From NCBI RefSeq assembly GCF_003023845.1, contig NZ_PYFT01000001.1:3906001-3970000 (forward strand): 64,000 bases of DNA. Direction: 5' to 3'. The notes below the pieces were generated by a model. The model searched no databases and was not told the origin of the DNA. It was given only the letters and a program-made list of their open reading frames with translations. The position numbers and the translations under genes were made by a program. This DNA comes from Adhaeribacter arboris (GTDB taxonomy: Bacteria; Bacteroidota; Bacteroidia; Cytophagales; Hymenobacteraceae). Numbering within the stretch: the first letter of the stretch is position 1; the number at the start of each line of letters is the position of its first letter. Of this stretch, positions 1 to 64,000 are shown piece after piece.

Positions 1-2141
1 TAGACTCTTGGTACTCCCGCGTTCATCCGGAAGATGCAGCGCGCGTTGAGCACAGCGTACAAAACGTCATTCAACATGGTCTGGAAGTCTGGAGCGATGT
101 ATACCGCTTTAAACGGAAAGATGGTTCCTACGCCGAAATTCTGGACCGGGGCTTTGTACTGCGCGATGGCAACCAGAAACCCTATCGTATGATTGGGGCC
201 ATGATTGATATGAGCGAAGCCAAACAAGCAGAGCAAGAAGCCCGGCAAAATGCGACCCGCTTTAATAGCTTAATGGAAGCATTGCCCATCATGACCTGGA
301 CTGCTCTGCCTACCGGCGAAGTAAACTATTATAATCAACGTTGGTCGGAATATCTGGGCGTATCGCAACAAAAAATATTAGAACTTGGCTGGGAAAATTA
401 CATCCATCCGGATGATAAAGCTATCACGCATAGTAAATGGCAGCATGCCCTAGCTACCGGCACTAACTTAGAGATAGAAAACCGTTGGCGGTCCGCTAAC
501 AGCAATGAGTACCGTTGGTTTTTGGTTCGGGCTGTACCCATCCACGACGAAAAAGACCAGATTACTCTTTGGGTTGGCTCCCACACTGACATTGAGGTAC
601 ACAAGCGATTTCAGGAAGAGCTACAAATTCGCGACGAAAAATTACAACGTATCCTAAGCCAGGCCCCCGCGCATTTCTGTTTAGTAAAAGGACCGGATCA
701 GATTATTGACCTGGCAACGCCCGGAATTCAGCAACTTTTTGGCAACCGCGAATGCCTTGGATTACCCATTGCCACTGCCTGGCCCGAGATCGAGGAACAA
801 GGTTTAACCCGGCTAATGAAGCAAGTTTACTCTAGTGGCGAGGCCCTAATTTTTCGGGAAACCAAAGTAATGGTAGATCGCCATAACGAAGGCCAATTAC
901 AAGAAGGATATTTTAGCTTTACTTATCAGCCTTTCCGGGACAGCCATGGTACCATTGAGGGAGTATTAATTTTAGCTATTGAAGTAACCGGCCAAGTACT
1001 GGCGAAACAGCAAGCCGAATTGTTAACGGAACAGCTGCGGACGGAAAAAGAACGTTTTGAATTTCTGGCCGAAACCATCCCGCAATTTATCTGGACAACG
1101 GACGCACAAGGTTACCACGAGTATTTTAACCAACGCTGGATTGATTATACGGGCTACAATGTAGAAGACAGTAAAGGCACCGAAATGTGGAACAATTTAC
1201 TGCATCCTGATGACCGAGAACGGTCGCGGATTCGCTGGGAACATTCGCTGCGCACCGGCGAATTTTACGAAGTGGAGTACCGCTTTAAAAGTAAAACCGG
1301 AAACTACCGCTGGTTCTTAGGTCAGGCTACTCCCATGTACGATGCCAATGGTACCATTACCAAATGGTTTGGCACCTGCACCGATATAGAAGAAAAAAAA
1401 CGAGCCGAAGAAGAATTACTGGCTATTAACCAGGAACTGCGCAAGACAAACGAAGATTTAGATAGTTTTGTCTATACCGCTTCGCACGATTTAAAACTAC
1501 CCATTATTAGTATGTCGCGCATTTTTAGTGAACTTACCCAGTCAGCCCAGTTTACCGCCCCGGATGCCGAACTTTTAATAACCATGTTTCATAAATCGCT
1601 GGATCAGCTTCATACAACTATCCGGGACTTAGCTGATATCGTACAGGTACAAAAAAATTTAGATCAACATCAGGAAATTACCTCGCTGGCTGAAATTACC
1701 CAAGAGGTTCAACTAAGCATTCAGGATATGATTAAAGAATCGGATGCCCAAATTATTAGTCATTTTGCTACCGTTCCAACTATTTACTTTTCGCGCGTTA
1801 ATCTTAAAAGTATTATTTATAACCTGCTGAGCAACGCAATAAAATACCGTTCTCCGCACCGGAATCCCATAATTACCATTAAATCAGATAAAGAAAATGA
1901 ATTTACCGTGCTAACCGTACAGGATAATGGTTTAGGTATTAACTTAGAGCGGCACAAAGGCAAATTATTTCAAATGTTTAAGCGCTTTCACAACCACGTA
2001 ACCGGTTCCGGAATTGGCTTATACATCATAAACCGGATTGTCCAGAACAATGGCGGACGCATAGAAGTAACCAGCGAAGTAGATGCCGGCACCACGTTTA
2101 AAGTATACTTAAAGAACCAGGATAGAACCCATAGCACATGA
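1..2141 (+). CDS. PAS-domain sensor histidine kinase, 5' end outside the window
   Basis: Open from the first base in the frame of codon 3-5, so the gene starts upstream and 712 codons are visible. The first ~60 codons are the end of a PAS_3 fold (HPEDAARV, then YRFKRKDGSYAEI and a PAC-like tail ending GAMIDMSE). At least two further PAS_3/PAC units follow (HPDDKAITHSKW with WVGSHTDIE; HPDDRERSRIRW with WFGTCTDIEEKK) around a less typical PAS. The C-terminus is a HisKA_3-like/HisKA dimerisation segment with SHDLK (phospho-accepting His at nt 1485-1487), an N box (YNLLSNAIKYR), G1 (DNGLGI) and G2 (GSGIGLYI). No membrane segment is visible, so it may be a cytoplasmic sensor. The stop overlaps the start of the next gene (ATGA), so the two are translationally coupled. 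The signal sensed is unknown. Confidence 0.93.
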   Translation, partial: DSWYSRVHPEDAARVEHSVQNVIQHGLEVWSDVYRFKRKDGSYAEILDRGFVLRDGNQKPYRMIGAMIDMSEAKQAEQEARQNATRFNSLMEALPIMTWTALPTGEVNYYNQRWSEYLGVSQQKILELGWENYIHPDDKAITHSKWQHALATGTNLEIENRWRSANSNEYRWFLVRAVPIHDEKDQITLWVGSHTDIEVHKRFQEELQIRDEKLQRILSQAPAHFCLVKGPDQIIDLATPGIQQLFGNRECLGLPIATAWPEIEEQGLTRLMKQVYSSGEALIFRETKVMVDRHNEGQLQEGYFSFTYQPFRDSHGTIEGVLILAIEVTGQVLAKQQAELLTEQLRTEKERFEFLAETIPQFIWTTDAQGYHEYFNQRWIDYTGYNVEDSKGTEMWNNLLHPDDRERSRIRWEHSLRTGEFYEVEYRFKSKTGNYRWFLGQATPMYDANGTITKWFGTCTDIEEKKRAEEELLAINQELRKTNEDLDSFVYTASHDLKLPIISMSRIFSELTQSAQFTAPDAELLITMFHKSLDQLHTTIRDLADIVQVQKNLDQHQEITSLAEITQEVQLSIQDMIKESDAQIISHFATVPTIYFSRVNLKSIIYNLLSNAIKYRSPHRNPIITIKSDKENEFTVLTVQDNGLGINLERHKGKLFQMFKRFHNHVTGSGIGLYIINRIVQNNGGRIEVTSEVDAGTTFKVYLKNQDRTHST

Positions 2142-2587
2142 GAAAAATTATACCTTTAAATTTAATAATGCTGGTGGATGACGACGATACCACCAATTAC
2201 TTAAATCATCGTCTGCTAACTCAAATGAATGCTGCTCGCCATATTAAGGTGGTGAAAGACGGGGAAAAAGCTTTCGAATACTTGACTCATGCTTGCGATA
2301 AAGCGAACCATGCCACCCACCCCTGCCCGGACTTAATTTTTATGGATATTAAAATGCCGGTAATGGATGGTTTTGAGTTTCTGGAAATGTACGAACAAGC
2401 AGATCTGGCGCTTAAAAATAAGGTTACCATTTTAATGTTAACTTCCTCGGCTAGTTTTTACGACTTGGAGCGTTTAAAAAAATACGAGGCCGTTAAAAAG
2501 CATTATTCTAAAGCTCTTACCGAAGCCGACGTTAAAGAAATATTAACCGAGTATTTCCCGAACCACATTACCGTTGCAGAAAACTAA
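2138..2587 (+). CDS. Single-domain CheY-like response regulator
   Basis: 149 residues, a stand-alone receiver domain with no output domain. The acidic pocket is LVDDDD near residue 12, the phospho-accepting Asp is in FMDIKMPVMDG near residue 70, the conserved Thr/Ser is in MLTSSA, and the conserved Lys appears as HYSKAL. Start ATG overlaps the kinase stop by four bases (ATGA), so it is the cognate partner of the upstream PAS kinase. This class (Rcp1-like, with the longer loop before the phosphorylated Asp) is common beside multi-PAS kinases and usually signals by protein contact rather than DNA binding; the latter point is family knowledge, not visible here. Confidence 0.93.
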   Translation: MRKIIPLNLIMLVDDDDTTNYLNHRLLTQMNAARHIKVVKDGEKAFEYLTHACDKANHATHPCPDLIFMDIKMPVMDGFEFLEMYEQADLALKNKVTILMLTSSASFYDLERLKKYEAVKKHYSKALTEADVKEILTEYFPNHITVAEN

Positions 2588-2693
2588 CCAAAGCCGGGCG
2601 GTTCTTTCTGCGCTTGGTTACCAATTTGTACCAGCAATAAACTTTTTCCTTCACCTTTTATTTAGATCTGTTTTATTATAATTTAATTGGTAA

Positions 2694-3224
2694 ATGGATC
2701 TAGAACAAAATACCTACCTGCAAATTGTATATCGGGCGGTAGCGGTGTATGTATTTATTATTCTGGCTATCCGGTTATTCGGCAAAAAAGAACTTAGCCA
2801 GTTATCCGTCATCGACCTGGTATTTATTTTACTCATCAGCAATGCCGTACAAAATGCCATGGTCGGTCCCGATACTACTCTAAGCGGTGGACTAATGGCT
2901 GCTGGCGCCTTGTTTTTAACCAATTATATCTTAAAGCTAGTAGTTTACCAATCGAAGACCTGGAGTAAATTTTTACAAGGCGAACCGGTAATGCTTATTT
3001 ACAAAGGCCGGGTAAAAGAAGCTAATCTGCGTAAAGTGCATCTGTCGAAAGCCGAATTAGAGGGCGCGGCCCGGGAGCACGGCGTGGAAGACCTTAGCGA
3101 AGTGGATTTAGCGGTTTTAGAAATTGATGGTAATATTAGCATTCTGACGCACGATTTCCGGCAGAAGCATATTACCCAGCGTAAAATTGCCGCGAAGCAA
3201 ACCCAAAATAATTCCGACGGTTAA
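2694..3224 (+). CDS. DUF421 (YetF-type) membrane protein
   Basis: 176 residues with two or three N-terminal hydrophobic segments (residues ~8-28, ~35-55, ~62-85) followed by a cytosolic domain. The pattern RLFGKKELSQLSVIDLVFILLIS and the later GEPVMLIYKGRV and DLAVLEIDGNISIL match the DUF421/YetF family of small inner-membrane proteins of unknown function. Starts 106 bases after the response regulator with its own ATG, so it may have its own promoter. Length and order of segments are normal for the family. No functional partner is evident next to it. Confidence 0.88.
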   Translation: MDLEQNTYLQIVYRAVAVYVFIILAIRLFGKKELSQLSVIDLVFILLISNAVQNAMVGPDTTLSGGLMAAGALFLTNYILKLVVYQSKTWSKFLQGEPVMLIYKGRVKEANLRKVHLSKAELEGAAREHGVEDLSEVDLAVLEIDGNISILTHDFRQKHITQRKIAAKQTQNNSDG

Positions 3225-3419
3225 AATTACTAGCACCCTAAAGAAATAATGCTTCTATTAAATTTTACCAGAATTTATGCATGTGGCTCGTTAAGTTTAT
3301 GACTTAAAACGGTATTACGAGCTGGCAACAAGCCGGTCAGGCCATGGTAAAGCAGCGTAATTTTTATTTTAATTTTGCTCTGTAGCGTTTAGTATTACGT
3401 AGATCTTTTTAACCAGTTT

Positions 3420-5129
3420 ATGAAAAAAATCTTTCTTTTAACGATTGCTGGCTTACCGTTATTATTTAGCTGCAGCGAAAATAATCGTCAACCCACTGCC
3501 GAAACTAATACTGCCATCACGGAAGCCATTCAGCCGGCTCTTACCAGTTTTACCGCTGATGCTATTCTAAAACATACGAAAGTATTAGCATCTGATGCCT
3601 ACGAAGGCCGGGCTCCGGGTACTAAAGGCGAAGATTCTACGGTGGCTTACCTGACCCGCCAGTTTAAACAACTTGGATTAGCGCCCGGCAACCCGAATGG
3701 TACTTACATCCAGGATGTACCGCTTTACGGTTTTGCCGCGCAGCCTACCGCTTCTTTTACGGCGAATGGCAAGAAAATTAATCTTTCTTTTCCCAACGAT
3801 TACGTGGCTTTTTCGCACCAATACAAACCCCGCGTTACCGTTACTAACTCCGATATGGTATTTGTGGGTTACGGGATTGTAGCCCTCGAATACGGTTGGG
3901 ACGATTACAAAGGCGTGGATGTAAAAGGCAAAACTATTGTGATGTTAATTAACGACCCACCTATTCCGGATGGCAGTGATACCTCGAAACTGGATGGGAA
4001 GCTGTTTGGCGGCCGGGCCATGACGTATTACGGCCGCTGGACCTACAAATACGAAATTGCCTCGGAAAAAGGAGCGGCCGCCGCCATTATTATTCACGAA
4101 ACTGGTCCGGCTGGTTACCCTTATGAAGTAGTATCGGGCAGTAACAGCCGCGAAAACGTCGATATTCAGACTCCCGATAAAAATGCCGGGCAGGTAGCGG
4201 TAAAAAGCTGGATTACCACCGATAAAGCAAAAGAGTTATTGGCCGCTTCGGGGCAGGATTTTGCCGCGCTTAAAAAAATGGCTCTTCAAAAAGATTTTAA
4301 ACCGGTAGCTTTACCGGCCAAAGCCAACTTCGATTTAAAACTGACCTTGCGCGAGCTGAAAAGCCGGAATGTGATTGCTAAATTAGAAGGCTCCGATCCA
4401 AAGTTAAAAAACGAATTCGTGGTTTATACCGCCCACTGGGACCACCTGGGCAAAGACCCTAAACTTACCGGCGACCAGATTTACAATGGCGCTCTCGATA
4501 ATGCTACCGGTACGGCTGGCTTACTCGAATTGGCCGAAGCGTATAAAAAATTACCGGAAACGCCTAAACGCAGCATCTTGTTTTTGGCGGTAACCTCCGA
4601 AGAAAAAGGTTTATTAGGCTCTAAGTATTACGCGGCCAACCCTTTGTACCCCCTTAATAAAACTTTGGCGGATATTAACATGGATGTACTCAACGCGTAC
4701 GGCCGTACTAAAGATGTGATTATTATTGGCTATGGTAATTCTACTTTAGATGATATTTTGGCCCAGGCGGCGCAAACCCAAAGCCGGAAAATAGTGCCAG
4801 AAGCCACCCCGGAAAAAGGCTCTTTCTACCGTTCGGATCATTTCGAGTTTGCCAAACAAGGCGTACCGGCGCTTTATGCTGAATCCGGCGAAGAAGCGGT
4901 AGATAAGCCGCAAGATTATTTCCGGAAAAAAGCCGAAGCTTATACTGCCAACGATTACCATAAAGTAACGGACGATGTTAAAACGGATTGGGATTTTTCC
5001 GGCGCCATCCAAGATTTACAACTGTACTTTATAGTAGGCTACGACGTAGCGCAAGGCAATACTTACCCCGAATGGAAACCTGGTACCGAATTTAAAGCTA
5101 AACGCGAAGCCACGTTAAAAGTACAGTAA
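3420..5129 (+). CDS. Secreted M28-family zinc metallopeptidase with PA domain
   Basis: 569 residues. An N-terminal lipoprotein signal ([10 protein letters not shown], lipobox Cys near residue 18) places it on the envelope. A PA-type insert is seen around residues 140-260 ([21 protein letters not shown]). The M28 zinc site is visible: HWDH near residue 339, Asp in NGALDNATG near 360, the catalytic Glu pair in TSEEKG near 394, and the last His in RSDHFEF near 474. It probably releases N-terminal amino acids from peptides outside the cytoplasm. It stands alone between a DUF421 gene and a convergent ABC operon; a hairpin-containing spacer follows it. Confidence 0.94.
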
Positions 5130-5240
5130 GACTGTTATTAATAAATCTAAAATGCAGTTAAACCCAGCAGGCTTTGGAAACATTATTGTCCGAAACCGGG
5201 GTCTGGAGAATTAAAATAAAATTTATCCCACTCTCTCAAG

Positions 5241-5378
5241 TTATCCTGGAAGGATCTAACCAGTTAAAAGCAATGGCCGTAGCTAAACCAGTCCCGCCAT
5301 TATTTACTTTTAGCAAGTAATGCCCGATTTTACGGCGGGCCTTTCTTCTTTTCTGCCGGTTAGATTCTTCCAGGATAA
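5241..5378. repeat. 138-bp inverted-repeat element between convergent genes
   Basis: The arms 5241-5261 and 5358-5378 are reverse complements over 21 bases with one mismatch (TTATCCTGGAAGGATCTAAC on the left arm). Inside lies a second hairpin, CCCGCC at 5293-5298 with GGCGGG at 5334-5339 and a nested TTACTT/AAGTAA. The arrangement looks like a small non-autonomous element or a large double terminator. No target-site duplication is obvious. Confidence 0.6.
5293..5352 (+). terminator. Hairpin downstream of the M28 peptidase gene
   Basis: CCCGCC (5293-5298) pairs with GGCGGG (5334-5339) around an inner TTACTT/AAGTAA pair, followed by a pyrimidine-rich CCTTTCTTCTTTT run. It sits between a plus-strand and a minus-strand gene end, so it can serve the peptidase transcript. 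The rest of the 5130-5460 spacer shows no gene. Confidence 0.5.
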
Positions 5379-5460
5379 CGGAAGAGAGAATAGATCATAC
5401 AGCAGTTTGTAAGGTTTCGGATAATCCTGATTTGATTATATAAATTAAAATTGCTATAGC

Positions 5461-6216
5461 CTAAAAATCTTTCCTTAAAAGAATCTTTTCTATTATAAAA
5501 TAAAAAGAACTCCCTAAGACCAGGCAAGCTACCGTGCCCACCCAATTAATACCATTCTGAAATAAAAAGTTGTCGTTGCTCAGGTAACCGGCTCCGGTCA
5601 TGTAATTAAAAATATTGAACGGCTTAAAAAACGGGAATTTAGAAACAAAGAAAAGAGTAACCATAATACCTACTCCTACGGTGGGCACTACTAGTTCCTT
5701 CGAGATAAACAAAGACAGAAATACGCCTAAAATCATAAACAAAACCCCACCGGTGCTCATCAAGAAACTAAATAACAAAGCATCTTTTAACGGATAAGTA
5801 AAATGATAAATCGTGGCTAAACCTGGAATGAGTACAACCGGAACGAATGCCAAAAGAACCATCTCGATTATTGCCACAATAATTTTAGAGCGGAATAATA
5901 ATTTGCGATGCAAAGGCAAGGCCAGGGTAAACAACGCACTACCATTTTGTTTTTCGTGCATTAAGCCCCCCAACCCAAAAATAAAACACGAGAAAATAAA
6001 CATGGTTAATAAATAACCTTTGTATAAAAGCACCCACACGTATTGGGTAAAAACCAGGTGCTTCGCAGGATAGTTGGCGGAATAGTCCGAAATAAATTTT
6101 TCGGAACGATTGATAGTAAAAAAAATAATCACCGCAATAATCAGAACCGACGAAAAAAATTTCGTCCGGCTTTCCAACCAGTTCTTATATAACAGGATGC
6201 CTAAATAATTCTGCAT
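5461..6216 (-). CDS. ABC transporter permease (second of pair)
   Basis: 251 residues from the ATG at 6216 (an upstream TTG is possible). Six hydrophobic stretches are visible, with a hydrophilic loop containing HEKQNGSALFTLALPLHRKLLFRSK that is nearly the same as in the adjacent permease (EYEQGSSLFTLALPVTRKQLFLQR); the two genes are paralogues, and the loop is typical of ABC-2 type exporter subunits. It starts two bases after the stop of the upstream permease and is the last gene of a GntR-ATPase-permease-permease operon. Substrate unknown; YtrA-type operons of this layout often respond to cell-wall or peptide stress. Confidence 0.85.
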   Translation of the reverse strand: MQNYLGILLYKNWLESRTKFFSSVLIIAVIIFFTINRSEKFISDYSANYPAKHLVFTQYVWVLLYKGYLLTMFIFSCFIFGLGGLMHEKQNGSALFTLALPLHRKLLFRSKIIVAIIEMVLLAFVPVVLIPGLATIYHFTYPLKDALLFSFLMSTGGVLFMILGVFLSLFISKELVVPTVGVGIMVTLFFVSKFPFFKPFNIFNYMTGAGYLSNDNFLFQNGINWVGTVACLVLGSSFYFIIEKILLRKDF

Positions 6217-6218
6217 AA

Positions 6219-6995
6219 TCAAAAGTCCCGTTTTTTAATAATCTGAAAGGATAGCAACAGTAAACTACTTCCCGCAAAAAAACAACCGATTAATGCCTGC
6301 CAGGTGAAAAATGCGGGTTTGTTACTTTTTCCGGCCATCAGGGATTGTAGATCGAAAAGGCGGAGCCAGTAAGCTTTGGGAATATTTTCGGTATCCGGCG
6401 GATAAACGACATAAAAAACAATGATTAACCCTAACATAATCAAAAAAGGTAAAACATCGGTTTTTATAATGGTATTCATAAATACACCTAAAGCGTAGAA
6501 TACCATGCCGCCTAAAATAAAATAACAAGCATGAACTAAAGCCTCTTCCAAAGGGTAACTCCTACCCGTAAAAAATGAAAAAAACGGAATAATAAAAACG
6601 GGTACCAACGCTAATACCACTATTTCAGAGAAGCTGACGGCAATTCTTTGCAGAAAAAGTTGCTTCCGGGTTACCGGCAACGCAAGCGTGAATAAAGAGC
6701 TTCCTTGCTCATACTCATTCTTGATACCGCCCAGCGATAAGATTACGGCAAAAATTACCCAGATATTCTGCAAAAGGTAATTATAAAGAAAGTGCCAGAT
6801 AAAGTAACGATAATCGGCTATGGCCAGGGGCATCCACCAGGGATCTTCCCACTCCGGATGCAATTGCTTATCAAGCGCCCATTGCGCAAGAATCATGGGT
6901 TGCCCCAGAACAAAAAACATACTCACCGCTACTACGAAAACTAAACCAATAAAAAAGCGGGTTTTAGTTTCAAGCCAAATCTTGTAGAGCAACAT
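6219..6995 (-). CDS. ABC transporter permease (first of pair)
   Basis: 258 residues from the ATG at 6995, chosen over a TTG at 7004. Six hydrophobic segments, starting with KTRFFIGLVFVVAVSMFFVL, and an ABC-2 type loop EYEQGSSLFTLALP shared with the next gene. Its start lies inside the end of the ATPase gene (26-base overlap), which indicates coupled translation. With the neighbouring permease it should form a heterodimeric membrane channel driven by the upstream ATPase. Confidence 0.86.
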   Translation of the reverse strand: MLLYKIWLETKTRFFIGLVFVVAVSMFFVLGQPMILAQWALDKQLHPEWEDPWWMPLAIADYRYFIWHFLYNYLLQNIWVIFAVILSLGGIKNEYEQGSSLFTLALPVTRKQLFLQRIAVSFSEIVVLALVPVFIIPFFSFFTGRSYPLEEALVHACYFILGGMVFYALGVFMNTIIKTDVLPFLIMLGLIIVFYVVYPPDTENIPKAYWLRLFDLQSLMAGKSNKPAFFTWQALIGCFFAGSSLLLLSFQIIKKRDF

Positions 6996-7887
6996 CTTCT
7001 TCAATAGCTTTTAAATTTTCTAAAAAAATATCTTTCAGACTTAAGTCGATGATTTCCAAAGAAAGTGGTTGCAGTTTGCTTATTTGGGCTATAATTGGAC
7101 CGGTTGGTCCTTTTACCAACAACATCACCCAATTGCCTTCCTGAGTTACACTTTTAATGCCGGGCAGGTTAAAAAGAGCCCGAGGTGGTGAAAAAGTAAA
7201 GTAAAGTTTGATTTGCTTGTAATTACTTTTTAATTCATCTAATGGAGCTAATTCGATCCGTTTTCCGCGGTGAAGCATTAGAATGGTATCGGCTACTTGT
7301 TCTACTTCGTAAACCTGATGGGAGGAAAAAAGTACGGTTTTTCCTTCTGCGGCCAGGGTAACCAAGAGCTTTAACACTTTTTCGTTATTTACCGGGTCTA
7401 ATCCTTCCGAAGGTTCATCCAGAATAAGTATTTCTGCGTTCCGGCAAACTCCTAGAATGAGAGCCGTTTGGGTGCGCATGCCTTTCGATAATTTGCTTAT
7501 TTTTCGGTCAATCGGTAACCTAAACTCCTGTAGTAAATGCTTTTCTAAATCTTCGCGCCAGTTCGGAAAAAATGATTTGGTAAAGCGGATAATTTGGCCC
7601 ACGGTCATGTAATCGTATAAGCGTTTATCTTCGGCTACGTAGGCTACTCGTTTTCTTATTTCTAAGCTATCTTCTTCTTTATCTATGGCGTAACCTAAAA
7701 TATTTCCACTGCCTTCGGTTGGTTTTACCATACCCAATAACATTTTAATAGTAGTACTTTTACCGGCCCCATTTTGCCCTAAGAACCCACAAATACTGCC
7801 CCGTTGTACGGAGAAGCTTAAATGATCGACAGCCGAAACATTTTGATAGAGCTTGGTTAAATTTTTAACGGTAATTACTTCTTCCAT
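6970..7887 (-). CDS. ABC transporter ATP-binding protein
   Basis: 305 residues. Walker A is GQNGAGKST near residues 38-46, the signature is LSKGMRTQ near 135, Walker B is ILILDEPSEGL near 155, and the H-loop is FSSHQ. The ~80-residue C-terminal extension is of the CcmA/YtrB-like type seen in single-ATPase exporters. It overlaps the GntR gene upstream by 13 bases and the first permease downstream, so the four genes are one operon. It energises the paired permeases; substrate unknown. Confidence 0.94.
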   Translation of the reverse strand: MEEVITVKNLTKLYQNVSAVDHLSFSVQRGSICGFLGQNGAGKSTTIKMLLGMVKPTEGSGNILGYAIDKEEDSLEIRKRVAYVAEDKRLYDYMTVGQIIRFTKSFFPNWREDLEKHLLQEFRLPIDRKISKLSKGMRTQTALILGVCRNAEILILDEPSEGLDPVNNEKVLKLLVTLAAEGKTVLFSSHQVYEVEQVADTILMLHRGKRIELAPLDELKSNYKQIKLYFTFSPPRALFNLPGIKSVTQEGNWVMLLVKGPTGPIIAQISKLQPLSLEIIDLSLKDIFLENLKAIEEDVALQDLA

Positions 7888-8285
7888 GCGGCTTCTTTTA
7901 AATAGTTGGTTTCTTTTTTAAGCAGTTCGGCTTCCATTATTCTTCTAATTTCAGGAGTACTTAATCCTTTGCTGAGCAACCGCTCAATAATTTTTTGGAT
8001 AGACAGCGCTCCCTGAGAAATTATTTCGGCTTTGGAAATACTAGCTCGCTTACCGGTGATAAAAGCGCCGGTACCGTGATGAATTTCAATTACTCCTTCG
8101 GTTTCTAATTCTTTGTAAATTTTAATAACCGTATTTGGATTAATTACCAGCTGTTCTGCCAAAACCCGAACACTAGGCAATTGATCGCCGGCTTGAATAG
8201 CTCCTAATTCAACAGCATGAATAATTTGTTCTTTCACCTGTACATAAATAGGAATACCCGAAGTAAGATTAGGTTTGGTAAACAT
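7875..8285 (-). CDS. GntR-family (YtrA-type) transcriptional regulator
   Basis: 136 residues from the ATG at 8285. An N-terminal winged helix-turn-helix covers residues ~8-75 (PIYVQVKEQIIHAVELG, QLPSVRVLAEQLVINPNTVIKIYKELETEGVI), followed by only a short helical tail; this short form is the YtrA subfamily, which controls linked ABC exporters. It is the first gene of the operon and is likely to repress it; a dyad overlaps its start region (see the operator entry). Confidence 0.92.
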   Translation of the reverse strand: MFTKPNLTSGIPIYVQVKEQIIHAVELGAIQAGDQLPSVRVLAEQLVINPNTVIKIYKELETEGVIEIHHGTGAFITGKRASISKAEIISQGALSIQKIIERLLSKGLSTPEIRRIMEAELLKKETNYLKEAAWKK

Positions 8286-8287
8286 CA

Positions 8288-8311
8288 ACTGTTCTATTGT
8301 TATATAACAGT
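8288..8311. promoter_or_regulatory. Candidate GntR operator
   Basis: ACTGTT at 8288-8293 and AACAGT at 8306-8311 form a dyad spaced by 12 bases, and GTTATATAAC at 8299-8308 is a perfect 10-base palindrome inside it. It lies just upstream of the regulator's ATG (8285), where autorepression of the operon would act. Assignment is by position and symmetry only. Confidence 0.45.
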
Positions 8312-8553
8312 ATAAATGTAGAAGTAAAATTGAATAAAAAAAGTATTCCGAAATATTTTTTTATTTAGCCGAGAAAGTTGTCTAAATCAGACTTCTAAGA
8401 AGCCTATTTATAAAATCCGAAGTTTGCCTGTTAGTATATGTTTGATAGTTTTGTCCGCACTTTAAAATAAAATTCCTGGAGTGTTCGGGTTACTTTTTGG
8501 GCAATAAAGTATTAAGTACAACAATTGAAAATCATTACTTTTAATAAAGGATT

Positions 8554-8781
8554 ATGAAAAATCTATCAAAAATCACGGTTTTAGCGTTTGCCGCTCTTTC
8601 CTTTACTTTTGCTTCCTGCGATTCTAAAAAAGCAGAGAATGCCGAAACTACTACTGAAAGCGCAGTTGATGCGGCGGGCGCTGAATTAGATTCGGCCACT
8701 ACCCCAAGTGAAGGTGATACGGCTGTAGTACAAGACCAACCTGTACAAGATGGCGTAGTTGATTCTACTGGCACAAAATAA
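8554..8781 (+). CDS. Small Ser/Thr/Glu-rich lipoprotein
   Basis: 75 residues. A signal peptide with lipobox (LSFTFASCDS, Cys near residue 23) is followed by an acidic, low-complexity tail rich in Ala, Glu, Thr and Val with no fold signature. Such short acidic lipoproteins are frequent in Bacteroidota and mostly uncharacterised. It is monocistronic: divergent from the GntR operon upstream and followed by a strong terminator. No function can be assigned. Confidence 0.8.
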   Translation: MKNLSKITVLAFAALSFTFASCDSKKAENAETTTESAVDAAGAELDSATTPSEGDTAVVQDQPVQDGVVDSTGTK

Positions 8782-8801
8782 GGAAATGTACTATTTTGGA
8801 G

Positions 8802-8840
8802 AGCCTTGCTTCTTACCGGGAGCAAGGCTTTTTTGTTTTT
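8802..8840 (+). terminator. Rho-independent terminator of the small lipoprotein gene
   Basis: AGCCTTGCT (8802-8810) pairs perfectly with AGCAAGGCT (8821-8829) around a ten-base loop and is followed by a run of T. It lies 20 bases after the stop codon. The remaining spacer to 9109 is AT-rich and shows no convincing gene. Confidence 0.9.
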
Positions 8841-9109
8841 ACCCCAACTTTAAAAGCGATAGTACCAAGCAGAAAATGATTCATAATTGTTATAAAAATA
8901 AGTCAGGAGAAATACTTATTTTACGATAAATTTTACCCAGAGAACGTACAATATAATTTGTCAAATACGCGCAGAATATTATTTAGAATTTATTTTCTCT
9001 TCGGTATCCCTTTTACTAATTATAAAATTTCGCTGCTTACTGCAACATACTTTATGGTATCAGGTAGTCGTTTTAATAGAAAGTATTTTTCACTAAATCT
9101 TTATCAGCC

Positions 9110-9466
9110 ATGCTTTTATTCCGGAATAGTTTTGTTGCTTTTATTCTTTTAGTAATTACTTCTTTCACCCTTTACCACCACGGTTGGGCCGATTACGATC
9201 AGGATAAAGTAATTGATTTTACGGGTCCGATTCAGGAATTTACTTTCGAGAACCCACACGCTATAGCCAAGGTAAAACAAGACAAAAAAGTCTGGACGGT
9301 AGTTTTGGCCCCCACCAGCCGCATGCAGGAACGGGGAGTGCCCACAGCTAAACTAGTTAAAGGCAGTCAACTGCACGTGGTAGGCTATCCGCACAAAGAA
9401 AAGAAAGAGGAAATGCGGGCCGAGCGAATTTTCGTAAACGGGACAAAATACGAGCTGCGCCGCTAA
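9110..9466 (+). CDS. DUF6152-like exported protein
   Basis: 118 residues with an N-terminal hydrophobic signal (residues ~5-20) followed by HHGWADYD, TGPIQEFTFENPHAIAKV and a WTVVLAPTSRMQERGV segment. The order HHGW-Y-D, then TG...NPHA, then a small beta-rich OB-like domain resembles the DUF6152 family of periplasmic proteins. It ends three bases before the next gene and is probably co-transcribed with it. Role unknown. Confidence 0.7.
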   Translation: MLLFRNSFVAFILLVITSFTLYHHGWADYDQDKVIDFTGPIQEFTFENPHAIAKVKQDKKVWTVVLAPTSRMQERGVPTAKLVKGSQLHVVGYPHKEKKEEMRAERIFVNGTKYELRR

Positions 9467-9469
9467 AAT

Positions 9470-9943
9470 ATGATACACTGGCTAACCTGGTTGGAGCATA
9501 GTGCCTTCGCTGTTGTTATTCGCCGGTCGTCGTGGTTGTACCCTGCTCTCGAAATAGTCCATATTGTAGGTATTGCTTTGCTGGTCGGGGCAGCTTTCCT
9601 TTTCGACTTGCGGTTACTAGGCTTCTCCCGGCATTTACCGGTAAGGGGGTTAGCCAATCACCTGCTTACCTGGTCCCGGCGCGGACTTATCTTAATCATA
9701 CCTTCCGGATTTCTCCTTTTTAGTACCAACGCCATTGCCTTGGGCCAGGATATTACATTTTATATAAAAATGGCATTGCTAGGGCTGGCCGGGGTAAATG
9801 CCTGGGCGTTTCATGCCTATTTTCCTAAAATAAGAAATCCGGATAAAAACTATTTTCTTCCCTTTCGCGCCAAACTGGCGGCCGTTTGTTCTATTATTCT
9901 CTGGATCGCTGTTATTGCCTGCGGCCGTTTGCTGGCTTATTAA
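9470..9943 (+). CDS. DUF6644-like four-helix inner-membrane protein
   Basis: 157 residues with four hydrophobic segments (about residues 25-50, 70-90, 95-115, 135-155). The N-terminal WLEHSAFAVVIRRSSWLYPALEIVHIVGIALLVGAAFLFDLRLLG has two conserved-looking His residues and resembles the DUF6644/DUF2214 group of small membrane proteins, which may bind haem; the haem idea is inference. It follows the DUF6152-like gene by three bases, a pairing that suggests a joint envelope function. Confidence 0.7.
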   Translation: MIHWLTWLEHSAFAVVIRRSSWLYPALEIVHIVGIALLVGAAFLFDLRLLGFSRHLPVRGLANHLLTWSRRGLILIIPSGFLLFSTNAIALGQDITFYIKMALLGLAGVNAWAFHAYFPKIRNPDKNYFLPFRAKLAAVCSIILWIAVIACGRLLAY

Positions 9944-10092
9944 ACAATATCGTTTGACTGCTAGTGGGAGCTAGTTAAGTAAGTAAACTATTGTATCTAA
10001 GTATGAGACTAAATAAAGATTAAAACGTATGGAAACCATTTTAAAACGTATAAGATATTCCTTTTATCAATAGACCGAACTAAAGCTACTTT

Positions 10093-11502
10093 ATGAACAA
10101 CACGCGCATTGAGCACGACTTTATTGGCGAAAAAGAAATTCCAGCCGAAGTTTATTATGGGGTACAAACCCTTCGCGCCCTCGAAAATTTTAATATTACC
10201 GGCCAGCGTATTTCGCAGGAACCGTTTTTTGTGCAGGCCTTGGCTTACGTAAAAAAAGGAGCCGCTCTGGCTAACCGCGACTTAGGCGTACTGGACCCGC
10301 AAATTGCCGAATTTATTAGTAAAGCCTGCGATCAACTGATTGCCGGTAAGTATTTAGATCAGTTTCCTTCGGATATGATTCAGGGCGGCGCCGGTACGTC
10401 TGTAAACATGAACGCCAACGAAGTTATCGCCAACGTGGCGTTGGAAATGATGGGACACGCCAAAGGCGAATACCAATATTGCCATCCCAATAACCACGTT
10501 AATTTTTCGCAATCTACCAACGATGCCTACCCAACGGCTTTCCGGATTGCCTTACTGAATAAACTAACGGCCTATACGCAATCTCTTACCGCTTTATCGG
10601 CGGCCTTTGAAGCCAAAGGCGTGGAATTTAAAAATGTGCTGAAGATGGGTCGCACGCAACTCCAGGACGCGGTTCCCATGTCGATGGGCGACGAGTTTAA
10701 AGGTTTTGCCAATACGCTCGCCGAAGAAGTAGGCCGCCTGGAAGATGCCAAGCAACTGATTGCCGAAATTAACATGGGCGCTACCGCCATTGGCACCGCG
10801 GTAAATGCGCCGGCCGGTTACCCCGAGCTGGTAACCAAATACTTAGCCGAAATAACCGGCCTGCCTCTGTATCTGGCTCCCGATTTAATTGAAGCTACTT
10901 CCGACACGGGCGCGTACGTACAACTTTCCGGGGTTTTAAAGCGCACGGCCGTAAAAATATCTAAAATCTGCAACGATTTACGCTTGCTTTCGTCGGGCCC
11001 GCGCACCGGTTTGTTCGAGATTAGTTTGCCGCAAATGCAGCCGGGTTCTTCTATTATGCCGGGCAAAGTAAATCCGGTCATTCCGGAGGTGGTAAATCAA
11101 ACCGCTTATTACGTTATTGGGGCGGACCTTACTATTACCTTAGCTGCCGAAGCGGGCCAGCTGCAATTAAACGTGATGGAGCCGGTAATTTCTTTCTCCT
11201 TGTTCACTTCTATTACTTACATGACGAACGCCTGCTATACGCTGCGCGAAAAGTGCGTATTGGGTATTGTCGCTAACAGCGCCCGCACCCAGGAAATGGT
11301 GATGCATAGCATCGGTATCGTTACTTTACTCAACCCCATTATTGGTTACGAAGCCGCTGCGGCTACCGCCAAAGAAGCCTTACAAACCGGTAAGTCTATC
11401 TACCAGATTGTGGTAAAAGAAAGGCAATTGGTTACTCAGGAAAAATGGGATGAGTTGTATTCTTTCGAGAATTTAATCCGGCCGAAATTTGTGCAGGGGT
11501 AA
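10093..11502 (+). CDS. aspA: Aspartate ammonia-lyase
   Basis: 469 residues, normal length for the family. It belongs to the fumarase/aspartase superfamily: GGAGTSVNMNANEVIAN near residue 97, STNDAYPTA near 141, TQLQDAVPMSMG near 187 and the flexible catalytic loop GSSIMPGKVNPVIPEVVNQ near 318, whose PEVVNQ ending favours aspartase over fumarase. It catalyses L-aspartate to fumarate plus ammonia in the cytoplasm. Monocistronic by position; a palindromic repeat lies one base after the stop and could form its terminator. Confidence 0.92.
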   Translation: MNNTRIEHDFIGEKEIPAEVYYGVQTLRALENFNITGQRISQEPFFVQALAYVKKGAALANRDLGVLDPQIAEFISKACDQLIAGKYLDQFPSDMIQGGAGTSVNMNANEVIANVALEMMGHAKGEYQYCHPNNHVNFSQSTNDAYPTAFRIALLNKLTAYTQSLTALSAAFEAKGVEFKNVLKMGRTQLQDAVPMSMGDEFKGFANTLAEEVGRLEDAKQLIAEINMGATAIGTAVNAPAGYPELVTKYLAEITGLPLYLAPDLIEATSDTGAYVQLSGVLKRTAVKISKICNDLRLLSSGPRTGLFEISLPQMQPGSSIMPGKVNPVIPEVVNQTAYYVIGADLTITLAAEAGQLQLNVMEPVISFSLFTSITYMTNACYTLREKCVLGIVANSARTQEMVMHSIGIVTLLNPIIGYEAAAATAKEALQTGKSIYQIVVKERQLVTQEKWDELYSFENLIRPKFVQG

Positions 11503-11503
11503 A

Positions 11504-11536
11504 AAACCCGGTAGGTTTTACAAATCTACCGGGTTT
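11504..11536. repeat. REP-like palindrome, copy 1 (after aspA)
   Basis: 33-base imperfect palindrome: left arm AAACCCGGTAGGTTTTA, right arm with CTACCGGGTTT. This is the most upstream of nine copies, with an altered centre. Directly follows the aspA stop, so it could end that transcript. Confidence 0.85.
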
Positions 11537-11616
11537 GGGGCAATTGAGTGCGTAGTTCTATTCTTTAAAAATACTTATATTCAAAGCTTGAGTAGATCTC
11601 ACCTTACTTCCCCAAG

Positions 11617-12405
11617 ATGCGCTTTAAATTAGAGTTACGCTTACCCGCTAAAAATAACCTACTTCCACTAAATTATCAATACGAACTCTCCGCCTGGATT
11701 TATAAAGTTCTTAATTTAGGCGATGCTTCTTTTAGTACCTGGCTGCATAACCAAGGTTATTTAACGAAGGGCAAGCCTTACAAACTATTTACTTTTTCCC
11801 GGCTGCAAGTATCCCAATTTAAAATTCAGCAAGACCGGCTGCAAATCTTAAGCGGTTCGGTTTCGTTGCTCCTTTCTTTTTATACGCCCGTTTCTGCCGA
11901 AACTTTTATTACCGGTTTATTTCGGCAGCAGCAATTTTCGTTGGGCGATGCCCAAAGCCGGGTGCCTTTTGAAGTAAGTACCATTCAGGCAGAATCTGGG
12001 CCGGAGTTCAACGGTAAGGCCCGGTTCCGGCTGCTTTCGCCGGCTTGCGTGAGTACGTCGCGGTTACAGAACGGTAGAAATATGCCCCTTTACCTCGCGC
12101 CGGATGAGGTTAACTTTGCCCCGATCTTTATTCAAAATTTACTACACAAAATAGAAGCCGGGCAGTTAGTCAACAGCGCTTCGGTAACTTTACCTGCCTT
12201 AGAGGAAGTACGTTTTACTTTATTAAGTAAGCCCGTTTCTAAGCTTGTTACCATTAAAGCGGGCACCCCGCAGCAAACCAAAGTACGCGGCTATTTATTT
12301 GATTTTGCCTTACAAGCGCCCCAAGAACTACTGGAAGCGGGTTATTACGCCGGATTTGGGGAGAAAAACAGTTTGGGATTTGGCTGCGCGGAGGTGCTAC
12401 CATAA
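11617..12405 (+). CDS. cas6: CRISPR endoribonuclease Cas6
   Basis: 262 residues. Two ferredoxin-like halves are suggested by MRFKLELRL at the N-terminus and the basic middle; the C-terminus AGYYAGFGEKNSLGFGCAEV is the glycine-rich G-x-G-x-x-x-x-x-G-x-G loop that marks Cas6. It cuts the pre-crRNA in the repeat, leaving the 8-base 5' handle (ATTGAAAT for this array). First gene of the type I-B locus on this strand; a palindromic repeat follows 16 bases after the stop. Confidence 0.93.
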   Translation: MRFKLELRLPAKNNLLPLNYQYELSAWIYKVLNLGDASFSTWLHNQGYLTKGKPYKLFTFSRLQVSQFKIQQDRLQILSGSVSLLLSFYTPVSAETFITGLFRQQQFSLGDAQSRVPFEVSTIQAESGPEFNGKARFRLLSPACVSTSRLQNGRNMPLYLAPDEVNFAPIFIQNLLHKIEAGQLVNSASVTLPALEEVRFTLLSKPVSKLVTIKAGTPQQTKVRGYLFDFALQAPQELLEAGYYAGFGEKNSLGFGCAEVLP

Positions 12406-12421
12406 ACCGGCGAAGATGAAA

Positions 12422-12454
12422 AAACCCGGTAGGTTTTGAAAACCTACCGGGTTT
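12422..12454. repeat. REP-like palindrome, copy 2 (after cas6)
   Basis: 33-base palindrome with arms AAACCCGGTAGGTTTT and AAAACCTACCGGGTTT around a single central G; arms pair perfectly over 16 bases. Sits between cas6 and the DUF433 gene. Confidence 0.93.
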
Positions 12455-12557
12455 GAGGGGGTTATTATATTAAATGTAAATGATATTTTTTATATTTTGT
12501 AATATACCTAAAGGATAATTATTCCTAGTCTCAGGTAAATTTTAGCTAAAATGCCGA

Positions 12558-12773
12558 ATGGATTTTTCAAAAATAATTACGCTTGAACCAGGTAAAAGAA
12601 GCGGTAAGCCCTGTATTAGAGGAATACGCATTACCGTTTACGATGTTTTAAGTTACTTAGCCTCCGGTATGACCACCGAAGAAATCTTAGAAGATTTTCC
12701 GGACTTGAAGAAAGAAGATGTTTTGGCTTGTCTGTCCTATGTAGCTCAAGCCGGCCAGCAAGAAATTAACTAA
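12558..12773 (+). CDS. DUF433 antitoxin-like protein
   Basis: 71 residues. GKRSGKPCIRGIRITVYDVLSYLASG and the helical TTEEILEDFPDLKKEDVLACLSYVA are the core of DUF433, a small HTH-like domain found as the antitoxin of VapC45-type (DUF5615, PIN-fold) toxin pairs. No DUF5615 gene follows; instead the downstream 500 bases hold only decayed fragments on the other strand. It interrupts the cas operon between cas6 and cas8b and is bracketed by two palindromic repeats, so it looks like cargo rather than a Cas component. Confidence 0.88.
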   Translation: MDFSKIITLEPGKRSGKPCIRGIRITVYDVLSYLASGMTTEEILEDFPDLKKEDVLACLSYVAQAGQQEIN

Positions 12774-12777
12774 AGAA

Positions 12778-12954
12778 TTAGTCTTTATCATCCACTGTAT
12801 TCTTTTTCTTGCCATTCTCTTCTCGTATCTGTTTTATCATTTCCTCACGCGGAAGTGGTTCCGAAATGGCTAAAAGCTCTTTCCAAACTTCATCAGCATT
12901 ACGGCCTTCAAAGGGGTGAATCAAATTCTGCTTACTGGTAAATTGGATGTATAG
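12778..12954 (-). pseudogene. Remnant of a small gene, paralogue 1
   Basis: An uninterrupted minus-strand frame of 58 codons without a start codon reads ...NLIHPFEGRNADEVWKELL, then SEPLPREEMIKQIREENGK and ends VDDKD before TAA at 12778-12780. It aligns with the fragment at 12984-13166 over the core HPF-x(6)-EVW-x-EL-x(3)-S-x-PL-x-R-x-E, so protein-level similarity shows that it was once coding. Frame is blocked upstream by TAA at 12955-12957. Family not recognised. Confidence 0.5.
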
Positions 12955-12983
12955 TTATAGTAGTCAAATTTTAATATTTTGCT

Positions 12984-13166
12984 TTAGTGGCCTCTATCTT
13001 TATGAGCAAGCGCCCGCAGCTTTTTTAAGGCTTCCTTGCGCCTTAAAGGTTTAGAATATGTATCTAATTCCTGCCAAACTTCTTCTTTGTTTTTGTTTTT
13101 AAAGGGATTATTTAGTGGACTGTTCCTTATTAGTTTCCAATATAGGCGGGTCGCATTGCCAACATT
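12984..13166 (-). pseudogene. Remnant of a small gene, paralogue 2
   Basis: A minus-strand frame of 60 codons without ATG reads NATRLYWKLIRN, then PLNNPFKNKNKEEVWQEL, then SKPLRRKEALKKLRALAHKDRGH and stops at 12984-12986. It is paralogous to the fragment at 12778-12954 (shared NPF/HPF, EVW-x-EL, S-x-PL-x-R). The lack of a start codon in both copies suggests decay after duplication, though use of a rare start cannot be excluded. Family not recognised. Confidence 0.48.
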
Positions 13167-13236
13167 TTAAATTTACTTCTTTTTGCAAAATACCCAAAAT
13201 TAGGTATTGTTAACGAATTGTTTTTTACTCATCTTC

Positions 13237-13269
13237 AAACCCGGTAGGTTTTCAAAACCTACCGGGTTT
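13237..13269. repeat. REP-like palindrome, copy 3 (before cas8b)
   Basis: 33-base palindrome with perfect 16-base arms around a central C. It ends 21 bases before the chosen start of cas8b. Together with copy 2 it brackets the DUF433 segment. Confidence 0.93.
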
Positions 13270-13290
13270 ATACGCTTACGCAACTTTTAC

Positions 13291-15120
13291 ATGATAAGAG
13301 AACTAACTAATTTAGTCCATGATTTAGACGACATGAAAAATCATGGACTTAAACCACGGGAAGGACTACATATTTTAGTCGGATTAAATGAGAGCGGAAA
13401 TTTAGAGATTAAACGTGTCGAGACGTTTAAAAAGAAAGATGACCCTGGTTTGGAGTTTTGGCAAATGTGTGCGGTACGCGACCAGAATGCGTGGTGTATT
13501 AATACCGATAAATGTTTGGATTTGCCAGCTAAGGGCATTCAATCGGCCTCTCCTTATTGTTTCGGCCTAAAGAAGGATTCTTTAAAAGGAGGCGAGAAAT
13601 ACCAGAAAGATAAAGTTAAAGTATATGACCGCCTTAATCAATATTTTGATAATGCTATAAAATTCCTGCAAGAGGAGAAAGAAAAGAAGTTAGCTGTTGC
13701 TTTCAAAGATTTTTGCAGGCGTTACTTGTCTGCGGAAATTGAAACAACGGAACACTTTGTCAGTCTAAAAGACAATGACTATATCATTTTTTACCTGGAT
13801 ATACCTTTAGAGATATACCAGAAGCCGCACCAGCAATATTTAAAAAAACGGCTATTTAATACAGAGCAGTATAATGTGCCGGGCTTAAACGAAGAAATAT
13901 TGGGTACTAGTAATTTTTTTAACGGTTATAATTCAAAAAAACTGTTTCTAATGCACCAAACGGCTCCTTTTGAAATTAATGGGCGTATATCGGGTTCAGA
14001 AGCTCAGGCCTTATTTCAGTTTGAGAAATTAATTGAACGCGGAGTTTTACCTAACCCGGTACCTATATTTATTCACAAAGAAGAACTTAACCTGAATTTT
14101 GGAACTGTTAAGCTTTTTCACGATCAGGATAAAAAAATCGGTTACCGCGAAATTATTCAAAGCATAAAACCCACCGACCGGCAAAATTATTACTTGTTGT
14201 TTGTGACGAGAGGCGAAATCAAAGACTTTGATTTTGTAAGCAGCTTTGAATACAATTTAAAAGATGCCAAAACCGGTGACCCCTTCTGGACTATTTACAA
14301 TTTATTTCACCTGAAGGAAAAAAATAGTAAAGAAGATAAACGCTATCCGGATATAAAAAACATATTTCAGTTTCAAAGCGAAGTAGTACAATATATTTTT
14401 AATCGGGCTTTAGTCCGAGAAGATGAGGGGAAATTAGTGATTAAATATTTTGATGAGATTGATGCCAAATATTATTCTGCCGCCACATACTTATTAGTTA
14501 TGAAATACCGTCAGGCTTTTTACAACTATATTTATAAGTCTAGGCGTGAAGTTATTTCGGGATTAATATTCAAGGATATCATGCTGACCGGTATCCGTGA
14601 TGACGTAAAGCAGAACAAAGAATTCGGAGCTAAAGAAAAACTAAATATTTACTTCAGCCTCAATCACCATTTTGATAATACCAATTCAAACTTCAATGGG
14701 AATTATATGCCAGATAAATTAGACGAACTGTTTCAGAAAACCATGGAAATTGCCGATAGTAAAGAACGCGTGGCTTTAAGCGACGAGACCGAATTTGCTT
14801 ATATCTCCGGGCAGATGATAAATTTTTTGCTTGACCAAAGTGAATCGGCGAATCCTACGCATGCTTTGCTGGAGCCATTTCTACAAAAAACCAGCCGCGA
14901 GCTGTTCGTGGATGAAATTGTAAAAGTTTTTAATCGCTACAAACATAACATTGACCGGAAAGGAACAGGCAGGGTGAGCCGCTTACTACGGGAAATCTTA
15001 GGCTTTGACCGCCCGGTTGATATAAAGAAATATATGTCTTTTATTCTGGCGGGCTATTTCAGCCCATCATTCCGCTTTACTAAATCTGTAGAAAAACAAC
15101 CTGACACCATAGAAAAATAA
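13291..15120 (+). CDS. cas8b: Type I-B Cascade large subunit Cas8b (Csh1/TM1802-like)
   Basis: 609 residues from ATG 13291. The reading frame is open further upstream to 13207, but that extension runs through a palindromic repeat (translating FKPGRFSKPTGF), so I reject it as start. Identification rests on place (between cas6 and cas7), size, and Csh1-like features: N-terminal LVHDLDDMKNHGLKPREGLHILVGLN, a WCINTDKCLDLPAKG segment with Cys residues, SPYCFGLKKD, and a helical C-terminus. Cas8b is the large subunit that recognises the PAM and recruits Cas3. The cas7 gene begins five bases after its stop. Sequence is divergent, so subfamily is less certain than role. Confidence 0.85.
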   Translation: MIRELTNLVHDLDDMKNHGLKPREGLHILVGLNESGNLEIKRVETFKKKDDPGLEFWQMCAVRDQNAWCINTDKCLDLPAKGIQSASPYCFGLKKDSLKGGEKYQKDKVKVYDRLNQYFDNAIKFLQEEKEKKLAVAFKDFCRRYLSAEIETTEHFVSLKDNDYIIFYLDIPLEIYQKPHQQYLKKRLFNTEQYNVPGLNEEILGTSNFFNGYNSKKLFLMHQTAPFEINGRISGSEAQALFQFEKLIERGVLPNPVPIFIHKEELNLNFGTVKLFHDQDKKIGYREIIQSIKPTDRQNYYLLFVTRGEIKDFDFVSSFEYNLKDAKTGDPFWTIYNLFHLKEKNSKEDKRYPDIKNIFQFQSEVVQYIFNRALVREDEGKLVIKYFDEIDAKYYSAATYLLVMKYRQAFYNYIYKSRREVISGLIFKDIMLTGIRDDVKQNKEFGAKEKLNIYFSLNHHFDNTNSNFNGNYMPDKLDELFQKTMEIADSKERVALSDETEFAYISGQMINFLLDQSESANPTHALLEPFLQKTSRELFVDEIVKVFNRYKHNIDRKGTGRVSRLLREILGFDRPVDIKKYMSFILAGYFSPSFRFTKSVEKQPDTIEK

Positions 15121-15125
15121 CCTTC

Positions 15126-16061
15126 ATGAGTAACTCCTATACCCGCCGCGCTTATGGCTGCACCATCATCAAAAGTATTAATTCTAATTTTAATGCTGAT
15201 TTCTCCCATCAGCCCCGCACGTTACCTGATGGAGTTGTTTATGCTACGGACAAAGCCTTAAAATACACGGTGAAAAATTACCTGAAAAACAATTATTCTG
15301 GTGATAAGATATTTTACTTTAAAACTTTTAATGACAATATGAATCCGCGCACGTTGGATGAAACATATGAAAGCTTGTTAGAAAAGTACCCGGAAACAAA
15401 AGGCAAAGAAAAGGATAATACTTTAAGGTTAACGGTATTAGGTAATCTCTTAAAATGCTTAGACATTCGTTTGTTCGGCGCAACCTTTGCGGGTAAAACT
15501 AATATTTCCATTCACGGTCCTTTGCAAATAACTCATGGCATTAATCGATTTCCTAAGAATGATATATATTCCGAACAAATCATGTCGCCGTTCCGGAACC
15601 CCGGCGAAGAAGGTAAAGATGAAAAAGGTGCGGCTACTTTAGGTTCACAATCTAAACTAAGGGAAGGACATTATGTTTTTCATTTTTCGGTAAACCCGCA
15701 GAATATTGCCGAACACGTGAAAAGGCTTAACGGCAGCGGAACGGAACTCAGCACCGATGATATTGCCAAAGCTAAAGAAGCTCTACGGCGTGGCGCTACT
15801 TATTATGATTCGGCTTCTAAAGCCGGCTCGGAGAACGAGTTGCTGCTTTGGGTAGAATTAAAAGAAAAATCCAAAGCAGTGCTGCCCTCTTTTATAGATT
15901 TAGTAACTGTTGGCGAAGATGGCACCATAGATTTAAGCGGTGTAACTACCTTATTAAACTCCGAACATATTCAGGACGAAGTGGAAACCGTAGAACTTTA
16001 TTTTAATCCAGGCACAAAGCTTACTGGTCTTCCGCAAAACGCCAATACAGCTAATTTATAA
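15126..16061 (+). CDS. cas7: Cascade backbone protein Cas7 (Csh2-type)
   Basis: 311 residues. RRAYGCTIIKSINSNFNADF at the N-terminus and CLDIRLFGATFAG followed by SIHGPLQITHGINRF near residues 118-145 are the diagnostic Cas7/Csh2 blocks; LREGHYVFHFSVNP supports it. Multiple Cas7 copies coat the crRNA spacer. It follows cas8b by five bases. A palindromic repeat lies 12 bases after the stop and could stabilise the upstream cas8b-cas7 transcript so that Cas7 is made in excess (inference). Confidence 0.93.
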   Translation: MSNSYTRRAYGCTIIKSINSNFNADFSHQPRTLPDGVVYATDKALKYTVKNYLKNNYSGDKIFYFKTFNDNMNPRTLDETYESLLEKYPETKGKEKDNTLRLTVLGNLLKCLDIRLFGATFAGKTNISIHGPLQITHGINRFPKNDIYSEQIMSPFRNPGEEGKDEKGAATLGSQSKLREGHYVFHFSVNPQNIAEHVKRLNGSGTELSTDDIAKAKEALRRGATYYDSASKAGSENELLLWVELKEKSKAVLPSFIDLVTVGEDGTIDLSGVTTLLNSEHIQDEVETVELYFNPGTKLTGLPQNANTANL

Positions 16062-16073
16062 GTTTATCTTCCC

Positions 16074-16106
16074 AAACCCGGTAGGTTTTAAAAACCTACC
16101 GGGTTT
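16074..16106. repeat. REP-like palindrome, copy 4 (between cas7 and cas5)
   Basis: 33-base palindrome with perfect 16-base arms around a central A, located between the cas7 stop (16061) and the cas5 start (16136). Confidence 0.93.
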
Positions 16107-16135
16107 TACCTCTTCGCTAACCTACCATCAAGCTT

Positions 16136-16912
16136 ATGCAAACAGTTCTATCTTTCGATTTGGAAAGTAATTTTGGTTTTTTTAAGAAGCCGGATATTAA
16201 CGATAACAAGCGGGCGCCTTACTTAACCTACAACATATTGCATAAACCCGCCCTGTTGGGAATATTAGGCGCTATTATCGGGCTGAAAGGTTTTGAGCGG
16301 CGCGGCGAATTACCGGAATACTATCAGCAGTTAAAGCACCTACAAACTGGAATCCAGCCTCTTAACCACCAACAAGGTAATTTTACCAAAACCCTGGTAA
16401 AGTATAATAATAGCGTAGGCTATGCAAGCCAAGAAGAAGGAGGCAATCTAATTGTAACCGAAACCATGCTTATCCGGCCAGCGTACCGGTGTTACGTTGC
16501 CCTTAATACCGCCCACGAGCCGGAGGCAAAGCTGCACAAATATTTACTAAACCAACAAGCAGAGTTTATTCCCTATTTAGGCAAAAACGAATTTACGGCT
16601 TGGTGGCAAAACGTGCAGGAATATCCTTACCAACCTTTTAACGCCCAAGCAAATTTCAAGTTACTGAACCTGTTCCAAAAACCGGTTTTGGATTCGGCAG
16701 TCAGCAAAATCATCATTCAGGCTTCGGGGCGAAATTACAGCGAAACCAGGGATTTATTTCTTTATTTCGAGCGACTGCCTAGTGCCTACGATGAAATTTT
16801 GTTGCAGTACACATTATCAGATTATGTATTTACTAACGCATTATTTCCGAAAGAAACTTCTTTTCCTGGTTTATTTGCGCTATCCGCTACAGAAGCTGTT
16901 CAACTTAATTAA
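16136..16912 (+). CDS. cas5: Cascade subunit Cas5 (type I-B)
   Basis: 258 residues. MQTVLSFDLESNFGFFKKPDINDNKR gives the N-terminal RAMP strand, PALLGILGAIIGLKG the following helix/glycine loop, and ETMLIRPAYRCYVAL and PYLGKNEFTAWW are typical of Cas5b/Csh5. Cas5 caps the 5' handle of the crRNA and contacts Cas8b. It is nine bases upstream of cas3. Confidence 0.92.
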   Translation: MQTVLSFDLESNFGFFKKPDINDNKRAPYLTYNILHKPALLGILGAIIGLKGFERRGELPEYYQQLKHLQTGIQPLNHQQGNFTKTLVKYNNSVGYASQEEGGNLIVTETMLIRPAYRCYVALNTAHEPEAKLHKYLLNQQAEFIPYLGKNEFTAWWQNVQEYPYQPFNAQANFKLLNLFQKPVLDSAVSKIIIQASGRNYSETRDLFLYFERLPSAYDEILLQYTLSDYVFTNALFPKETSFPGLFALSATEAVQLN

Positions 16913-16920
16913 ATCTTATA

Positions 16921-19749
16921 ATGAAAAGTTTCCGAGAGATAGCCACTGCTATTTCGCCGCTATCCCAGGTTTTAGATAAAGCGCCTTATTATTATGCGCA
17001 CTTACCAAAACAAGATGAAAACCGGGCCCCGGAGACCTTAGAACAGCATCTGCAATGTGTATTGCACTATTTTCTAGAATTATGCGAACAGCACCAGTTA
17101 GATGAAGTAGTTAATAATCTGATTCATGATTTGATTCCGGTGCATCTTATTCAAAGCGCCGAAGTTGAAAATTACCTCAAAACTGTTTTTCTGGATGTTA
17201 TCTGGTTTCATGATTTTGGCAAAGTCAATCATTTTTTCCAACAAGAAAAAATGAAGAACTCCTATCCTAACTTCCTGAAAGTAAAGCACACACTAGGTTC
17301 TGACCATGCCCGAATTGGTGCTTACTTGTTTTTAATGTATCATTTCAAACAATCGAGCCGGTTTGAGTTAGAAGTAACTAATTTCCTGGACGCTTTTCTA
17401 ATAGCAAGCTCTTACAGCATTATTAAACATCATGCTGCCACGTTAAGTAACTTGCCCGATTATGACTTTTTTTCTTCTAAACATAAAGTTCTCTCGCAAT
17501 ATCTTATCCTTCTTGATTGGCAAATTACAGCAGATGACTTAGCCTGTTTTCATAATTTGTTAAGCGTGGATAAGCAGGACGTTTTTATGAGATATTATAA
17601 TGAGACTGCTAATCAGACTGCATCATCGTTTCCGTTATTTGCTTTATTAAAATTGAATTTCTCGTTGCTTACGGCTGCCGATTACTACGCAACGGCGCAT
17701 TATATGAATGATTGGCAACAGCCTTTTAATGGCTTTGGCATAGTAAAGCAAGAACTCCGGGAACGTATTATTTATAATGCCGGCACATTACAGCCATACA
17801 ACCAAAACACTTACCGCCGTTTAGAGGAGCTACTGCAAAAAGATGAGCAAACTTTGATTGAACCCACTCCGAATAACCTGAACGAACTCCGGGCCAAAAT
17901 GGCTGCCGAAGTAATTACTACTATCCGGAGCCAAGCGCAGAATAACCTGTTTTATTTAGAAGCGCCTACGGGGGGCGGTAAAACGAACATGTCTATGCTG
18001 GCAGTAGCGGAACTGCTGAAAGCTAACCCAACGTTAAACAAAATATTTTATGTTTTCCCGTTTACTACGCTTATTACCCAAACGTACACAGCCATTGCCG
18101 AAACATTGGGTTTGCAGCCCGACGAATTAACTCAATTACATAGCAAAGCCGGCTGGCAAACTAAAAACACCGCCGAAGATGCTGATGCCGAATACGGGAA
18201 AGACAGGAAAAACTTCATCGATAATCTGTTTGTCAATTACCCAATTACCTTACTATCGCACGTACTCTTTTTTGATGTTATCAAAACCAATAAAAAAGAA
18301 CGCAACTATTTGTTGCACCGGCTGGCTAATGCTGTTGTAGTAATTGACGAATTGCAATCGTATAATCCGGAGCATTGGGATAAATTAGCTTATTTTACTC
18401 AGCAGTATGCCCACGCTTTTAATATAAAGTTTATTTTAATGTCCGCTACGTTGCCCAAATTAGGCGACTTGCAATCTGTGATACCTCAAAAGATAACGTT
18501 TACTCCATTGGTGCAAGATGCCATTCCACGTTTCTTCAAAAACCCCAACTTCGGCAAGCGGGTAAGTTTTAATTTTGATTTGCTGGAAAACCCCGATTTT
18601 AAAACGCCGGAACTTAAAGACAAAGATGGCAGGGAGGCTTATTTAAATTGTTTGTATACTTTCTTAATTGAAAAAACAAAAGAAAGGAAAGCCGCATTTA
18701 CAGACTATCCCGTGCGTACCGTTATTGAGTTTATTTTTAAGAAAACCGCTTCAGAATTTTATAAAATTGCTTCTCAAGAGTTAGGCAAACAGTATGAACA
18801 TATTCTGGTGCTTTCGGGCACTATCCTGGAGCCTCGCCGCAAGCAAATTATCAACTTCTTAAAAAGTAAAAACACAGAAAGTGTTCTTTTAATTACAACT
18901 CAAGTAGTTGAAGCCGGCGTAGATATTGATATGGATTTAGGCTTTAAAGATACCTCGCTATTAGACAGTGAAGAACAGTTAGCCGGGCGCATTAACCGCA
19001 ACGTCACCAAAGAAGATTGCCAGCTTTTTCTGTTTAATCTCGACGATGCTAAAGTGATTTACGGGAAAGACAAACGTTATCAACAGCAAAAACAGGAAAG
19101 TTTCCAGCCACATTTCAAACGCATCTTAGCCGATAAGGCATTTGACGAACTATATAAAAAAGTATACGCCATTATAGATAAAAACAATAGCCAGGAATAC
19201 ATAAAAAATTTTAGAGATTATAAAAGCTATTTGCAGCAACTAAACTTTCCCGAAGCTGATAAAAAATTTAGATTAATCGAAGAAGACAGCATCTCTGTGT
19301 TCGTACCAATACCAGTACCGATAGCAGTAGCAGGAAAGGAGCTGGAAAAACCAGATAAAATATTTACTAATGATGAGCTCAATTTTTTAAAAAGTAAAGA
19401 TATACTTCCGAAAAAGCATTTATTCGGAGAAGAGTATTTAGATTCTATTGATGGTGTTGAAGTTTTTCAGCTTTATCGTGATTTGATAAATGAGCGCAAA
19501 CCCAAAAGCAAAGAGCGGGATTTTATTACCGAAAAGCTAATGGGAAAACGCATGCAAGGCATTATGTCGAAGTATATTTTTTCTATGCTAAATTATAGCA
19601 AAGATTATAAAGATTTACAAACTTATGGTTTGCGGAACAAAGACAAAGACGGAAATGAGTACGGCTACTTTTATTTGGAGAACACAGATGTCTATGACTA
19701 CTTAAGTGGCATAAAAGATGAGGTTGTGATAAATTCTAATTTTATTTAA
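16921..19749 (+). CDS. cas3: CRISPR helicase-nuclease Cas3
   Basis: 942 residues, a single-chain HD plus helicase form. HD nuclease residues: His in EQHLQCV near 44, FHDFGK near 97, His in SDHARIG near 124 and KHHAAT near 163. Helicase: Walker A APTGGGKTN near 348, DELQ box (VVVIDELQSYNPEHWDK) near 475, motif III MSATLP near 508, motif V VVEAGVDIDMD and motif VI QLAGRINRN near 684. All catalytic positions look intact. It nicks and degrades target DNA after Cascade binding. It closes the interference module; a duplicated palindrome pair and a transposase gene follow before cas4. Confidence 0.96.
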   Translation: MKSFREIATAISPLSQVLDKAPYYYAHLPKQDENRAPETLEQHLQCVLHYFLELCEQHQLDEVVNNLIHDLIPVHLIQSAEVENYLKTVFLDVIWFHDFGKVNHFFQQEKMKNSYPNFLKVKHTLGSDHARIGAYLFLMYHFKQSSRFELEVTNFLDAFLIASSYSIIKHHAATLSNLPDYDFFSSKHKVLSQYLILLDWQITADDLACFHNLLSVDKQDVFMRYYNETANQTASSFPLFALLKLNFSLLTAADYYATAHYMNDWQQPFNGFGIVKQELRERIIYNAGTLQPYNQNTYRRLEELLQKDEQTLIEPTPNNLNELRAKMAAEVITTIRSQAQNNLFYLEAPTGGGKTNMSMLAVAELLKANPTLNKIFYVFPFTTLITQTYTAIAETLGLQPDELTQLHSKAGWQTKNTAEDADAEYGKDRKNFIDNLFVNYPITLLSHVLFFDVIKTNKKERNYLLHRLANAVVVIDELQSYNPEHWDKLAYFTQQYAHAFNIKFILMSATLPKLGDLQSVIPQKITFTPLVQDAIPRFFKNPNFGKRVSFNFDLLENPDFKTPELKDKDGREAYLNCLYTFLIEKTKERKAAFTDYPVRTVIEFIFKKTASEFYKIASQELGKQYEHILVLSGTILEPRRKQIINFLKSKNTESVLLITTQVVEAGVDIDMDLGFKDTSLLDSEEQLAGRINRNVTKEDCQLFLFNLDDAKVIYGKDKRYQQQKQESFQPHFKRILADKAFDELYKKVYAIIDKNNSQEYIKNFRDYKSYLQQLNFPEADKKFRLIEEDSISVFVPIPVPIAVAGKELEKPDKIFTNDELNFLKSKDILPKKHLFGEEYLDSIDGVEVFQLYRDLINERKPKSKERDFITEKLMGKRMQGIMSKYIFSMLNYSKDYKDLQTYGLRNKDKDGNEYGYFYLENTDVYDYLSGIKDEVVINSNFI

Positions 19750-19761
19750 TTAGCCACTGCC

Positions 19762-19794
19762 AAACCCGGTAGGTTTTAAAAACCTACCGGGTTT
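19762..19794. repeat. REP-like palindrome, copy 5 (after cas3)
   Basis: 33-base palindrome with perfect 16-base arms around a central A, 12 bases after the cas3 stop. The preceding ten bases AGCCACTGCC (19752-19761) are repeated before copy 6. Confidence 0.93.
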
Positions 19795-19916
19795 TAAGCG
19801 TATTACCCATCCAGTTGCTTTCGAATGGATAATAAATGCATCTAAATTGTTCTAAAGTAGTATTGAAATCACCTTGCATATAAGTTTTTGCAATCAACGG
19901 GAGCAAAGCCACTGCC
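19795..19916 (-). other. Possible coding remnant between REP copies 5 and 6
   Basis: The 122 bases between the two palindromes are open on the minus strand and read protein-like text (LPLIAKTYMQGDFNTTLEQF, then YYPFESNWMGN). The frame runs through the palindrome upstream and has no clean start, so it may be a gene fragment or chance. The protein is not recognised. Confidence 0.25.
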
Positions 19917-19949
19917 AAACCCGGTAGGTCTTGAAAACCTACCGGGTTT
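19917..19949. repeat. REP-like palindrome, copy 6 (before the transposase gene)
   Basis: 33-base palindrome with one T-to-C change in the left arm (AAACCCGGTAGGTCTT). Preceded by AGCCACTGCC (19907-19916), identical to the bases before copy 5, so copies 5 and 6 with flank form a 43-base direct repeat 155 bases apart. Confidence 0.92.
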
Positions 19950-19973
19950 ACTTCGAACCAAAGCATTAAACTA

Positions 19974-20579
19974 ATGGCGAACAAGCGCATTCCATTTGAG
20001 CCGGATAAAATGTACCACGTGTACAACCAGGGGAACGGGGGCGAATCTATCTTTAGGAGTGACGAAAATTATTATTATTTTCTAAAAAAATACGCGCAGT
20101 ACATTTACCCAATAGCCGAAACGTTTGCTTACTGTCTGATGCCAAATCATTTTCACCTGCTTATCCGAATCAGATCGGCAGAAGAACTTTTGAAGCTGGT
20201 TAAAAACCCGGTGGGTTTTGAAAACCTACCGGGTTTTATTTCCCGCCAATTTAGCCACTTTTTTAATGCGTATGCGAAAGCTTTTAACGCGCAGTACCAT
20301 CGAAAAGGCAGCTTATTCCGGGGCGATGTAAACCGAAAATTAGTTTCTCAGGAAAGTTATTATACCAAGTTAATTGCCTATATTCATCTTAACCCGGTAC
20401 GGCATGGTTTCGTGGAACAACCCGCGGACTGGTCACATACTTCTTACCATAGTTTTTTGGTCTCCAAACCAACTTTACTCCAACGGCAAGAGGTTCTGGA
20501 TTGGTTTGGCGGCCAGGAGGTTTACTTAAGCTTTCATCAAAAACCACCGGATAGTAGTATCGCTCATTTAAACCTATAA
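19974..20579 (+). CDS. REP-associated tyrosine transposase (Y1/RAYT, TnpA_REP family)
   Basis: 201 residues. The HUH motif is PNHFHLLI (His59, His61), and the helix with the nucleophilic tyrosine is in SYYTKLIAYIHLNPVRHG (Tyr129/130/137 are candidates), as in IS200-like and RAYT single-strand transposases; RKGSLFRGD and WSHTSYHSF are further family blocks. No flanking IS ends were seen, so it fits the domesticated RAYT class that acts on REP hairpins. Residues 77-88 (KNPVGFENLPGF) are the translation of a REP palindrome lying inside the gene in frame. It is inserted between cas3 and cas4 on the cas strand; cas4 starts eight bases after its stop. Confidence 0.93.
   Translation: MANKRIPFEPDKMYHVYNQGNGGESIFRSDENYYYFLKKYAQYIYPIAETFAYCLMPNHFHLLIRIRSAEELLKLVKNPVGFENLPGFISRQFSHFFNAYAKAFNAQYHRKGSLFRGDVNRKLVSQESYYTKLIAYIHLNPVRHGFVEQPADWSHTSYHSFLVSKPTLLQRQEVLDWFGGQEVYLSFHQKPPDSSIAHLNL
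20204..20236. repeat. REP-like palindrome, copy 7, inside the transposase coding sequence
   Basis: 33-base palindrome (left arm AAACCCGGTGGGTTTT with one change, centre G, right arm canonical). It keeps the frame because 33 is divisible by three and adds a short loop between the HUH motif and the tyrosine helix. Confidence 0.95.
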
Positions 20580-20587
20580 CTCATTCA

Positions 20588-21091
20588 ATGCCTATTACTG
20601 CTACCCACGTAAACTTGTACCACGTTTGCCATCGGGAACTCTGGTTGCACGCCAATGAAGTAAGGATGGAACATACTTCTGACACGGTAAGCGAGGGCAA
20701 ACTCATCCACGAAACCGCTTATCCGCAACGGGCCGAACGTTACCGCGAAATAGTGCTGGACGGTGTAAAAATTGATTTTTACGATCCTAAGGCCAAAGTA
20801 GTACATGAGATTAAAAAGTCGAATAAGGCCGAAGCCGCGCACTTGGCTCAAATAAAGTATTATCTCTACATTCTGGAGCAAAATGGGATAGAAGGAGCTA
20901 CCGGTATCCTGGAATATCCCACGCTCCGAATAACTGAAACGGTAACGCTTACTCCCACCGACCGCTCCGAAATGGTAAAATGGTTAACTAATATAACCGT
21001 TATCTTAAATTCGCTGACTTGTCCCCCGCTTTTGCACGCGCCTATCTGCAAACGCTGCAGTTATTATGATTTTTGTTATGTAGGAGAATAA
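20588..21091 (+). CDS. cas4: CRISPR adaptation exonuclease Cas4
   Basis: 167 residues. Four cysteines for an Fe-S cluster: one in YHVCHRELW near residue 14 and three in ICKRCSYYDFC at the C-terminus. The RecB-type nuclease core is VKIDFYD...VVHEIKKSNK (Asp, then E-x-K) near residues 57-78, followed by the AAHLAQIKYYLYIL QxxxY motif. Cas4 trims prespacers and selects PAM in I-B systems. It begins the adaptation module and starts eight bases after the transposase gene; a degenerate palindrome follows. Confidence 0.95.
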   Translation: MPITATHVNLYHVCHRELWLHANEVRMEHTSDTVSEGKLIHETAYPQRAERYREIVLDGVKIDFYDPKAKVVHEIKKSNKAEAAHLAQIKYYLYILEQNGIEGATGILEYPTLRITETVTLTPTDRSEMVKWLTNITVILNSLTCPPLLHAPICKRCSYYDFCYVGE

Positions 21092-21106
21092 TGAAAGAAA
21101 CGTACG

Positions 21107-21139
21107 AAATCCGGTAAGTTTTAAAAACCTACCGGGTTT
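21107..21139. repeat. REP-like palindrome, copy 8 (between cas4 and cas1)
   Basis: 33-base copy with two changes in the left arm (AAATCCGGTAAGTTTT) and a canonical right arm, located between cas4 and cas1. It ends 14 bases before the cas1 ATG. Confidence 0.88.
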
Positions 21140-21153
21140 AATTAACCTCACTT

Positions 21154-22161
21154 ATGAAGAAAAGCTACTACTTGTTTAATCCCGTCCGCCTGAGCCGCAA
21201 AGATAATACTTTGCAATTTACCCCCTTCGACGAACAAGGCAACGAGGCAGGCCCTTGCCGGTACATTCCCGTCGAAACGGTGTCGGATTTATACGTATTT
21301 GGCAGCTTGGATGCGAATAGCGCCTTGTATAACTTTTTAGGAAAACACGGCATTTCGGCGCATTTTTTTGATTATTACGAGCATTATACCGGCTCTTTCT
21401 TTGCCAAAGAATATTTACTGGCCGGCAAAATGCAGGTGGCCCAAACCCGGCATTATACCCTCCGGAACAAGCGCGTAGCATTAGCCCAAAAGTTTATAGA
21501 AGGCGCCGCTTTTAATATTTTAAAAAACCTGCGTTACTACCATAACCGCGAGAAAGATCTGGCCGCCAGCATCAGCCAAATCGAAAAATACGCCACCCAA
21601 ATTTCAGCTACTACCGAAGTTCCCGAGCTCATGGGCCTGGAAGGAAATATCCGGCAAACGTATTACGCGGCCTTTGATACGATTGTGGCTGGCTTTACGA
21701 TGGAAAACCGCAGCAAACGCCCGCCGAAAAACGAGTTAAACGTGCTGATTTCGTTCGGCAACATGATGTGCTACGCCGCTTGTCTGGATATGATTTACCA
21801 CACGCAGCTAAATCCTACGATTAGTTTTTTGCACGAACCGGGTACCCGGCGCTTCTCGCTGGCCTTGGATTTAGCCGAAATTTTTAAACCTATCTTGGTT
21901 GACCGGACTATTTTCCGGGTGCTGAACAAGCGGGAAGTGCAGCCGTCGGATTTTGCCACCGACTTGAACGGTTGCGTTCTAAAAGAAAGCGGCAAGAAAA
22001 CCTTCGTAAAAGCTTTTGAAGAACGCCTAAAAGAAACGGTAAAACACCGCACCTTAAACAAATCGGTGAGCTACAAACACTTAATTAAATTAGAGTGCTA
22101 TAAACTCAGCAAACACGTAATGGGCATAGAAGAGTACAAACCTTTTAAAATCTGGTGGTAA
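21154..22161 (+). CDS. cas1: CRISPR integrase Cas1
   Basis: 335 residues. Metal-binding residues are visible: Glu in LEGNIRQTYYAAF near 163, His in SFLHEPGTRRFSLALDLAEIFKP near 227 and the acidic residues of DLAE near 239-242. The N-terminal beta domain (KSYYLFNPVRLSRKDNTLQF, DLYVFGSLDAN) is of the I-B type. Cas1 with Cas2 inserts new spacers at the leader end. The 176 bases to cas2 contain an inverted-repeat segment instead of the usual tight join. Confidence 0.97.
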   Translation: MKKSYYLFNPVRLSRKDNTLQFTPFDEQGNEAGPCRYIPVETVSDLYVFGSLDANSALYNFLGKHGISAHFFDYYEHYTGSFFAKEYLLAGKMQVAQTRHYTLRNKRVALAQKFIEGAAFNILKNLRYYHNREKDLAASISQIEKYATQISATTEVPELMGLEGNIRQTYYAAFDTIVAGFTMENRSKRPPKNELNVLISFGNMMCYAACLDMIYHTQLNPTISFLHEPGTRRFSLALDLAEIFKPILVDRTIFRVLNKREVQPSDFATDLNGCVLKESGKKTFVKAFEERLKETVKHRTLNKSVSYKHLIKLECYKLSKHVMGIEEYKPFKIWW

Positions 22162-22180
22162 TTTGTAAATGCGGGAAGGA

Positions 22181-22326
22181 GTGCGTTTTTGCATGAGCGA
22201 AGGAGTAAATATTAGTAAAAAGATGAAACAGGAAACAGATGAAAGAAGAAAAAGAAAGAATTTTGTATTCAAAAATAGCCACCTATTTGTGCTGCTTCCA
22301 ACAAATTCACTCATGCAAAAACGCAC
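22181..22326. repeat. 146-bp segment with 17-bp inverted ends between cas1 and cas2
   Basis: GTGCGTTTTTGCATGAG at 22181-22197 is the exact reverse complement of 22310-22326. The interior is AT-rich and has no gene. The right end stops ten bases before the cas2 ATG. It has the form of a miniature inverted-repeat element or a long-range RNA hairpin; no clear target duplication is visible. Confidence 0.7.
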
Positions 22327-22336
22327 GCATTAAAAA

Positions 22337-22600
22337 ATGTACGTAATATTGGTGTACGATATAGGGGAAATGCGGGTAGCTCGCATGCTCAAACTTTGCC
22401 GCAAGTACCTGAACTGGATTCAGAATTCGGTATTTGAAGGCGAAATTACCGAAGTAAAACTGAAGGAGTTCATGGGCAAAGCTCATACCATTATGGACCT
22501 GGATAACGACAGTATTATTTTGTTTAAAAGCCGGGAGCAACGTTGGCTCGATAAGCAGATTATTGGGGTAGAACGCGGCCCAGTTACTAACTTCTTATGA
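22337..22600 (+). CDS. cas2: CRISPR adaptation protein Cas2
   Basis: 87 residues, normal length. MYVILVYDIGEMRVARMLKLCRKYLNWIQNSVFEGE gives the ferredoxin-fold first strand with the conserved Asp (residue 8) and the R-x-x-K-x-x-x-x-Y-L-x-W-x-Q-x-S-V-F-E-G signature. It is the structural partner of Cas1. The CRISPR leader begins directly after its stop. Confidence 0.97.
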   Translation: MYVILVYDIGEMRVARMLKLCRKYLNWIQNSVFEGEITEVKLKEFMGKAHTIMDLDNDSIILFKSREQRWLDKQIIGVERGPVTNFL

Positions 22601-22816
22601 CAAGCTGGGTCGTCGATCGGTTAATTGCTGGGCGTATAGCTTAACTTTTTTAACTGCTAAAAGTTAATTTTTTGCTTTCTGATTGATAGAAAGGAGGTTG
22701 TCGAAGGGCCGGCTAAATCTTATTACTCCTCATCGACGACTTTTAGCTTGTTTTTACCGTAGTATTTTCTTTGAATTTATTATCTATAGGCCGTTTCTGC
22801 TATTCATTCAGAACGG
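22601..22816 (+). promoter_or_regulatory. CRISPR leader
   Basis: The 216 bases between cas2 and the first repeat are non-coding and AT-rich. They hold three nested inverted repeats: GTCGTCGAT (22609-22617) with ATCGACGAC (22732-22740), with CAAGCT/AGCTTG outside; TTAACTTTT (22641-22649) with AAAAGTTAA (22659-22667); and CTTTCT (22675-22680) with AGAAAG (22688-22693). Leader status follows from cas2 proximity and from the degenerate repeat at the opposite end of the array. No promoter box could be fixed. Confidence 0.75.
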
Positions 22817-24492
22817 CTTTTAATCGCACTATGATAGAATTGAAATTTATTTTGGTGGTTTATTGTGTCTTTCACTCGCCGACTTTTAATCGCACTATGA
22901 TAGAATTGAAATTTTACGATCCGGGTCTTTTTGCCTATCCCCAGGAACTTTTAATCGCACTATGATAGAATTGAAATAATATGAGGGAAATAACAATTAG
23001 AGCTTTAGCGATTCTTTTAATCGCACTATGATAGAATTGAAATACGTGGAAAACATGCTTTACCCAAAGCCTTCGCAGCTTTTAATCGCACTATGATAGA
23101 ATTGAAATCAAGCTTTTTCTATTTCTTGTTCCGTGGCATCATCCTTTTAATCGCACTATGATAGAATTGAAATTACATGTGCAAATCTCCTTGCAGCATA
23201 AAGGCTTTTCTTTTAATCGCACTATGATAGAATTGAAATTTTTCAAAGTGGCTATTATCCGTACTTAGTAATAAAACTTTTAATCGCACTATGATAGAAT
23301 TGAAATAAAAGTCCATTGATGGAACCGCCAGCCGATACAGCTCTTTTAATCGCACTATGATAGAATTGAAATATATGGTTACCCGAAGGTAGATAATTGA
23401 AATCTACAGCTTTTAATCGCACTATGATAGAATTGAAATATATTCTTAATAAATCTATTGTTCAGTCCCGCATACTTTTAATCGCACTATGATAGAATTG
23501 AAATGGAAATACTTGCTATTATGGCTAACTATCCGGAAGCTTTTAATCGCACTATGATAGAATTGAAATGGAAATACTTGCTATTATGGCTAACTATCCG
23601 GAAGCTTTTAATCGCACTATGATAGAATTGAAATTTGTTAAAGGAACAAACATACTTTGACTACTTACTACTTTTAATCGCACTATGATAGAATTGAAAT
23701 AGCACTTATTAGACCACGACACTAGTAAAGCCATTGCTTTTAATCGCACTATGATAGAATTGAAATTATCCATGCGGCCGTGCTTTTCAACCTTAGGCTT
23801 CTCTTTTAATCGCACTATGATAGAATTGAAATTGTACTACGGGGGGCAATTGAAGGTACTTTTTCTTACTTTTAATCGCACTATGATAGAATTGAAATAG
23901 TTTGGTTACCGCTCTTTATCCTTCCACGAACAGAAGCTTTTAATCGCACTATGATAGAATTGAAATTTAAATAACTTTACGCGGCCTGCCCCAGGCTTTT
24001 TTCTTTTAATCGCACTATGATAGAATTGAAATATTACCCGGAGCGCGGCCATTTCTATTACCCGGTCCTTTTAATCGCACTATGATAGAATTGAAATTTC
24101 GAGTAAAAGCCTTCTATTTTGCGGGTTAGGCTACTTTTAATCGCACTATGATAGAATTGAAATAAACATAACCGGTAGAATGCCTAGCGGCTAGTTCTTC
24201 TTTTAATCGCACTATGATAGAATTGAAATATAAATAAAAGGTATTGATTTTTGGTGCTCATTGGCTTTTAATCGCACTATGATAGAATTGAAATGCCCTT
24301 GAATGTGGCCTCCAGCTTGCAGAATATTACCTTTTAATCGCACTATGATAGAATTGAAATAACACATTAAGTAATCGAATAGTTTTTGCATCGGAACTTT
24401 TAATCGCACTATGATAGAATTGAAATTCTTCCCATACAATCCGGATTTCGTAGTCCTCTACACTTTTAATCGCACTATGATAGAATGGAAGG
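22817..24492 (+). CRISPR. Type I-B CRISPR array, 26 repeats and 25 spacers
   Basis: The 30-base repeat begins CTTTTAATCGC and ends GATAGAATTGAAAT; 25 copies are identical and the last (24463-24492) has a changed 3' end (ATGGAAGG), which marks the leader-distal end. Spacers are 35-38 bases (mostly 35-36). The 3' ATTGAAAT fits the 8-base crRNA handle of I-B systems read on the plus strand. Spacers 11 (23505-23539) and 12 (23570-23604) are identical, a tandem unit duplication. The chance peptide FNSIIVRLK that appears in reverse reading is only the repeat. Confidence 0.99.
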
Positions 24493-24562
24493 ATTAAAAG
24501 GGAAGGCATCACTTTTAACCAAGGTATTAATTAAAGGGATGCCTTTCATTTAACCAGACCAA

Positions 24563-25912
24563 TTATAATTTAACTAATTGGCCGTTTTTACGGGTTTTTA
24601 ATTTGTGGTAAACTAGGTTGCCTACTTCTTTGCCTTCTTCTGCGCCCAGCTCGTTTGCCGGCCGGAAGTGAATACCGCCGTACATCCGGCTCATGCCAGC
24701 TTCCTTAGAGGCGGCGTAGAAAGAGGTAAACTTCCGGATGGGTAAGCCAATTGCCAATTGGGTAGAATCGGTGAAAGCAAAATGATCGCCGAATAAGTTG
24801 GTAAGAGCCGTAGCCGCTGCCGCCGAAATAACACTGTGCCCGCTCGGAAATTCGGGAAAAGGCGGGGTTTGCAACAGCGGGTCCCATTCCGGGTCAATGT
24901 ACTTTTCGATGTACGTTTCGGGGCGAATATGAACGTATTTAAATTTGGCATCCCAGCAGCTAATAAATCCGTCGGCCAGGGAAGCAGTTACCAACACAAA
25001 AGCTTCGGCCTGTTCCATTGGGTTTAATTTTTTAGCTTTACACACATTAGAAGTAATGGTTATCCAATGCCCGCCGGGAGTTAATTTTTGTTTAAAATAA
25101 GTAATATGGCCTTTGGTGTAAGAAACGTTGGGGTTATCGTCCCAGAATTTGGCAATTAATTGCTTTTCTGGGTCCGAGTTTTCTCCCAGCCTATAAATTT
25201 CTTTGGCTTCTTTATAAAACTTAGAGCCCGGTAAAGTATCAAAGGGAGTCGGCTTTTGTGGCTTGCATTGTGCCGCCGAATCCATTACGAAAGGCCGGAT
25301 AGTGTTCCAGTGCGGTTCTACGGCCGGCATGTAATCGGGAGGCGTGGGCTGCCATTCGTCTAGTTTCTGCGATAACATGTGCCGCTGCATCGCTCTCGAC
25401 TCCAGATAATTATCTTTCATGGCCCAGGCAATAATGTGCTCGCCCACTTTTTTCCCGTACGCCAATGAGTTTTCCAGCACCTCGGGTTTAATGCCAATTT
25501 TTTTAATTCTTTCCAGATAATCCGTCTCGAACTTCTCGGTATTAGCGGGCACTAACGTTAATTTTTTCATTACCGTGGCAAACGCTTCGGCACTGGCCAC
25601 CGGGAAATAATATTCTTTCCCCTTCTCGGGGGCAGGTACGTTTTCCAATCCGTTTAGCTGGCCACTCAACGATTGACAGGCCGGGTAACCCGGAACTAAT
25701 GCCTCGTAAGCGGCAATGTTGGTATACGCATAAATCCGGCTGGCTACGGGTGGGGTAAAAATATCCGTAATAATAATATGGCTCAAATTTTTGTTCCAAT
25801 CCGCTAATTGAAACCGGGTAAATTCATCGAGGCCGGCGGGGTTGGGTTTTGGTTGGCAGGCGCTAAAACCAACCAGAACAAGGGAGAAAAAAATACGGGT
25901 AAATCGTTTCAT
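24563..25912 (-). CDS. PAP2/vanadium-dependent haloperoxidase-like lipoprotein
   Basis: 449 residues from ATG 25912. Lipobox LVGFSACQP near residue 20. The C-terminal half carries the phosphatase/haloperoxidase active-site blocks: KFKYVHIRPETYIE, FPEFPSGHSVISAAAATAL (SGH) and SRMYGGIHFRPANELG (G-x-H-x-x). This is the VCPO-type arrangement found in Bacteroidota, often annotated vanadium-dependent haloperoxidase though many members may be phosphatases. Exported and membrane anchored. It is convergent with the CRISPR array end and 85 bases from the gene upstream of it on the same strand. Confidence 0.88.
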   Translation of the reverse strand: MKRFTRIFFSLVLVGFSACQPKPNPAGLDEFTRFQLADWNKNLSHIIITDIFTPPVASRIYAYTNIAAYEALVPGYPACQSLSGQLNGLENVPAPEKGKEYYFPVASAEAFATVMKKLTLVPANTEKFETDYLERIKKIGIKPEVLENSLAYGKKVGEHIIAWAMKDNYLESRAMQRHMLSQKLDEWQPTPPDYMPAVEPHWNTIRPFVMDSAAQCKPQKPTPFDTLPGSKFYKEAKEIYRLGENSDPEKQLIAKFWDDNPNVSYTKGHITYFKQKLTPGGHWITITSNVCKAKKLNPMEQAEAFVLVTASLADGFISCWDAKFKYVHIRPETYIEKYIDPEWDPLLQTPPFPEFPSGHSVISAAAATALTNLFGDHFAFTDSTQLAIGLPIRKFTSFYAASKEAGMSRMYGGIHFRPANELGAEEGKEVGNLVYHKLKTRKNGQLVKL

Positions 25913-25997
25913 TGTAAACACATCGAATGATAAATTTACACAAAAATCCGGAAATAAATCAAGTAAAATACCGCTTCAATATTAAAAAAGATATATT

Positions 25998-27164
25998 TTA
26001 CAATTTAATTGGTTGTGCTTGTTGCTGGGCTTTTAAGGCTAATTCTGTTGCTAACAAACAATGTTCCTGAAGCATAGCGGTTTCGGTGCGGTTTAAAACA
26101 TCGTTCACTAATTGTTCTCCGTAAGGTAAAGGTACCTGGCTGCACTCTATGTAACGGGTTTCTTTCTGGTCCGTCAGGAAAAGATGGTTTCCTCCTTCCC
26201 GGCCGGCTATATCAATATTTTTCCGGATTTCGATAAAACCCTCGGTTCCTAAAATAGTTAGCCGTCCGTCACCCCAGGTTTTAAGACCATCCGGGGTAAA
26301 CCAATCTACCCGGATGTAACCCGTACCGCCATTACCCCGCAACATTACATCGCCAAAATCTTCAAATTTGGGGTACTGCGGATGATTAACATTGCCTACC
26401 TGCGCGGCAACGATGTCGGCTGTAGTAGAACCCGTAAAGAAAAGATACTGGTCAAATTGATGCGAGCCAATATCACAAATAATGCCTCCGAAACGGTTAC
26501 GATCGAAAAACCAATCCGGACGGGTTTGGGGAGTCATGCGGTGTGGCCCCAGGCCAATAGTTTGAATAACTTTACCAATGGCTCCGGCTTTTACTAATTC
26601 GCCCGCCTTTACGGTGGCCCGGTTTTCTAAGCGTTCGCTGTACATAATAGAATAAATCCGACGCGTTTCCTTTTGTACCCGTCTTACCTCAGCCAATTGA
26701 GTCAAGGTAGTAACACCCGGTTTATCCACCATAAAATCTTTACCGTGCTGCATTACCCGGATGCCCAAAGGTGCCCGCTCGTCCGGAATAGAAGCGCTCA
26801 CTACCAGTTGAATGGAACGGTCTTCCAGAATTTCTTTTTCGCTGCGGGCGAGTTTTACCTGCGGATATTTTTTCTGAAAAGCGGCGGCTAAATCCGGCTC
26901 TTTCGCGAAGAAAGCGATTAGTTGCCCCCCGCCCCGTATTACGGCCTCCACCTGCGAATTTATGTGCCCGTGATTTAGTCCAATAACCGCGAATTTTATT
27001 CTGGGAACTGCCCAGGTTTTAGAATTTGCCTTAACTGACTTGCTAACGAATTGTTCGGAAGCGAGCACGATATTAGCCGGGAAAGTTGCCCATCCGGCAA
27101 TACCGGCAGCTCCGGTAACAGTATCTTTTAAAAACTTGCGACGGTTAACCTGTAGTTTTTTCAT
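25998..27164 (-). CDS. Tat-exported Gfo/Idh/MocA-family oxidoreductase
   Basis: 388 residues. The start NRRKFLKDTVTGAAGIAGW is a twin-arginine signal, so it acts in the periplasm with bound NAD(P). FAVIGLNHGHINSQVEAV is the Rossmann entry and the middle MVDKPG corresponds to the usual E-K-P dinucleotide/substrate motif with Asp in place of Glu. The C-terminal GFO_IDH_MocA domain includes GGIICDIGSHQFDQYLFFTG, with the conserved D-x-G-x-H. Family members of this kind oxidise sugars at C3 or C1, which fits the DUF1080 proteins near 59 and 63 kb. Substrate not known. Confidence 0.92.
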   Translation of the reverse strand: MKKLQVNRRKFLKDTVTGAAGIAGWATFPANIVLASEQFVSKSVKANSKTWAVPRIKFAVIGLNHGHINSQVEAVIRGGGQLIAFFAKEPDLAAAFQKKYPQVKLARSEKEILEDRSIQLVVSASIPDERAPLGIRVMQHGKDFMVDKPGVTTLTQLAEVRRVQKETRRIYSIMYSERLENRATVKAGELVKAGAIGKVIQTIGLGPHRMTPQTRPDWFFDRNRFGGIICDIGSHQFDQYLFFTGSTTADIVAAQVGNVNHPQYPKFEDFGDVMLRGNGGTGYIRVDWFTPDGLKTWGDGRLTILGTEGFIEIRKNIDIAGREGGNHLFLTDQKETRYIECSQVPLPYGEQLVNDVLNRTETAMLQEHCLLATELALKAQQQAQPIKL

Positions 27165-27537
27165 AATTTATTTTCTTTATATCGTAGCTCAACTTACTAT
27201 ATAAAAACCAGGGAGTAACTCTAATTTTTCAGTTGCAGCCCCAAACTTTATAGCTTTCATTCTCAAGTAGGAGTATAAATCCAAGCCGCACCTAACGCGG
27301 CAATTAATCTTACATCCGTAAGATTTCCCTCATCAGAATTATTATCCAATTTAAATTTAAGTTTTTTATCTAATATTTTAATGTAACAGTCTCCATGCTC
27401 AGGAAAAAGTGAATAAAATAAAAACCTTTAGAAAATTTTCTAAAGGTTTTCCCTGTTAAATTGAATCTATCAAATTCTTGTAATTCCTACAAGGTATAAA
27501 TTCTTAATTACTCGTTTACTCTTGATTTAAGACAGAC
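27165..27537. other. Intergenic spacer
   Basis: 373 bases, AT-rich. Apart from the hairpin at 27421-27450 and the upstream region of the oxidoreductase gene nothing was recognised. Confidence 0.6.
27421..27450 (-). terminator. Hairpin downstream of the cotH gene
   Basis: AAAACCTTTAGAAAA (27421-27435) and TTTTCTAAAGGTTTT (27436-27450) form a perfect 30-base palindrome with flanking T/A runs; it lies 88 bases past the stop of the minus-strand cotH gene. Confidence 0.7.
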
Positions 27538-30411
27538 TCATTTCCGCATAATTTTTACTACTCCATTTACTTTATTACTTTTTAAATGCAGATAATACAA
27601 CCCTGCTGCCTTCATCTGCCGCGAAAAATCAAATGCTACAACCGAGGTTGGTTGCGTTAGAGAAAGTTCTCCGGTTGTTAATTTAGCTCCGGTTGCCGAC
27701 ACTAAGGTATACATTAATGGCCCTTCTATTCTATCGGTTAACTTTACTTGCAGGCGACCAAAGGGCGAAGGAGAAGGATAGGCTATTAAGTGTTTGGGAA
27801 CATCCATTTGTTCGGCAGCAGCAACCACGGTCCTGCTACCAACCGCTCCAGCCTTATTTACTACACTAAATGAAATAGTAAGAGAGGCACCCGCCGTACC
27901 ACCACCATTGCTTGAAGAATATGGCGTTGCTTTTAACGTATAACTACCAACTGCTGGGGTCCAGTTATTATAGTTACTGTTGTTATCGCCAAATAAAGCA
28001 TAAGGCGCTTGCGTTTCGGTGGAAGTTTTGGTTTGTTTCCCGGTTAACGCAAATTTTACACTGCCTACAGTAGCCGGAGTGGTGTTAGCCCGGATATTTA
28101 AATTTTTGACCGAAGCAATATTTATTACTTCGCCGGGTGCCATCGTTCGGATAGGCTGATCGGTACTCGCATTAATTAAAGTAAAGCTTGTCACTTGTTG
28201 CTGCCCACTCGTATTCGTAAAGGTAGCCGTGATGCTCTTATTACTAGTCATGCTTACCGTTATTGGATTTGCCGTGCCACTAGCCGCTCCGCTCCAGCTG
28301 CTAAATTTATACCCGGAAGCCGGCGAAGCCGTTAAAGTTACATTGGTACCACTGGCATAACTAGTTTGGTTAGGATTTTTTGTAACCATACCGCTCCCTA
28401 CTATTGCAACGGAAAGGCTGTACTGCCCTGGAGTCGATTGATTTACTACGCTAAAACTTATGCTTAGCGGAGTACCGGCAGTTCCTCCTCCGCTGGAAGC
28501 CGAATAGGGCGTTGCGGTTAAATTATAATTTCCTACGGCCGGTACCCAAGCACTATAATTGCCATTACTCTCGCCGAACAAGGCATAAGGAGCGGTGTTT
28601 TCGGTTTGAGTTTTAGTTTGCTGGCCGCTTATCGCTAGTTTAACACTACCAACAGTGGCCGGATCTGTATTGGCCCGGATATTTAAATTTGTGGTTGTTA
28701 AAGCAGCTAAATTAATAGTTTCTCCGGGCACTATGTCTCTGATAGGCTGATCGGTATTCGCATTAATCAAAGTAAAACTTACTACTTTTTGCGTTGGATT
28801 GGAACCTGGATAGTAGCCCTGGGCAACCAGCGCATTAATAAAACGATTTACGTTACCGTTCATTAGCCCATCTACCCGGTTTATTTCGGGTATCCAATGG
28901 GTATCACGGGTACGTGTCACTCCATCTTCCAGAGCATCGCCCCATCTGGCTGATTCTCCGATAATAGCCGTGTTAATGTAATTATTGATGGTGGCCCAAC
29001 GAGCCCGCGAATTAGCATCGGTAAGCGGACCATTATTGAAGCAATTTTTATTTACCCGATCAACAAATACCTTCATAAATTCACTGCTTTTACGAGCCGA
29101 ATGCCAGATGCTAGCAATGGTAGAGGAACCAGTAGTATTATTTTGGAATTGCGGATGCACCCAAGCTCCCTGATTTGAACCAAAGGTATTATCCCAGGAC
29201 CACTCATTGTCCCAGGCAAAGTACATAAATGGTTGGGCGGGATTGTTGCGGTTACCCCCATGGAAATTATTATTCGGCCAGTCGGTCATACCCGTCATCC
29301 AGGTTACGATCAGGTAATCGCAAAATTTTTCTACATCCAGGTATTCTTTTAATTGCGCGTAATTAGCCGCATTACTCATATCCTGGTTAATTAAAGTAGT
29401 AGTTAAGTAATTAAACCGGGTAGGATCGCCGTGCCGGATACCATCGTGGTCTAAAGCCATCCAATCTTCAAACACACCTCCAAAATAATTAGACAACATG
29501 CCTGCATCTGAGCGCTCTACCGGGTTATAAAGTCCCCAATACAATCCGTTTACGTACAAATGCACAAAATTACCTCTTCCGCCTACTCCCGACACAGCAA
29601 GTTGGGAGGCGCGATACCATTCATCGCGGGTGTAGCAGGTACGGTCTTGATTGAAGGAGCGGGCCCAGGAACGGTTATTGCCGGCCCTAAGTACAATTTT
29701 GGTACTTTTAAAAGTATTTACCGCGTTTGCCCCATTTAATGGCGCTTTTTTAAAGATATTAGAAGTAATCTCTGACTTAATATTTAATTTTAAGGAGCGT
29801 TTTAAGCGGTTATGACTATGTGACTCCAAACCAGTATTAAACTGCTCTTTTGTGTTATCCGGATAAAAAATTTCCACCGAAGCCTGGAAAGTTTTATCTC
29901 CTTCGTATAAAGTCCAGAACTCATCTTTATCTAAAACCAGCGACATAGTTGGAATAGACTTCATGCCCTGTTTAATAATACCGCTGTAAGCGGAGTTGTT
30001 TACTACGTTCGGGTCCATTTCGTAGTCATGCGTCGCCATATCGGTACCCGAATTAATGGCATAATCGTGGTTTGGCCAACCATCAATGGTTGCTGGCTGG
30101 TGCAGTACGTCGTTTAAAAAAATGTACGAATGGGTAACCACCGGAGTAACTGTTTCGCCGCTATACCCAATGGCCCGAATAACACTAGTAGTAGTTACAG
30201 GAATAGCTCCGGAATAAATAGTACCAGTAGCAGTAGTTGGGACTGTACCATTAGTAGTATACCGGATAGTGGCCTCCCCTAAATTAGTACTAATAGTAAG
30301 CTGAAACGGACTATCATAAAATCCGCGTTCAGTTGAAAAAGTTAGACTTTGGCTTATGGCCAACAGGGGCAAAGCCAGAAAAAAGAATAGAATGGGTAAA
30401 TTCTTTTTCAT
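27538..30411 (-). CDS. Secreted CotH-family protein with chitobiase-like, InlB-type and T9SS domains
   Basis: 957 residues. Signal peptide (FFLALPLLAISQS), then a chitobiase/hexosaminidase C-terminal-like beta domain (FSTERGFYDSPFQLTIST, IRYTTNGTVP) at ~20-100, then a CotH kinase-like domain (LKLNIKSEI, LRAGNNRSWARSF, YVNGLYWGLYNPVERSD, DHDGIRHGD, FAWDNEWSWDN). After that come two near-identical ~105-residue modules (PIRDIVPGE... and PIRTMAPGE..., both with NIRANT-x-PATVGSVK and PYSxSxGGGTAG), separated by an InlB B-repeat-like unit (SGYKFSSWSGAASGTANPI). The end is a type IX secretion tail (YPSPSPFGRLQVKL...VKIMRK). CotH kinases phosphorylate surface proteins in spore formers; here the role is unknown. 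Confidence 0.9.
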   Translation of the reverse strand: MKKNLPILFFFLALPLLAISQSLTFSTERGFYDSPFQLTISTNLGEATIRYTTNGTVPTTATGTIYSGAIPVTTTSVIRAIGYSGETVTPVVTHSYIFLNDVLHQPATIDGWPNHDYAINSGTDMATHDYEMDPNVVNNSAYSGIIKQGMKSIPTMSLVLDKDEFWTLYEGDKTFQASVEIFYPDNTKEQFNTGLESHSHNRLKRSLKLNIKSEITSNIFKKAPLNGANAVNTFKSTKIVLRAGNNRSWARSFNQDRTCYTRDEWYRASQLAVSGVGGRGNFVHLYVNGLYWGLYNPVERSDAGMLSNYFGGVFEDWMALDHDGIRHGDPTRFNYLTTTLINQDMSNAANYAQLKEYLDVEKFCDYLIVTWMTGMTDWPNNNFHGGNRNNPAQPFMYFAWDNEWSWDNTFGSNQGAWVHPQFQNNTTGSSTIASIWHSARKSSEFMKVFVDRVNKNCFNNGPLTDANSRARWATINNYINTAIIGESARWGDALEDGVTRTRDTHWIPEINRVDGLMNGNVNRFINALVAQGYYPGSNPTQKVVSFTLINANTDQPIRDIVPGETINLAALTTTNLNIRANTDPATVGSVKLAISGQQTKTQTENTAPYALFGESNGNYSAWVPAVGNYNLTATPYSASSGGGTAGTPLSISFSVVNQSTPGQYSLSVAIVGSGMVTKNPNQTSYASGTNVTLTASPASGYKFSSWSGAASGTANPITVSMTSNKSITATFTNTSGQQQVTSFTLINASTDQPIRTMAPGEVINIASVKNLNIRANTTPATVGSVKFALTGKQTKTSTETQAPYALFGDNNSNYNNWTPAVGSYTLKATPYSSSNGGGTAGASLTISFSVVNKAGAVGSRTVVAAAEQMDVPKHLIAYPSPSPFGRLQVKLTDRIEGPLMYTLVSATGAKLTTGELSLTQPTSVVAFDFSRQMKAAGLYYLHLKSNKVNGVVKIMRK

Positions 30412-31286
30412 GAGTGCAAGAATATTTATTGTGGAATAGATATTTCATTCTCATTCGTATTTTTCTTTTCACAAAGGCTGTTTCCGTTTAATCAATTTTC
30501 TGATTAAACTTCTAAATACAACCCAGAACGTAGCTTAAACAGTCTTAACTTTAATATTATGAATAACAATAGGAGAGCTTAAGGCTGTCTTTACACAATC
30601 AAACGGCAGGGGATGACGGGGAAATTTGCGAATCAACAATACAGCCGGGGAGATCGGAGCATTTTGTCAAAAAGGCAAGATTAATTCAGTAGAAATGCGG
30701 CAATACAGGAGTAATCAATGCTTTATCGCGCCAACTGTTCTTGACTTTATTCAACGATAGAGTTCGAGAATTTTTTCACTAAAAACGCTCTTGATTGCAA
30801 CTAAAGAACTTACTTTATTGCAATAAAGGTGGAAGGCTATTAACTAAAATGAGGTGAATTTGTAAGCTAGAAAATTGATTATTCCGAACTGTAAAGAAAG
30901 GCTTAAAATATAAAAATATCTTAATTAAAGCAAATAATTACCAAGTAATATTTATAAGTTCTGTTCTTAAACTAAACCTCATTGCTCACACAAACAGTAA
31001 TGCAAAACAGAACTTACAAAGTATTGTATAAGTCACTTAAAGCTCCTATTTCAAGCTTAGGTAAAGTATATTTTTGGACTGTACTGGACTATACTACACC
31101 TATTATTTTATTTCAATTCTTAGTTCTACAACTTGCCTGCAAATTCCCTTTTGCAAATAATAAAGTATTCGGCACGTTTGGCTTTGTTTTTGTAAAACTA
31201 TTACCAGAGCAAATAAACTGCTTTGTTATAGAAGAAGAAGCGATTGCTACTCAAACATGCATAATTAAATTTAAGATCTCGTGGGC
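30412..31286. other. Long AT-rich spacer without a convincing gene
   Basis: 875 bases upstream of two divergent units. A plus-strand frame of ~100 codons up to 31290 exists but its composition and lack of family features do not support a gene. No RNA gene or repeat was recognised; it probably holds promoters for cotH and for the small gene at 31287. Confidence 0.5.
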
Positions 31287-31568
31287 ATGATACAATATAT
31301 AATTTTTAACCAGAAAGAAGAAGTGGAAGCTTTCGGTAAAACAGTAGATACCGAGCTTGGCTTTCCGAAGGTAGTAGCTTTTACCGAAACTGGTCAAGTA
31401 AACCCAACCGCCAATTTAAAAACGTACGCTACTTTCGCTACTCCCATAAAAAAGTACAACGCTGAAAAGTATGCTTACCCTATTACAGAAAATATCGTTC
31501 ACCTGGTACCATCCCAGAAAGAAATGAAATTTGATCTGGAAAATTGGTACTGCGATGCTATTATTTAG
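31287..31568 (+). CDS. Hypothetical protein, 93 residues
   Basis: Start ATG 31287 is preferred over an in-frame GTG at 31281. The protein (MIQYIIFNQKEEVEAFGK... ending ENWYCDAII) has no signal peptide or membrane segment, a balanced composition and a clear terminator after it, all of which favour a real gene. No family recognised. It is isolated: the genes on both sides are on the opposite strand. Confidence 0.65.
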   Translation: MIQYIIFNQKEEVEAFGKTVDTELGFPKVVAFTETGQVNPTANLKTYATFATPIKKYNAEKYAYPITENIVHLVPSQKEMKFDLENWYCDAII

Positions 31569-31634
31569 TTATAGTATTATTGGCTGATAAGGTAAACATC
31601 AGCTTCTTTTAACAACTGCTCTGAGTTTGTTCTT

Positions 31635-31684
31635 AAAACAATAAATGCCCGGTAAATCTTAATTTACTGGGCATTTATTGTTTT
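31635..31684. terminator. Long bidirectional hairpin terminator
   Basis: AAAACAATAAATGCCCGGTA starting at 31635 pairs with the complementary arm ending ATTTATTGTTTT at 31684, with one mismatch and a tiny loop. It lies between the convergent genes ending at 31568 and 31856 and can serve both. Confidence 0.85.
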
Positions 31685-31855
31685 AAACAGAGTAGTCCGT
31701 TCCACTTTCTTTTAATAAATCCAGAGCTCTTACTGTGCGTTAATTGAACATTAAAAAGATGAGATTGATACCGCTTGAATTAAACCGTTTTTTACTCTAA
31801 TTTTTTCCGAACCAATTCAATCTAAACAAATCCTAAACTGGAATGACCGCTTATT

Positions 31856-33451
31856 CTACTGCAAATTATTTATCCTACGATTTTTTAAAACTAACACGCT
31901 CGGGCTGTTTTTAATCCATTGTTCCTGCAACGGTGTTGGAACGGGGGTTGTAGCAAAAATAAAAGAACCCAGCATTATATCGTCGTCCCCGTCCTGGTCC
32001 ACGTCGCCGGCATCCAGAGTTAACCAACGACCGGTTTTAGCCTCCGGTAAAGTTTTACTGGTAAAGGTGTTATTTCCTCTGTTTTCGTAATACACAAACC
32101 CTGCGGTAGGTTGCCGGTCAAAATCGGCGAAGTAAGAAATTGCGGCAATATCTAAATCACCATCCTGGTCAAAGTCGCGGGTTCTCGTTTGGGATGCTCC
32201 GGGCAGCGGCAAAAAAGTAGCTTCCCGAAACTCATTCTGCTTATTATTTACATATAACCGGATTCCGTGATACGGTTTCAACAGAAACGAATAATCACCG
32301 TTATCCCCGTTAGAAATTAAAATATCCGGAGCTCCGTCTTTGTTAAAATCAACTAATTCAAAATAGCTGGCGCCATAAACCGGGGGCAATTGCAGTACTT
32401 TTTCTTCTTTAAAATGACCCTCGCCCTGGTTATAAAACACAAAAATGCTTTCGGTAGCCTGGGCAAACAAAGCTACTATATCCGGACGGTCATCGAGGTT
32501 CATGTCCTGAATAACTACTTGCCGGCTACCGGGCAATTTTTTCAGAATATGCTCCTGGTACGTTCCATCTGGTTTACCTTCCAACCAACTTAATTTGCCG
32601 AGCTGATTTCCGTACTCGCATATAATTAAGTCTTGGTGGCTATCTTGATTTAAATCCCCGGAAGTTAGCTTTACCGGGCGCTGCAAATCAGTTAATTGTG
32701 GCACCGGAGCGGCCGCTTTTGCAGCCGTAGTCAATTGCCAGGAATACAGCCGCCCATAAGCCGCATCGGATGGATTTAAAGTACCAATGGTTACTACTTG
32801 GTACTGTCCTTCTTTCCCTTTTACTACGGATACCGGTGGCGTATCGAACTGAATAGAATCGAAGGCTTGTAATTGCGCATTTACCCGGAATAATTTATTC
32901 CGCCGATCTCCAACGAGTAATTCTTTGGTAGTTGGCTCGTACTGCAGCAAGGAGGTGAGCGCATACCGGCCTTTATTTAAGGTTAACGGAATGGCTTTAA
33001 ACGAATCTAATTTTTCTAACGACAGTAATGTAAGCTCGGGCAACTTTTCGGGGGCTTTGCTTTTGTAATAAGATAAAATTTTTATCCAATCTTTTTTAGC
33101 AATTAAAGCTTTATCCGGGTAAATATTAGCCTTTAATAAGGCCGTTATCTCCTGCGGATCCATCCGGGTGTACATAGCTAAATCGGCGCCAATACCTAAA
33201 CGCCGTCCCATGGCCGGTAACACTCTATCTGCCCAAACTGCTTTCGGCAGAAGTGCTGGTTCCGGAAACTGATGACACGTTGAGCAATAAACATGCGCTA
33301 AGTTATTTCCATCGAGAGCAGTTGTTTCAGTAGAATCAGGTAAAACAGCTTGTAGATTCACTGGTTCTATCCCCACCTCGGTGGTATTTTTTTTAACGGA
33401 ACAACTTAATACTACCCAAGCTCCGAAGCAACACAAAAAGATTAATCGCAT
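31856..33451 (-). CDS. FG-GAP/VCBS-repeat lipoprotein with a CxxCH haem motif
   Basis: 531 residues. Lipobox WVVLSCSVK near residue 17. LAHVYCSTCHQFPEP near residues 52-65 is a c-type haem motif, with a possible axial Met in LPAMGRRLG. The rest is a seven-bladed-propeller-like FG-GAP/VCBS region with calcium-type loops (DLNQDSHQDLII, DMNLDDRPDIV, DFNKDGAPDILI, DFDQDGDLDIA, DVDQDGDDDIM). Starts nine bases after the next upstream gene of the same strand, so it is co-transcribed with the larger FG-GAP gene. Probably an envelope-exposed partner of the SusC/SusD uptake unit. Confidence 0.88.
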   Translation of the reverse strand: MRLIFLCCFGAWVVLSCSVKKNTTEVGIEPVNLQAVLPDSTETTALDGNNLAHVYCSTCHQFPEPALLPKAVWADRVLPAMGRRLGIGADLAMYTRMDPQEITALLKANIYPDKALIAKKDWIKILSYYKSKAPEKLPELTLLSLEKLDSFKAIPLTLNKGRYALTSLLQYEPTTKELLVGDRRNKLFRVNAQLQAFDSIQFDTPPVSVVKGKEGQYQVVTIGTLNPSDAAYGRLYSWQLTTAAKAAAPVPQLTDLQRPVKLTSGDLNQDSHQDLIICEYGNQLGKLSWLEGKPDGTYQEHILKKLPGSRQVVIQDMNLDDRPDIVALFAQATESIFVFYNQGEGHFKEEKVLQLPPVYGASYFELVDFNKDGAPDILISNGDNGDYSFLLKPYHGIRLYVNNKQNEFREATFLPLPGASQTRTRDFDQDGDLDIAAISYFADFDRQPTAGFVYYENRGNNTFTSKTLPEAKTGRWLTLDAGDVDQDGDDDIMLGSFIFATTPVPTPLQEQWIKNSPSVLVLKNRRINNLQ

Positions 33452-33460
33452 TTCCAGATT

Positions 33461-36400
33461 TTAGAAGGTAAGTTTCCGGCTCCGGCCCGAAAAATCTTTC
33501 ATTTCTATTGCCGCCATATCAGGCTGCCACCTTAACTTGCGGGCCGACTGCGATAAATAGGTATGTCCGTAATAAAACTCCACGCGTTGTTTTCTGCCAT
33601 TCCGGTAGGTTATTTCCGCTACGGCATCCATTGGTTGCAGAGTAATAATTTTGCCGGTTGGCTTATTTGTAGTTTTAGTTACCTGCCATACTTTTAAACT
33701 ATCCTGATTTTGCGTAACTAAAGTTAATTTTTCACCTTGCCCGGTATACAATTGCGCCATACCCTTGGCATCGCCGTTCACAAAAAAACCACTTTCCGAA
33801 ACGGTCATTGGTTTAAATTTACCTTTTCCGTTGCCTTGCAGATAAAGTCCGATAAGCGCGTCGTAGTTGCCGGTAAATACTTCGGTGCTGTAATCGTTAC
33901 CTACCAGCAATAAGTCTAGGTTACCATCCTGGTTTACATCTTCGGCCACCATGCCGTAAACCGGCGCAAACTGGGCAGCCTGCGGCAGTTCGGATATTTT
34001 AAACTTTCCCTGGCCTAAGTTCTCCAGATAGCTACTGGCAAAATGAGTGGCTTGCATGATCGTGGCTCCTTCCCGTTCCTGCGCCGGAATAATTTCGTCG
34101 ATGGTAGCCATGGCGTATTTTCCGTAACGGGCAAAAATACTGCGGGTGCGAGGCATTTGGGCATTTAAGTCGTCGCGGGTATGCATCGGATAAGGCCGCA
34201 TTTGCCCGTCTTCGGACTTTAAATAACAAGAAAGTACCGGGTCGATGCTGCCGTTTTTATCAAAATCTTTCGCAATAACCTGTAAAGGCTGATTGGGTCT
34301 TGCGCAATAATTGCTGTTTAAGCCTAAGTTACCGGCTACGTAATCCATATCGCCATCGTTATCGAAATCACCGGCAGTTAAGCTGTTCCACCAACCGGTC
34401 TGATTTTGCACGCCGCTTGTATTGGTTACATTTTGTAATTTTCCTTTCGTATTTTTCAGGAAAGTTACCGGCATCCACTCTCCCGCAATTACTAAATCTA
34501 CCTGGCCATCGTTGTCAAAATCCGACCACAATGCATCGCTGATCATACCCAACTGAGTAAGGGCCGGACAAACCTGCGGGGTAGCATCGATAAAGCGTCC
34601 CCCTTCGTTGCGTAAGATATAACTAGGCGGCGCCAAAGGATATTTACCTGGTATTACTCTACCGCCCACAAACAAATCTAAATCGCCGTCGCGGTCAAAA
34701 TCAGCGGCTTTTACGCAAGACTTGCTGGTGCGTAAAGCCGGCAAAGCCTCACTATCGAGGGTAAACTGGCCTTTGCCGTTATTTAGATAAAGCCGGTCTT
34801 GCAGCTTGGGGGAGTTTTCCGGAAATTCGTAGCTGCCGCTGGCTACGTACAAATCCAAATCCGAATCGTTATCTACATCTAAAAACAACATTCCCATATC
34901 TTCTTCCACCTTAGGCGTTGGATAGTTGGTGGTAGAAGCTTTAAATTTTCCCGTTGGTTGCTGCAAAAAGAAGGTGCCGTTCTTACCCGCGGAGCCCCCT
35001 ACGTAAAAGTCGTCGAGGTTATCGCCGTTAATATCGCCTACGGCAAGGCCGGGGCCCGCTTGCGTGTATTTATGCGGTAAGGTTTTTTGAATATTAAAGT
35101 CTATTTTGTCGTCTTCCTGGTGCCGGTATTGAATGCCGTGCAGAGCGGCTGTTTCCTGAAAAATAAGAGAATTCGTCGGATTAATGATAGGCTCGTTAGC
35201 AGTCGGCCGAGCCTGGTTTTGTTTTAAGGTTAGTACCTGGTCGGTTTTAACGTTACGCAGCACTTGTACTTTTCCGTCTGGCCAGGTTACTTTTAAAGAA
35301 TCAATGTGGGTAGCATTCCCCAAGCCAAAATGCGCTTTATTTTCCACGGATGACAAAAAGCCCCGGTAAACGGTGTTCTCGTAATATTGCTTTTTCCCTT
35401 GATTATAAAACAGGCTTACTTTGGCATCTACGCCTTGCCAATTAGGTTTTTCACCTTCAAATTTTAACCGGAGATAATGGCTCTTACCCGTGGATTTTTT
35501 AGCGGTATATAATTGATTTTGGTAAACAAAAGCGCTGTCGTTGATATTGTTCACCACTAAATCCAGATCACCGTCATTATCTAAATCGGCGTAGGCCGCT
35601 CCGTTAGAAAAAGAAGGGGTACCTAATCCCCAGTCTTTGGTTTTATCCGCGAAAGTTAAATTTCCGTTGTTTTGGTAGGCATAGTTCGGAATTTTTATCA
35701 CCGGAATAGAATCGACAATGGCTTGTAAATTGGCTACCTGGCTCACCGGGCCACTCCGGTAAATAGCAAAATCGCGGTCGGTTACGTCTTTGGGAAATCC
35801 ATTGGTAATGATAATATCCCGTAAACCATCGTTATCAAAATCAGCCAACAGGGGTGTCCAGCTCCAATCGGTTTGGTATACGCCGGATAATTGCCCAATC
35901 TCACTGAACGAAGGCGCTCCGTTTGGCCCGGGGCCGTTGTTTAATTGCAAGGTATTCCGGACGTACTGAAAATCGTAATTGTATTGCTTGTTATAGAAGT
36001 AAACCGCATAATTGTTGTCTTTCATTAACAACTTTTTACGCTTGTTATTCTCGGGCAGCATATCTACGGCTAAAATATCTACTAAGCCATCGTTGTTAAT
36101 ATCGGCTACGCTATTGCCCATAGCCGAAAAACTGGTATGCTTTATATATTCGTGCTTGCGGTTAGTAAAAGTACCGTTGTGGTTATTGATGTATAATACA
36201 TCATCCGACAAGTAATCGTTGGTAACGTAAATATCCGGCCAGCCATCTAAATTTAGATCACTAATAGCTAAGCCTAGGCCATAACCTTCGTAAACAATAC
36301 CGGCGGCTTGGGATACATTGGTAAACGTACCATTGCCATTGTTGCGATAAAGCCGGTCATTATTAGGCGAAGTGCCATCGTTTACTTTGGGACGATAAAC

Positions 36401-37009
36401 CGTTGGAATACTGGCATTCTGCACATTCGTTAACACGTATAAGTCCAGGTCTCCGTCGCGGTCGTAATCGAAGAAGGCGGCGTTGGTGCTGTAGCCAGTA
36501 TCGGCAATGCCGTATTGCGAAGCTAAATCTTTAAAAACCGGCTCTCCGTTCGCATTGTTGCCTTGATTCACAAACAACATATTCGCCCGGTCTCTCGGAT
36601 TTTTTTTAATGGTAGCGCAAACGTATAAATCTAAACGGCCGTCCTGGTTAATATCCACCACGGCAATCCCCGACGACCATTTACCATTGCCGGTAACTCC
36701 TGCCGTTGCGGTTATATCTTTAAATTTAAAATTACCCTGGTTCAGGTATAGTTTATTCGGCACCATGTTACCGGTAAAGTACACATCGTCTAAGCCATCG
36801 CTGTTAAAATCCCCGATCGCCACTCCGCCGCCATTGTAAATGTATTCTTCGGTTAAAATATTAAGAGAATCGCTCTCAAAAATGCGGTTAGAGAAGGTAA
36901 TGCCCGTGTCTTCGGGGGATAGTTGAGAAAATAAGGTCTCGGCCTTTTTTTGGCAACTACTGGCTGTTAAACAAAAAATAGCCAGTACCCATATTGATAC
37001 TTTATTCAT
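33461..37009 (-). CDS. Large FG-GAP/VCBS-repeat protein with ASPIC/UnbV domain (CRTAC1-like)
   Basis: 1182 residues. Lipobox FCLTASSCQK near residue 19. More than ten FG-GAP calcium loops of the form D-x-N/D-x-D-G-x-x-D (DFNSDGLDDVY, DINQDGRLDLY, DYDRDGDLDLY, DLNLDGWPDIY, DFDNDGLRDII, DLDNDGDLDLV and others). An ASPIC/UnbV domain sits in the middle (YLRLKFEGEKPNWQGVDAKV ... HFGLGNATHIDSLKVTWPDGK near 500-590). Two propellers flank it. Such proteins are common downstream of susCD in Cytophagales, presumably for glycan binding at the surface; the ligand is unknown. Confidence 0.9.
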   Translation of the reverse strand: MNKVSIWVLAIFCLTASSCQKKAETLFSQLSPEDTGITFSNRIFESDSLNILTEEYIYNGGGVAIGDFNSDGLDDVYFTGNMVPNKLYLNQGNFKFKDITATAGVTGNGKWSSGIAVVDINQDGRLDLYVCATIKKNPRDRANMLFVNQGNNANGEPVFKDLASQYGIADTGYSTNAAFFDYDRDGDLDLYVLTNVQNASIPTVYRPKVNDGTSPNNDRLYRNNGNGTFTNVSQAAGIVYEGYGLGLAISDLNLDGWPDIYVTNDYLSDDVLYINNHNGTFTNRKHEYIKHTSFSAMGNSVADINNDGLVDILAVDMLPENNKRKKLLMKDNNYAVYFYNKQYNYDFQYVRNTLQLNNGPGPNGAPSFSEIGQLSGVYQTDWSWTPLLADFDNDGLRDIIITNGFPKDVTDRDFAIYRSGPVSQVANLQAIVDSIPVIKIPNYAYQNNGNLTFADKTKDWGLGTPSFSNGAAYADLDNDGDLDLVVNNINDSAFVYQNQLYTAKKSTGKSHYLRLKFEGEKPNWQGVDAKVSLFYNQGKKQYYENTVYRGFLSSVENKAHFGLGNATHIDSLKVTWPDGKVQVLRNVKTDQVLTLKQNQARPTANEPIINPTNSLIFQETAALHGIQYRHQEDDKIDFNIQKTLPHKYTQAGPGLAVGDINGDNLDDFYVGGSAGKNGTFFLQQPTGKFKASTTNYPTPKVEEDMGMLFLDVDNDSDLDLYVASGSYEFPENSPKLQDRLYLNNGKGQFTLDSEALPALRTSKSCVKAADFDRDGDLDLFVGGRVIPGKYPLAPPSYILRNEGGRFIDATPQVCPALTQLGMISDALWSDFDNDGQVDLVIAGEWMPVTFLKNTKGKLQNVTNTSGVQNQTGWWNSLTAGDFDNDGDMDYVAGNLGLNSNYCARPNQPLQVIAKDFDKNGSIDPVLSCYLKSEDGQMRPYPMHTRDDLNAQMPRTRSIFARYGKYAMATIDEIIPAQEREGATIMQATHFASSYLENLGQGKFKISELPQAAQFAPVYGMVAEDVNQDGNLDLLLVGNDYSTEVFTGNYDALIGLYLQGNGKGKFKPMTVSESGFFVNGDAKGMAQLYTGQGEKLTLVTQNQDSLKVWQVTKTTNKPTGKIITLQPMDAVAEITYRNGRKQRVEFYYGHTYLSQSARKLRWQPDMAAIEMKDFSGRSRKLTF

Positions 37010-37090
37010 TTAAAAAAGGTAAGCGGATTTCATTAATAAGCGGCAGCCAGAAGCAGATTATCTGTTTTATAAGTTAACTAAGGTACAAAA

Positions 37091-37122
37091 ATAAAGGCAA
37101 GATTATAAAATCTTGCCTTTAT
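37091..37122 (-). terminator. Terminator after susD
   Basis: ATAAAGGCAAGATT (37091-37104) pairs perfectly with AATCTTGCCTTTAT (37109-37122). It lies 22 bases past the susD stop on the minus strand and before the FG-GAP gene, so the FG-GAP pair may be separately or attenuatedly transcribed. Confidence 0.88.
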
Positions 37123-37144
37123 AATTCTAATTTAAAAGTAATAC

Positions 37145-38896
37145 TTAGTAACCAGGATTTTGCTTCAGGTTAAAGGTTCCACTTGCCGTGCGGCTGGTTT
37201 GAATAACGTTTTGCGGCACTGGCTGGTACTCATCTTGCCCTTTGGTAAATTTAGCATTGACAAACTTAACAATGTAATTTTTCTCAAAGTTAACGTAAGC
37301 ATTTAATACTACATCGGCAATTCCCCAACGCACTAAGTCAAACTTACGATGACCTTCCATACCTAATTCTAACTGACGTTCCTTCAAGATAGCAGCCAAA
37401 GCAGCTTCTTTGCTGGCAAATGTAGGGTAAAGACCTACTTTGTAATTAGCAGCTGGAGTTCCGTCCGGTTTTTTAACTACGCTGGCTGCACTACCTGCCC
37501 GTTCGCGTACAGCATTTACTAACGTTAAAGCGTTTGTTAAACTACCGGATTGTACTTCTGCTTCGGCGGCCATTAACATTAAATCAGAATAACGCATTAA
37601 TGGGAAGCTCAATGCATTAGCAGGTTGCCCCCAATCTCCAGTACCAGCTGTACCAGCAGCTAACTCAGCCCGGGAATGCACGTTTTTCTTCGGACTATAC
37701 GGCCCACCATTCGTTACATCCCTTACCCAATCCCGGCCAGGATGCGGCCCCCAATCTAGGTATTGGATACCCCTGCGGCCAACGGTATGATCTAAACGTG
37801 GATCTACAGTACCAGTATAAGGAGTAAATGCCTGAGCCGAAGTAAGCAGGCGATCATTAGTAATACCATTGTCGATTAAAGGATTAGCAATTGGTAAACC
37901 TTCTGCATCCGTAATAAACGAATTCACAAAAGCTTGAGATGGCTGGAAAAAACCGCAGCAGCCACCTGGCTTATCACCAGAACCATGCGGGAAGTTCAGG
38001 TTATTTTCGTAGTTCGCGTTAGCGTTGTTGGCAGCCCCGTCTTTATTTGTGTACTGAACAGCAAAAATTGTTTCGGTGCTGTTTTTAGTTGCAATCCGGA
38101 AATTATCGCCATAGTTTGCGTTCAAAGCATATTTTTGACCTTGTGCATTGGTACCATTTGCCATTACATCATTAAAAATGGTTAAAGCTTCTGGGTATTT
38201 GGCCTGAAACAACATTGCTTTGGCTAAAAACGCACCGGCTGCCCACTTGTTTGCTCTACCTTTTTGAGCCTGCTTTCCAGGTAAGTTATCATAGGCAAAC
38301 TTAAGGTCAGCTTCAATTTGGGGCCAAATTTCTACCTGATTCGTAATAGCTTTGTAATCATCGTTTGATATGGCTGTTTCTGGAATCCATGGAAAGCCAG
38401 TCCCAAAAACTTTTCTACCTTCCATATGATAAAAACCTCTCAAAAAGCGAGCCTCGCCTTCGATTCGGGTTCTATCTGCTTCAGATATATCGGTAGCAGC
38501 AACAAGGGTTCGTAGCACCTGGTTAGCCATACCAATACCATCTACTACACCTAACCACTTATCGCTAGCTGGCTGAGCACTAGGCAACTGTAAGTAGAGT
38601 TCGGTATCGTTGATACTGTTAAAGTCAGATGGTTCCGTACCTTTATTTGCATCATCGGCGGCTACGCTTCCAACTACCCAGTTAGTAGAACCCGTTAATT
38701 GAGTTTCTGGTCGGCCATCTAAAGCAGCATAAGCGGCAATCAGCATACCTTCTGCCCCTTTTAAATTAGTCAAAGCTTCCTCTGAATACACGCCCGTAGG
38801 GTCTATTTCTAGAAACTCGTCTTTACATGCACCCAATAAACCGGATAGAAGTAAAGTAGTAAGAGATAATTTTATAAATAATCGATTCTTTTTCAT
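37145..38896 (-). CDS. susD: SusD/RagB-family outer-membrane nutrient-binding lipoprotein
   Basis: 583 residues. Lipobox LLSGLLGACKDEFLEIDPTGVYSEEAL, typical SusD start. TPR-like helices with RFLRGFYHMEGRKVFG, AKAMLFQAKYPEAL and the C-terminal RYSDLMLMAAEAEVQSG ... LVNAVRERAG ... ILKERQLELGMEGHRKFDLVRWG, which is the SusD/RagB C-terminal block. It forms the lid over the TonB-dependent channel encoded immediately upstream (42-base gap). Substrate not predictable from sequence. Confidence 0.96.
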   Translation of the reverse strand: MKKNRLFIKLSLTTLLLSGLLGACKDEFLEIDPTGVYSEEALTNLKGAEGMLIAAYAALDGRPETQLTGSTNWVVGSVAADDANKGTEPSDFNSINDTELYLQLPSAQPASDKWLGVVDGIGMANQVLRTLVAATDISEADRTRIEGEARFLRGFYHMEGRKVFGTGFPWIPETAISNDDYKAITNQVEIWPQIEADLKFAYDNLPGKQAQKGRANKWAAGAFLAKAMLFQAKYPEALTIFNDVMANGTNAQGQKYALNANYGDNFRIATKNSTETIFAVQYTNKDGAANNANANYENNLNFPHGSGDKPGGCCGFFQPSQAFVNSFITDAEGLPIANPLIDNGITNDRLLTSAQAFTPYTGTVDPRLDHTVGRRGIQYLDWGPHPGRDWVRDVTNGGPYSPKKNVHSRAELAAGTAGTGDWGQPANALSFPLMRYSDLMLMAAEAEVQSGSLTNALTLVNAVRERAGSAASVVKKPDGTPAANYKVGLYPTFASKEAALAAILKERQLELGMEGHRKFDLVRWGIADVVLNAYVNFEKNYIVKFVNAKFTKGQDEYQPVPQNVIQTSRTASGTFNLKQNPGY

Positions 38897-38938
38897 GTTA
38901 TAATAACATTTAAAATTTATTTTTTTATTAGCCAGAAA

Positions 38939-41900
38939 TTAGAATCCTAAGTTTACTCCAATAATAAATTGTCGAGAGTTAGGATAATTTGCCTGGTCAA
39001 CACCCATAAACTGGTCGTTAGTGGTTGAGTTATTATCACCCACAATACTTATATCTGGATCAGCACCTGTATATTTTGTAATGGTAAACAAGTTTTGACC
39101 TTGCAAATACACTCTAAAGTTATTTAAGTGCAGCTTATTAGCAGCAGCAGCCGGCAATTTATAACCAATTTGCAAGGTTCTCATTCTGAAATAAGATCCT
39201 TTTTCTATAAAATAATCAGTAGAAATAGAAGAAGAATAAGTATCTGTTGACTTGATAAGCGGCAACTTGGCTCCACGGTTTTCAGGAGTCCAAGAGTCTT
39301 CTAATACGCGGGTACTTACGCCACCCACAAAGCCTCTTAAATCAGTAAACCAGCGCGTAAAGTTAAACAAATCGTTACCATAATTCCAGAACAAGAAAGT
39401 AGAAATGTCAAAGTTTTTGTAAGCTAATGATAAATTACCGCCTAACTGAAACTTCGGAATTGGATTACCAATGTGTGTTCTGTCCGCATCATCAATTTTA
39501 CCGTCTTGGTTAACGTCTTTTATTCTCCAGGAGCCCACAGCATTAGCAACGCTGGTAGCATCGTCTTTATTAATACGGTTATCAATCGGGCCACTTACTA
39601 CTTCTTCTGGACTTTGATAAATACCATCTATCTTATAACCAAAGAAAGAAGACATTGGATGTCCTTCTTCAATAGCAATAACGTTTCCTAAACGGCTAGC
39701 ACCTAAATAAATGATATCACCTTTTTCAGCCAGTTTAGTAATTTCGTTAGTATAGCGGGTAAAGTTCAGGCTGGCATCGTACCGGAAATCCCCGGCAAAG
39801 TTGCCCGTAGTACCTAGGTTAATGTCGAACCCGCGGTTACGCATGTTACCAATGTTAATTCTAGGTTGCTCAATTGCTGGTGATAAGTTGTTGCGTACTT
39901 GTTGCACCAACAAATCCCTAGTTTCGATGTTGTAACCTTCTAAGGTAACAGTGAAACGGCCATTTAATAAAGTTGCGTCGATACCAATGTTAGTGGTCTC
40001 AGTTGTTTCCCACTTACTGGTTAAATTCCCTAACCGCGACTGACGATATCCCACGGTAGAAGCGTTATTTTGGCCATCAACGGCATACCACGACTCTCTA
40101 GGACCAGAAGCGAAAGTAGAAAACTGGTTAGCTGCGTTTACGTTACGCTGGCTACCCATCTGCCCCCAACCACCGCGTATTTTCAACTCTGTGAAAACAG
40201 GCAGACCTTGCATAAAAGCTTCATCCGATACACGCCAAGCAGCACCAAAAGCTGGGAAAACAGCAACCCGAGCCAATGGGCCGAATTTAGACGACTCATC
40301 ACGCCGAATAGTAGCATTAAATAAGTACTTGTCGCGGAAAGCATAATCTAACCTACCGAATAAAGAATAGAGAGATGAACGGTCGGTATTGTAGGTACTC
40401 GCCGATCTGATACCTGTTCCGGATTGGATGGTACGGAAATCTACAAGATTATCTAAGTCATAATTTTGGTTGGCACCAGTAACACCCCGACCTCCTGCTT
40501 TAATTGCCTCAATACCACCTAAAAGCTTTATAGAATGGTTTTCACCTAATTTCTGGTTATAAGTAAGGGTATTAGTCCAGGTCCAGGTATTTAAAAAACC
40601 AAAACTTTCCGTAAAGGCATTCTGGCTTACGTTTTCGGAACGCTCGTAGGTAATAGTATTGAACGAGTTAGTATACTCATTACTGTAATCAATCCCAAAA
40701 GAAGTCCGAGCAGTTAAATTTTTCAAAATATCTACTTCCCCGAAAACATTACCGAATATTTTATAACCATACCGCTTATTATTTCGATTACGAATTAAAT
40801 TAGCTACCGGGCTACTACCATTTCCTGATTCGCCTACACCATTACCAGCAAAACCACCGTTAATGTCATAAACTGGTAAATAGGGTACCATCCGGTAAGC
40901 TTGCGCCCAGGCCCCACCTTCCCCAGCTTCCCCGCCGCCTAATCTGTCTTCGTAAGAAACTTGTAGATTTTCGCCTACTCTAATTCTTTTAACCGGGTTA
41001 AAGGTAGTATTTGCTCGAACGGTAATCCTATCGTAAGCCGTGTTAATAATGGTTCCTTCCTGGTTAAAGTAGTTTACTCCCAAAGCATACGTACCTTTTT
41101 CAGAACCTCCACTTGCTGAAATTTGGTGGCTTTGAATACGAGCTGGCTTAGTAATTTCTTTAAACCAATTGGTTCCCGGACTAGCTTGCAGAATTTGATA
41201 GAACGTATTTGGGTTACCAATGGATAGGTTATATTTGCTAGGATCTGCGCGCGGATCACCAACTGGTACACCACCTTTAAAGGTAGGACTGATAATTAAA
41301 TAACCAGGTGCTACAGGAGATGTTCCATTACCAAAAATAACCGAACCTTTAATGTTTCCTTTATCGTCCGGAACTCCGTAGGGAACTCCTGCATTAGCCG
41401 CCGATCTAAATAAATATTGGCCGTATTGGTCCGTATTTAACATTTCCGGCATGGAACTTTCCGGAATTACTTGTACTCCGGCGTAAGAATCAACAGTAAT
41501 GCTGGAAGTTCCTGCTTTACCCCGTTTGGTGGTAACAATAATTACCCCGTTCGCCGCCCGTGAACCGTAGATAGATGCCGAAGTGGCATCTTTTAACACC
41601 TGCAACGATTCAATATCCTGTGGATTTAAAGTTGCCGGGTTTTCGGTAGGTACACCGTCAATCACGTACAGAGGATCGTTATTACCAAAAGAGGCAAAAC
41701 CCCGGATACGAACTTTGGCACCGGCACCTGGTTGACCGTTACCGCTAACGGTTACACCAGATGCACGGCCCTGTAACTGCGCTTGTAAGTTAGCGGCTGG
41801 TGTCTGCAACAACTCAGTTGGTTTAACCACGGATACAGAACCAATAATATCTCTTTTCTTTTCGGTAGTATAACCCGTTACCACAACTTCTTCTAAAGCG

Positions 41901-42637
41901 GTTGCATCTTCGGCTAAGGTTACGTTAACCGTACCTGGACCAGTAAAGGCTTTTTCCTGAGTAGTAAAGCCAATGAAAGAGAAAACCAGCGTACCCGGGG
42001 CTTCCGGTACCGATAAAGTGAAATTACCATCCGGCGAGGTAGTAGCACCCGTAGACGTTCCTTTTAACAGAACGGTAACTCCCGGCATGCCTTCTCCGGT
42101 ATTAGAAACAACTTTACCGGTAATTTGCCATACCGGAGCAGTTTTAGCCCGGTAGTTAATTACGTCGGGGCGCTTATTTTTATTAAAATCAACGAACAGA
42201 ATATTAAAGTAATTCTGTTTATTCGTTTCGCTTTTGGCAGCTAGTTTGTCGGTACTGGTTGTTTCTGAGCTAGCCTCGCTGCTTACAATGGCGTACGTTT
42301 TATTATTAATTTTTTCGTAGGTGAGCTCTGCCGCTGGCAGTAATTTACCTAGTGCTTTTTCAATTTTATCGGAGTAAGCTATCTGGGAAGTTTGAATATA
42401 CTTTCCTTCCAGATTCTTTTTCTCATATAAAAAAGAAACATTGTACTCGGCTTGTAAATCTTGCAGCACTTCGGTTAGCGCGACTGTCTTTTTCAGTTCA
42501 GCCCGGCTAAGTTGCTGCCCGGAGGGTTGGTTGTTAGCCAGCACAATGGTTTGTGCCTGGGATTGCTCCTGCACAAAGGACATGGCGACGGCACAACACA
42601 CGCTCCGGAAAATCAACTTTGTTCGTTTTGTAGTCAT
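38939..42637 (-). CDS. susC: SusC/RagA-family TonB-dependent transporter with STN signalling domain
   Basis: 1232 residues from ATG 42637 (an upstream TTG is possible). Signal peptide, then an STN/secretin-like domain at ~45-110 (TVALTEVLQDLQAEYNVSFLYEKKN), a carboxypeptidase-regulatory-like beta sandwich (ITGKVVSNTGEGMPGVTVLLKGTSTGATT), a TonB-box/plug region (EEVVVTGYTTEKKRDIIGSV, DPLYVIDGVP, SIYGSRAANGVIIVTTKRG) and a 22-strand barrel ending in IIGVNLGF. The STN domain signals to FecR-type anti-sigma factors, and such a gene lies directly upstream. Imports a bulky nutrient across the outer membrane with SusD. Confidence 0.96.
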   Translation of the reverse strand: MTTKRTKLIFRSVCCAVAMSFVQEQSQAQTIVLANNQPSGQQLSRAELKKTVALTEVLQDLQAEYNVSFLYEKKNLEGKYIQTSQIAYSDKIEKALGKLLPAAELTYEKINNKTYAIVSSEASSETTSTDKLAAKSETNKQNYFNILFVDFNKNKRPDVINYRAKTAPVWQITGKVVSNTGEGMPGVTVLLKGTSTGATTSPDGNFTLSVPEAPGTLVFSFIGFTTQEKAFTGPGTVNVTLAEDATALEEVVVTGYTTEKKRDIIGSVSVVKPTELLQTPAANLQAQLQGRASGVTVSGNGQPGAGAKVRIRGFASFGNNDPLYVIDGVPTENPATLNPQDIESLQVLKDATSASIYGSRAANGVIIVTTKRGKAGTSSITVDSYAGVQVIPESSMPEMLNTDQYGQYLFRSAANAGVPYGVPDDKGNIKGSVIFGNGTSPVAPGYLIISPTFKGGVPVGDPRADPSKYNLSIGNPNTFYQILQASPGTNWFKEITKPARIQSHQISASGGSEKGTYALGVNYFNQEGTIINTAYDRITVRANTTFNPVKRIRVGENLQVSYEDRLGGGEAGEGGAWAQAYRMVPYLPVYDINGGFAGNGVGESGNGSSPVANLIRNRNNKRYGYKIFGNVFGEVDILKNLTARTSFGIDYSNEYTNSFNTITYERSENVSQNAFTESFGFLNTWTWTNTLTYNQKLGENHSIKLLGGIEAIKAGGRGVTGANQNYDLDNLVDFRTIQSGTGIRSASTYNTDRSSLYSLFGRLDYAFRDKYLFNATIRRDESSKFGPLARVAVFPAFGAAWRVSDEAFMQGLPVFTELKIRGGWGQMGSQRNVNAANQFSTFASGPRESWYAVDGQNNASTVGYRQSRLGNLTSKWETTETTNIGIDATLLNGRFTVTLEGYNIETRDLLVQQVRNNLSPAIEQPRINIGNMRNRGFDINLGTTGNFAGDFRYDASLNFTRYTNEITKLAEKGDIIYLGASRLGNVIAIEEGHPMSSFFGYKIDGIYQSPEEVVSGPIDNRINKDDATSVANAVGSWRIKDVNQDGKIDDADRTHIGNPIPKFQLGGNLSLAYKNFDISTFLFWNYGNDLFNFTRWFTDLRGFVGGVSTRVLEDSWTPENRGAKLPLIKSTDTYSSSISTDYFIEKGSYFRMRTLQIGYKLPAAAANKLHLNNFRVYLQGQNLFTITKYTGADPDISIVGDNNSTTNDQFMGVDQANYPNSRQFIIGVNLGF

Positions 42638-42695
42638 TTTCGATAGCAAACTTTGGTTAATGGTTTATTTAAATTATTTAGTATTGGTATTCAAA

Positions 42696-43724
42696 TTATT
42701 TACCTTTTATAATCAGGGTATTGCCTTTTTGAATCATTTCTAACTGAAAAGATTTAGACAAGGCCGTTAATAAGGTTTCTACATCCTCCACGTACACTTC
42801 GCCGGTTAATCTCCGGTTCATCAGGGCCGGATCGGCAAGCTTTACTCGGAACCCATAGTTATCTTGCAGCAAGCCAGCAATTTCTTGAATAGAGGTATCA
42901 TCAAACAATAATTTTTTGTGTATCCAGGAAGAATAAACCAAAGGGTTAACTTTCTTTTTTACAAACTCTTTATTGTCGGCCGTTAGCTCGGCCAATTCGC
43001 CTGGCTGCATAATAGTAGATTTACCCGGCGCCAGTTTACCCGCGCTGAGCTGTACTTTGCCGGAGTTAAGCACTACCCGGGTGCGGGTCTTACGGCTGTT
43101 TACATTAAACTTGGTACCCAGCACTTTCACATCCATAGTTCCGGTATGCACTAAAAAACGGGCATCGCCCCGACCAGTCTTTTTCACGACGCTAAAAAAA
43201 GCTTCGCCTGCCAGCCACACTTCCCGGTCTTTAAGGGAGCTCCAATTATTTTTTAAAACCAACTTAGAATTACTGTTTAAAACCACCGTCGATTTATCGG
43301 GTAATACAATAGTGGCAGTTTCGCCGAATCCCGTTTGATAGCGCAGTTCTTTGGTTTTCTGATGAAAATAAAAACCCGCTGCCGTTACGAATAAAAAACC
43401 CAGCCAAACCGCCGCTAATTGCCATACTTGCTGGCGTTGGTACCATTTTACCGGGGTTACCACCCACTGCTTCTGCTCCGTTTGCGATAGATACTGCGTT
43501 AACTTTTGCCAACCAGCGTCTATGGTATGCCGCGGAACTTGCTGTTGCTTAAAATTAATACCCCGAATAATTGCCGCTGCTTCATTAGCCAATGCCTTCT
43601 TATCAGAGTTATTTTCTAACCAGGCATCCCATTGTATTACATCATCCGGAAAAGATTTATTTACCCAATGCTGAAAGGATTCATCCTGTATAAAATCTTT
43701 CAGTTCGTAATCAGAAAATTTCAT
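42696..43724 (-). CDS. FecR-family anti-sigma regulator
   Basis: 342 residues. A cytoplasmic N-terminal part, one transmembrane helix (VWQLAAVWLGFLFVTAAGFYFH, ~residues 110-130) and a periplasmic FecR domain (GFGETATIVLPDKSTVVLNSNSKL, EVWLAGEAFFSVVKK, RVVLNSGKVQLSAG), ending with a DUF4974/STN-like domain (DTSIQEIAGLLQDNYGFRV). It relays ligand binding at SusC to the ECF sigma factor. It starts the fecR-susC-susD operon on the minus strand. Confidence 0.95.
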   Translation of the reverse strand: MKFSDYELKDFIQDESFQHWVNKSFPDDVIQWDAWLENNSDKKALANEAAAIIRGINFKQQQVPRHTIDAGWQKLTQYLSQTEQKQWVVTPVKWYQRQQVWQLAAVWLGFLFVTAAGFYFHQKTKELRYQTGFGETATIVLPDKSTVVLNSNSKLVLKNNWSSLKDREVWLAGEAFFSVVKKTGRGDARFLVHTGTMDVKVLGTKFNVNSRKTRTRVVLNSGKVQLSAGKLAPGKSTIMQPGELAELTADNKEFVKKKVNPLVYSSWIHKKLLFDDTSIQEIAGLLQDNYGFRVKLADPALMNRRLTGEVYVEDVETLLTALSKSFQLEMIQKGNTLIIKGK

Positions 43725-44290
43725 GTCTAGTAAATCCCTTTAATGTAAAGCGCTTACTTTTATGGTCATCTTGCTTTGCTGTTTATCAGGAAAAAGCAAC
43801 CATCCATAACCTTTTTAACAAGCACCTATAATCCAGAGCCGCCTAATTAAAGTGGATACTCTATTTTTATAATTTTTTTTTATTTTTTATTAAAAATTAT
43901 ATTCACGAACCTAGAGCAGAACCAACCCGAATGAAGAAGTATTTTTAAATATACAGAGTATAATTCAGGAAGAAAAATCCGTAACCTGAATATTTTTGTT
44001 GGAAAAGCAAATTTGAAGTTTATCCTGACTTTTGATTTAAATCATTGCCGAAAATCAATTAATAATAAGCAATACTCATTGCAAATTTGAATACAAAATT
44101 ACCATATCGTTAATAATTTTAAATTAAACCCCGCTAAAAAGTGTTATTAGTATAAATCTTCTAAAAAGTATATTCGCAAATTTGATTATTTTAAACGCAT
44201 TCTGTAATATCGTAGTAGTATTATTTGTATCTGCAATTATACTTTTGTCTTTTGCCTATTTAAAACGAATACAACTCTGTGGCCATTCAT
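43725..44290. other. Divergent promoter region between fecR and the ECF sigma gene
   Basis: 566 bases, very AT-rich, with long A and T runs near 43870-43900. No gene, repeat or RNA was recognised. It must contain the start signals for both the fecR-susCD operon and the sigma gene. Confidence 0.55.
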
Positions 44291-44911
44291 ATGCATTTGG
44301 TAGTTAATCAGCCAAAAGAAATTTTTATTGTAGATTATTCCAGTCAGACGGATGCCGAAATTTGGAACGATTTCAAGAAAGGGGAAGAATTAGCCTTTTC
44401 GTATATTTACTACAAGTTTTTTAACGATTTGTACTATTATGGTATTAAAATTACAAATTCCGAGGAGATAGTACAGGATTCTATTCAGGAATTGTTTGCT
44501 TCTATCTGGAAAAATAAAGATCAGTTAGGTCACGTCCATTCTATCAAATTTTATTTATTAAAATCGCTCCGCCGAGGTATTATCCGGCACCTGGAACGGG
44601 ATAAAAAACAATACTTGCGCCTGAGCATTTTTGGCAGTAGGCAACCGGATATAGCGTTTTCGGAAGAAGAAATTACTATTCAGGAAGAAGCCAGTTCCGA
44701 AAAAAAACAACATATTTCTAACTTGCTTAATACTTTATCGAAGCGCCAGAAAGAAGTAATCTACCTGAAATACTACGAAAATCTGGAGTTCGACGAAATT
44801 GCCGAATTAATGGTTTTGAATTACCAATCGGTAATTAACCATGTTCATAAAGCCTTTAAGAAATTGCGCAAAGATCAGGATTTTGCCCGCTTGTATATAG
44901 CCGGCAAGTAA
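44291..44911 (+). CDS. ECF sigma-70 factor (FecI-like)
   Basis: 206 residues from ATG 44291; an in-frame GTG at 44279 is an alternative. Sigma region 2 is DAEIWNDFKKGEELAFSYIYYKFFNDLYYYG...EEIVQDSIQELFASIWKNKDQL, and region 4 is LLNTLSKRQKEVIYLKYYENLEFDEIAELMVLNYQSVINHVHKAFKKLRK, the helix-turn-helix. It should direct transcription of the susCD unit under control of FecR. It is divergent from fecR rather than in the same operon, which is not the commonest order. Confidence 0.93.
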   Translation: MHLVVNQPKEIFIVDYSSQTDAEIWNDFKKGEELAFSYIYYKFFNDLYYYGIKITNSEEIVQDSIQELFASIWKNKDQLGHVHSIKFYLLKSLRRGIIRHLERDKKQYLRLSIFGSRQPDIAFSEEEITIQEEASSEKKQHISNLLNTLSKRQKEVIYLKYYENLEFDEIAELMVLNYQSVINHVHKAFKKLRKDQDFARLYIAGK

Positions 44912-45079
44912 GATATACATTGAAGATTATCTGAAATTTTGATTAATTTTAACACTAGTCTTTTCATATCTCACTCATCCAAGACTTGGCACAAAAGTAA
45001 ATCCATGTTGTGGCTAATGAGGTAAGTTAGTTTTATTGTTGTAGCCTTTTTTATCCTGTAACCAGATCCTATTATTTTT

Positions 45080-46120
45080 TTACTTGCTGGCCGCTAGTCT
45101 TAAACCTGGTGTAAAGGCTTGCTTCGGATTAGTTTCTAAAAGTTGTTTTACTTCGGCCTTTGTAAAACCGGCCGCTCGTAAGGCTGGTAAAAAAGCAGTA
45201 AAAACGGTTTCATAGCCACGAAACTCGCCTCCTTGTTTTTCACCCACGTGGTACCAACCCGCATCCTGCGAAATAAGCACTTGCTTTAATAAGCCAGCTG
45301 ACTTCATATTCTGAAGAAATTGCACGTATTCCGGAATATTATCGGGACTAATGCCATCAAACTCCACCCAGGCTCCGGATTTTGCGGCTTGTTGGTGTAG
45401 CTGCGCATTTTTCTCGTTTTGAGCGTGTACCCAGATAAATGCTTTTTCGGCCACTCCGTTCTCTTGCAAAAGTTTAAGTTGAGCCAAAGCCGCTTCGCCA
45501 TTACCGGTATGCGAGGCAATAGTTAAACCGGTTTTTAAATGCGTGAGCGCGGCTGCTTTTACTAATTTTTCGTTTACCGTGGAAAGTGGGCCAGCATCTA
45601 CGCTGATTTTCATAAAACCTGGCCGGATATCCGTGCTATCAATTCCTTGTTCAACTTCCTTTACCCAACGCGCCGAAAGTTGCTCGGCGGTTTCGGAAAA
45701 AGCATGCTGCGGCAAAAATTTACCTTGTCCGGCACCATAGTAACCCGTATTGGTGAGAATGGTAAGTCCGCTGGCCTGACTTAAGCGTTGCAGCAAAAGA
45801 GCATCGCGACCTAAATAAGCCGGGGTACATTCAATTAATGTTTCACAGCCTTGTTGCCGTAACTTCTGGAGGTAGGGCATTACTTTTACAAAAACCTCGT
45901 CGGGATTATACCGGTTAGGATTAACCTGATCGGCACCGATAAAATCAACCAGTACGTGTTCATGAGATAAAGTAACCCCCAGCTTACCCGAAACAGGTCC
46001 GGTTACCGACATAATTACAGGCGAAGGAACGGCAACTTTTTTCTCCTTCATTATCCAACTCATTGCTAGTCCGGCTAGCAGCGATAGAATTAATAAATAA
46101 CAGTTTGGCTTTAGCAGCAT
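45080..46120 (-). CDS. Phosphotriesterase-family exported metallohydrolase (lactonase-like)
   Basis: 346 residues. N-terminal signal/anchor (LLILSLLAGLAMSWIM). Amidohydrolase-fold metal ligands: HEH in TLSHEHVLVDF near 53, a carboxylated Lys in FMKISVD near 172, His in ASHTGNG near 205, His in WVHAQNE near 233 and Asp in LISQDAGW near 290. This is the PTE-related group, whose natural substrates are mostly lactones; the exact substrate is unknown. It follows sdaA by 96 bases on the same strand. Confidence 0.88.
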   Translation of the reverse strand: MLLKPNCYLLILSLLAGLAMSWIMKEKKVAVPSPVIMSVTGPVSGKLGVTLSHEHVLVDFIGADQVNPNRYNPDEVFVKVMPYLQKLRQQGCETLIECTPAYLGRDALLLQRLSQASGLTILTNTGYYGAGQGKFLPQHAFSETAEQLSARWVKEVEQGIDSTDIRPGFMKISVDAGPLSTVNEKLVKAAALTHLKTGLTIASHTGNGEAALAQLKLLQENGVAEKAFIWVHAQNEKNAQLHQQAAKSGAWVEFDGISPDNIPEYVQFLQNMKSAGLLKQVLISQDAGWYHVGEKQGGEFRGYETVFTAFLPALRAAGFTKAEVKQLLETNPKQAFTPGLRLAASK

Positions 46121-46216
46121 GAAAATAGATAAGCGACAATTAAAATTATTTAAGATGTATCTTTTCCAGAATAGATCAAGCAGTAAAGTAACAGAATTTA
46201 GAAATCGGCAATCACA

Positions 46217-47125
46217 CTACGGAGCCGTTTCTTCATCCGGTAGTACCTCAATATCTTGTATCAGGACCTTTTTTTCGATGGCGCGGCCAGTCGGAGTATT
46301 GGCTAAACCGCCTAAAGCCGTTTCTTTGTAGCGGGTTTCCATACTTTGCCCCACTTCTCCGAGCGCCAGCACACATTGGTCCACGGGAATAACCGGATTT
46401 ACCCCGGCAATAGCAATTTGCGCCGATGAAAAAGCAATAGCCGCCGCACTGGCATTGCGCACAATACACGGTACTTCTACTAAACCCGCCACCGGATCGC
46501 AGATTAAACCCAGCATACATTGAATGGTAATAGCTACCGCGGCAAAAACCTGCTCTACGGGGCCGCCCAAGCAATAAACAATAGCTCCGGCTCCCATAGC
46601 GGCTGCGCTACCGGTTTCGGCCTGGCACCCACCCACTGCTCCGGCCAACGAAGCATTTTGTTCAATAATTAAGGCAATGCCGGCCGCTATTAATAAACCT
46701 TCGTGAATTTTGCGATCGGGTAAGTGATGTAAATCTTGCAAAGTAGTTAATATCCCCGGTAAAATACCCGACGCGCCCGCCGTGGGAGCTGCCACTATCC
46801 GGCCCATGCAGGAATTTACTTCTTTGGCCCCTAAGGTCCGGGAAATTAAAGTTTTAAATTCTTCGGATAAAGTAGTTACCGGGGAAGCCGCTACTTTTTT
46901 GGCGCCGTTGTTTACCATCCCTGACCTTGAAACCATATCCGCCGAAAGGCCGGTCTTTACGGCTTCTTGCATTACTTGGTAAGCGCGGGCAATATTTTGC
47001 CAGATAAATTCTTCGGTTCGCCCTCTTAACTCTATTTCGTAAGCTAATACAGGCTCATACAAGGCTTCGCCCGTGGTAGCGCAGTGCTTTTCCCAACTAA
47101 CAAAATCTTCAAAAAGCAAAGCCAT
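46217..47125 (-). CDS. sdaAA: L-serine ammonia-lyase, iron-sulfur type, alpha subunit
   Basis: 302 residues. The signature CMGRIVAAPTAGASGILPGIL near 106-126, GAVGGCQAETGSAAAMGAG near 163-180 and MLGLICDPVAGLVEVPC near 202-220 contain the three Cys ligands of the 4Fe-4S cluster. It converts L-serine to pyruvate and ammonia in the cytoplasm. Bacteroidota often have this two-subunit form; the beta subunit gene is not in this window. Length is normal for an alpha subunit. Confidence 0.93.
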   Translation of the reverse strand: MALLFEDFVSWEKHCATTGEALYEPVLAYEIELRGRTEEFIWQNIARAYQVMQEAVKTGLSADMVSRSGMVNNGAKKVAASPVTTLSEEFKTLISRTLGAKEVNSCMGRIVAAPTAGASGILPGILTTLQDLHHLPDRKIHEGLLIAAGIALIIEQNASLAGAVGGCQAETGSAAAMGAGAIVYCLGGPVEQVFAAVAITIQCMLGLICDPVAGLVEVPCIVRNASAAAIAFSSAQIAIAGVNPVIPVDQCVLALGEVGQSMETRYKETALGGLANTPTGRAIEKKVLIQDIEVLPDEETAP

Positions 47126-47343
47126 TTTGTGAAGTATGAAGTTTTACGTGATAGGGTATACTTTTTTTTGAATATTTCTTCCAACTCTACTCTGGCTATT
47201 TGCCAAAATTTAAAAAATAGAAGTAAACAAACTCTTCGGTTTCGGGCCAAACAAGCAATGTTTCTACTAAATATAACACTTTCTAAGCAGCTTTCCGCTA
47301 TTACTCCTTTACTATTTGCGCTGTTTTATTAAAGAAAGTTCCT

Positions 47344-48777
47344 CTATTCTGCTTGCGCCTCCATCGTTACGGGCACCAAAAATTTCTCACCGGTGGTAAG
47401 ATCTACTTTTAACAGTTGGTGATGGTTGGTATCCGTAATCCACAGGATAGTATCTATTAATTTTACGTCGTTTGGTTCGTCCAGACCAGCGACAAGAGTC
47501 TGTACCCGGTTTGTTTCCAGGTTTAGTACTTTTATTTTACCGTTATAGGTGTCGGCGATGTACAACTGATTTTGGTATACCGCAAGTCCCATGGTATGTT
47601 GCAGCAGAGCGGCATCCGCGTCGCCATCTACATCGCCGAAATCAAATAATCCGGTTCCGATTAAAGTTTGTACCGTTCCTTTATTTAAATCAATGGCCCG
47701 GATGGCGCTGGCTTCGGCATCGGCTACGTACAAAATACCAGCCTGTAAGGCTAAACCACTCGGCTGGTTAAAGGCAGCTTCCAGAAGAGAGCCATCGGCA
47801 AGAGCTTCGCGGCCCGTTCCGGCAAATCGCCGCACCGTTTGGGTGGCCAGGTCCATTATCAGAATCTGGTGATTACCGGCACTGGCAATATACAGCGTGT
47901 TACCCTCCAGGACCAGATCCCAGGGACTATTTGGGTTTACCGGCTCATCCAGGCTTTCTGCAAAGAAATAATAATCCAGTTCGCCGGTTCCCGCAACGGT
48001 AGTAACTTCGTTGGTAGTTAGGTTTACTTTCCGGATAGCATTGTTTTTGGCATCCGCCACGTACAAATTCTCATCCTGCAAGGCAAGACCGTGGGGTTCG
48101 TTAAAGGTGGCTTCGTTAAAAGAACCATTGCTAAAACCCCGCTGACCGCTACCAATTACCTGAAGTATCTTTCCTTCCTGGTTTATTTTTAAAATTCGAT
48201 GATTGCCGCTATCGGAGAGGTAAATAGCACCAGTGGCATCCGTAATAAATTTAGAGGGAAACTGCAATATACCCGCGGCTTGCTCTTCCGGTTGAAAAGA
48301 AAAAAGGGTACGGTTTATTTTATCGCCAAAATCCTGAATTAACAAGTCGATGTTGGGCTTTACCACGTCGTAAATTCCTTCACCGGCCCTTTGCCCAATT
48401 ACTTTACCGGCCGGGTCAATCAAAACAATGGTAGGCCAGGCGTTTACCGCATAATGTTTCCAAACCTCAAAACCGGCGTCGTTTACTACCGGGTGCGTAA
48501 TCCCGAACTTAAGAATGGCTTTCCGGATAGCATTATGGATTTTTTCGTTATCGAACTTGGCCGAATGTACCCCAATTACTACTAACTCTGCGGGATATTC
48601 CGCTTCCAGGCGGTGCAAGTCGGGTAAAATGTGCTGGCAATTAATACAACCTAACGTCCAAAAGTCCAGCAATACAATTTTCCCTCTGAAATCATTAACA
48701 GAGTAAGATTTACCGTTGGTGTTAAGCCAACCGTATTTGGTATCTATTTCAGGAGCATTTACGCGACCGGTAATCAT
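47344..48777 (-). CDS. Thioredoxin-like/NHL-repeat protein (NHLRC2-like)
   Basis: 477 residues. Residues ~10-145 form a thioredoxin/TlpA-like fold with the redox pair C-I-N-C in DFWTLGCINCQHILPDL and the cis-Pro in NAWPTIVLIDP. Residues ~165-470 are NHL propeller blades (ISDSGNHRILKI, LYVADAKNNAIRKV, LYVADAEASAIRAI, LYIADTYNGKIKVL, ITDTNHHQLLKV). This order is that of NHLRC2. No signal peptide is seen, so a cytoplasmic place is likely. Isolated transcription unit. Confidence 0.93.
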   Translation of the reverse strand: MITGRVNAPEIDTKYGWLNTNGKSYSVNDFRGKIVLLDFWTLGCINCQHILPDLHRLEAEYPAELVVIGVHSAKFDNEKIHNAIRKAILKFGITHPVVNDAGFEVWKHYAVNAWPTIVLIDPAGKVIGQRAGEGIYDVVKPNIDLLIQDFGDKINRTLFSFQPEEQAAGILQFPSKFITDATGAIYLSDSGNHRILKINQEGKILQVIGSGQRGFSNGSFNEATFNEPHGLALQDENLYVADAKNNAIRKVNLTTNEVTTVAGTGELDYYFFAESLDEPVNPNSPWDLVLEGNTLYIASAGNHQILIMDLATQTVRRFAGTGREALADGSLLEAAFNQPSGLALQAGILYVADAEASAIRAIDLNKGTVQTLIGTGLFDFGDVDGDADAALLQHTMGLAVYQNQLYIADTYNGKIKVLNLETNRVQTLVAGLDEPNDVKLIDTILWITDTNHHQLLKVDLTTGEKFLVPVTMEAQAE

Positions 48778-49279
48778 GAAGTAGTTGTTAGTTGTTCGTT
48801 ATTAGTTGTTCGGGTAATATAGTCGATAGACGATAGTCTACAGTTATGAAAAATTTTATATCAGGTTATTTTAGGTTTAAAAAACCGGCTTTTTAAAATA
48901 GACGGAATACTAACACTCGCCGGAACATACAGGAATTATACGCAAAACTACTTTCATTTAAGTCCTCCGTCTTATCTAGGTATAAGGTTAGGCTAATATA
49001 TCCGAAGCAAATTGCTAGTTGAACCGAACATGCGTCGAAAAAGTTACAACCCATCCCCAAGCTTTTTGTTTTAGCATTACCCAATCTTTAGGCGTAACTT
49101 TCGTCTTTAAATAGCTAATTGTAGCCGGAGAAACGCGATGAAATAAAGAAAATAGATTGAAAAGCCGGGTTAGCGTAAACTTTAGAATATACGTATTCCG
49201 ACGAAATGAATTTAGATTATAATTTACAACCAGTTAGTGCTTATCCGCAGTTGGTTAGTCGAACAACGAATAACTATTT
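48778..49279. other. Spacer with simple word repeats upstream of nuoA
   Basis: About 500 bases. 48782-48816 contains the repeated words GTTGTTCGTTATTAGTTGTTCG; 48822-48845 has TAGTCGATAGACGATAGTC. Both word types recur in other spacers of the window (near 49255, 52637 and 59523). No gene was recognised; the nuoA promoter should lie toward the 3' end. Confidence 0.5.
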
Positions 49280-49786
49280 ATGAACGAACTATATTTATCT
49301 GATTTCGGCACCATTCTGCTCTTTCTTATTGGAGGAGCGGTGTTTATTATGATTGGTCTGCTTACGGCCCGGTTTATCCGGCCGGCAAAACCAAACCCTG
49401 AGAAATTAGCCTCGTACGAATGCGGCGAAGAATCAATGGGAAGTTCGTGGGTACAGTTTAATCCGCGTTTCTACGTGATTGCGTTAATTTTTATCATTTT
49501 CGATGTAGAGCTTGCCTTCTTATTTCCGTGGGCGGTGGTATTTGGGCAGCGTTCGTTAATAGAAGAAACCAATGGTTTGTGGGGTTGGTTTGCTCTCACC
49601 GAAATGTTTATTTTTATTGGTATTCTGGCTTTAGGTTTAGCATACGCCTGGGTTAAAGGCCACCTGGATTGGGTAAAACAAAAACCCGTTATTCCGCGGA
49701 GCATTTCTAAAGTACCGCTATCCGTTTACGCCAAAATCAACGCTCAGCAGTACGAGATAAAGAAAGAAAAAGTAGAATCGTTGTAA
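49280..49786 (+). CDS. nuoA: NADH-quinone oxidoreductase subunit A
   Basis: 168 residues with three transmembrane helices (~15-35, 70-95, 110-130). [49 protein letters not shown] is the NuoA core, including the conserved Cys and the FDVE motif. It is part of the proton-pumping membrane arm of complex I. It should be followed by nuoB, but a 193-codon foreign gene is placed between them. Confidence 0.97.
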
Positions 49787-49799
49787 TAATTAACCTAAT

Positions 49800-50378
49800 A
49801 TGATAGAAGACTCCAAAGCACATTCACTAGATACAATTGAAGATGTAGAAACAAAGTTGAAGCGTTTTGAATCTTCTGATTTCATATATCAAGAAGATCT
49901 TACGAAAGAATTAGATCTGTTAGATGGTGATTTTGACGAAAGAATAATCAGTAAGATTGTTCTTTGGAAAGTTAATCGTGCACCTTTGTTAGACAATAAA
50001 ACGATTGATTTATTAAATAAAATTAAAAAAGACGATAAACAGATTGACGAAGACTTAACGAAAGAAATTCTCACAAGACTTTTAGATAAGAAGAATAGAG
50101 GTTTCGATTTACCGATGGCTTCTACTTTGTTAAGATTCAAAAATCCATCTATTTACCAAATAATTGATCAACGCGCTTACCGAATCTTAAAGAAAAATCA
50201 AATTTTAAGAATTCCTTATTCTATTGAGAAAAAGATTAACCTCTACTTAGCATACCTAGCCGACTTAAGAGCTTTAACTGATAAATATAACCTCAAATTT
50301 GAGTGGTTAGATCGTACTCTTTACAAAATGGATAAAGAAATAAATAAAAATATAAAGTTGAAAAATTACGGAAAATAA
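49800..50378 (+). CDS. AT-rich hypothetical protein inserted between nuoA and nuoB
   Basis: 192 residues, lysine, isoleucine and leucine rich, with clearly higher AT content and A-ending codons than nuoA or nuoB. It starts 14 bases after the nuoA stop and ends one base before the nuoB ATG, so it is inserted without breaking the operon. The middle [27 protein letters not shown] resembles, at low confidence, the HhH-type helical core of some DNA glycosylase-like proteins (ending a helix, then a loop with an Asp). No signal peptide or membrane segment. It is not a known complex I subunit. Confidence 0.85.
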
Positions 50379-50379
50379 A

Positions 50380-50907
50380 ATGACCAATATACCGAGCAGA
50401 GAGAAAACCGGGGAAGGCAGTATTATAATAGGTAAGTTAGATGATTTTTTAAATTACGCGCGCTTATCGGCCTTGTGGCCCATGCAATTCGGACTAGCCT
50501 GCTGCGCTATTGAAATGATGGGAGCCTGGTCGTCGGCGTATGATATTGACCGAATGGGAGTTATTCCGCGGGCTTCTCCCCGTCAGTCGGATGTTATTAT
50601 TATTGCCGGCACCGTTACTTTTAAAATGGCGGATCGTATCCGGCGGTTATACGAACAAATGGCTGAACCGCGCTACGTTATTTCGATGGGATCTTGCTCT
50701 AACTGCGGTGGCCCTTATTGGGAACACGGTTACCACGTAGTGAAAGGCGTTGACCGCATTATTCCGGTAGATGTTTACGTACCTGGTTGCCCACCCCGCC
50801 CGGAAGCTTTAATTGGTGGTTTTCTGCAATTGCAGGAAAAAATCCGGCAGGAAAGCTTACTCACCGCGCCCAAAGCCGTGCAAAGATTGATGGGGGTTAG
50901 TCCATAG
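50380..50907 (+). CDS. nuoB: NADH-quinone oxidoreductase subunit B
   Basis: 175 residues. [12 protein letters not shown] near 33-44, [43 protein letters not shown] near 103-145 contain the four Cys ligands (CC, C, C) of the N2 4Fe-4S cluster. This is the peripheral-arm subunit beside the quinone site. Its ATG follows the inserted gene by one base. A palindromic repeat and word-repeat debris separate it from nuoC. Confidence 0.97.
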
Positions 50908-50960
50908 ATCACTGATTGTTATGGTTGAATGGTTAGATGGTTAAAGGATTGATTAACTTA

Positions 50961-50993
50961 AAACCCGGTAGGTTTTAAAAACCTACCGGGTTT
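50961..50993. repeat. REP-like palindrome, copy 9 (between nuoB and nuoC)
   Basis: 33-base palindrome with perfect 16-base arms around a central A, the same family as the copies in the cas locus; the only copy found outside that locus in the window. It is preceded by GGTTGAATGGTTAGATGGTTAA-like word repeats. Confidence 0.93.
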
Positions 50994-51005
50994 AAATACA
51001 GGAAG

Positions 51006-51557
51006 ATGTCTTTCGACGAAATTAAAAATATTATTACCGGAATTTTTGGCGATACTGTGATTGTACGGGAAAACCGCCAGGAATTAATGCCTTATTTGGT
51101 TATTCAAACAAACCAGATAGCCGAAGTTTGCGCCGAATTGCACGCGAATGAACAATTGTATTTCGATGTATTATCTTGCCAGACAGGCATTGATAATGGT
51201 CCGGACGCAGGCACTTTAGAGGTAGCGTATAATTTGTATTCTATTCCTTACAACCACCATTTGTGCCTGAAGGTTACTGTGCCGCGTAATGCCGAGAATG
51301 CACCTTTACCAATCATTTCTACGGTAAGCCACATCTGGCGCACCGCCGATTGGCACGAACGCGAAATTTTTGACCTAGTAGGAATTCAGTTTTCAAATCA
51401 CCCGGACATGCGCCGGATTTTATGCGCCGCCGACTGGGAAGGCCATCCGCTCCGGAAAGATTACAAAGCCCAGGAATATTACCACGGCATCCGGGTAGCT
51501 TTCGACGAACACAACCGCAACAACGGCTTTAAAGGCGAAAACTGGCGAGAGAATTAA
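51006..51557 (+). CDS. nuoC: NADH-quinone oxidoreductase subunit C
   Basis: 183 residues. YFDVLSCQTGIDNG and the C-terminal HIWRTADWHEREIFDLVGIQFSNHPDMRRILCAADWEGHPLRKDY are the 30-kDa subunit signature. It is a peripheral-arm scaffold that contacts NuoD. Twelve bases separate it from the palindrome upstream. The next gene downstream is a foreign insertion rather than nuoD. Confidence 0.96.
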   Translation: MSFDEIKNIITGIFGDTVIVRENRQELMPYLVIQTNQIAEVCAELHANEQLYFDVLSCQTGIDNGPDAGTLEVAYNLYSIPYNHHLCLKVTVPRNAENAPLPIISTVSHIWRTADWHEREIFDLVGIQFSNHPDMRRILCAADWEGHPLRKDYKAQEYYHGIRVAFDEHNRNNGFKGENWREN

Positions 51558-51653
51558 ATAATTTTAAAGGTACTTTTGATTTCCAAACTATCGGGTAACA
51601 ATTCTACTGCAAGAGTTGATCACAAAAAATATTGTATTTGAGGACACAGCGAC

Positions 51654-52568
51654 ATGCCCATTTTCAAAGAAGATAGCGGACAACTAAAAAAATTGAAGAT
51701 TAATTCATTGAGTAAGGAGAAAAGCCTTCAATTACTTATTGAAAATAATTTATTGGAAGTTTTGGATATGCATCTTTTAGCTAGTGAATACTCCACTACT
51801 TTTGGTGGGCGGATTGATACACTCGCTGTGGATATGGATGGAGCGCCGGTGATTATAGAGTATAAATTAAATAAAAACGATAATGTAATTAATCAGGCAT
51901 TATCTTATCTGCGGTGGCTGAAAGCTCAAAAAGTTGAATTTTTTGAAATGCTAGTAATCAAAAAATTAGGTAAAGAAGTATCGGATAAATTAAAGATAGA
52001 TTGGAATAACCCACGGGTAATTTGCATTGCCGAAAATTACAGCAAGTTTGATATTGACACCGTAGAAGTAATTCCGATGCGTTTAGAACTTTTTAAATAC
52101 CGCTATTACGAGAATGGTATTTTTAGTTTAGAATCTTTAAATACTAATTCACCCACTAGTGAAAAGTCAGAAAACCTTAAAGTAAACAGTATTCTTGAAA
52201 ATATAAGCCTTATCAACGAGGATACGAACAATATCAAAAAGGGTCTTATAAAAGCGCCATCTTCTATCCAAAACCTTTTCGAAGAACTACGCAGCAGAAT
52301 ATTACAGCTAGATGAAAATATAGTAGAAAAGAAAACAGCAATTTACATTGCTTACAGAGTTTCAAAAAACTTTGCTGAAGTCCATTTGGGTAAACAGCAG
52401 ATAAAATTATATCTGCGCTCCGTTAACTATGAAGATCCGTTAAATAAAATCGAGAAAGTACCAGAAACTTATCAATATACGATGGATTGCCGAACTTATA
52501 TTAGAAATACAGAAGATCTTGATTATGTAATGAAATTGGTAGAACAATCTTATAATGATGTTATATAA
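51654..52568 (+). CDS. PD-(D/E)XK nuclease-like protein with DUF5655-type C-terminus, inserted between nuoC and nuoD
   Basis: 304 residues, AT-rich compared with nuoC and nuoD. The N-terminal half has GGRIDTLAVDMDGAPVIIEYKLNKN, i.e. Asp, then E-Y-K on the next strand, the PD-(D/E)XK nuclease pattern as in NucS-like endonucleases, followed by NQALSYLRWL, matching the downstream Q-x-x-x-Y/L helix. The C-terminal third (LRSRILQLDENIVEKKTAIYIAYRV...NFAEVHLGKQQIKLYLRS) matches the DUF5655 domain found fused to such nucleases. A DNA-acting or defence role is plausible. It is in the nuo direction with 96 and 99 bases of spacer on either side. Confidence 0.82.
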   Translation: MPIFKEDSGQLKKLKINSLSKEKSLQLLIENNLLEVLDMHLLASEYSTTFGGRIDTLAVDMDGAPVIIEYKLNKNDNVINQALSYLRWLKAQKVEFFEMLVIKKLGKEVSDKLKIDWNNPRVICIAENYSKFDIDTVEVIPMRLELFKYRYYENGIFSLESLNTNSPTSEKSENLKVNSILENISLINEDTNNIKKGLIKAPSSIQNLFEELRSRILQLDENIVEKKTAIYIAYRVSKNFAEVHLGKQQIKLYLRSVNYEDPLNKIEKVPETYQYTMDCRTYIRNTEDLDYVMKLVEQSYNDVI

Positions 52569-52667
52569 ACTTAACATGCATGCATAAAACCATTCAACCA
52601 TCTTACAATTTAGCACTACAACAAATAAAAATTCGTGGACTATTGACCATGGACTATCGACTAAAAA

Positions 52668-53870
52668 ATGACCAGCCGTTATACCGAATATTTACTGCAA
52701 GCCGAACCGAATAAGTTTGACGTGGCCGATTTAAAAGCCGGTGAAATGCTCTTGAACATGGGACCGCAGCACCCGGCTACCCACGGCGTTTTACGGCTCG
52801 AACTAATCACCGATGGCGAAATAGTAGTAGATGTAGTACCGCATATTGGCTATTTGCATCGCTGCTTCGAAAAACACGCTGAATCGCTGGCTTATAACCA
52901 AACGCTGCCTTACGTAGACCGCATGGATTACCTGGCCGCCATGAACTCGGAACACGTTTGGTGCATGGGCGTGGAAAAAATGCTGGGTCTTACGGGTCAG
53001 TTACCGAAGCGGGTAGAATACATTCGGGTGCTGGTAGCCGAGTTAAACCGCATTGCTTCCCATTTAGTAGCTATTGGCACCTACGCCATTGATATTGGCG
53101 CGTTTACGCCGTTTTTGTGGTTACTCCGCGATCGCGAACACATTCAACGCTTGCTCGAATGGGCTTCCGGCGCCCGGATGCTGTACAATTACATCTGGAT
53201 CGGGGGCTTATACTACGATTTACCCATTGGGTTTGAAGAACGCTGCCGGGAGTTTGTGGAGTATTTTTTACCCAAGCTGGAAGAATTAGATCAGATTTTA
53301 ATTAATAACAAAATTTTTATTGATCGTACGGCGCACGTAGGAGTTTTGCCCTTGGATGTGGCGATTAATTACGGTTGCTCCGGGCCAATGCTGCGCTCTT
53401 CAGGTTTAAAGTTCGATTTACGGCGCGTAGATGGGTATTCGGTTTACCCCGAACTGGAATTTGATATTCCGGTAGGGCAAGGCTTAATGGGTACTACCGG
53501 CGATTGCTGGGATCGGAATTACGTGCGGGCGCAGGAAATGCGCGAATCGCTTAAAATTATTCGCCAATGCCTGGAACGCCTGACTACCGATTATAAACGT
53601 TCGCCCGATTTTGATCCGCAGGCTATGTGCCCGAAAAAAATTAGGCCGAAAGAACAGGAATTCTATTTCCGGGCCGAGACTCCACGCGGCGAGTTAGGTT
53701 ACTATTTCCGGGCTACCGGTAAATCAGACATTCCTTTCCGGTGCAAAGGCCGTTCGCCTTGTTTTTCTAACTTGTCGGTTCTGCCCGAAATTGCGAAAGG
53801 CTGTATGGTAGCGGATTTAATTGCTATTGTAGGTTCGGTGGATATTGTATTGGGAGAGTTAGATCGGTAA
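52668..53870 (+). CDS. nuoD: NADH-quinone oxidoreductase subunit D
   Basis: 400 residues. [16 protein letters not shown] near 31, [15 protein letters not shown] near 57, [14 protein letters not shown] and the C-terminal [30 protein letters not shown] are diagnostic of the 49-kDa subunit, which forms the quinone cavity. After it the strand changes and no nuoE follows within the window, so the remaining subunits must be encoded elsewhere. Confidence 0.97.
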
Positions 53871-54293
53871 TTCTTCAGGTTTCTTTGGAGCCTTTTCCAG
53901 TCTCCAGGTATTGGCGCTAATGCGGTTTTAAGAGTACCCAGTTTGCCTCGTGGCCGGTGGGTCTCGTTTGGCTCTTCCGGGCTGGTCTAAGCTTCTTTTG
54001 TTCGTGCCTCACAATGCCTTGTACCTCGGCACCAGAACCTTAGAAGGCCCTCCACAGCCAAACTGCTGTCGTTTATTCTTGGCTACTTGGTTCTACCACT
54101 TAGCCGAATTAGAATAAATAAGTCTCAAATACTTTAATTCTCTTTATGGCTTTCTGACGGTTATAATACCCAATAGTATGAGTTACCTTCCATCAGGTTG
54201 ATTTAAAAAATTGCTCTAACCCGGCGGGTTTCATATCCTGCGTTATGGCAGCTACTTGAAGCGATTTAGTATAAATAATAGTAATTGCAATAA
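53871..54293. other. Spacer after nuoD without a gene
   Basis: About 420 bases of relatively GC-rich sequence (about 53950-54100) with no frame that looks like a gene. 54219-54231 carries a single half-palindrome-like ACCCGGCGGGTTT, not a full copy of the 33-base repeat. Possibly decayed coding sequence or a dispersed repeat. Confidence 0.4.
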
Positions 54294-54328
54294 AAAAGAG
54301 CCGCTACTTAAAAAGTGACGGCTCTTTT
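54294..54328 (-). terminator. Terminator of the ThuA/dehydrogenase/cytochrome gene
   Basis: AAAAGAGCCGCTACTT (54294-54309) pairs with AAGTGACGGCTCTTTT (54313-54328) with one or two mismatches; T-rich on the minus-strand side, 18 bases past the stop at 54346. Confidence 0.88.
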
Positions 54329-54345
54329 ATTAATTATCATCTTGT

Positions 54346-57300
54346 TTATTTTTTAAACTCAATCGTTTCTAAGGCAATTAAGTTTTGATCGGGTCGGGAA
54401 TCTTTGGCGACTACGATGTATAAATCGTGGCGGCCGGTAGTTGGCTGCACCGGAGCCGAAACGTTTATTTTCTTATCCCAATTGCCGGTAGGCTGATACT
54501 CAATGGTACTAACAACCGGACCACCCGGCGAATCTAAATGCACTTCTAAGCGGGCCGTTTGATCTTTGGAAGCCAACCGGTAAGAAAGTTCTTTAATATT
54601 AGTTAAGTCGATGTTTTTAAACAGTAAATAAGAACCATTGCTGGCATTACCCAAAGAATTTCCCCAACGATCAATCCGGTAAATTTCATCGGCATCTACG
54701 GCTGCTAATTTTGGACTCCGGAAGGTAAGCAGCGCGCTATTGGTTAAAGGACCTACTTGCTTGCCACCTTTATCGGTGTAAGCCGCCAGTAAGGTATACA
54801 TGCCTTTTGCCTCTTTCGGATTATGCTCTTTAAATGTTAGAGCTCCCTGCAAAGGCAAGTTCGCTTTTTGCTTTTTCACTTCTGCTAAAGACAAGATGTA
54901 TTTCACCATTTCCGAGGCATCGGATTTAGAAAGCTGCGGGTGCGCGCTCATGGCGTGTTCGCCCCAATTGCCGCCACCCCCATTGATAATTTTAGCGGCT
55001 AATTTATCTACCGCGCCCGCCTGATTTTTGTAGCGTTGGGCTACCATTACAAAAGCTGGCCCTACCGATTTCTTCTCTATTTGGTGACAAGCTTTGCAAT
55101 CGGAACCGGCAATTAAGGTTTTACCTAAAGTATTGGTCTCAACGGTAGTTAAAATCTGGTGTCCCATCTGGGCTTGGTTCTTAACCGGCTGGGCCACGTA
55201 ATCAAAAAACACCTTAACATTTTTCGGGTCTACTTTCTGGTCTTCTTTATCCGCAATTTTAACGGCGTATTTTACCGGAGTATTATCCCAGAAAAAAGTT
55301 TGGTTACCCGGCAAATCAATGGTTACTTCCGGTAAAGAATTACCCACTTTTATCTGCACCGTGTCGGCATTAATTAAACCAGCCTGATCTTTTACCCGCA
55401 AGATAGCGTGATACACGCCCTCCTGGGCATACGTAAAAGTCGGATTGGGTTCCGTAGAACCTACGGTTTTGCCGTCGAATAACCACTCATAGCTGATTTT
55501 ATCGTTTTCATCGAGGTCTTTGGTGCCGCGGCTGTAAAACGCCACTTTTAACGGGGCCACCCCCACGCTGTCTCTGGTTCCGGCAACTACCAGCGGTGCG
55601 CGGTTTCCTTCGTTAAACTCAATTTTTACTACCCGGGCATCGTCGTTGTCAATGCCGTATACCGAACCGTATTCGAGTACATAAAGCGCGCCATCCGGAC
55701 CTAATTCCATATCAACCGGCCGTTTAAAATCGCCGGTAGCGGGTAAGAAAGGCTCCATCCGGACAAAATTGTTACTGTTATCTAAACGAATGACCATTAC
55801 CCAGTTACGCATCCAGTCAAAAACGAACAAACCTTTATCGTAAAACTTAGGTAACTTAACCGGGGAGTTCAGGTTCGGATCAAAATGATAAACGGGTCCG
55901 GCCATAGCACTACGTCCTCCAGTACCCACAATCGGGAATTCTTTGGAGGCATTGTACGGATACCACACCATGGCTTTCGTAGCCGGAGGCAAGGTTTTAG
56001 CGCCCGTATTATTTGGGGAATTATTTACCGGGGCGTTTACATTAAAGAAATCACCGGATTTTTTGGTAGCAAAATCGTAGTCGCGGTAGGGTTTGCTATC
56101 GCCCACAAAATACGGCCAACCGTAGTTACCGGCTTTTTTGGCTTGGTTAAATTCATCGTAACCGCGCGGCCCGAAAACATCCAGGCTATCTTTGCCGGAA
56201 TCCGGACCAATTTCGCCCCAATAAACAATAGAGTTAGCCGGATCAACGGAAATGCGGTAAGGATTGCGACAACCCATAGTATAGATTTCAGGACGAGTGC
56301 CCGGCGTACCTTTCGGAAATAAGTTTCCTTCCGGAATGGTGTACGTACCATCAGCTAAAGGATGAATGCGCAGAATTTTACCGCGTAAATCGTTCGGGTT
56401 ACCGGCCGAGCGCTGGGCATCAAAAGTATGCCGACCCGGAATTTCGTCGATAGGCGCAAAACCATCCGATTTAAATGGTACGGTATTATCGCCTACCGAT
56501 ATAAACAAGTCTTTCTTTTATCAAAAGTTAAAGAACCACCGGTATGGGCACTCGATTCTAAATCAATCGGAATTTCCAGTAATACTTTTTCGGAGGCTAC
56601 ATCCAGACCGCTATCCGTTAAGGTAAACCGCGATACGTGCTGTCTCAGTTTGCTTTTATCTTTCGGGATGGGGGTATGAAAGAAATAGAGCCAATGATTT
56701 TGGGTAAAATCCGGATCAAAAGTTATTCCCAACAAACCATTACCCTCGTCGGTAAATACCGGAAACTCTCTTAATAAGGTATTTTTCTTAGTTTTTGGAT
56801 CATACACTGAGAATTTACCGGTTCGTTCCACGTAAAACACGCGGCCATCCGGCGTAACGGTTAATTCCATGGGCTCGTTCAGGTCGTTGGCCAGAATGGT
56901 GCGGGTAAACCGGTTTTCTTCGGGCGTAACAATGCTGTACGATTTGCTGTAATCCAAGGCCTTACCATCGCCCATCGCGTACTGAATACCCGCCCACAAA
57001 TGATTTAAAAACAAAGGCTCACTGAAAGATTCTTTGGTGTGACCGCCACCGGTATAAAACGAGCGTCCGCCGTCGTACTCCTGGTACCAGGCAATCGGGT
57101 GGTTGCGGCCCATTTTACCCACGTTACCGTAAGTGGTTTCGTCGAGGTTGGCTAATACTTTAATGTTTGAACTAACGGATTTGTAATCGTACCATTCGTC
57201 GGTGCGTTCCCAACGGGCCGGAATCCCGGCCATTAGGGGGCTATTGGGTTCCAGTACATCAATGGCACCGGCCCGCACATTGGGATTACCCGGGTGACTT

Positions 57301-57752
57301 AAAAACCAACCTCCTACTAACTTGCCGTACCAAGGCCAATCGTATTCCGTATCGGCGGCGGCGTGCACACCGGCATAACCTCCACCCGCCTGAATGTAGC
57401 GTTCAAAAGCTATTTGCTGTTCGTTGTTTAAAACGTCTTGCGTCGTACTCAGAAAAATGACGGCCCGATAATTCTTCAGGCTGTCTTCGGTAAAATAAGC
57501 TGCGTTTTTGGTCGTATCTACGCGTATTTTATTAGCAAGACCCATTTTTTGAATAGCCGCCGTACCCTCCGGAATGGAGTTGTGGTAAAAACCTTTGGTT
57601 TTAGAAAAAATTAAAATGCGCGGCACTTGCGGTTTGCCAGCGGTATTGGGTTCTACGCCGTTCGACGTTTTGCAGGAATAAAGAGCACTGCCCATGCTTA
57701 CGAAGCAGCAAAGCCCTAACCAGAGTTTTGAAGAAAACTTTTTAAATAACAT
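54346..57752 (-). pseudogene. ThuA / PQQ-type sugar dehydrogenase / PKD / cytochrome c fusion, frameshifted
   Basis: One gene of ~1135 codons split in two frames. The 5' part (57752 to ~56493, 419 codons) has a lipobox (SALYSCKTS), a ThuA-like domain (ILIFSKTKGFYHNSIPEGTAAIQ, GGGYAGVHAAADTEYDWPWYG) and the start of a glucose/sorbosone dehydrogenase propeller, ending ...GGSLTFDKRKTCLYR. The 3' part (from 56508) restores the normal propeller text LFISVGDNTVPFKSDGF, then a PKD domain, a CxxCH cytochrome c (SDCKACHQI) and a C-terminal CBM6-like sandwich. Loss of one base near 56504-56519 explains the break. It may be a true inactivation, a sequencing error or recoding. Intact forms would oxidise sugars in the periplasm. 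Confidence 0.88.
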
Positions 57753-57925
57753 ATCAACGATTAAAGAATTTTAGCTGTAATAATAGCTTATTGTTACCAT
57801 TATAATTTTCAAAAATAAGGTTTTTCGGGTACTCTGGCAACCTACAACCGAAGAATAAAATACATTTCGCTCCTACTAATAAAATTTAAAAATTATCTCA
57901 TTTTCAACGAGTTATGACGGTAGAG

Positions 57926-58582
57926 CTATTTCTTTTTTCGGTTTACAAAATAACTAAGGCTGGTAACTAAGGATTGGCGCTGAGAAATAGAGAAAAGCTG
58001 ATTGGTAAATAAATTTCCTAAACCAAAGTAAAACCGGGTATCTAGTTGAAAATTGCCGAGTTTGGTTTTACGCATAAAACCCAGGCCAATAGTAAGCCCA
58101 TAATCAAAAAACTGAGGTACTACTTTAAAATCCGCCAGATCAGCTCTTTCTTTAAAAAGGAGCGTGTCGCGTTTCGAAAGCAAAAAGGAAGCGTAAGGAC
58201 CAATATTAAGAAGAAAAGCAGATTTTTTAGAAGAAAATGCTACTTGCGTTAACACGGGCAATTCCAGATAACTTAACTGTTTACGCGTATTACTGATTGT
58301 ATCCGCCAGCGTCCAACCGTTTCTGATGTAATTTAATTCTACCTGAACACCGAGTTTAGGTTGAGCAACATGCTTTACCAGCACTCCCATCATAATGGTT
58401 TTATTAATTTCCTGCGCCACCGCCGGCGTAAAACTTGTTTGGGAAAACATTAGTCCGGCTTTTACCCCGAAAGAAGTTTCCGGGGAAAACGGGGGCTTGG
58501 CTACTTCCTTATTACTCTGGGCAACTGTTGTATGGCAAATAAGCAGAAGCAGGCCTAGCACGCCTACATTTTTGAGAACCAT
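57926..58582 (-). CDS. PorT-like outer-membrane beta-barrel protein
   Basis: 218 residues with a cleavable signal (LLLLICHTTVAQS). The remainder alternates short beta-strands (SFGVKAGLMFSQTSF, PKLGVQVELNYIRNGWTL, LSYLELPVLTQVAF, LLNIGPYASFLL, YGLTIGLGFMRK, QLDTRFYFGLGNLF) as in the Bacteroidota OMP_b-brl_2/PorT family, and ends in a hydrophobic-basic strand. Function unknown; these are often linked to surface transport or secretion. Monocistronic. Confidence 0.85.
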   Translation of the reverse strand: MVLKNVGVLGLLLLICHTTVAQSNKEVAKPPFSPETSFGVKAGLMFSQTSFTPAVAQEINKTIMMGVLVKHVAQPKLGVQVELNYIRNGWTLADTISNTRKQLSYLELPVLTQVAFSSKKSAFLLNIGPYASFLLSKRDTLLFKERADLADFKVVPQFFDYGLTIGLGFMRKTKLGNFQLDTRFYFGLGNLFTNQLFSISQRQSLVTSLSYFVNRKKK

Positions 58583-58644
58583 AGTTGTTAACTTTCCTTA
58601 CGGGTGGGGGATAAATATAACGGATATAGCTAGGGATAAAAAAC

Positions 58645-58674
58645 AAAATACCTGAGCAAAACCCAGGTATTTTT
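58645..58674 (-). terminator. Terminator of the DUF1080 gene
   Basis: AAAATACCTG (58645-58654) pairs perfectly with CAGGTATTTT (58665-58674 region) around a short loop, with A/T runs on both sides. Lies 21 bases past the stop at 58695 on the minus strand. Confidence 0.85.
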
Positions 58675-58694
58675 ATAATAAGTGAAAATAAATA

Positions 58695-59378
58695 TTAAAG
58701 TTCTTTGATGCGCATATTACGAAAATAAATAGGGGCGCCGGCGTGCTTTCCTTGTAAACCTACGTAACCTTTTAAGGGCAGCGTTGCCAAAGGTTTATTC
58801 AGCCAGGCCGGTATTTCGGAGCCATCCGGATTTTTCTTCGGGTCGGTCCAAAGATTCATATCTATTTCATTTACCAATTCGCCGTTTAGTACTACCCATA
58901 TTTTTTTGCCTTTGCAGGTAACCGTATAGTGGTTCCACTCTCCCGGCTTTTTTACGTTGCTTTTTTTAGGTGCCAGGCGGCCAAAAATAGCTCCGCATTG
59001 CCAGGTTTTGGGGGCCTTCGACCATTCCTCGCTGTAATCATCGGCAATTTGAATTTCTACGCTGTTCGGAATCCAATTTTTAATATCGCTGGCGTGTACC
59101 ACTACGCCGCTATTGGTGCCGGATGCCGTTTTAAATTCCAGATCCAACATAAAGTTGTTGTATTCTTTATCCGACCAAATGCTGTTATCTTCCGAAGCCG
59201 TTAAAACGCCATTTTCAAAGGTCCAGACTTTATCGGGTTTAATAGCATTGGCTAAATCTTTCTCAAATAAATCGCGCCAGCCCGCTTGTTTGGTATTCGG
59301 GTGAGTCTTCGTCCCTTCTTGGGCTTGCATGTTCGTGAATAAAATACTAATAAATAGTAAGGATAATAGCTTTTTCAT
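58695..59378 (-). CDS. DUF1080 (3-keto-disaccharide hydrolase-type) exported protein
   Basis: 227 residues from the ATG at 59378, chosen because MKKLLSLLFISILFTNMQAQ is a signal peptide; an upstream extension of 14 codons is rejected. GWRDLFEKDLANAIKPDKVWTFENGVLTASEDNSIW and FMLDLEFKTASGTNSGVVVHASD...GEWNHYTVTCKGKKIWVVLNGELVNEIDM are the concanavalin-like DUF1080/PF06439 domain, now known as 3-keto-glycoside hydrolase family. It acts outside the cytoplasm, probably cleaving 3-keto sugars made by Gfo/Idh/MocA-type enzymes. Confidence 0.93.
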   Translation of the reverse strand: MKKLLSLLFISILFTNMQAQEGTKTHPNTKQAGWRDLFEKDLANAIKPDKVWTFENGVLTASEDNSIWSDKEYNNFMLDLEFKTASGTNSGVVVHASDIKNWIPNSVEIQIADDYSEEWSKAPKTWQCGAIFGRLAPKKSNVKKPGEWNHYTVTCKGKKIWVVLNGELVNEIDMNLWTDPKKNPDGSEIPAWLNKPLATLPLKGYVGLQGKHAGAPIYFRNMRIKEL

Positions 59379-59422
59379 GATTTTAGGAAACTCTGTAACA
59401 ACTAAGGAGATAAAAGACAAAA

Positions 59423-59461
59423 AGAAAGCATTAAAGAATACTTTATTCTCTAATGCTTTCT
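59423..59461 (-). terminator. Hairpin between the cytochrome-domain gene and the DUF1080 gene
   Basis: AGAAAGCATTA (59423-59433) pairs with TAATGCTTTCT (59451-59461), continued by AGAATA/TATTCT inside. It is downstream of the minus-strand gene ending at 59563 and upstream of the gene starting at 59378, so it separates the two transcription units. Word-repeat debris (GGACTATGGAC type) lies beside it at 59521-59553. Confidence 0.75.
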
Positions 59462-59562
59462 GTAACTACATTTTATTACTATTTCGCCAAACTTAAAGCA
59501 AACAAACCTACCCTATATTTCTGTGGACTGTGATTTATCGACTATGGACTATGGACGAAACA

Positions 59563-61692
59563 CTAATTATTAGGATCATCTGAATTTTTAACGCTGGCCT
59601 TGGAAGCCGATTGATTACCCCCGTTCAGGGAGTTAATCCAGGCGGCAATTTTTAAAGCATCGGCTTTAGGTACCTGCGGCATAGGCGGCATTTCAGTGGC
59701 ATATTCCGGCCAATTTTTAGGCTGCGGATTGTAAATTAACTGCACAATCTGCTCGTTGGTGTAATTGCGTTTCGCTACATCTTTGTAAGCCGGACCTACC
59801 TGGCGTTTTTCCGGATTATGGCAAGCCAAACAGTTGTGTTTCGCTAATAAAGGTTTTACCTGGTCGAAAGTAAGGACTTGCTGCACAGCGGGCACACTGC
59901 CTTTGGCCACAATACCCGTTCCCCTGGCACTACCTTTCGCGCCTCCTTTCGCCGCCGTTTTGTTATTGTTTTTCAGGCCGCTTTCTACTACCGCCGATTG
60001 TAGTTTAAAATTAAACCGGTCTTCCATTATCTCGGTAGGTACCGTTTTCATGGCCACTGCTTTACCTGAATTTTTGGTACTAGCCTGAGCTAAAGGCAAT
60101 TTAGCGCCGTCCGGAATATTATTGAGAGTGTAAAAAGCGTTGGTGTGTAAAAGCGGGGAAGAATTCTCCCGGTCGCGTACGCCTTCCAAGGAAATATTAT
60201 GCACGTAATACTGGCGTAAGCCATCCACAATAATGCGGGCTTTTAAACCATCTTCCGATACTTTCACGCCTTTTACCTTTGGGTTTTCGATATTTACGGG
60301 TGGGCTACCATAAACTGGGTGGTATTTGTAAGTAAAGCTTTCCACGGCGTAAGAAGCTAAATCTTCGGCAGAGCTGCGGTTAACGGGTTTCGTAAATTCA
60401 ACTTCGAAACCATCGGGCATGGCACGTACATTCAGCATTTCAAAAGGAACCTGCTTGTTCCACACCAAACGCTGCAAGCCTTGGTTAGCTTCACCGGCCG
60501 AACCCCAACCCCGATTGGTTTCGCCCACAAATAAGGAGTTATCCGGCGCCCAAGCCATCCGCATTACTCCGGATTGAAAATCGTTCCGGAACTCAATGGC
60601 AGCGCCCTGGAATTCGCCTTTCACTTTTTCCATCATGACGCGCGAAATTTTACTTTGCCCCTGGTCGCCTACCAATATCTGACCGGCAAAAGGTCCGAAA
60701 GCTCCTTCCGGAATTTTAACAATCTCGGAATTTGAAATACCTAAAATAGTGTGCGGTAATATTACCGATTGTAATTGCAGCTGCGGAAAATCCTTTTTCA
60801 AATCGGCTTTCGTTACGAACTTCTCGTCTACTACGTTTTCTGGTTTAATGGCCCGATCATTGGCATCGCGTTTATCGCGCGGATCTAACTTAGCGTTGAA
60901 CTGTTCGGTGGTGTATTTAACCGGTGAACCGGGCAAATTTGTCCAGCGCAAACCAGCCGGGTGACCGGCAAATATACCTTTTTTCACGTGCCAGATACCG
61001 CCGGAACCTACGTATTCCCCTTGATTATCGGAGTAAAATAATTCGCCATCGATCATACCTAAACCAGCCGGCGAACGCATACCGGTTGCCCAGGGCTCTA
61101 CTTTACCATCCGGGCTGATTTTCAGGGTCCAGCCCCGCCACGGCACCCGGCTTTCGCCTCGCCACCATTGCTCATCGCCGAAGGCTACGTTACCGGTAAC
61201 AAAGAACGAACCGTCCGGCGCAATCTTCGGCCCGAAAGAATACTCGTGGTAATGGCCGGAAAGAGGCCAGGCATAAACGGTTTCGAACACATCGGCTTTG
61301 CCATCTTTATTGGTATCTACCAGTTTGGTTAGCTCACCGCGCTGCGCGCAGTAAAGAGCGCCATCCTTATAAGCTAAGCCTAAGACCTCGTGCAAACCCG
61401 AAGCAAACTTACGGAAATAAGGCCGGGCGCTAGTGGGGTTTTCTACGATAAAAATATCGCCCCGCCGGGTAGAAATACCCAGGTCGCCGTTGGGCAGCAT
61501 GGCTAAACCACCTACTTCCAGAACCGTACCTTCCGGGGCGGTAACCTTCATTATTTTAAAAAAATCTTCTTCTTTAGGCGCTTGCTGCGCCTGAGCCGGA
61601 GCAATTCCGGCTAAAGAAAAAGCACTCAGCAGTAAGGGCAAGGCCGCCCGGCGCAAAAATTTATTTCGAATATTATGACTAGAATACTTCAT
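59563..61692 (-). CDS. Propeller-domain protein with C-terminal cytochrome c
   Basis: 709 residues from ATG 61692 (GTG at 61698 possible). Signal peptide (LLLSAFSLAGIAPAQAQQ). Residues ~45-420 form a glucose dehydrogenase/NHL-like propeller (MLPNGDLGISTRRGDIFIV, LAYKDGALYCAQRGEL, FGPFAGQILVGDQGQSKISRV). The C-terminal ~100 residues carry C-x-x-C-H in KHNCLACHNPEKRQVGPAYKDVA with a Met-rich distal loop (YATEMPPMP). Such proteins shuttle electrons from periplasmic sugar oxidation. The gene starts 21 bases after the DUF1080-PA14 gene and is in one operon with it. Confidence 0.92.
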   Translation of the reverse strand: MKYSSHNIRNKFLRRAALPLLLSAFSLAGIAPAQAQQAPKEEDFFKIMKVTAPEGTVLEVGGLAMLPNGDLGISTRRGDIFIVENPTSARPYFRKFASGLHEVLGLAYKDGALYCAQRGELTKLVDTNKDGKADVFETVYAWPLSGHYHEYSFGPKIAPDGSFFVTGNVAFGDEQWWRGESRVPWRGWTLKISPDGKVEPWATGMRSPAGLGMIDGELFYSDNQGEYVGSGGIWHVKKGIFAGHPAGLRWTNLPGSPVKYTTEQFNAKLDPRDKRDANDRAIKPENVVDEKFVTKADLKKDFPQLQLQSVILPHTILGISNSEIVKIPEGAFGPFAGQILVGDQGQSKISRVMMEKVKGEFQGAAIEFRNDFQSGVMRMAWAPDNSLFVGETNRGWGSAGEANQGLQRLVWNKQVPFEMLNVRAMPDGFEVEFTKPVNRSSAEDLASYAVESFTYKYHPVYGSPPVNIENPKVKGVKVSEDGLKARIIVDGLRQYYVHNISLEGVRDRENSSPLLHTNAFYTLNNIPDGAKLPLAQASTKNSGKAVAMKTVPTEIMEDRFNFKLQSAVVESGLKNNNKTAAKGGAKGSARGTGIVAKGSVPAVQQVLTFDQVKPLLAKHNCLACHNPEKRQVGPAYKDVAKRNYTNEQIVQLIYNPQPKNWPEYATEMPPMPQVPKADALKIAAWINSLNGGNQSASKASVKNSDDPNN

Positions 61693-61713
61693 GAACACTA
61701 TAAATATTAAAAT

Positions 61714-63578
61714 CTAAAAAAGAATAGAATAACCCACTTTGCCTTTTACCGGCACCACTAATTCTTTGCGGCCATTGGCATCGCGTACTACTGGTTTGGT
61801 TCCTTTGGCATCATCGAGGCGCAGGTAATACGACTTACCATCCACTAAATACGTACCATTTGCTTTATCTTCAATGGTAGCTCCTTCGGCTAAACGGGCG
61901 TATAATTCGCCGCCGACCGGATTTTGCACGGTAATTTCCCGGTGTACTCCTTGTCCGTTATCCAGCACCCGAATAGCATCGGAAACGGTAGCGCCGTACA
62001 TCCGGTACCTAAAAGTAGGTTGGTCGTTTTCGTCGAGGGTATATCCTTTCGGACGGTAGCTGGTACCCGCGCTATCGGCCACCCAGGCCGCTTGGGACGA
62101 ACCCAATTTGGCCAGAGAAAACACCGGCGGGCCAAAACGTTGTACCATACCGGCCGGTCGCGAAGAACCATCGCCGCGATCGTGCCACATGGGAGTAGCA
62201 TCCAGGAAATCGCCCCGCCATACCTGAATAACGGTGCCTTTATCCAGATCGTAAGTATAATGTATTTTTTGCGGACTGCCTACGGATACAGCGTGCACCA
62301 CGCGGGTACGAGGCTGACCCGGTAAATCCATGAAGCTGCGTAAAATAGTATTGGTGGGAGCATCTACTAAAATGGGATCTACGGTATTGCGGCGACCGGA
62401 ACTTGCATCCGCATCCCCTACCATAAAATCCCGAATACCTGGTCCGCTAATCGTTAAACCAATTCCCGGCCGCTCATCGGCCTCCATTTTAGCGTATAAT
62501 AACTCGAAAGGCAAATCGCCGGCGGTTAAAGTTGCCTCGCCCCCGCCCCGGTTGGGCGATCCTACGGGTTTGTTATTGATTTTTAATAAACCACCGCCCC
62601 CATTGCCATTCACGTTAAAGGTATACGTTCCCGGCTCTTTCACGCGCATGGTACCCGTGTACCGGATAATAAACTCATTCTGCAAGCTGTTAACGGCCGC
62701 ATTTAAATTAGTTAAAGAACCTTCGGCCGATGCGGTTAATTTAGAAAAATCGGGCTCGTTATTAAACTTACCTTTATATACCTGGTATTTTATATTGGTC
62801 AGTTCGGGCCGGGGTTTATCGTAAGAAGTTAGCTTTATATTCCGGAAGGCTACCGCGCCGTGATCGCCCTGGAAGCGCAGCGGGCCGGTGGCTCTTTCGT
62901 CGTTAGCCATGGCACCGCGGGTAGGTCCCAGCAATTCCACGTCTTCGTGAATCGTTACTCCGTTTAACTCCACGCGCAGCATCCGGGCATTCTCGATTTT
63001 CTTACCGCTGCCATCAAATTTTGGCGCCTGGAAAGCTACTTTTACATGTTGCCATAACCCGGGCGCGCGGCTGGCATTCTGGCGCGGCGGATACCCTTCG
63101 TATCCTTTCTGGCCTTCGGGTTTGCTTTCGTCCCAACGTTCGTAAATGCCGCCATTATCGCCGGCTTTAGGGGTTTTCACACCCCAGCTATCGAGTAGTT
63201 GTAATTCGTAACGGCCTTGCAGGTAAATACCGGAATTAGAGCCTTTGGCCATCATGTAATCTAACTCCAGTTCGGCGTCGCCGTGTTCGGCATTGGTGTA
63301 TAAATCCGCGCCGTGATTTTTTTGTCTGGTAAATTAACCAGTACTCCCGTCCCTTTAGCGGTAGAGAGGGTATTGTCTTTGCCCAAATCGGCGGATACAT
63401 CACTTATAATCTGCCAGCTTTTAGCGGGATTTTTAAAAGCCGAAAAATCAGTAAGCGGCACGGTACCCGACTGATTGTTAGCAGCCGTTTGCGCCTGCAG
63501 GTAAAGAGGAGCCAGAAAACCGGCGCACAGAAGTGCTGCCTTTTGCCGCATACTCTTCACTGAAATAGTCATTGTCAT
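61714..63578 (-). pseudogene. DUF1080 plus PA14 exported protein, frameshifted
   Basis: A signal peptide (AALLCAGFLAPLYLQAQ) and the first ~65 residues of a DUF1080 domain are in one frame from 63578; the rest is in another frame to 61714. The frame breaks at a run of seven T (63317-63323, seven A in the coding sense); one extra A restores DKKNHGADLYTNAEHGD, the expected strand text, and then MMAKGSNSGIYLQGRYELQLLDSWGV continues DUF1080. Then comes a PA14 domain (PGTYTFNVNGNGGGGLLKIN) at ~200-330 and a C-terminal beta domain. A homopolymer indel, sequencing error or slippage are all possible. Confidence 0.9.
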
Positions 63579-63812
63579 AAGAAAAAGGGATTAATTTGAA
63601 TATATACTTAAAAGACTTTGCGCGCTAAAATTAGGCTTTTATCGTGAAACAACCTGTATGAAAAGAGTATATAGTTGCGACGGGTAAATGACTCTTGTAG
63701 TTTCTTAAAAAAAGCAATCTGCTAGTAACGACTAAACAATAACTTTACTTGAATAACAAATTTCAGAAGCTAAGTAAAGTTTGGGATTAACGCACGTGAA
63801 ACTAAGGAAAAG

Positions 63813-63840
63813 CAGGCTCTAGAAACTAAAGCCTGTTTTT
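63813..63840 (+). terminator. Short hairpin with T run
   Basis: CAGGCT (63813-63818) pairs with AGCCTG (63830-63835) and is followed by TTTTTGTTAAC. No plus-strand gene precedes it in the window, so its origin is uncertain. Confidence 0.4.
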
Positions 63841-63949
63841 GTTAACAACAAGGTTATTTGATGTAGGAAACTGCTTAGATAAAGTAAACAAAGAAGATAG
63901 CTTTCAGTACAAGTAAAGCCGCCATCTTCTTTACCAGTTCATGTTTAAA

Positions 63950-63981
63950 GTAGCTAAGATGTTTTAGAACATCTTAGCTAC
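63950..63981. terminator. Strong hairpin at window edge
   Basis: GTAGCTAAGATGTT (63950-63963) pairs perfectly with AACATCTTAGCTAC (63968-63981) around a four-base loop. It probably ends a gene lying beyond the window; orientation cannot be decided. Confidence 0.7.
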
Positions 63982-64000
63982 GGAAGGATTATTTGTAATC

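Follow-up and report, generated by a model that had tools for sequence, protein, structure and literature searches.

Studies of REPs and their transposases reportedly include those of Nunvar 2010 and Bertels 2011, and an intercistronic REP lies between malE and malF. REPtrons built on a REP-associated tyrosine transposase (RAYT, or TnpAREP) were described and divided into subclasses by Quentin 2018 (PMC6006769). In the available parts of that paper, a REP within the gene is presented as a unique feature of subclass 2.4, whose REPs carry a GT[AG]G foot, REP insertion being also mentioned for part of a further small group; subclass 2.6 comprises Bacteroidetes sequences with atypical structures lacking GT[AG]G, and with the motifs NH[LIV]H, WQ and YIH[QN]NP together with a serine motif. 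According to accessible sections of two further sources, REPs typically lie behind stop codons (PMC3733652) and usually number above 100 copies (PMC2817692). Stem-loops in operons are treated for malEFG in PMC5927463 and for SRPS operons in PMC8219983, the available portions of which mention neither CRISPR nor cas7, and in those portions of the open-access literature that we could consult we found no account of clustered REPs within cas operons or of a hairpin between cas7 and cas5.

Here we describe a type I-B cas operon that has, within 9.6 kb, eight copies of a 33-bp palindrome (16+1+16) and also contains a RAYT gene (Table 1); coordinates refer to the window, i.e. the whole stretch of 64,000 nucleotides analysed. 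We consider it likely that a REPtron entered this operon and that its REPs spread locally; the copy between cas7 and cas5 may have acquired a role in dosage.

Table 1. Genes, palindrome copies and CRISPR array of the cas locus, in window coordinates.
Feature	Position	Strand	Remarks
aspA	10093..11502	+	lyase family; name from the preliminary description
REP copy 1	11504..11536	.	1 nt past aspA stop; 14/16 pairs
cas6	11617..12405	+
REP copy 2	12422..12454	.	16 nt past cas6 stop; perfect arms
DUF433 small gene	12558..12773	+	within cas6-cas8b insert
REP copy 3	13237..13269	.	cas8b ATG (13285) 15 nt downstream; perfect arms; brackets DUF433 insert with copy 2
cas8b-like large subunit	13285..15120	+	unmatched in Pfam and NCBIfam; name based on position and on homologues at other cas loci
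cas7	15126..16061	+
REP copy 4	16074..16106	+	cas7-cas5 gap, 12 nt past cas7 stop; perfect arms; RNA hairpin -22.8 kcal/mol
cas5b	16136..16912	+
cas3	16921..19749	+
REP copy 5	19762..19794	.	12 nt past cas3 stop; perfect arms; upstream 10 nt AGCCACTGCC in common with copy 6
REP copy 6	19917..19949	.	upstream REP of REPtron; RAYT start 24 nt downstream; 15/16 pairs
RAYT/TnpAREP gene	19974..20579	+	201 aa; sole genome match at E <= 0.001
REP copy 7	20204..20236	+	within RAYT gene, in frame (KNPVGFENLPGF), in linker from HuH motif to next long helix; 15/16 pairs
cas4	20588..21091	+
REP copy 8	21107..21139	.	cas4-cas1 gap, 15 nt past cas4 stop; 14/16 pairs
cas1	21154..22161	+	type I-B model
cas2	22337..22600	+
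CRISPR array	22817..24492	.	26 repeat copies, last degenerate
Outlying REP copy	50961..50993	.	perfect arms; 30 kb downstream

A RAYT gene and its palindromes in the cas operon

The gene noted in the preliminary description as a transposase is a RAYT. A PDB sequence search returned 4er8 (TnpAREP) as the lone match at E <= 1, and Foldseek placed 4er8_A first for the predicted structure (pLDDT 87.9; E 2.9e-8, TM 0.66 by target and 0.55 by query). The HuH motif (PNHFH, residues 57-61) is followed by a Y1 motif of class 2 (Y...NP; YIHLNP, residues 136-141), with H59, H61 and N140 unchanged across 15 aligned rows. NCBIfam model NF047646 scored 56.7 bits, under its cutoff of 80, and Pfam gave no match at 0.001. 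Set against the subclass 2.6 motif strings the protein reads NHFH, F at the expected W, YIHLNP and TSYHS, and its relatives are mixed in this respect. A phage origin was discarded, as the phage collection yielded no match to the protein. Pfam matches were likewise not obtained for the minus-strand reading frames at 19787-20026 and 12781-12924; Rfam returned two matches with E no higher than 1, each well short of the gathering score and neither useful, and known RNA families were set aside. Spacers directed at the window were also discounted, the 24 lying between the 25 exact-pattern repeats sharing no 16-mer with the rest of it and none containing the palindrome core.

The gene is flanked by its own repeated palindromes, and an association of this kind recurs among its relatives. 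A 33-bp palindrome with at least 14 of 16 pairs lies no more than 350 nt from the gene in 22 of 44 related RAYT loci (in at least one of these, L036, it is unlike the family), compared with a shuffled-sequence background of about 0.55 per Mb (1 in 1.8 Mb); 21 of the 44 have no such palindrome in the gene or within that distance. Seven of the 44 carry an in-frame palindrome inside the gene, usually resembling their own flank copies: where both are present (n=6), the locus's own flank is the best match for the in-gene copy in five, and ties in the sixth. On the RAYT tree the in-gene trait is weakly clustered (5 changes, a number as low arising in 23 of 500 shuffles). The search drew on 29 loci besides our own, second matches of some genomes and weaker matches being left out, and L059 was dropped from the comparison as a duplicate of L030 (Raineya). 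The palindrome family or near variants also occur in three genomes without a match to the window RAYT (G003, G004 and G014). The REP-like palindromes of the preliminary description can thus be specified further: in all likelihood they are REPs cognate to the RAYT within this operon.

Concentration of the copies within 9.6 kb

All eight palindromes reported earlier for positions 11504 to 21139 were recovered, as was the single further full copy in the rest of the window. Arms are perfect in four of the eight, two pairing at 15 and two at 14 of 16 positions, and RNA stems of four copies folded alone range from -13.6 to -22.8 kcal/mol. Their density exceeds chance, as had been supposed: the half-site (up to 3 mismatches) has 19 matches in the window vs 1.59 on average over 100 shuffled versions. 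Across the 7.25-Mb genome we counted 14 strict full copies (up to 3 mismatches) and 28 with a degenerate, loose pattern, eight of which in either case lie in the 9.6-kb stretch.

These counts bear on whether the window merely caught an ordinary genome-wide REP background. Sibling palindromes with CGGCGGG and CGGCAGG cores are indeed scattered over the genome, 20 of the 28 loose copies lying outside the 9.6 kb, and in G013, a relative whose RAYT is related to this one, 38 copies are spread over many contigs, three being inside or next to the RAYT gene. The stretch is however 292 (loose) to 973 (strict) times denser than the rest of the genome, and when 28 copies were placed at random along the 7.04-Mb main contig, no 9.6-kb segment received more than 4 of them in any of 100,000 trials. 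Similar density elsewhere, which the preliminary description would have taken as mere background, was therefore not seen in the genome-wide count it had proposed, and we rejected background as a very improbable reading. Because the flanks of the 14 strict copies are dissimilar, apart from the 10-mer common to copies 5 and 6, segmental duplication was also ruled out as the carrier of the copies.

The copies lie in spacers with one exception inside a gene, as previously described, the gene being that of the RAYT. The cas8b-proximal copy is intergenic given the Cas8b ATG at 13285, where the homologue alignment begins, and would fall within the reading frame only with a TTG at 13207; among all 14 strict copies, one is clearly gene-internal and two hinge on the gene call (13237 and L014). 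Five of the eight start 1-16 nt past a stop codon, which, together with the stable stems, would be expected if each palindrome had been placed by selection to tune its upstream gene. Such a site is nevertheless typical of REPs generally (PMC3733652, in the part available), and one copy sits within a gene. Alternatively, the strong, G+C-containing stems might act between cas genes as intrinsic terminators or attenuators; a terminator scan called one copy only, on the minus strand (12454-12422), and none on the coding strand, and the cas7-cas5 hairpins of other operons have no clear U-run after the stem when inspected by eye. We rejected this reading too, as highly improbable.

Orthologous cas loci and the cas7-cas5 junction

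No RAYT match of at least 41 aa on either strand, and no exact half-site of the palindrome, was found in 15 orthologous cas loci, four of which (L109, L114, L116, L117) contain 33-bp palindromes of other sequence. The spacing between cas3 and cas4 is 838 nt here, and the two genes abut in G104. As the same-genus genomes G001-G007 gave no Cas8b match, and hence no unoccupied site in a closely related genome, the comparison relies on orthologues at about 37-45% Cas8b identity, from which we infer that the REPtron probably inserted between cas3 and cas4 and its REPs then spread locally. The RAYT gene and its cognate 33-bp REPs would thus have entered the type I-B operon at this point, and the REPs would have moved within this stretch, for the most part to positions 1-16 nt past a stop codon. 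Judging from the HuH/Y1 family, the RAYT probably recognises the folded single-stranded palindrome, cuts and rejoins it, favouring nearby DNA; the in-gene copy keeps the reading frame and matches the gene's own flanking REPs in sequence, and most copies are probable by-products of RAYT activity.

A variant holds that pairs of REPs enclose mobile cargo, and that both the DUF433 insert (between copies 2 and 3) and the RAYT unit moved as palindrome-bounded cassettes from which the operon was built. The cas6-cas8b gap measures 879 nt (2 nt in G104) and has REPs at both ends with the DUF433 gene between them, which fits such a history, as does the 10-nt upstream flank shared by copies 5 and 6. Six other operons however have cas6-cas8b stretches of 713-1054 nt with differing open frames and no 33-bp palindromes, and we regard cassette insertion as quite unlikely.

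For the cas7-cas5 junction, the comparison extends beyond the palindrome itself. The gap is nearly nil in 27 of 36 Bacteroidota I-B operons, and absent in each of the five annotated I-B operons examined from other phyla, all plasmid-borne. Where it reaches at least 52 nt, a strong hairpin is present in eight of nine operons, our own included, vs two of 16 control gaps; without our own operon the figure is seven of eight (Fisher p 0.0007). The exception, G167, was kept in the test though contrary. Related operons that do have a gap thus usually contain a hairpin there, unrelated to the palindrome found here. The test was framed after one example (G104), with gene boundaries taken from tblastn and four starts corrected afterwards, and omits G253, whose contig ends inside cas7, as well as G266 and G024, whose Cas8b matches are partial. 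Controls exclude gaps shorter than 40 nt and our own operon, and leave out cas6-cas8b because it often holds other open frames; for one of them, the cas4-cas1 gap of L117, the position taken as the gene start has no start codon. The cas5-cas3 junction lies outside the control set, its single open gap (G104, 55 nt) showing a weaker hairpin (z -2.8, 1 of 100 shuffles).

Hairpins thus occur at the cas7-cas5 junction of other operons too, as selective placement would predict, but strong ones are seldom seen at other junctions of orthologous operons (the two of 16 controls), and the palindrome is absent from all 15 orthologous loci. Since the palindromes are most likely cognate REPs of the in-operon RAYT, their locus-wide punctuation is better read as local spread than as a designed regulatory series, which we consider unlikely. 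Of the earlier proposal that the palindromes punctuate the operon for regulation, the part concerning cas7-cas5 is consistent with comparison, and the other junctions are better explained by local REP spread. Copy 4 is accordingly, at the level of sequence comparison, the one copy for which there is comparative support for a regulatory role, and the data support a putative stoichiometric role resembling that of the malE-malF REP at this junction alone.

According to the reading of REPtron entry and local spread, copy 4 would form a stable RNA hairpin directly behind the cas7 stop and act as a barrier to 3' decay, as does the malE-malF REP. The resulting rise of Cas7 (and Cas8b) over Cas5 and Cas3, suggested in the preliminary description, is possible but somewhat doubtful: it agrees with the frequency of strong hairpins in the longer gaps, and less well with the many Bacteroidota operons, and the five annotated ones of other phyla, in which there is no real gap. 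More speculatively, the cas7-cas5 junction of Bacteroidota I-B operons might be a dosage control point repeatedly provided with unrelated hairpins, here with the REP of an in-operon RAYT, such that a selfish palindrome would now set Cas7 excess.

Relation to described REPtrons and intercistronic stem-loops

The spacing of a CRISPR-Cas operon, and perhaps also its output, is thereby connected with a REP/RAYT pair. Genomes with hundreds of dispersed copies make the local movement of REPs difficult to follow, and the present locus offers a compact site for testing it; the recurrent cas7-cas5 hairpin makes the setting of Cas7 excess in type I operons directly testable.

As in the RAYT/TnpAREP REPtrons of PMC6006769, insofar as its available parts describe them, an HuH/Y1 gene is bordered by palindromes of its own family, whose sequence is particular to each RAYT, and sibling copies occur elsewhere in the genome. 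Unlike those REPtrons, the present one has a perfect 33-bp palindrome, copies concentrated around the RAYT and a cas operon as host locus, and the GT[AG]G foot is absent directly beside the palindrome on either strand in all 14 strict copies, as read by eye from their flanks. Multiple, mostly extragenic copies of a short palindrome are present as in classical REPs, at a number (14 strict, 28 loose) below that usual for them. With subclass 2.4 the window RAYT shares an in-gene REP placed between the HuH and Y motifs, and differs from it in the missing WQ motif and GT[AG]G-footed REPs; with subclass 2.6 it shares the absence of the foot, its own Y motif being YIHLNP. The arrangement predicted from sequence for cas7 and cas5 is like that of the malE-malF REP and SRPS operons: a stable stem-loop with no terminator U-run lies between genes for two subunits of a single complex, and follows the one whose product is required in excess.

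A palindrome cluster in the type I-B cas locus

A type I-B cas operon lies in the window, its genes ordered cas6, cas8b, cas7, cas5, cas3, RAYT (a REP-associated tyrosine transposase gene), cas4, cas1 and cas2, and it is accompanied by a CRISPR array with 26 repeats. Concentrated here are eight 33-bp palindromes built as AAACCCGGTAGGTTTT-N-AAAACCTACCGGGTTT; a ninth is outlying. A stop codon lies 1-16 nt ahead of five of the eight (aspA, cas6, cas7, cas3 and cas4); the remaining three are found ahead of cas8b, ahead of the RAYT gene and within it.

Features of the window and their coordinates
Feature	Coordinates	Remark
Palindrome copies 1-8 (starts)	11504, 12422, 13237, 16074, 19762, 19917, 20204, 21107	cluster spans 11504-21139
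Ninth copy (start)	50961
DUF433 small gene	12558-12773	between copies 2 and 3
cas7-cas5 hairpin	16074-16106	copy 4
AGCCACTGCC	19752-19761, 19907-19916	directly upstream of copies 5 and 6
Open frame, 80 codons	19787-20026	minus strand; crosses copy 6, opposite RAYT start
RAYT ORF	19974-20579	REP-associated tyrosine transposase
Near-identical repeat-spacer units	23468-23597	65-nt units at 23468 and 23533

Across the 7.25-Mb genome (two contigs), 14 palindrome copies were identified with up to three mismatches, along with 20 exact half-sites and 21 carrying one mismatch; a degenerate pattern admitting sibling cores gave 28 copies. The eight copies in the 9.6-kb stretch correspond to 0.83 per kb, compared with 0.00085 (strict) or 0.00285 per kb (loose) over the rest of the main contig, and random placement of 28 copies yielded at most four in any 9.6-kb window in 100,000 trials. 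A similar density genome-wide, which by the preliminary description would have meant ordinary REP background, is therefore not what the genome holds, and the cluster stands as real.

Other features of the locus were also noted. The DUF433 gene lies within the 879-nt cas6-cas8b stretch, a junction at which several orthologous operons have other open frames. The minus-strand open frame gave no Pfam match. In the CRISPR array, two adjacent spacers are near-identical; their repeat-spacer units are 95% alike, so that one unit has probably been duplicated.

The resident transposase and its probable REPs

The ORF is identified as a RAYT by its modelled fold and its motifs. The NCBIfam RAYT model matches it with a score under the model's cutoff, and a Pfam search at 0.001 returned no match. 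TnpAREP 4er8 was the sole PDB sequence match at E up to 1 and also the top fold match of the AlphaFold2 model (pLDDT 87.9), the other six fold matches at E up to 0.001 being IS200/IS605-type transposases. At E up to 0.001 this ORF was the only RAYT match in its genome, whereas a sibling palindrome family with the core CGGCGGG is dispersed across it. Named relatives of this RAYT point to a host in the Bacteroidota.

We compared 44 RAYT loci, comprising our own, 29 others and 14 of 15 further loci (one duplicate was dropped). A 33-bp palindrome occurs within 350 nt of the RAYT gene in 22, often one per side, against a shuffled-sequence background of about 0.55 per Mb. Most of these loci have a palindrome sequence of their own, and that of L036, among the 22, is unlike the others. 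At locus L046 (genome G108, around 1183-2373), eight REP palindromes surround the RAYT gene, several of them spaced 77-78 nt apart as a tandem array on both sides. No 33-bp palindrome was found in or near the gene at 21 of the 44 loci. The window palindromes, described earlier as REP-like, most likely belong to the resident RAYT as its REPs. Seven of the eight copies are best read as plain insertions.

In the window RAYT, the in-gene palindrome corresponds to residues 77-88, predicted to be mostly loop between helices 69-73 and 85-107. An in-frame palindrome is present in 7 of the 44 genes, in every case within the linker that joins the HuH motif to the following long helix, and in two reading frames (frame 2 in four genes, frame 1 in three). 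On a RAYT tree built without the linker columns, this trait has to change five times, with good branch support for at least four of the changes; among 500 shuffles of the labels, 23 gave as few. Six loci possess both in-gene and flanking copies, and in five the in-gene copy is closer to the best flanking copy of its own locus (matching at 31-33 of 33 positions) than to that of any other locus, the sixth being L043, where own flank and other loci tie at 29. The inner copy therefore tends to change along with the outer copies. The present RAYT genes unite an in-gene REP, as in TnpAREP subclass 2.4, with the lack of a GT[AG]G foot, as in subclass 2.6 (both according to PMC6006769), and the RAYT motif row fits neither subclass in full.

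Proposed entry and spread

Among 15 orthologous cas loci from other genomes of the order (14 with a window-like core order; L079 showed cas8b, cas7 and cas5 only), none contained a RAYT match of at least 41 aa on either strand or the exact half-site of the window palindrome. This cas locus was not found in any close relative, hence no true empty site; in genome G104, the cas3-cas4 gap is 0 nt versus 838 nt in the window, and the cas6-cas8b gap 2 nt versus 879 nt. The simplest account is entry of a REPtron (a RAYT gene with its cognate REPs) between cas3 and cas4 and spread of its REPs nearby, perhaps through the RAYT acting close to its own gene. Speaking against such RAYT-driven local spread, three genomes of the same genus and family (G003, G004 and G014) have a few copies or near variants and no match to the window RAYT, and the relative G013, with a related RAYT, has 38 copies on many contigs, only three of them in or beside the RAYT gene. 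The flanks of the 14 genome copies are unrelated, except that copies 5 and 6 have ten upstream bases in common; no shared flank was seen in any other pair.

Palindromes of 33 bp with different sequences occur in four of the 15 orthologous loci (L109, L114, L116 and L117). At L114 (G176), palindromes of another family, with arms resembling AGAAATAACATTTCT, stand at 1551, 1688, 2036 and 10028 on both sides of a second I-B cas locus, ahead of cas6 and beyond the cas4 match, and no RAYT match was found inside this 17-kb locus.

The cas7-cas5 junction

The cas7-cas5 gap of G104 also contains a strong hairpin, of different sequence from that of the window. Over 36 operons (35 plus that of G238), this gap is at most 21 nt in 27, including four for which the start was reassigned from a wrongly chosen TTG to an ATG in the same frame, no more than 11 nt from the cas7 stop, and 52-109 nt in nine. 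Eight of the nine long gaps, our own included, fold better than all 500 shuffles; for the exception, G167, 26 of 500 shuffles were as stable. Among junctions of 40-260 nt in the other operons, taken as controls, 2 of 16 showed a strong hairpin (L109 cas1-cas2 and L117 cas3-cas4), compared with seven of eight cas7-cas5 gaps when our own operon is excluded (Fisher p 0.0007, for a small sample and a test devised after the G104 hairpin was seen). Hairpins thus recur at the cas7-cas5 junction. Their sequences look unrelated between operons, except that those of G197 and G238, two genomes of one family, are partly alike; these two hairpins and our own are 33-bp palindromes of the 16+1+16 type (for G238 as judged by eye). 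Five annotated plasmid-borne I-B operons from other phyla lack such a gap (18, 1, 3, 0 and 4 nt); a sixth record was unannotated. The L109 (G299) cas1-cas2 hairpin is itself very strong, at -36.4 kcal/mol with 0 of 300 shuffles as stable.

As RNA, the window's cas7-cas5 palindrome has a hairpin potential of -22.8 kcal/mol, and none of the palindromes was classified as a coding-strand terminator. Several Cas7 copies are needed per complex, and the hairpin might act as a barrier to decay that favours Cas7 and Cas8b. For this one copy (copy 4), the earlier suggestion that it could stabilise the upstream mRNA gains support that is comparative, not experimental. Such a role would resemble differential decay in malEFG (PMC5927463) and the part played by stem-loops in SRPS operons (PMC8219983).
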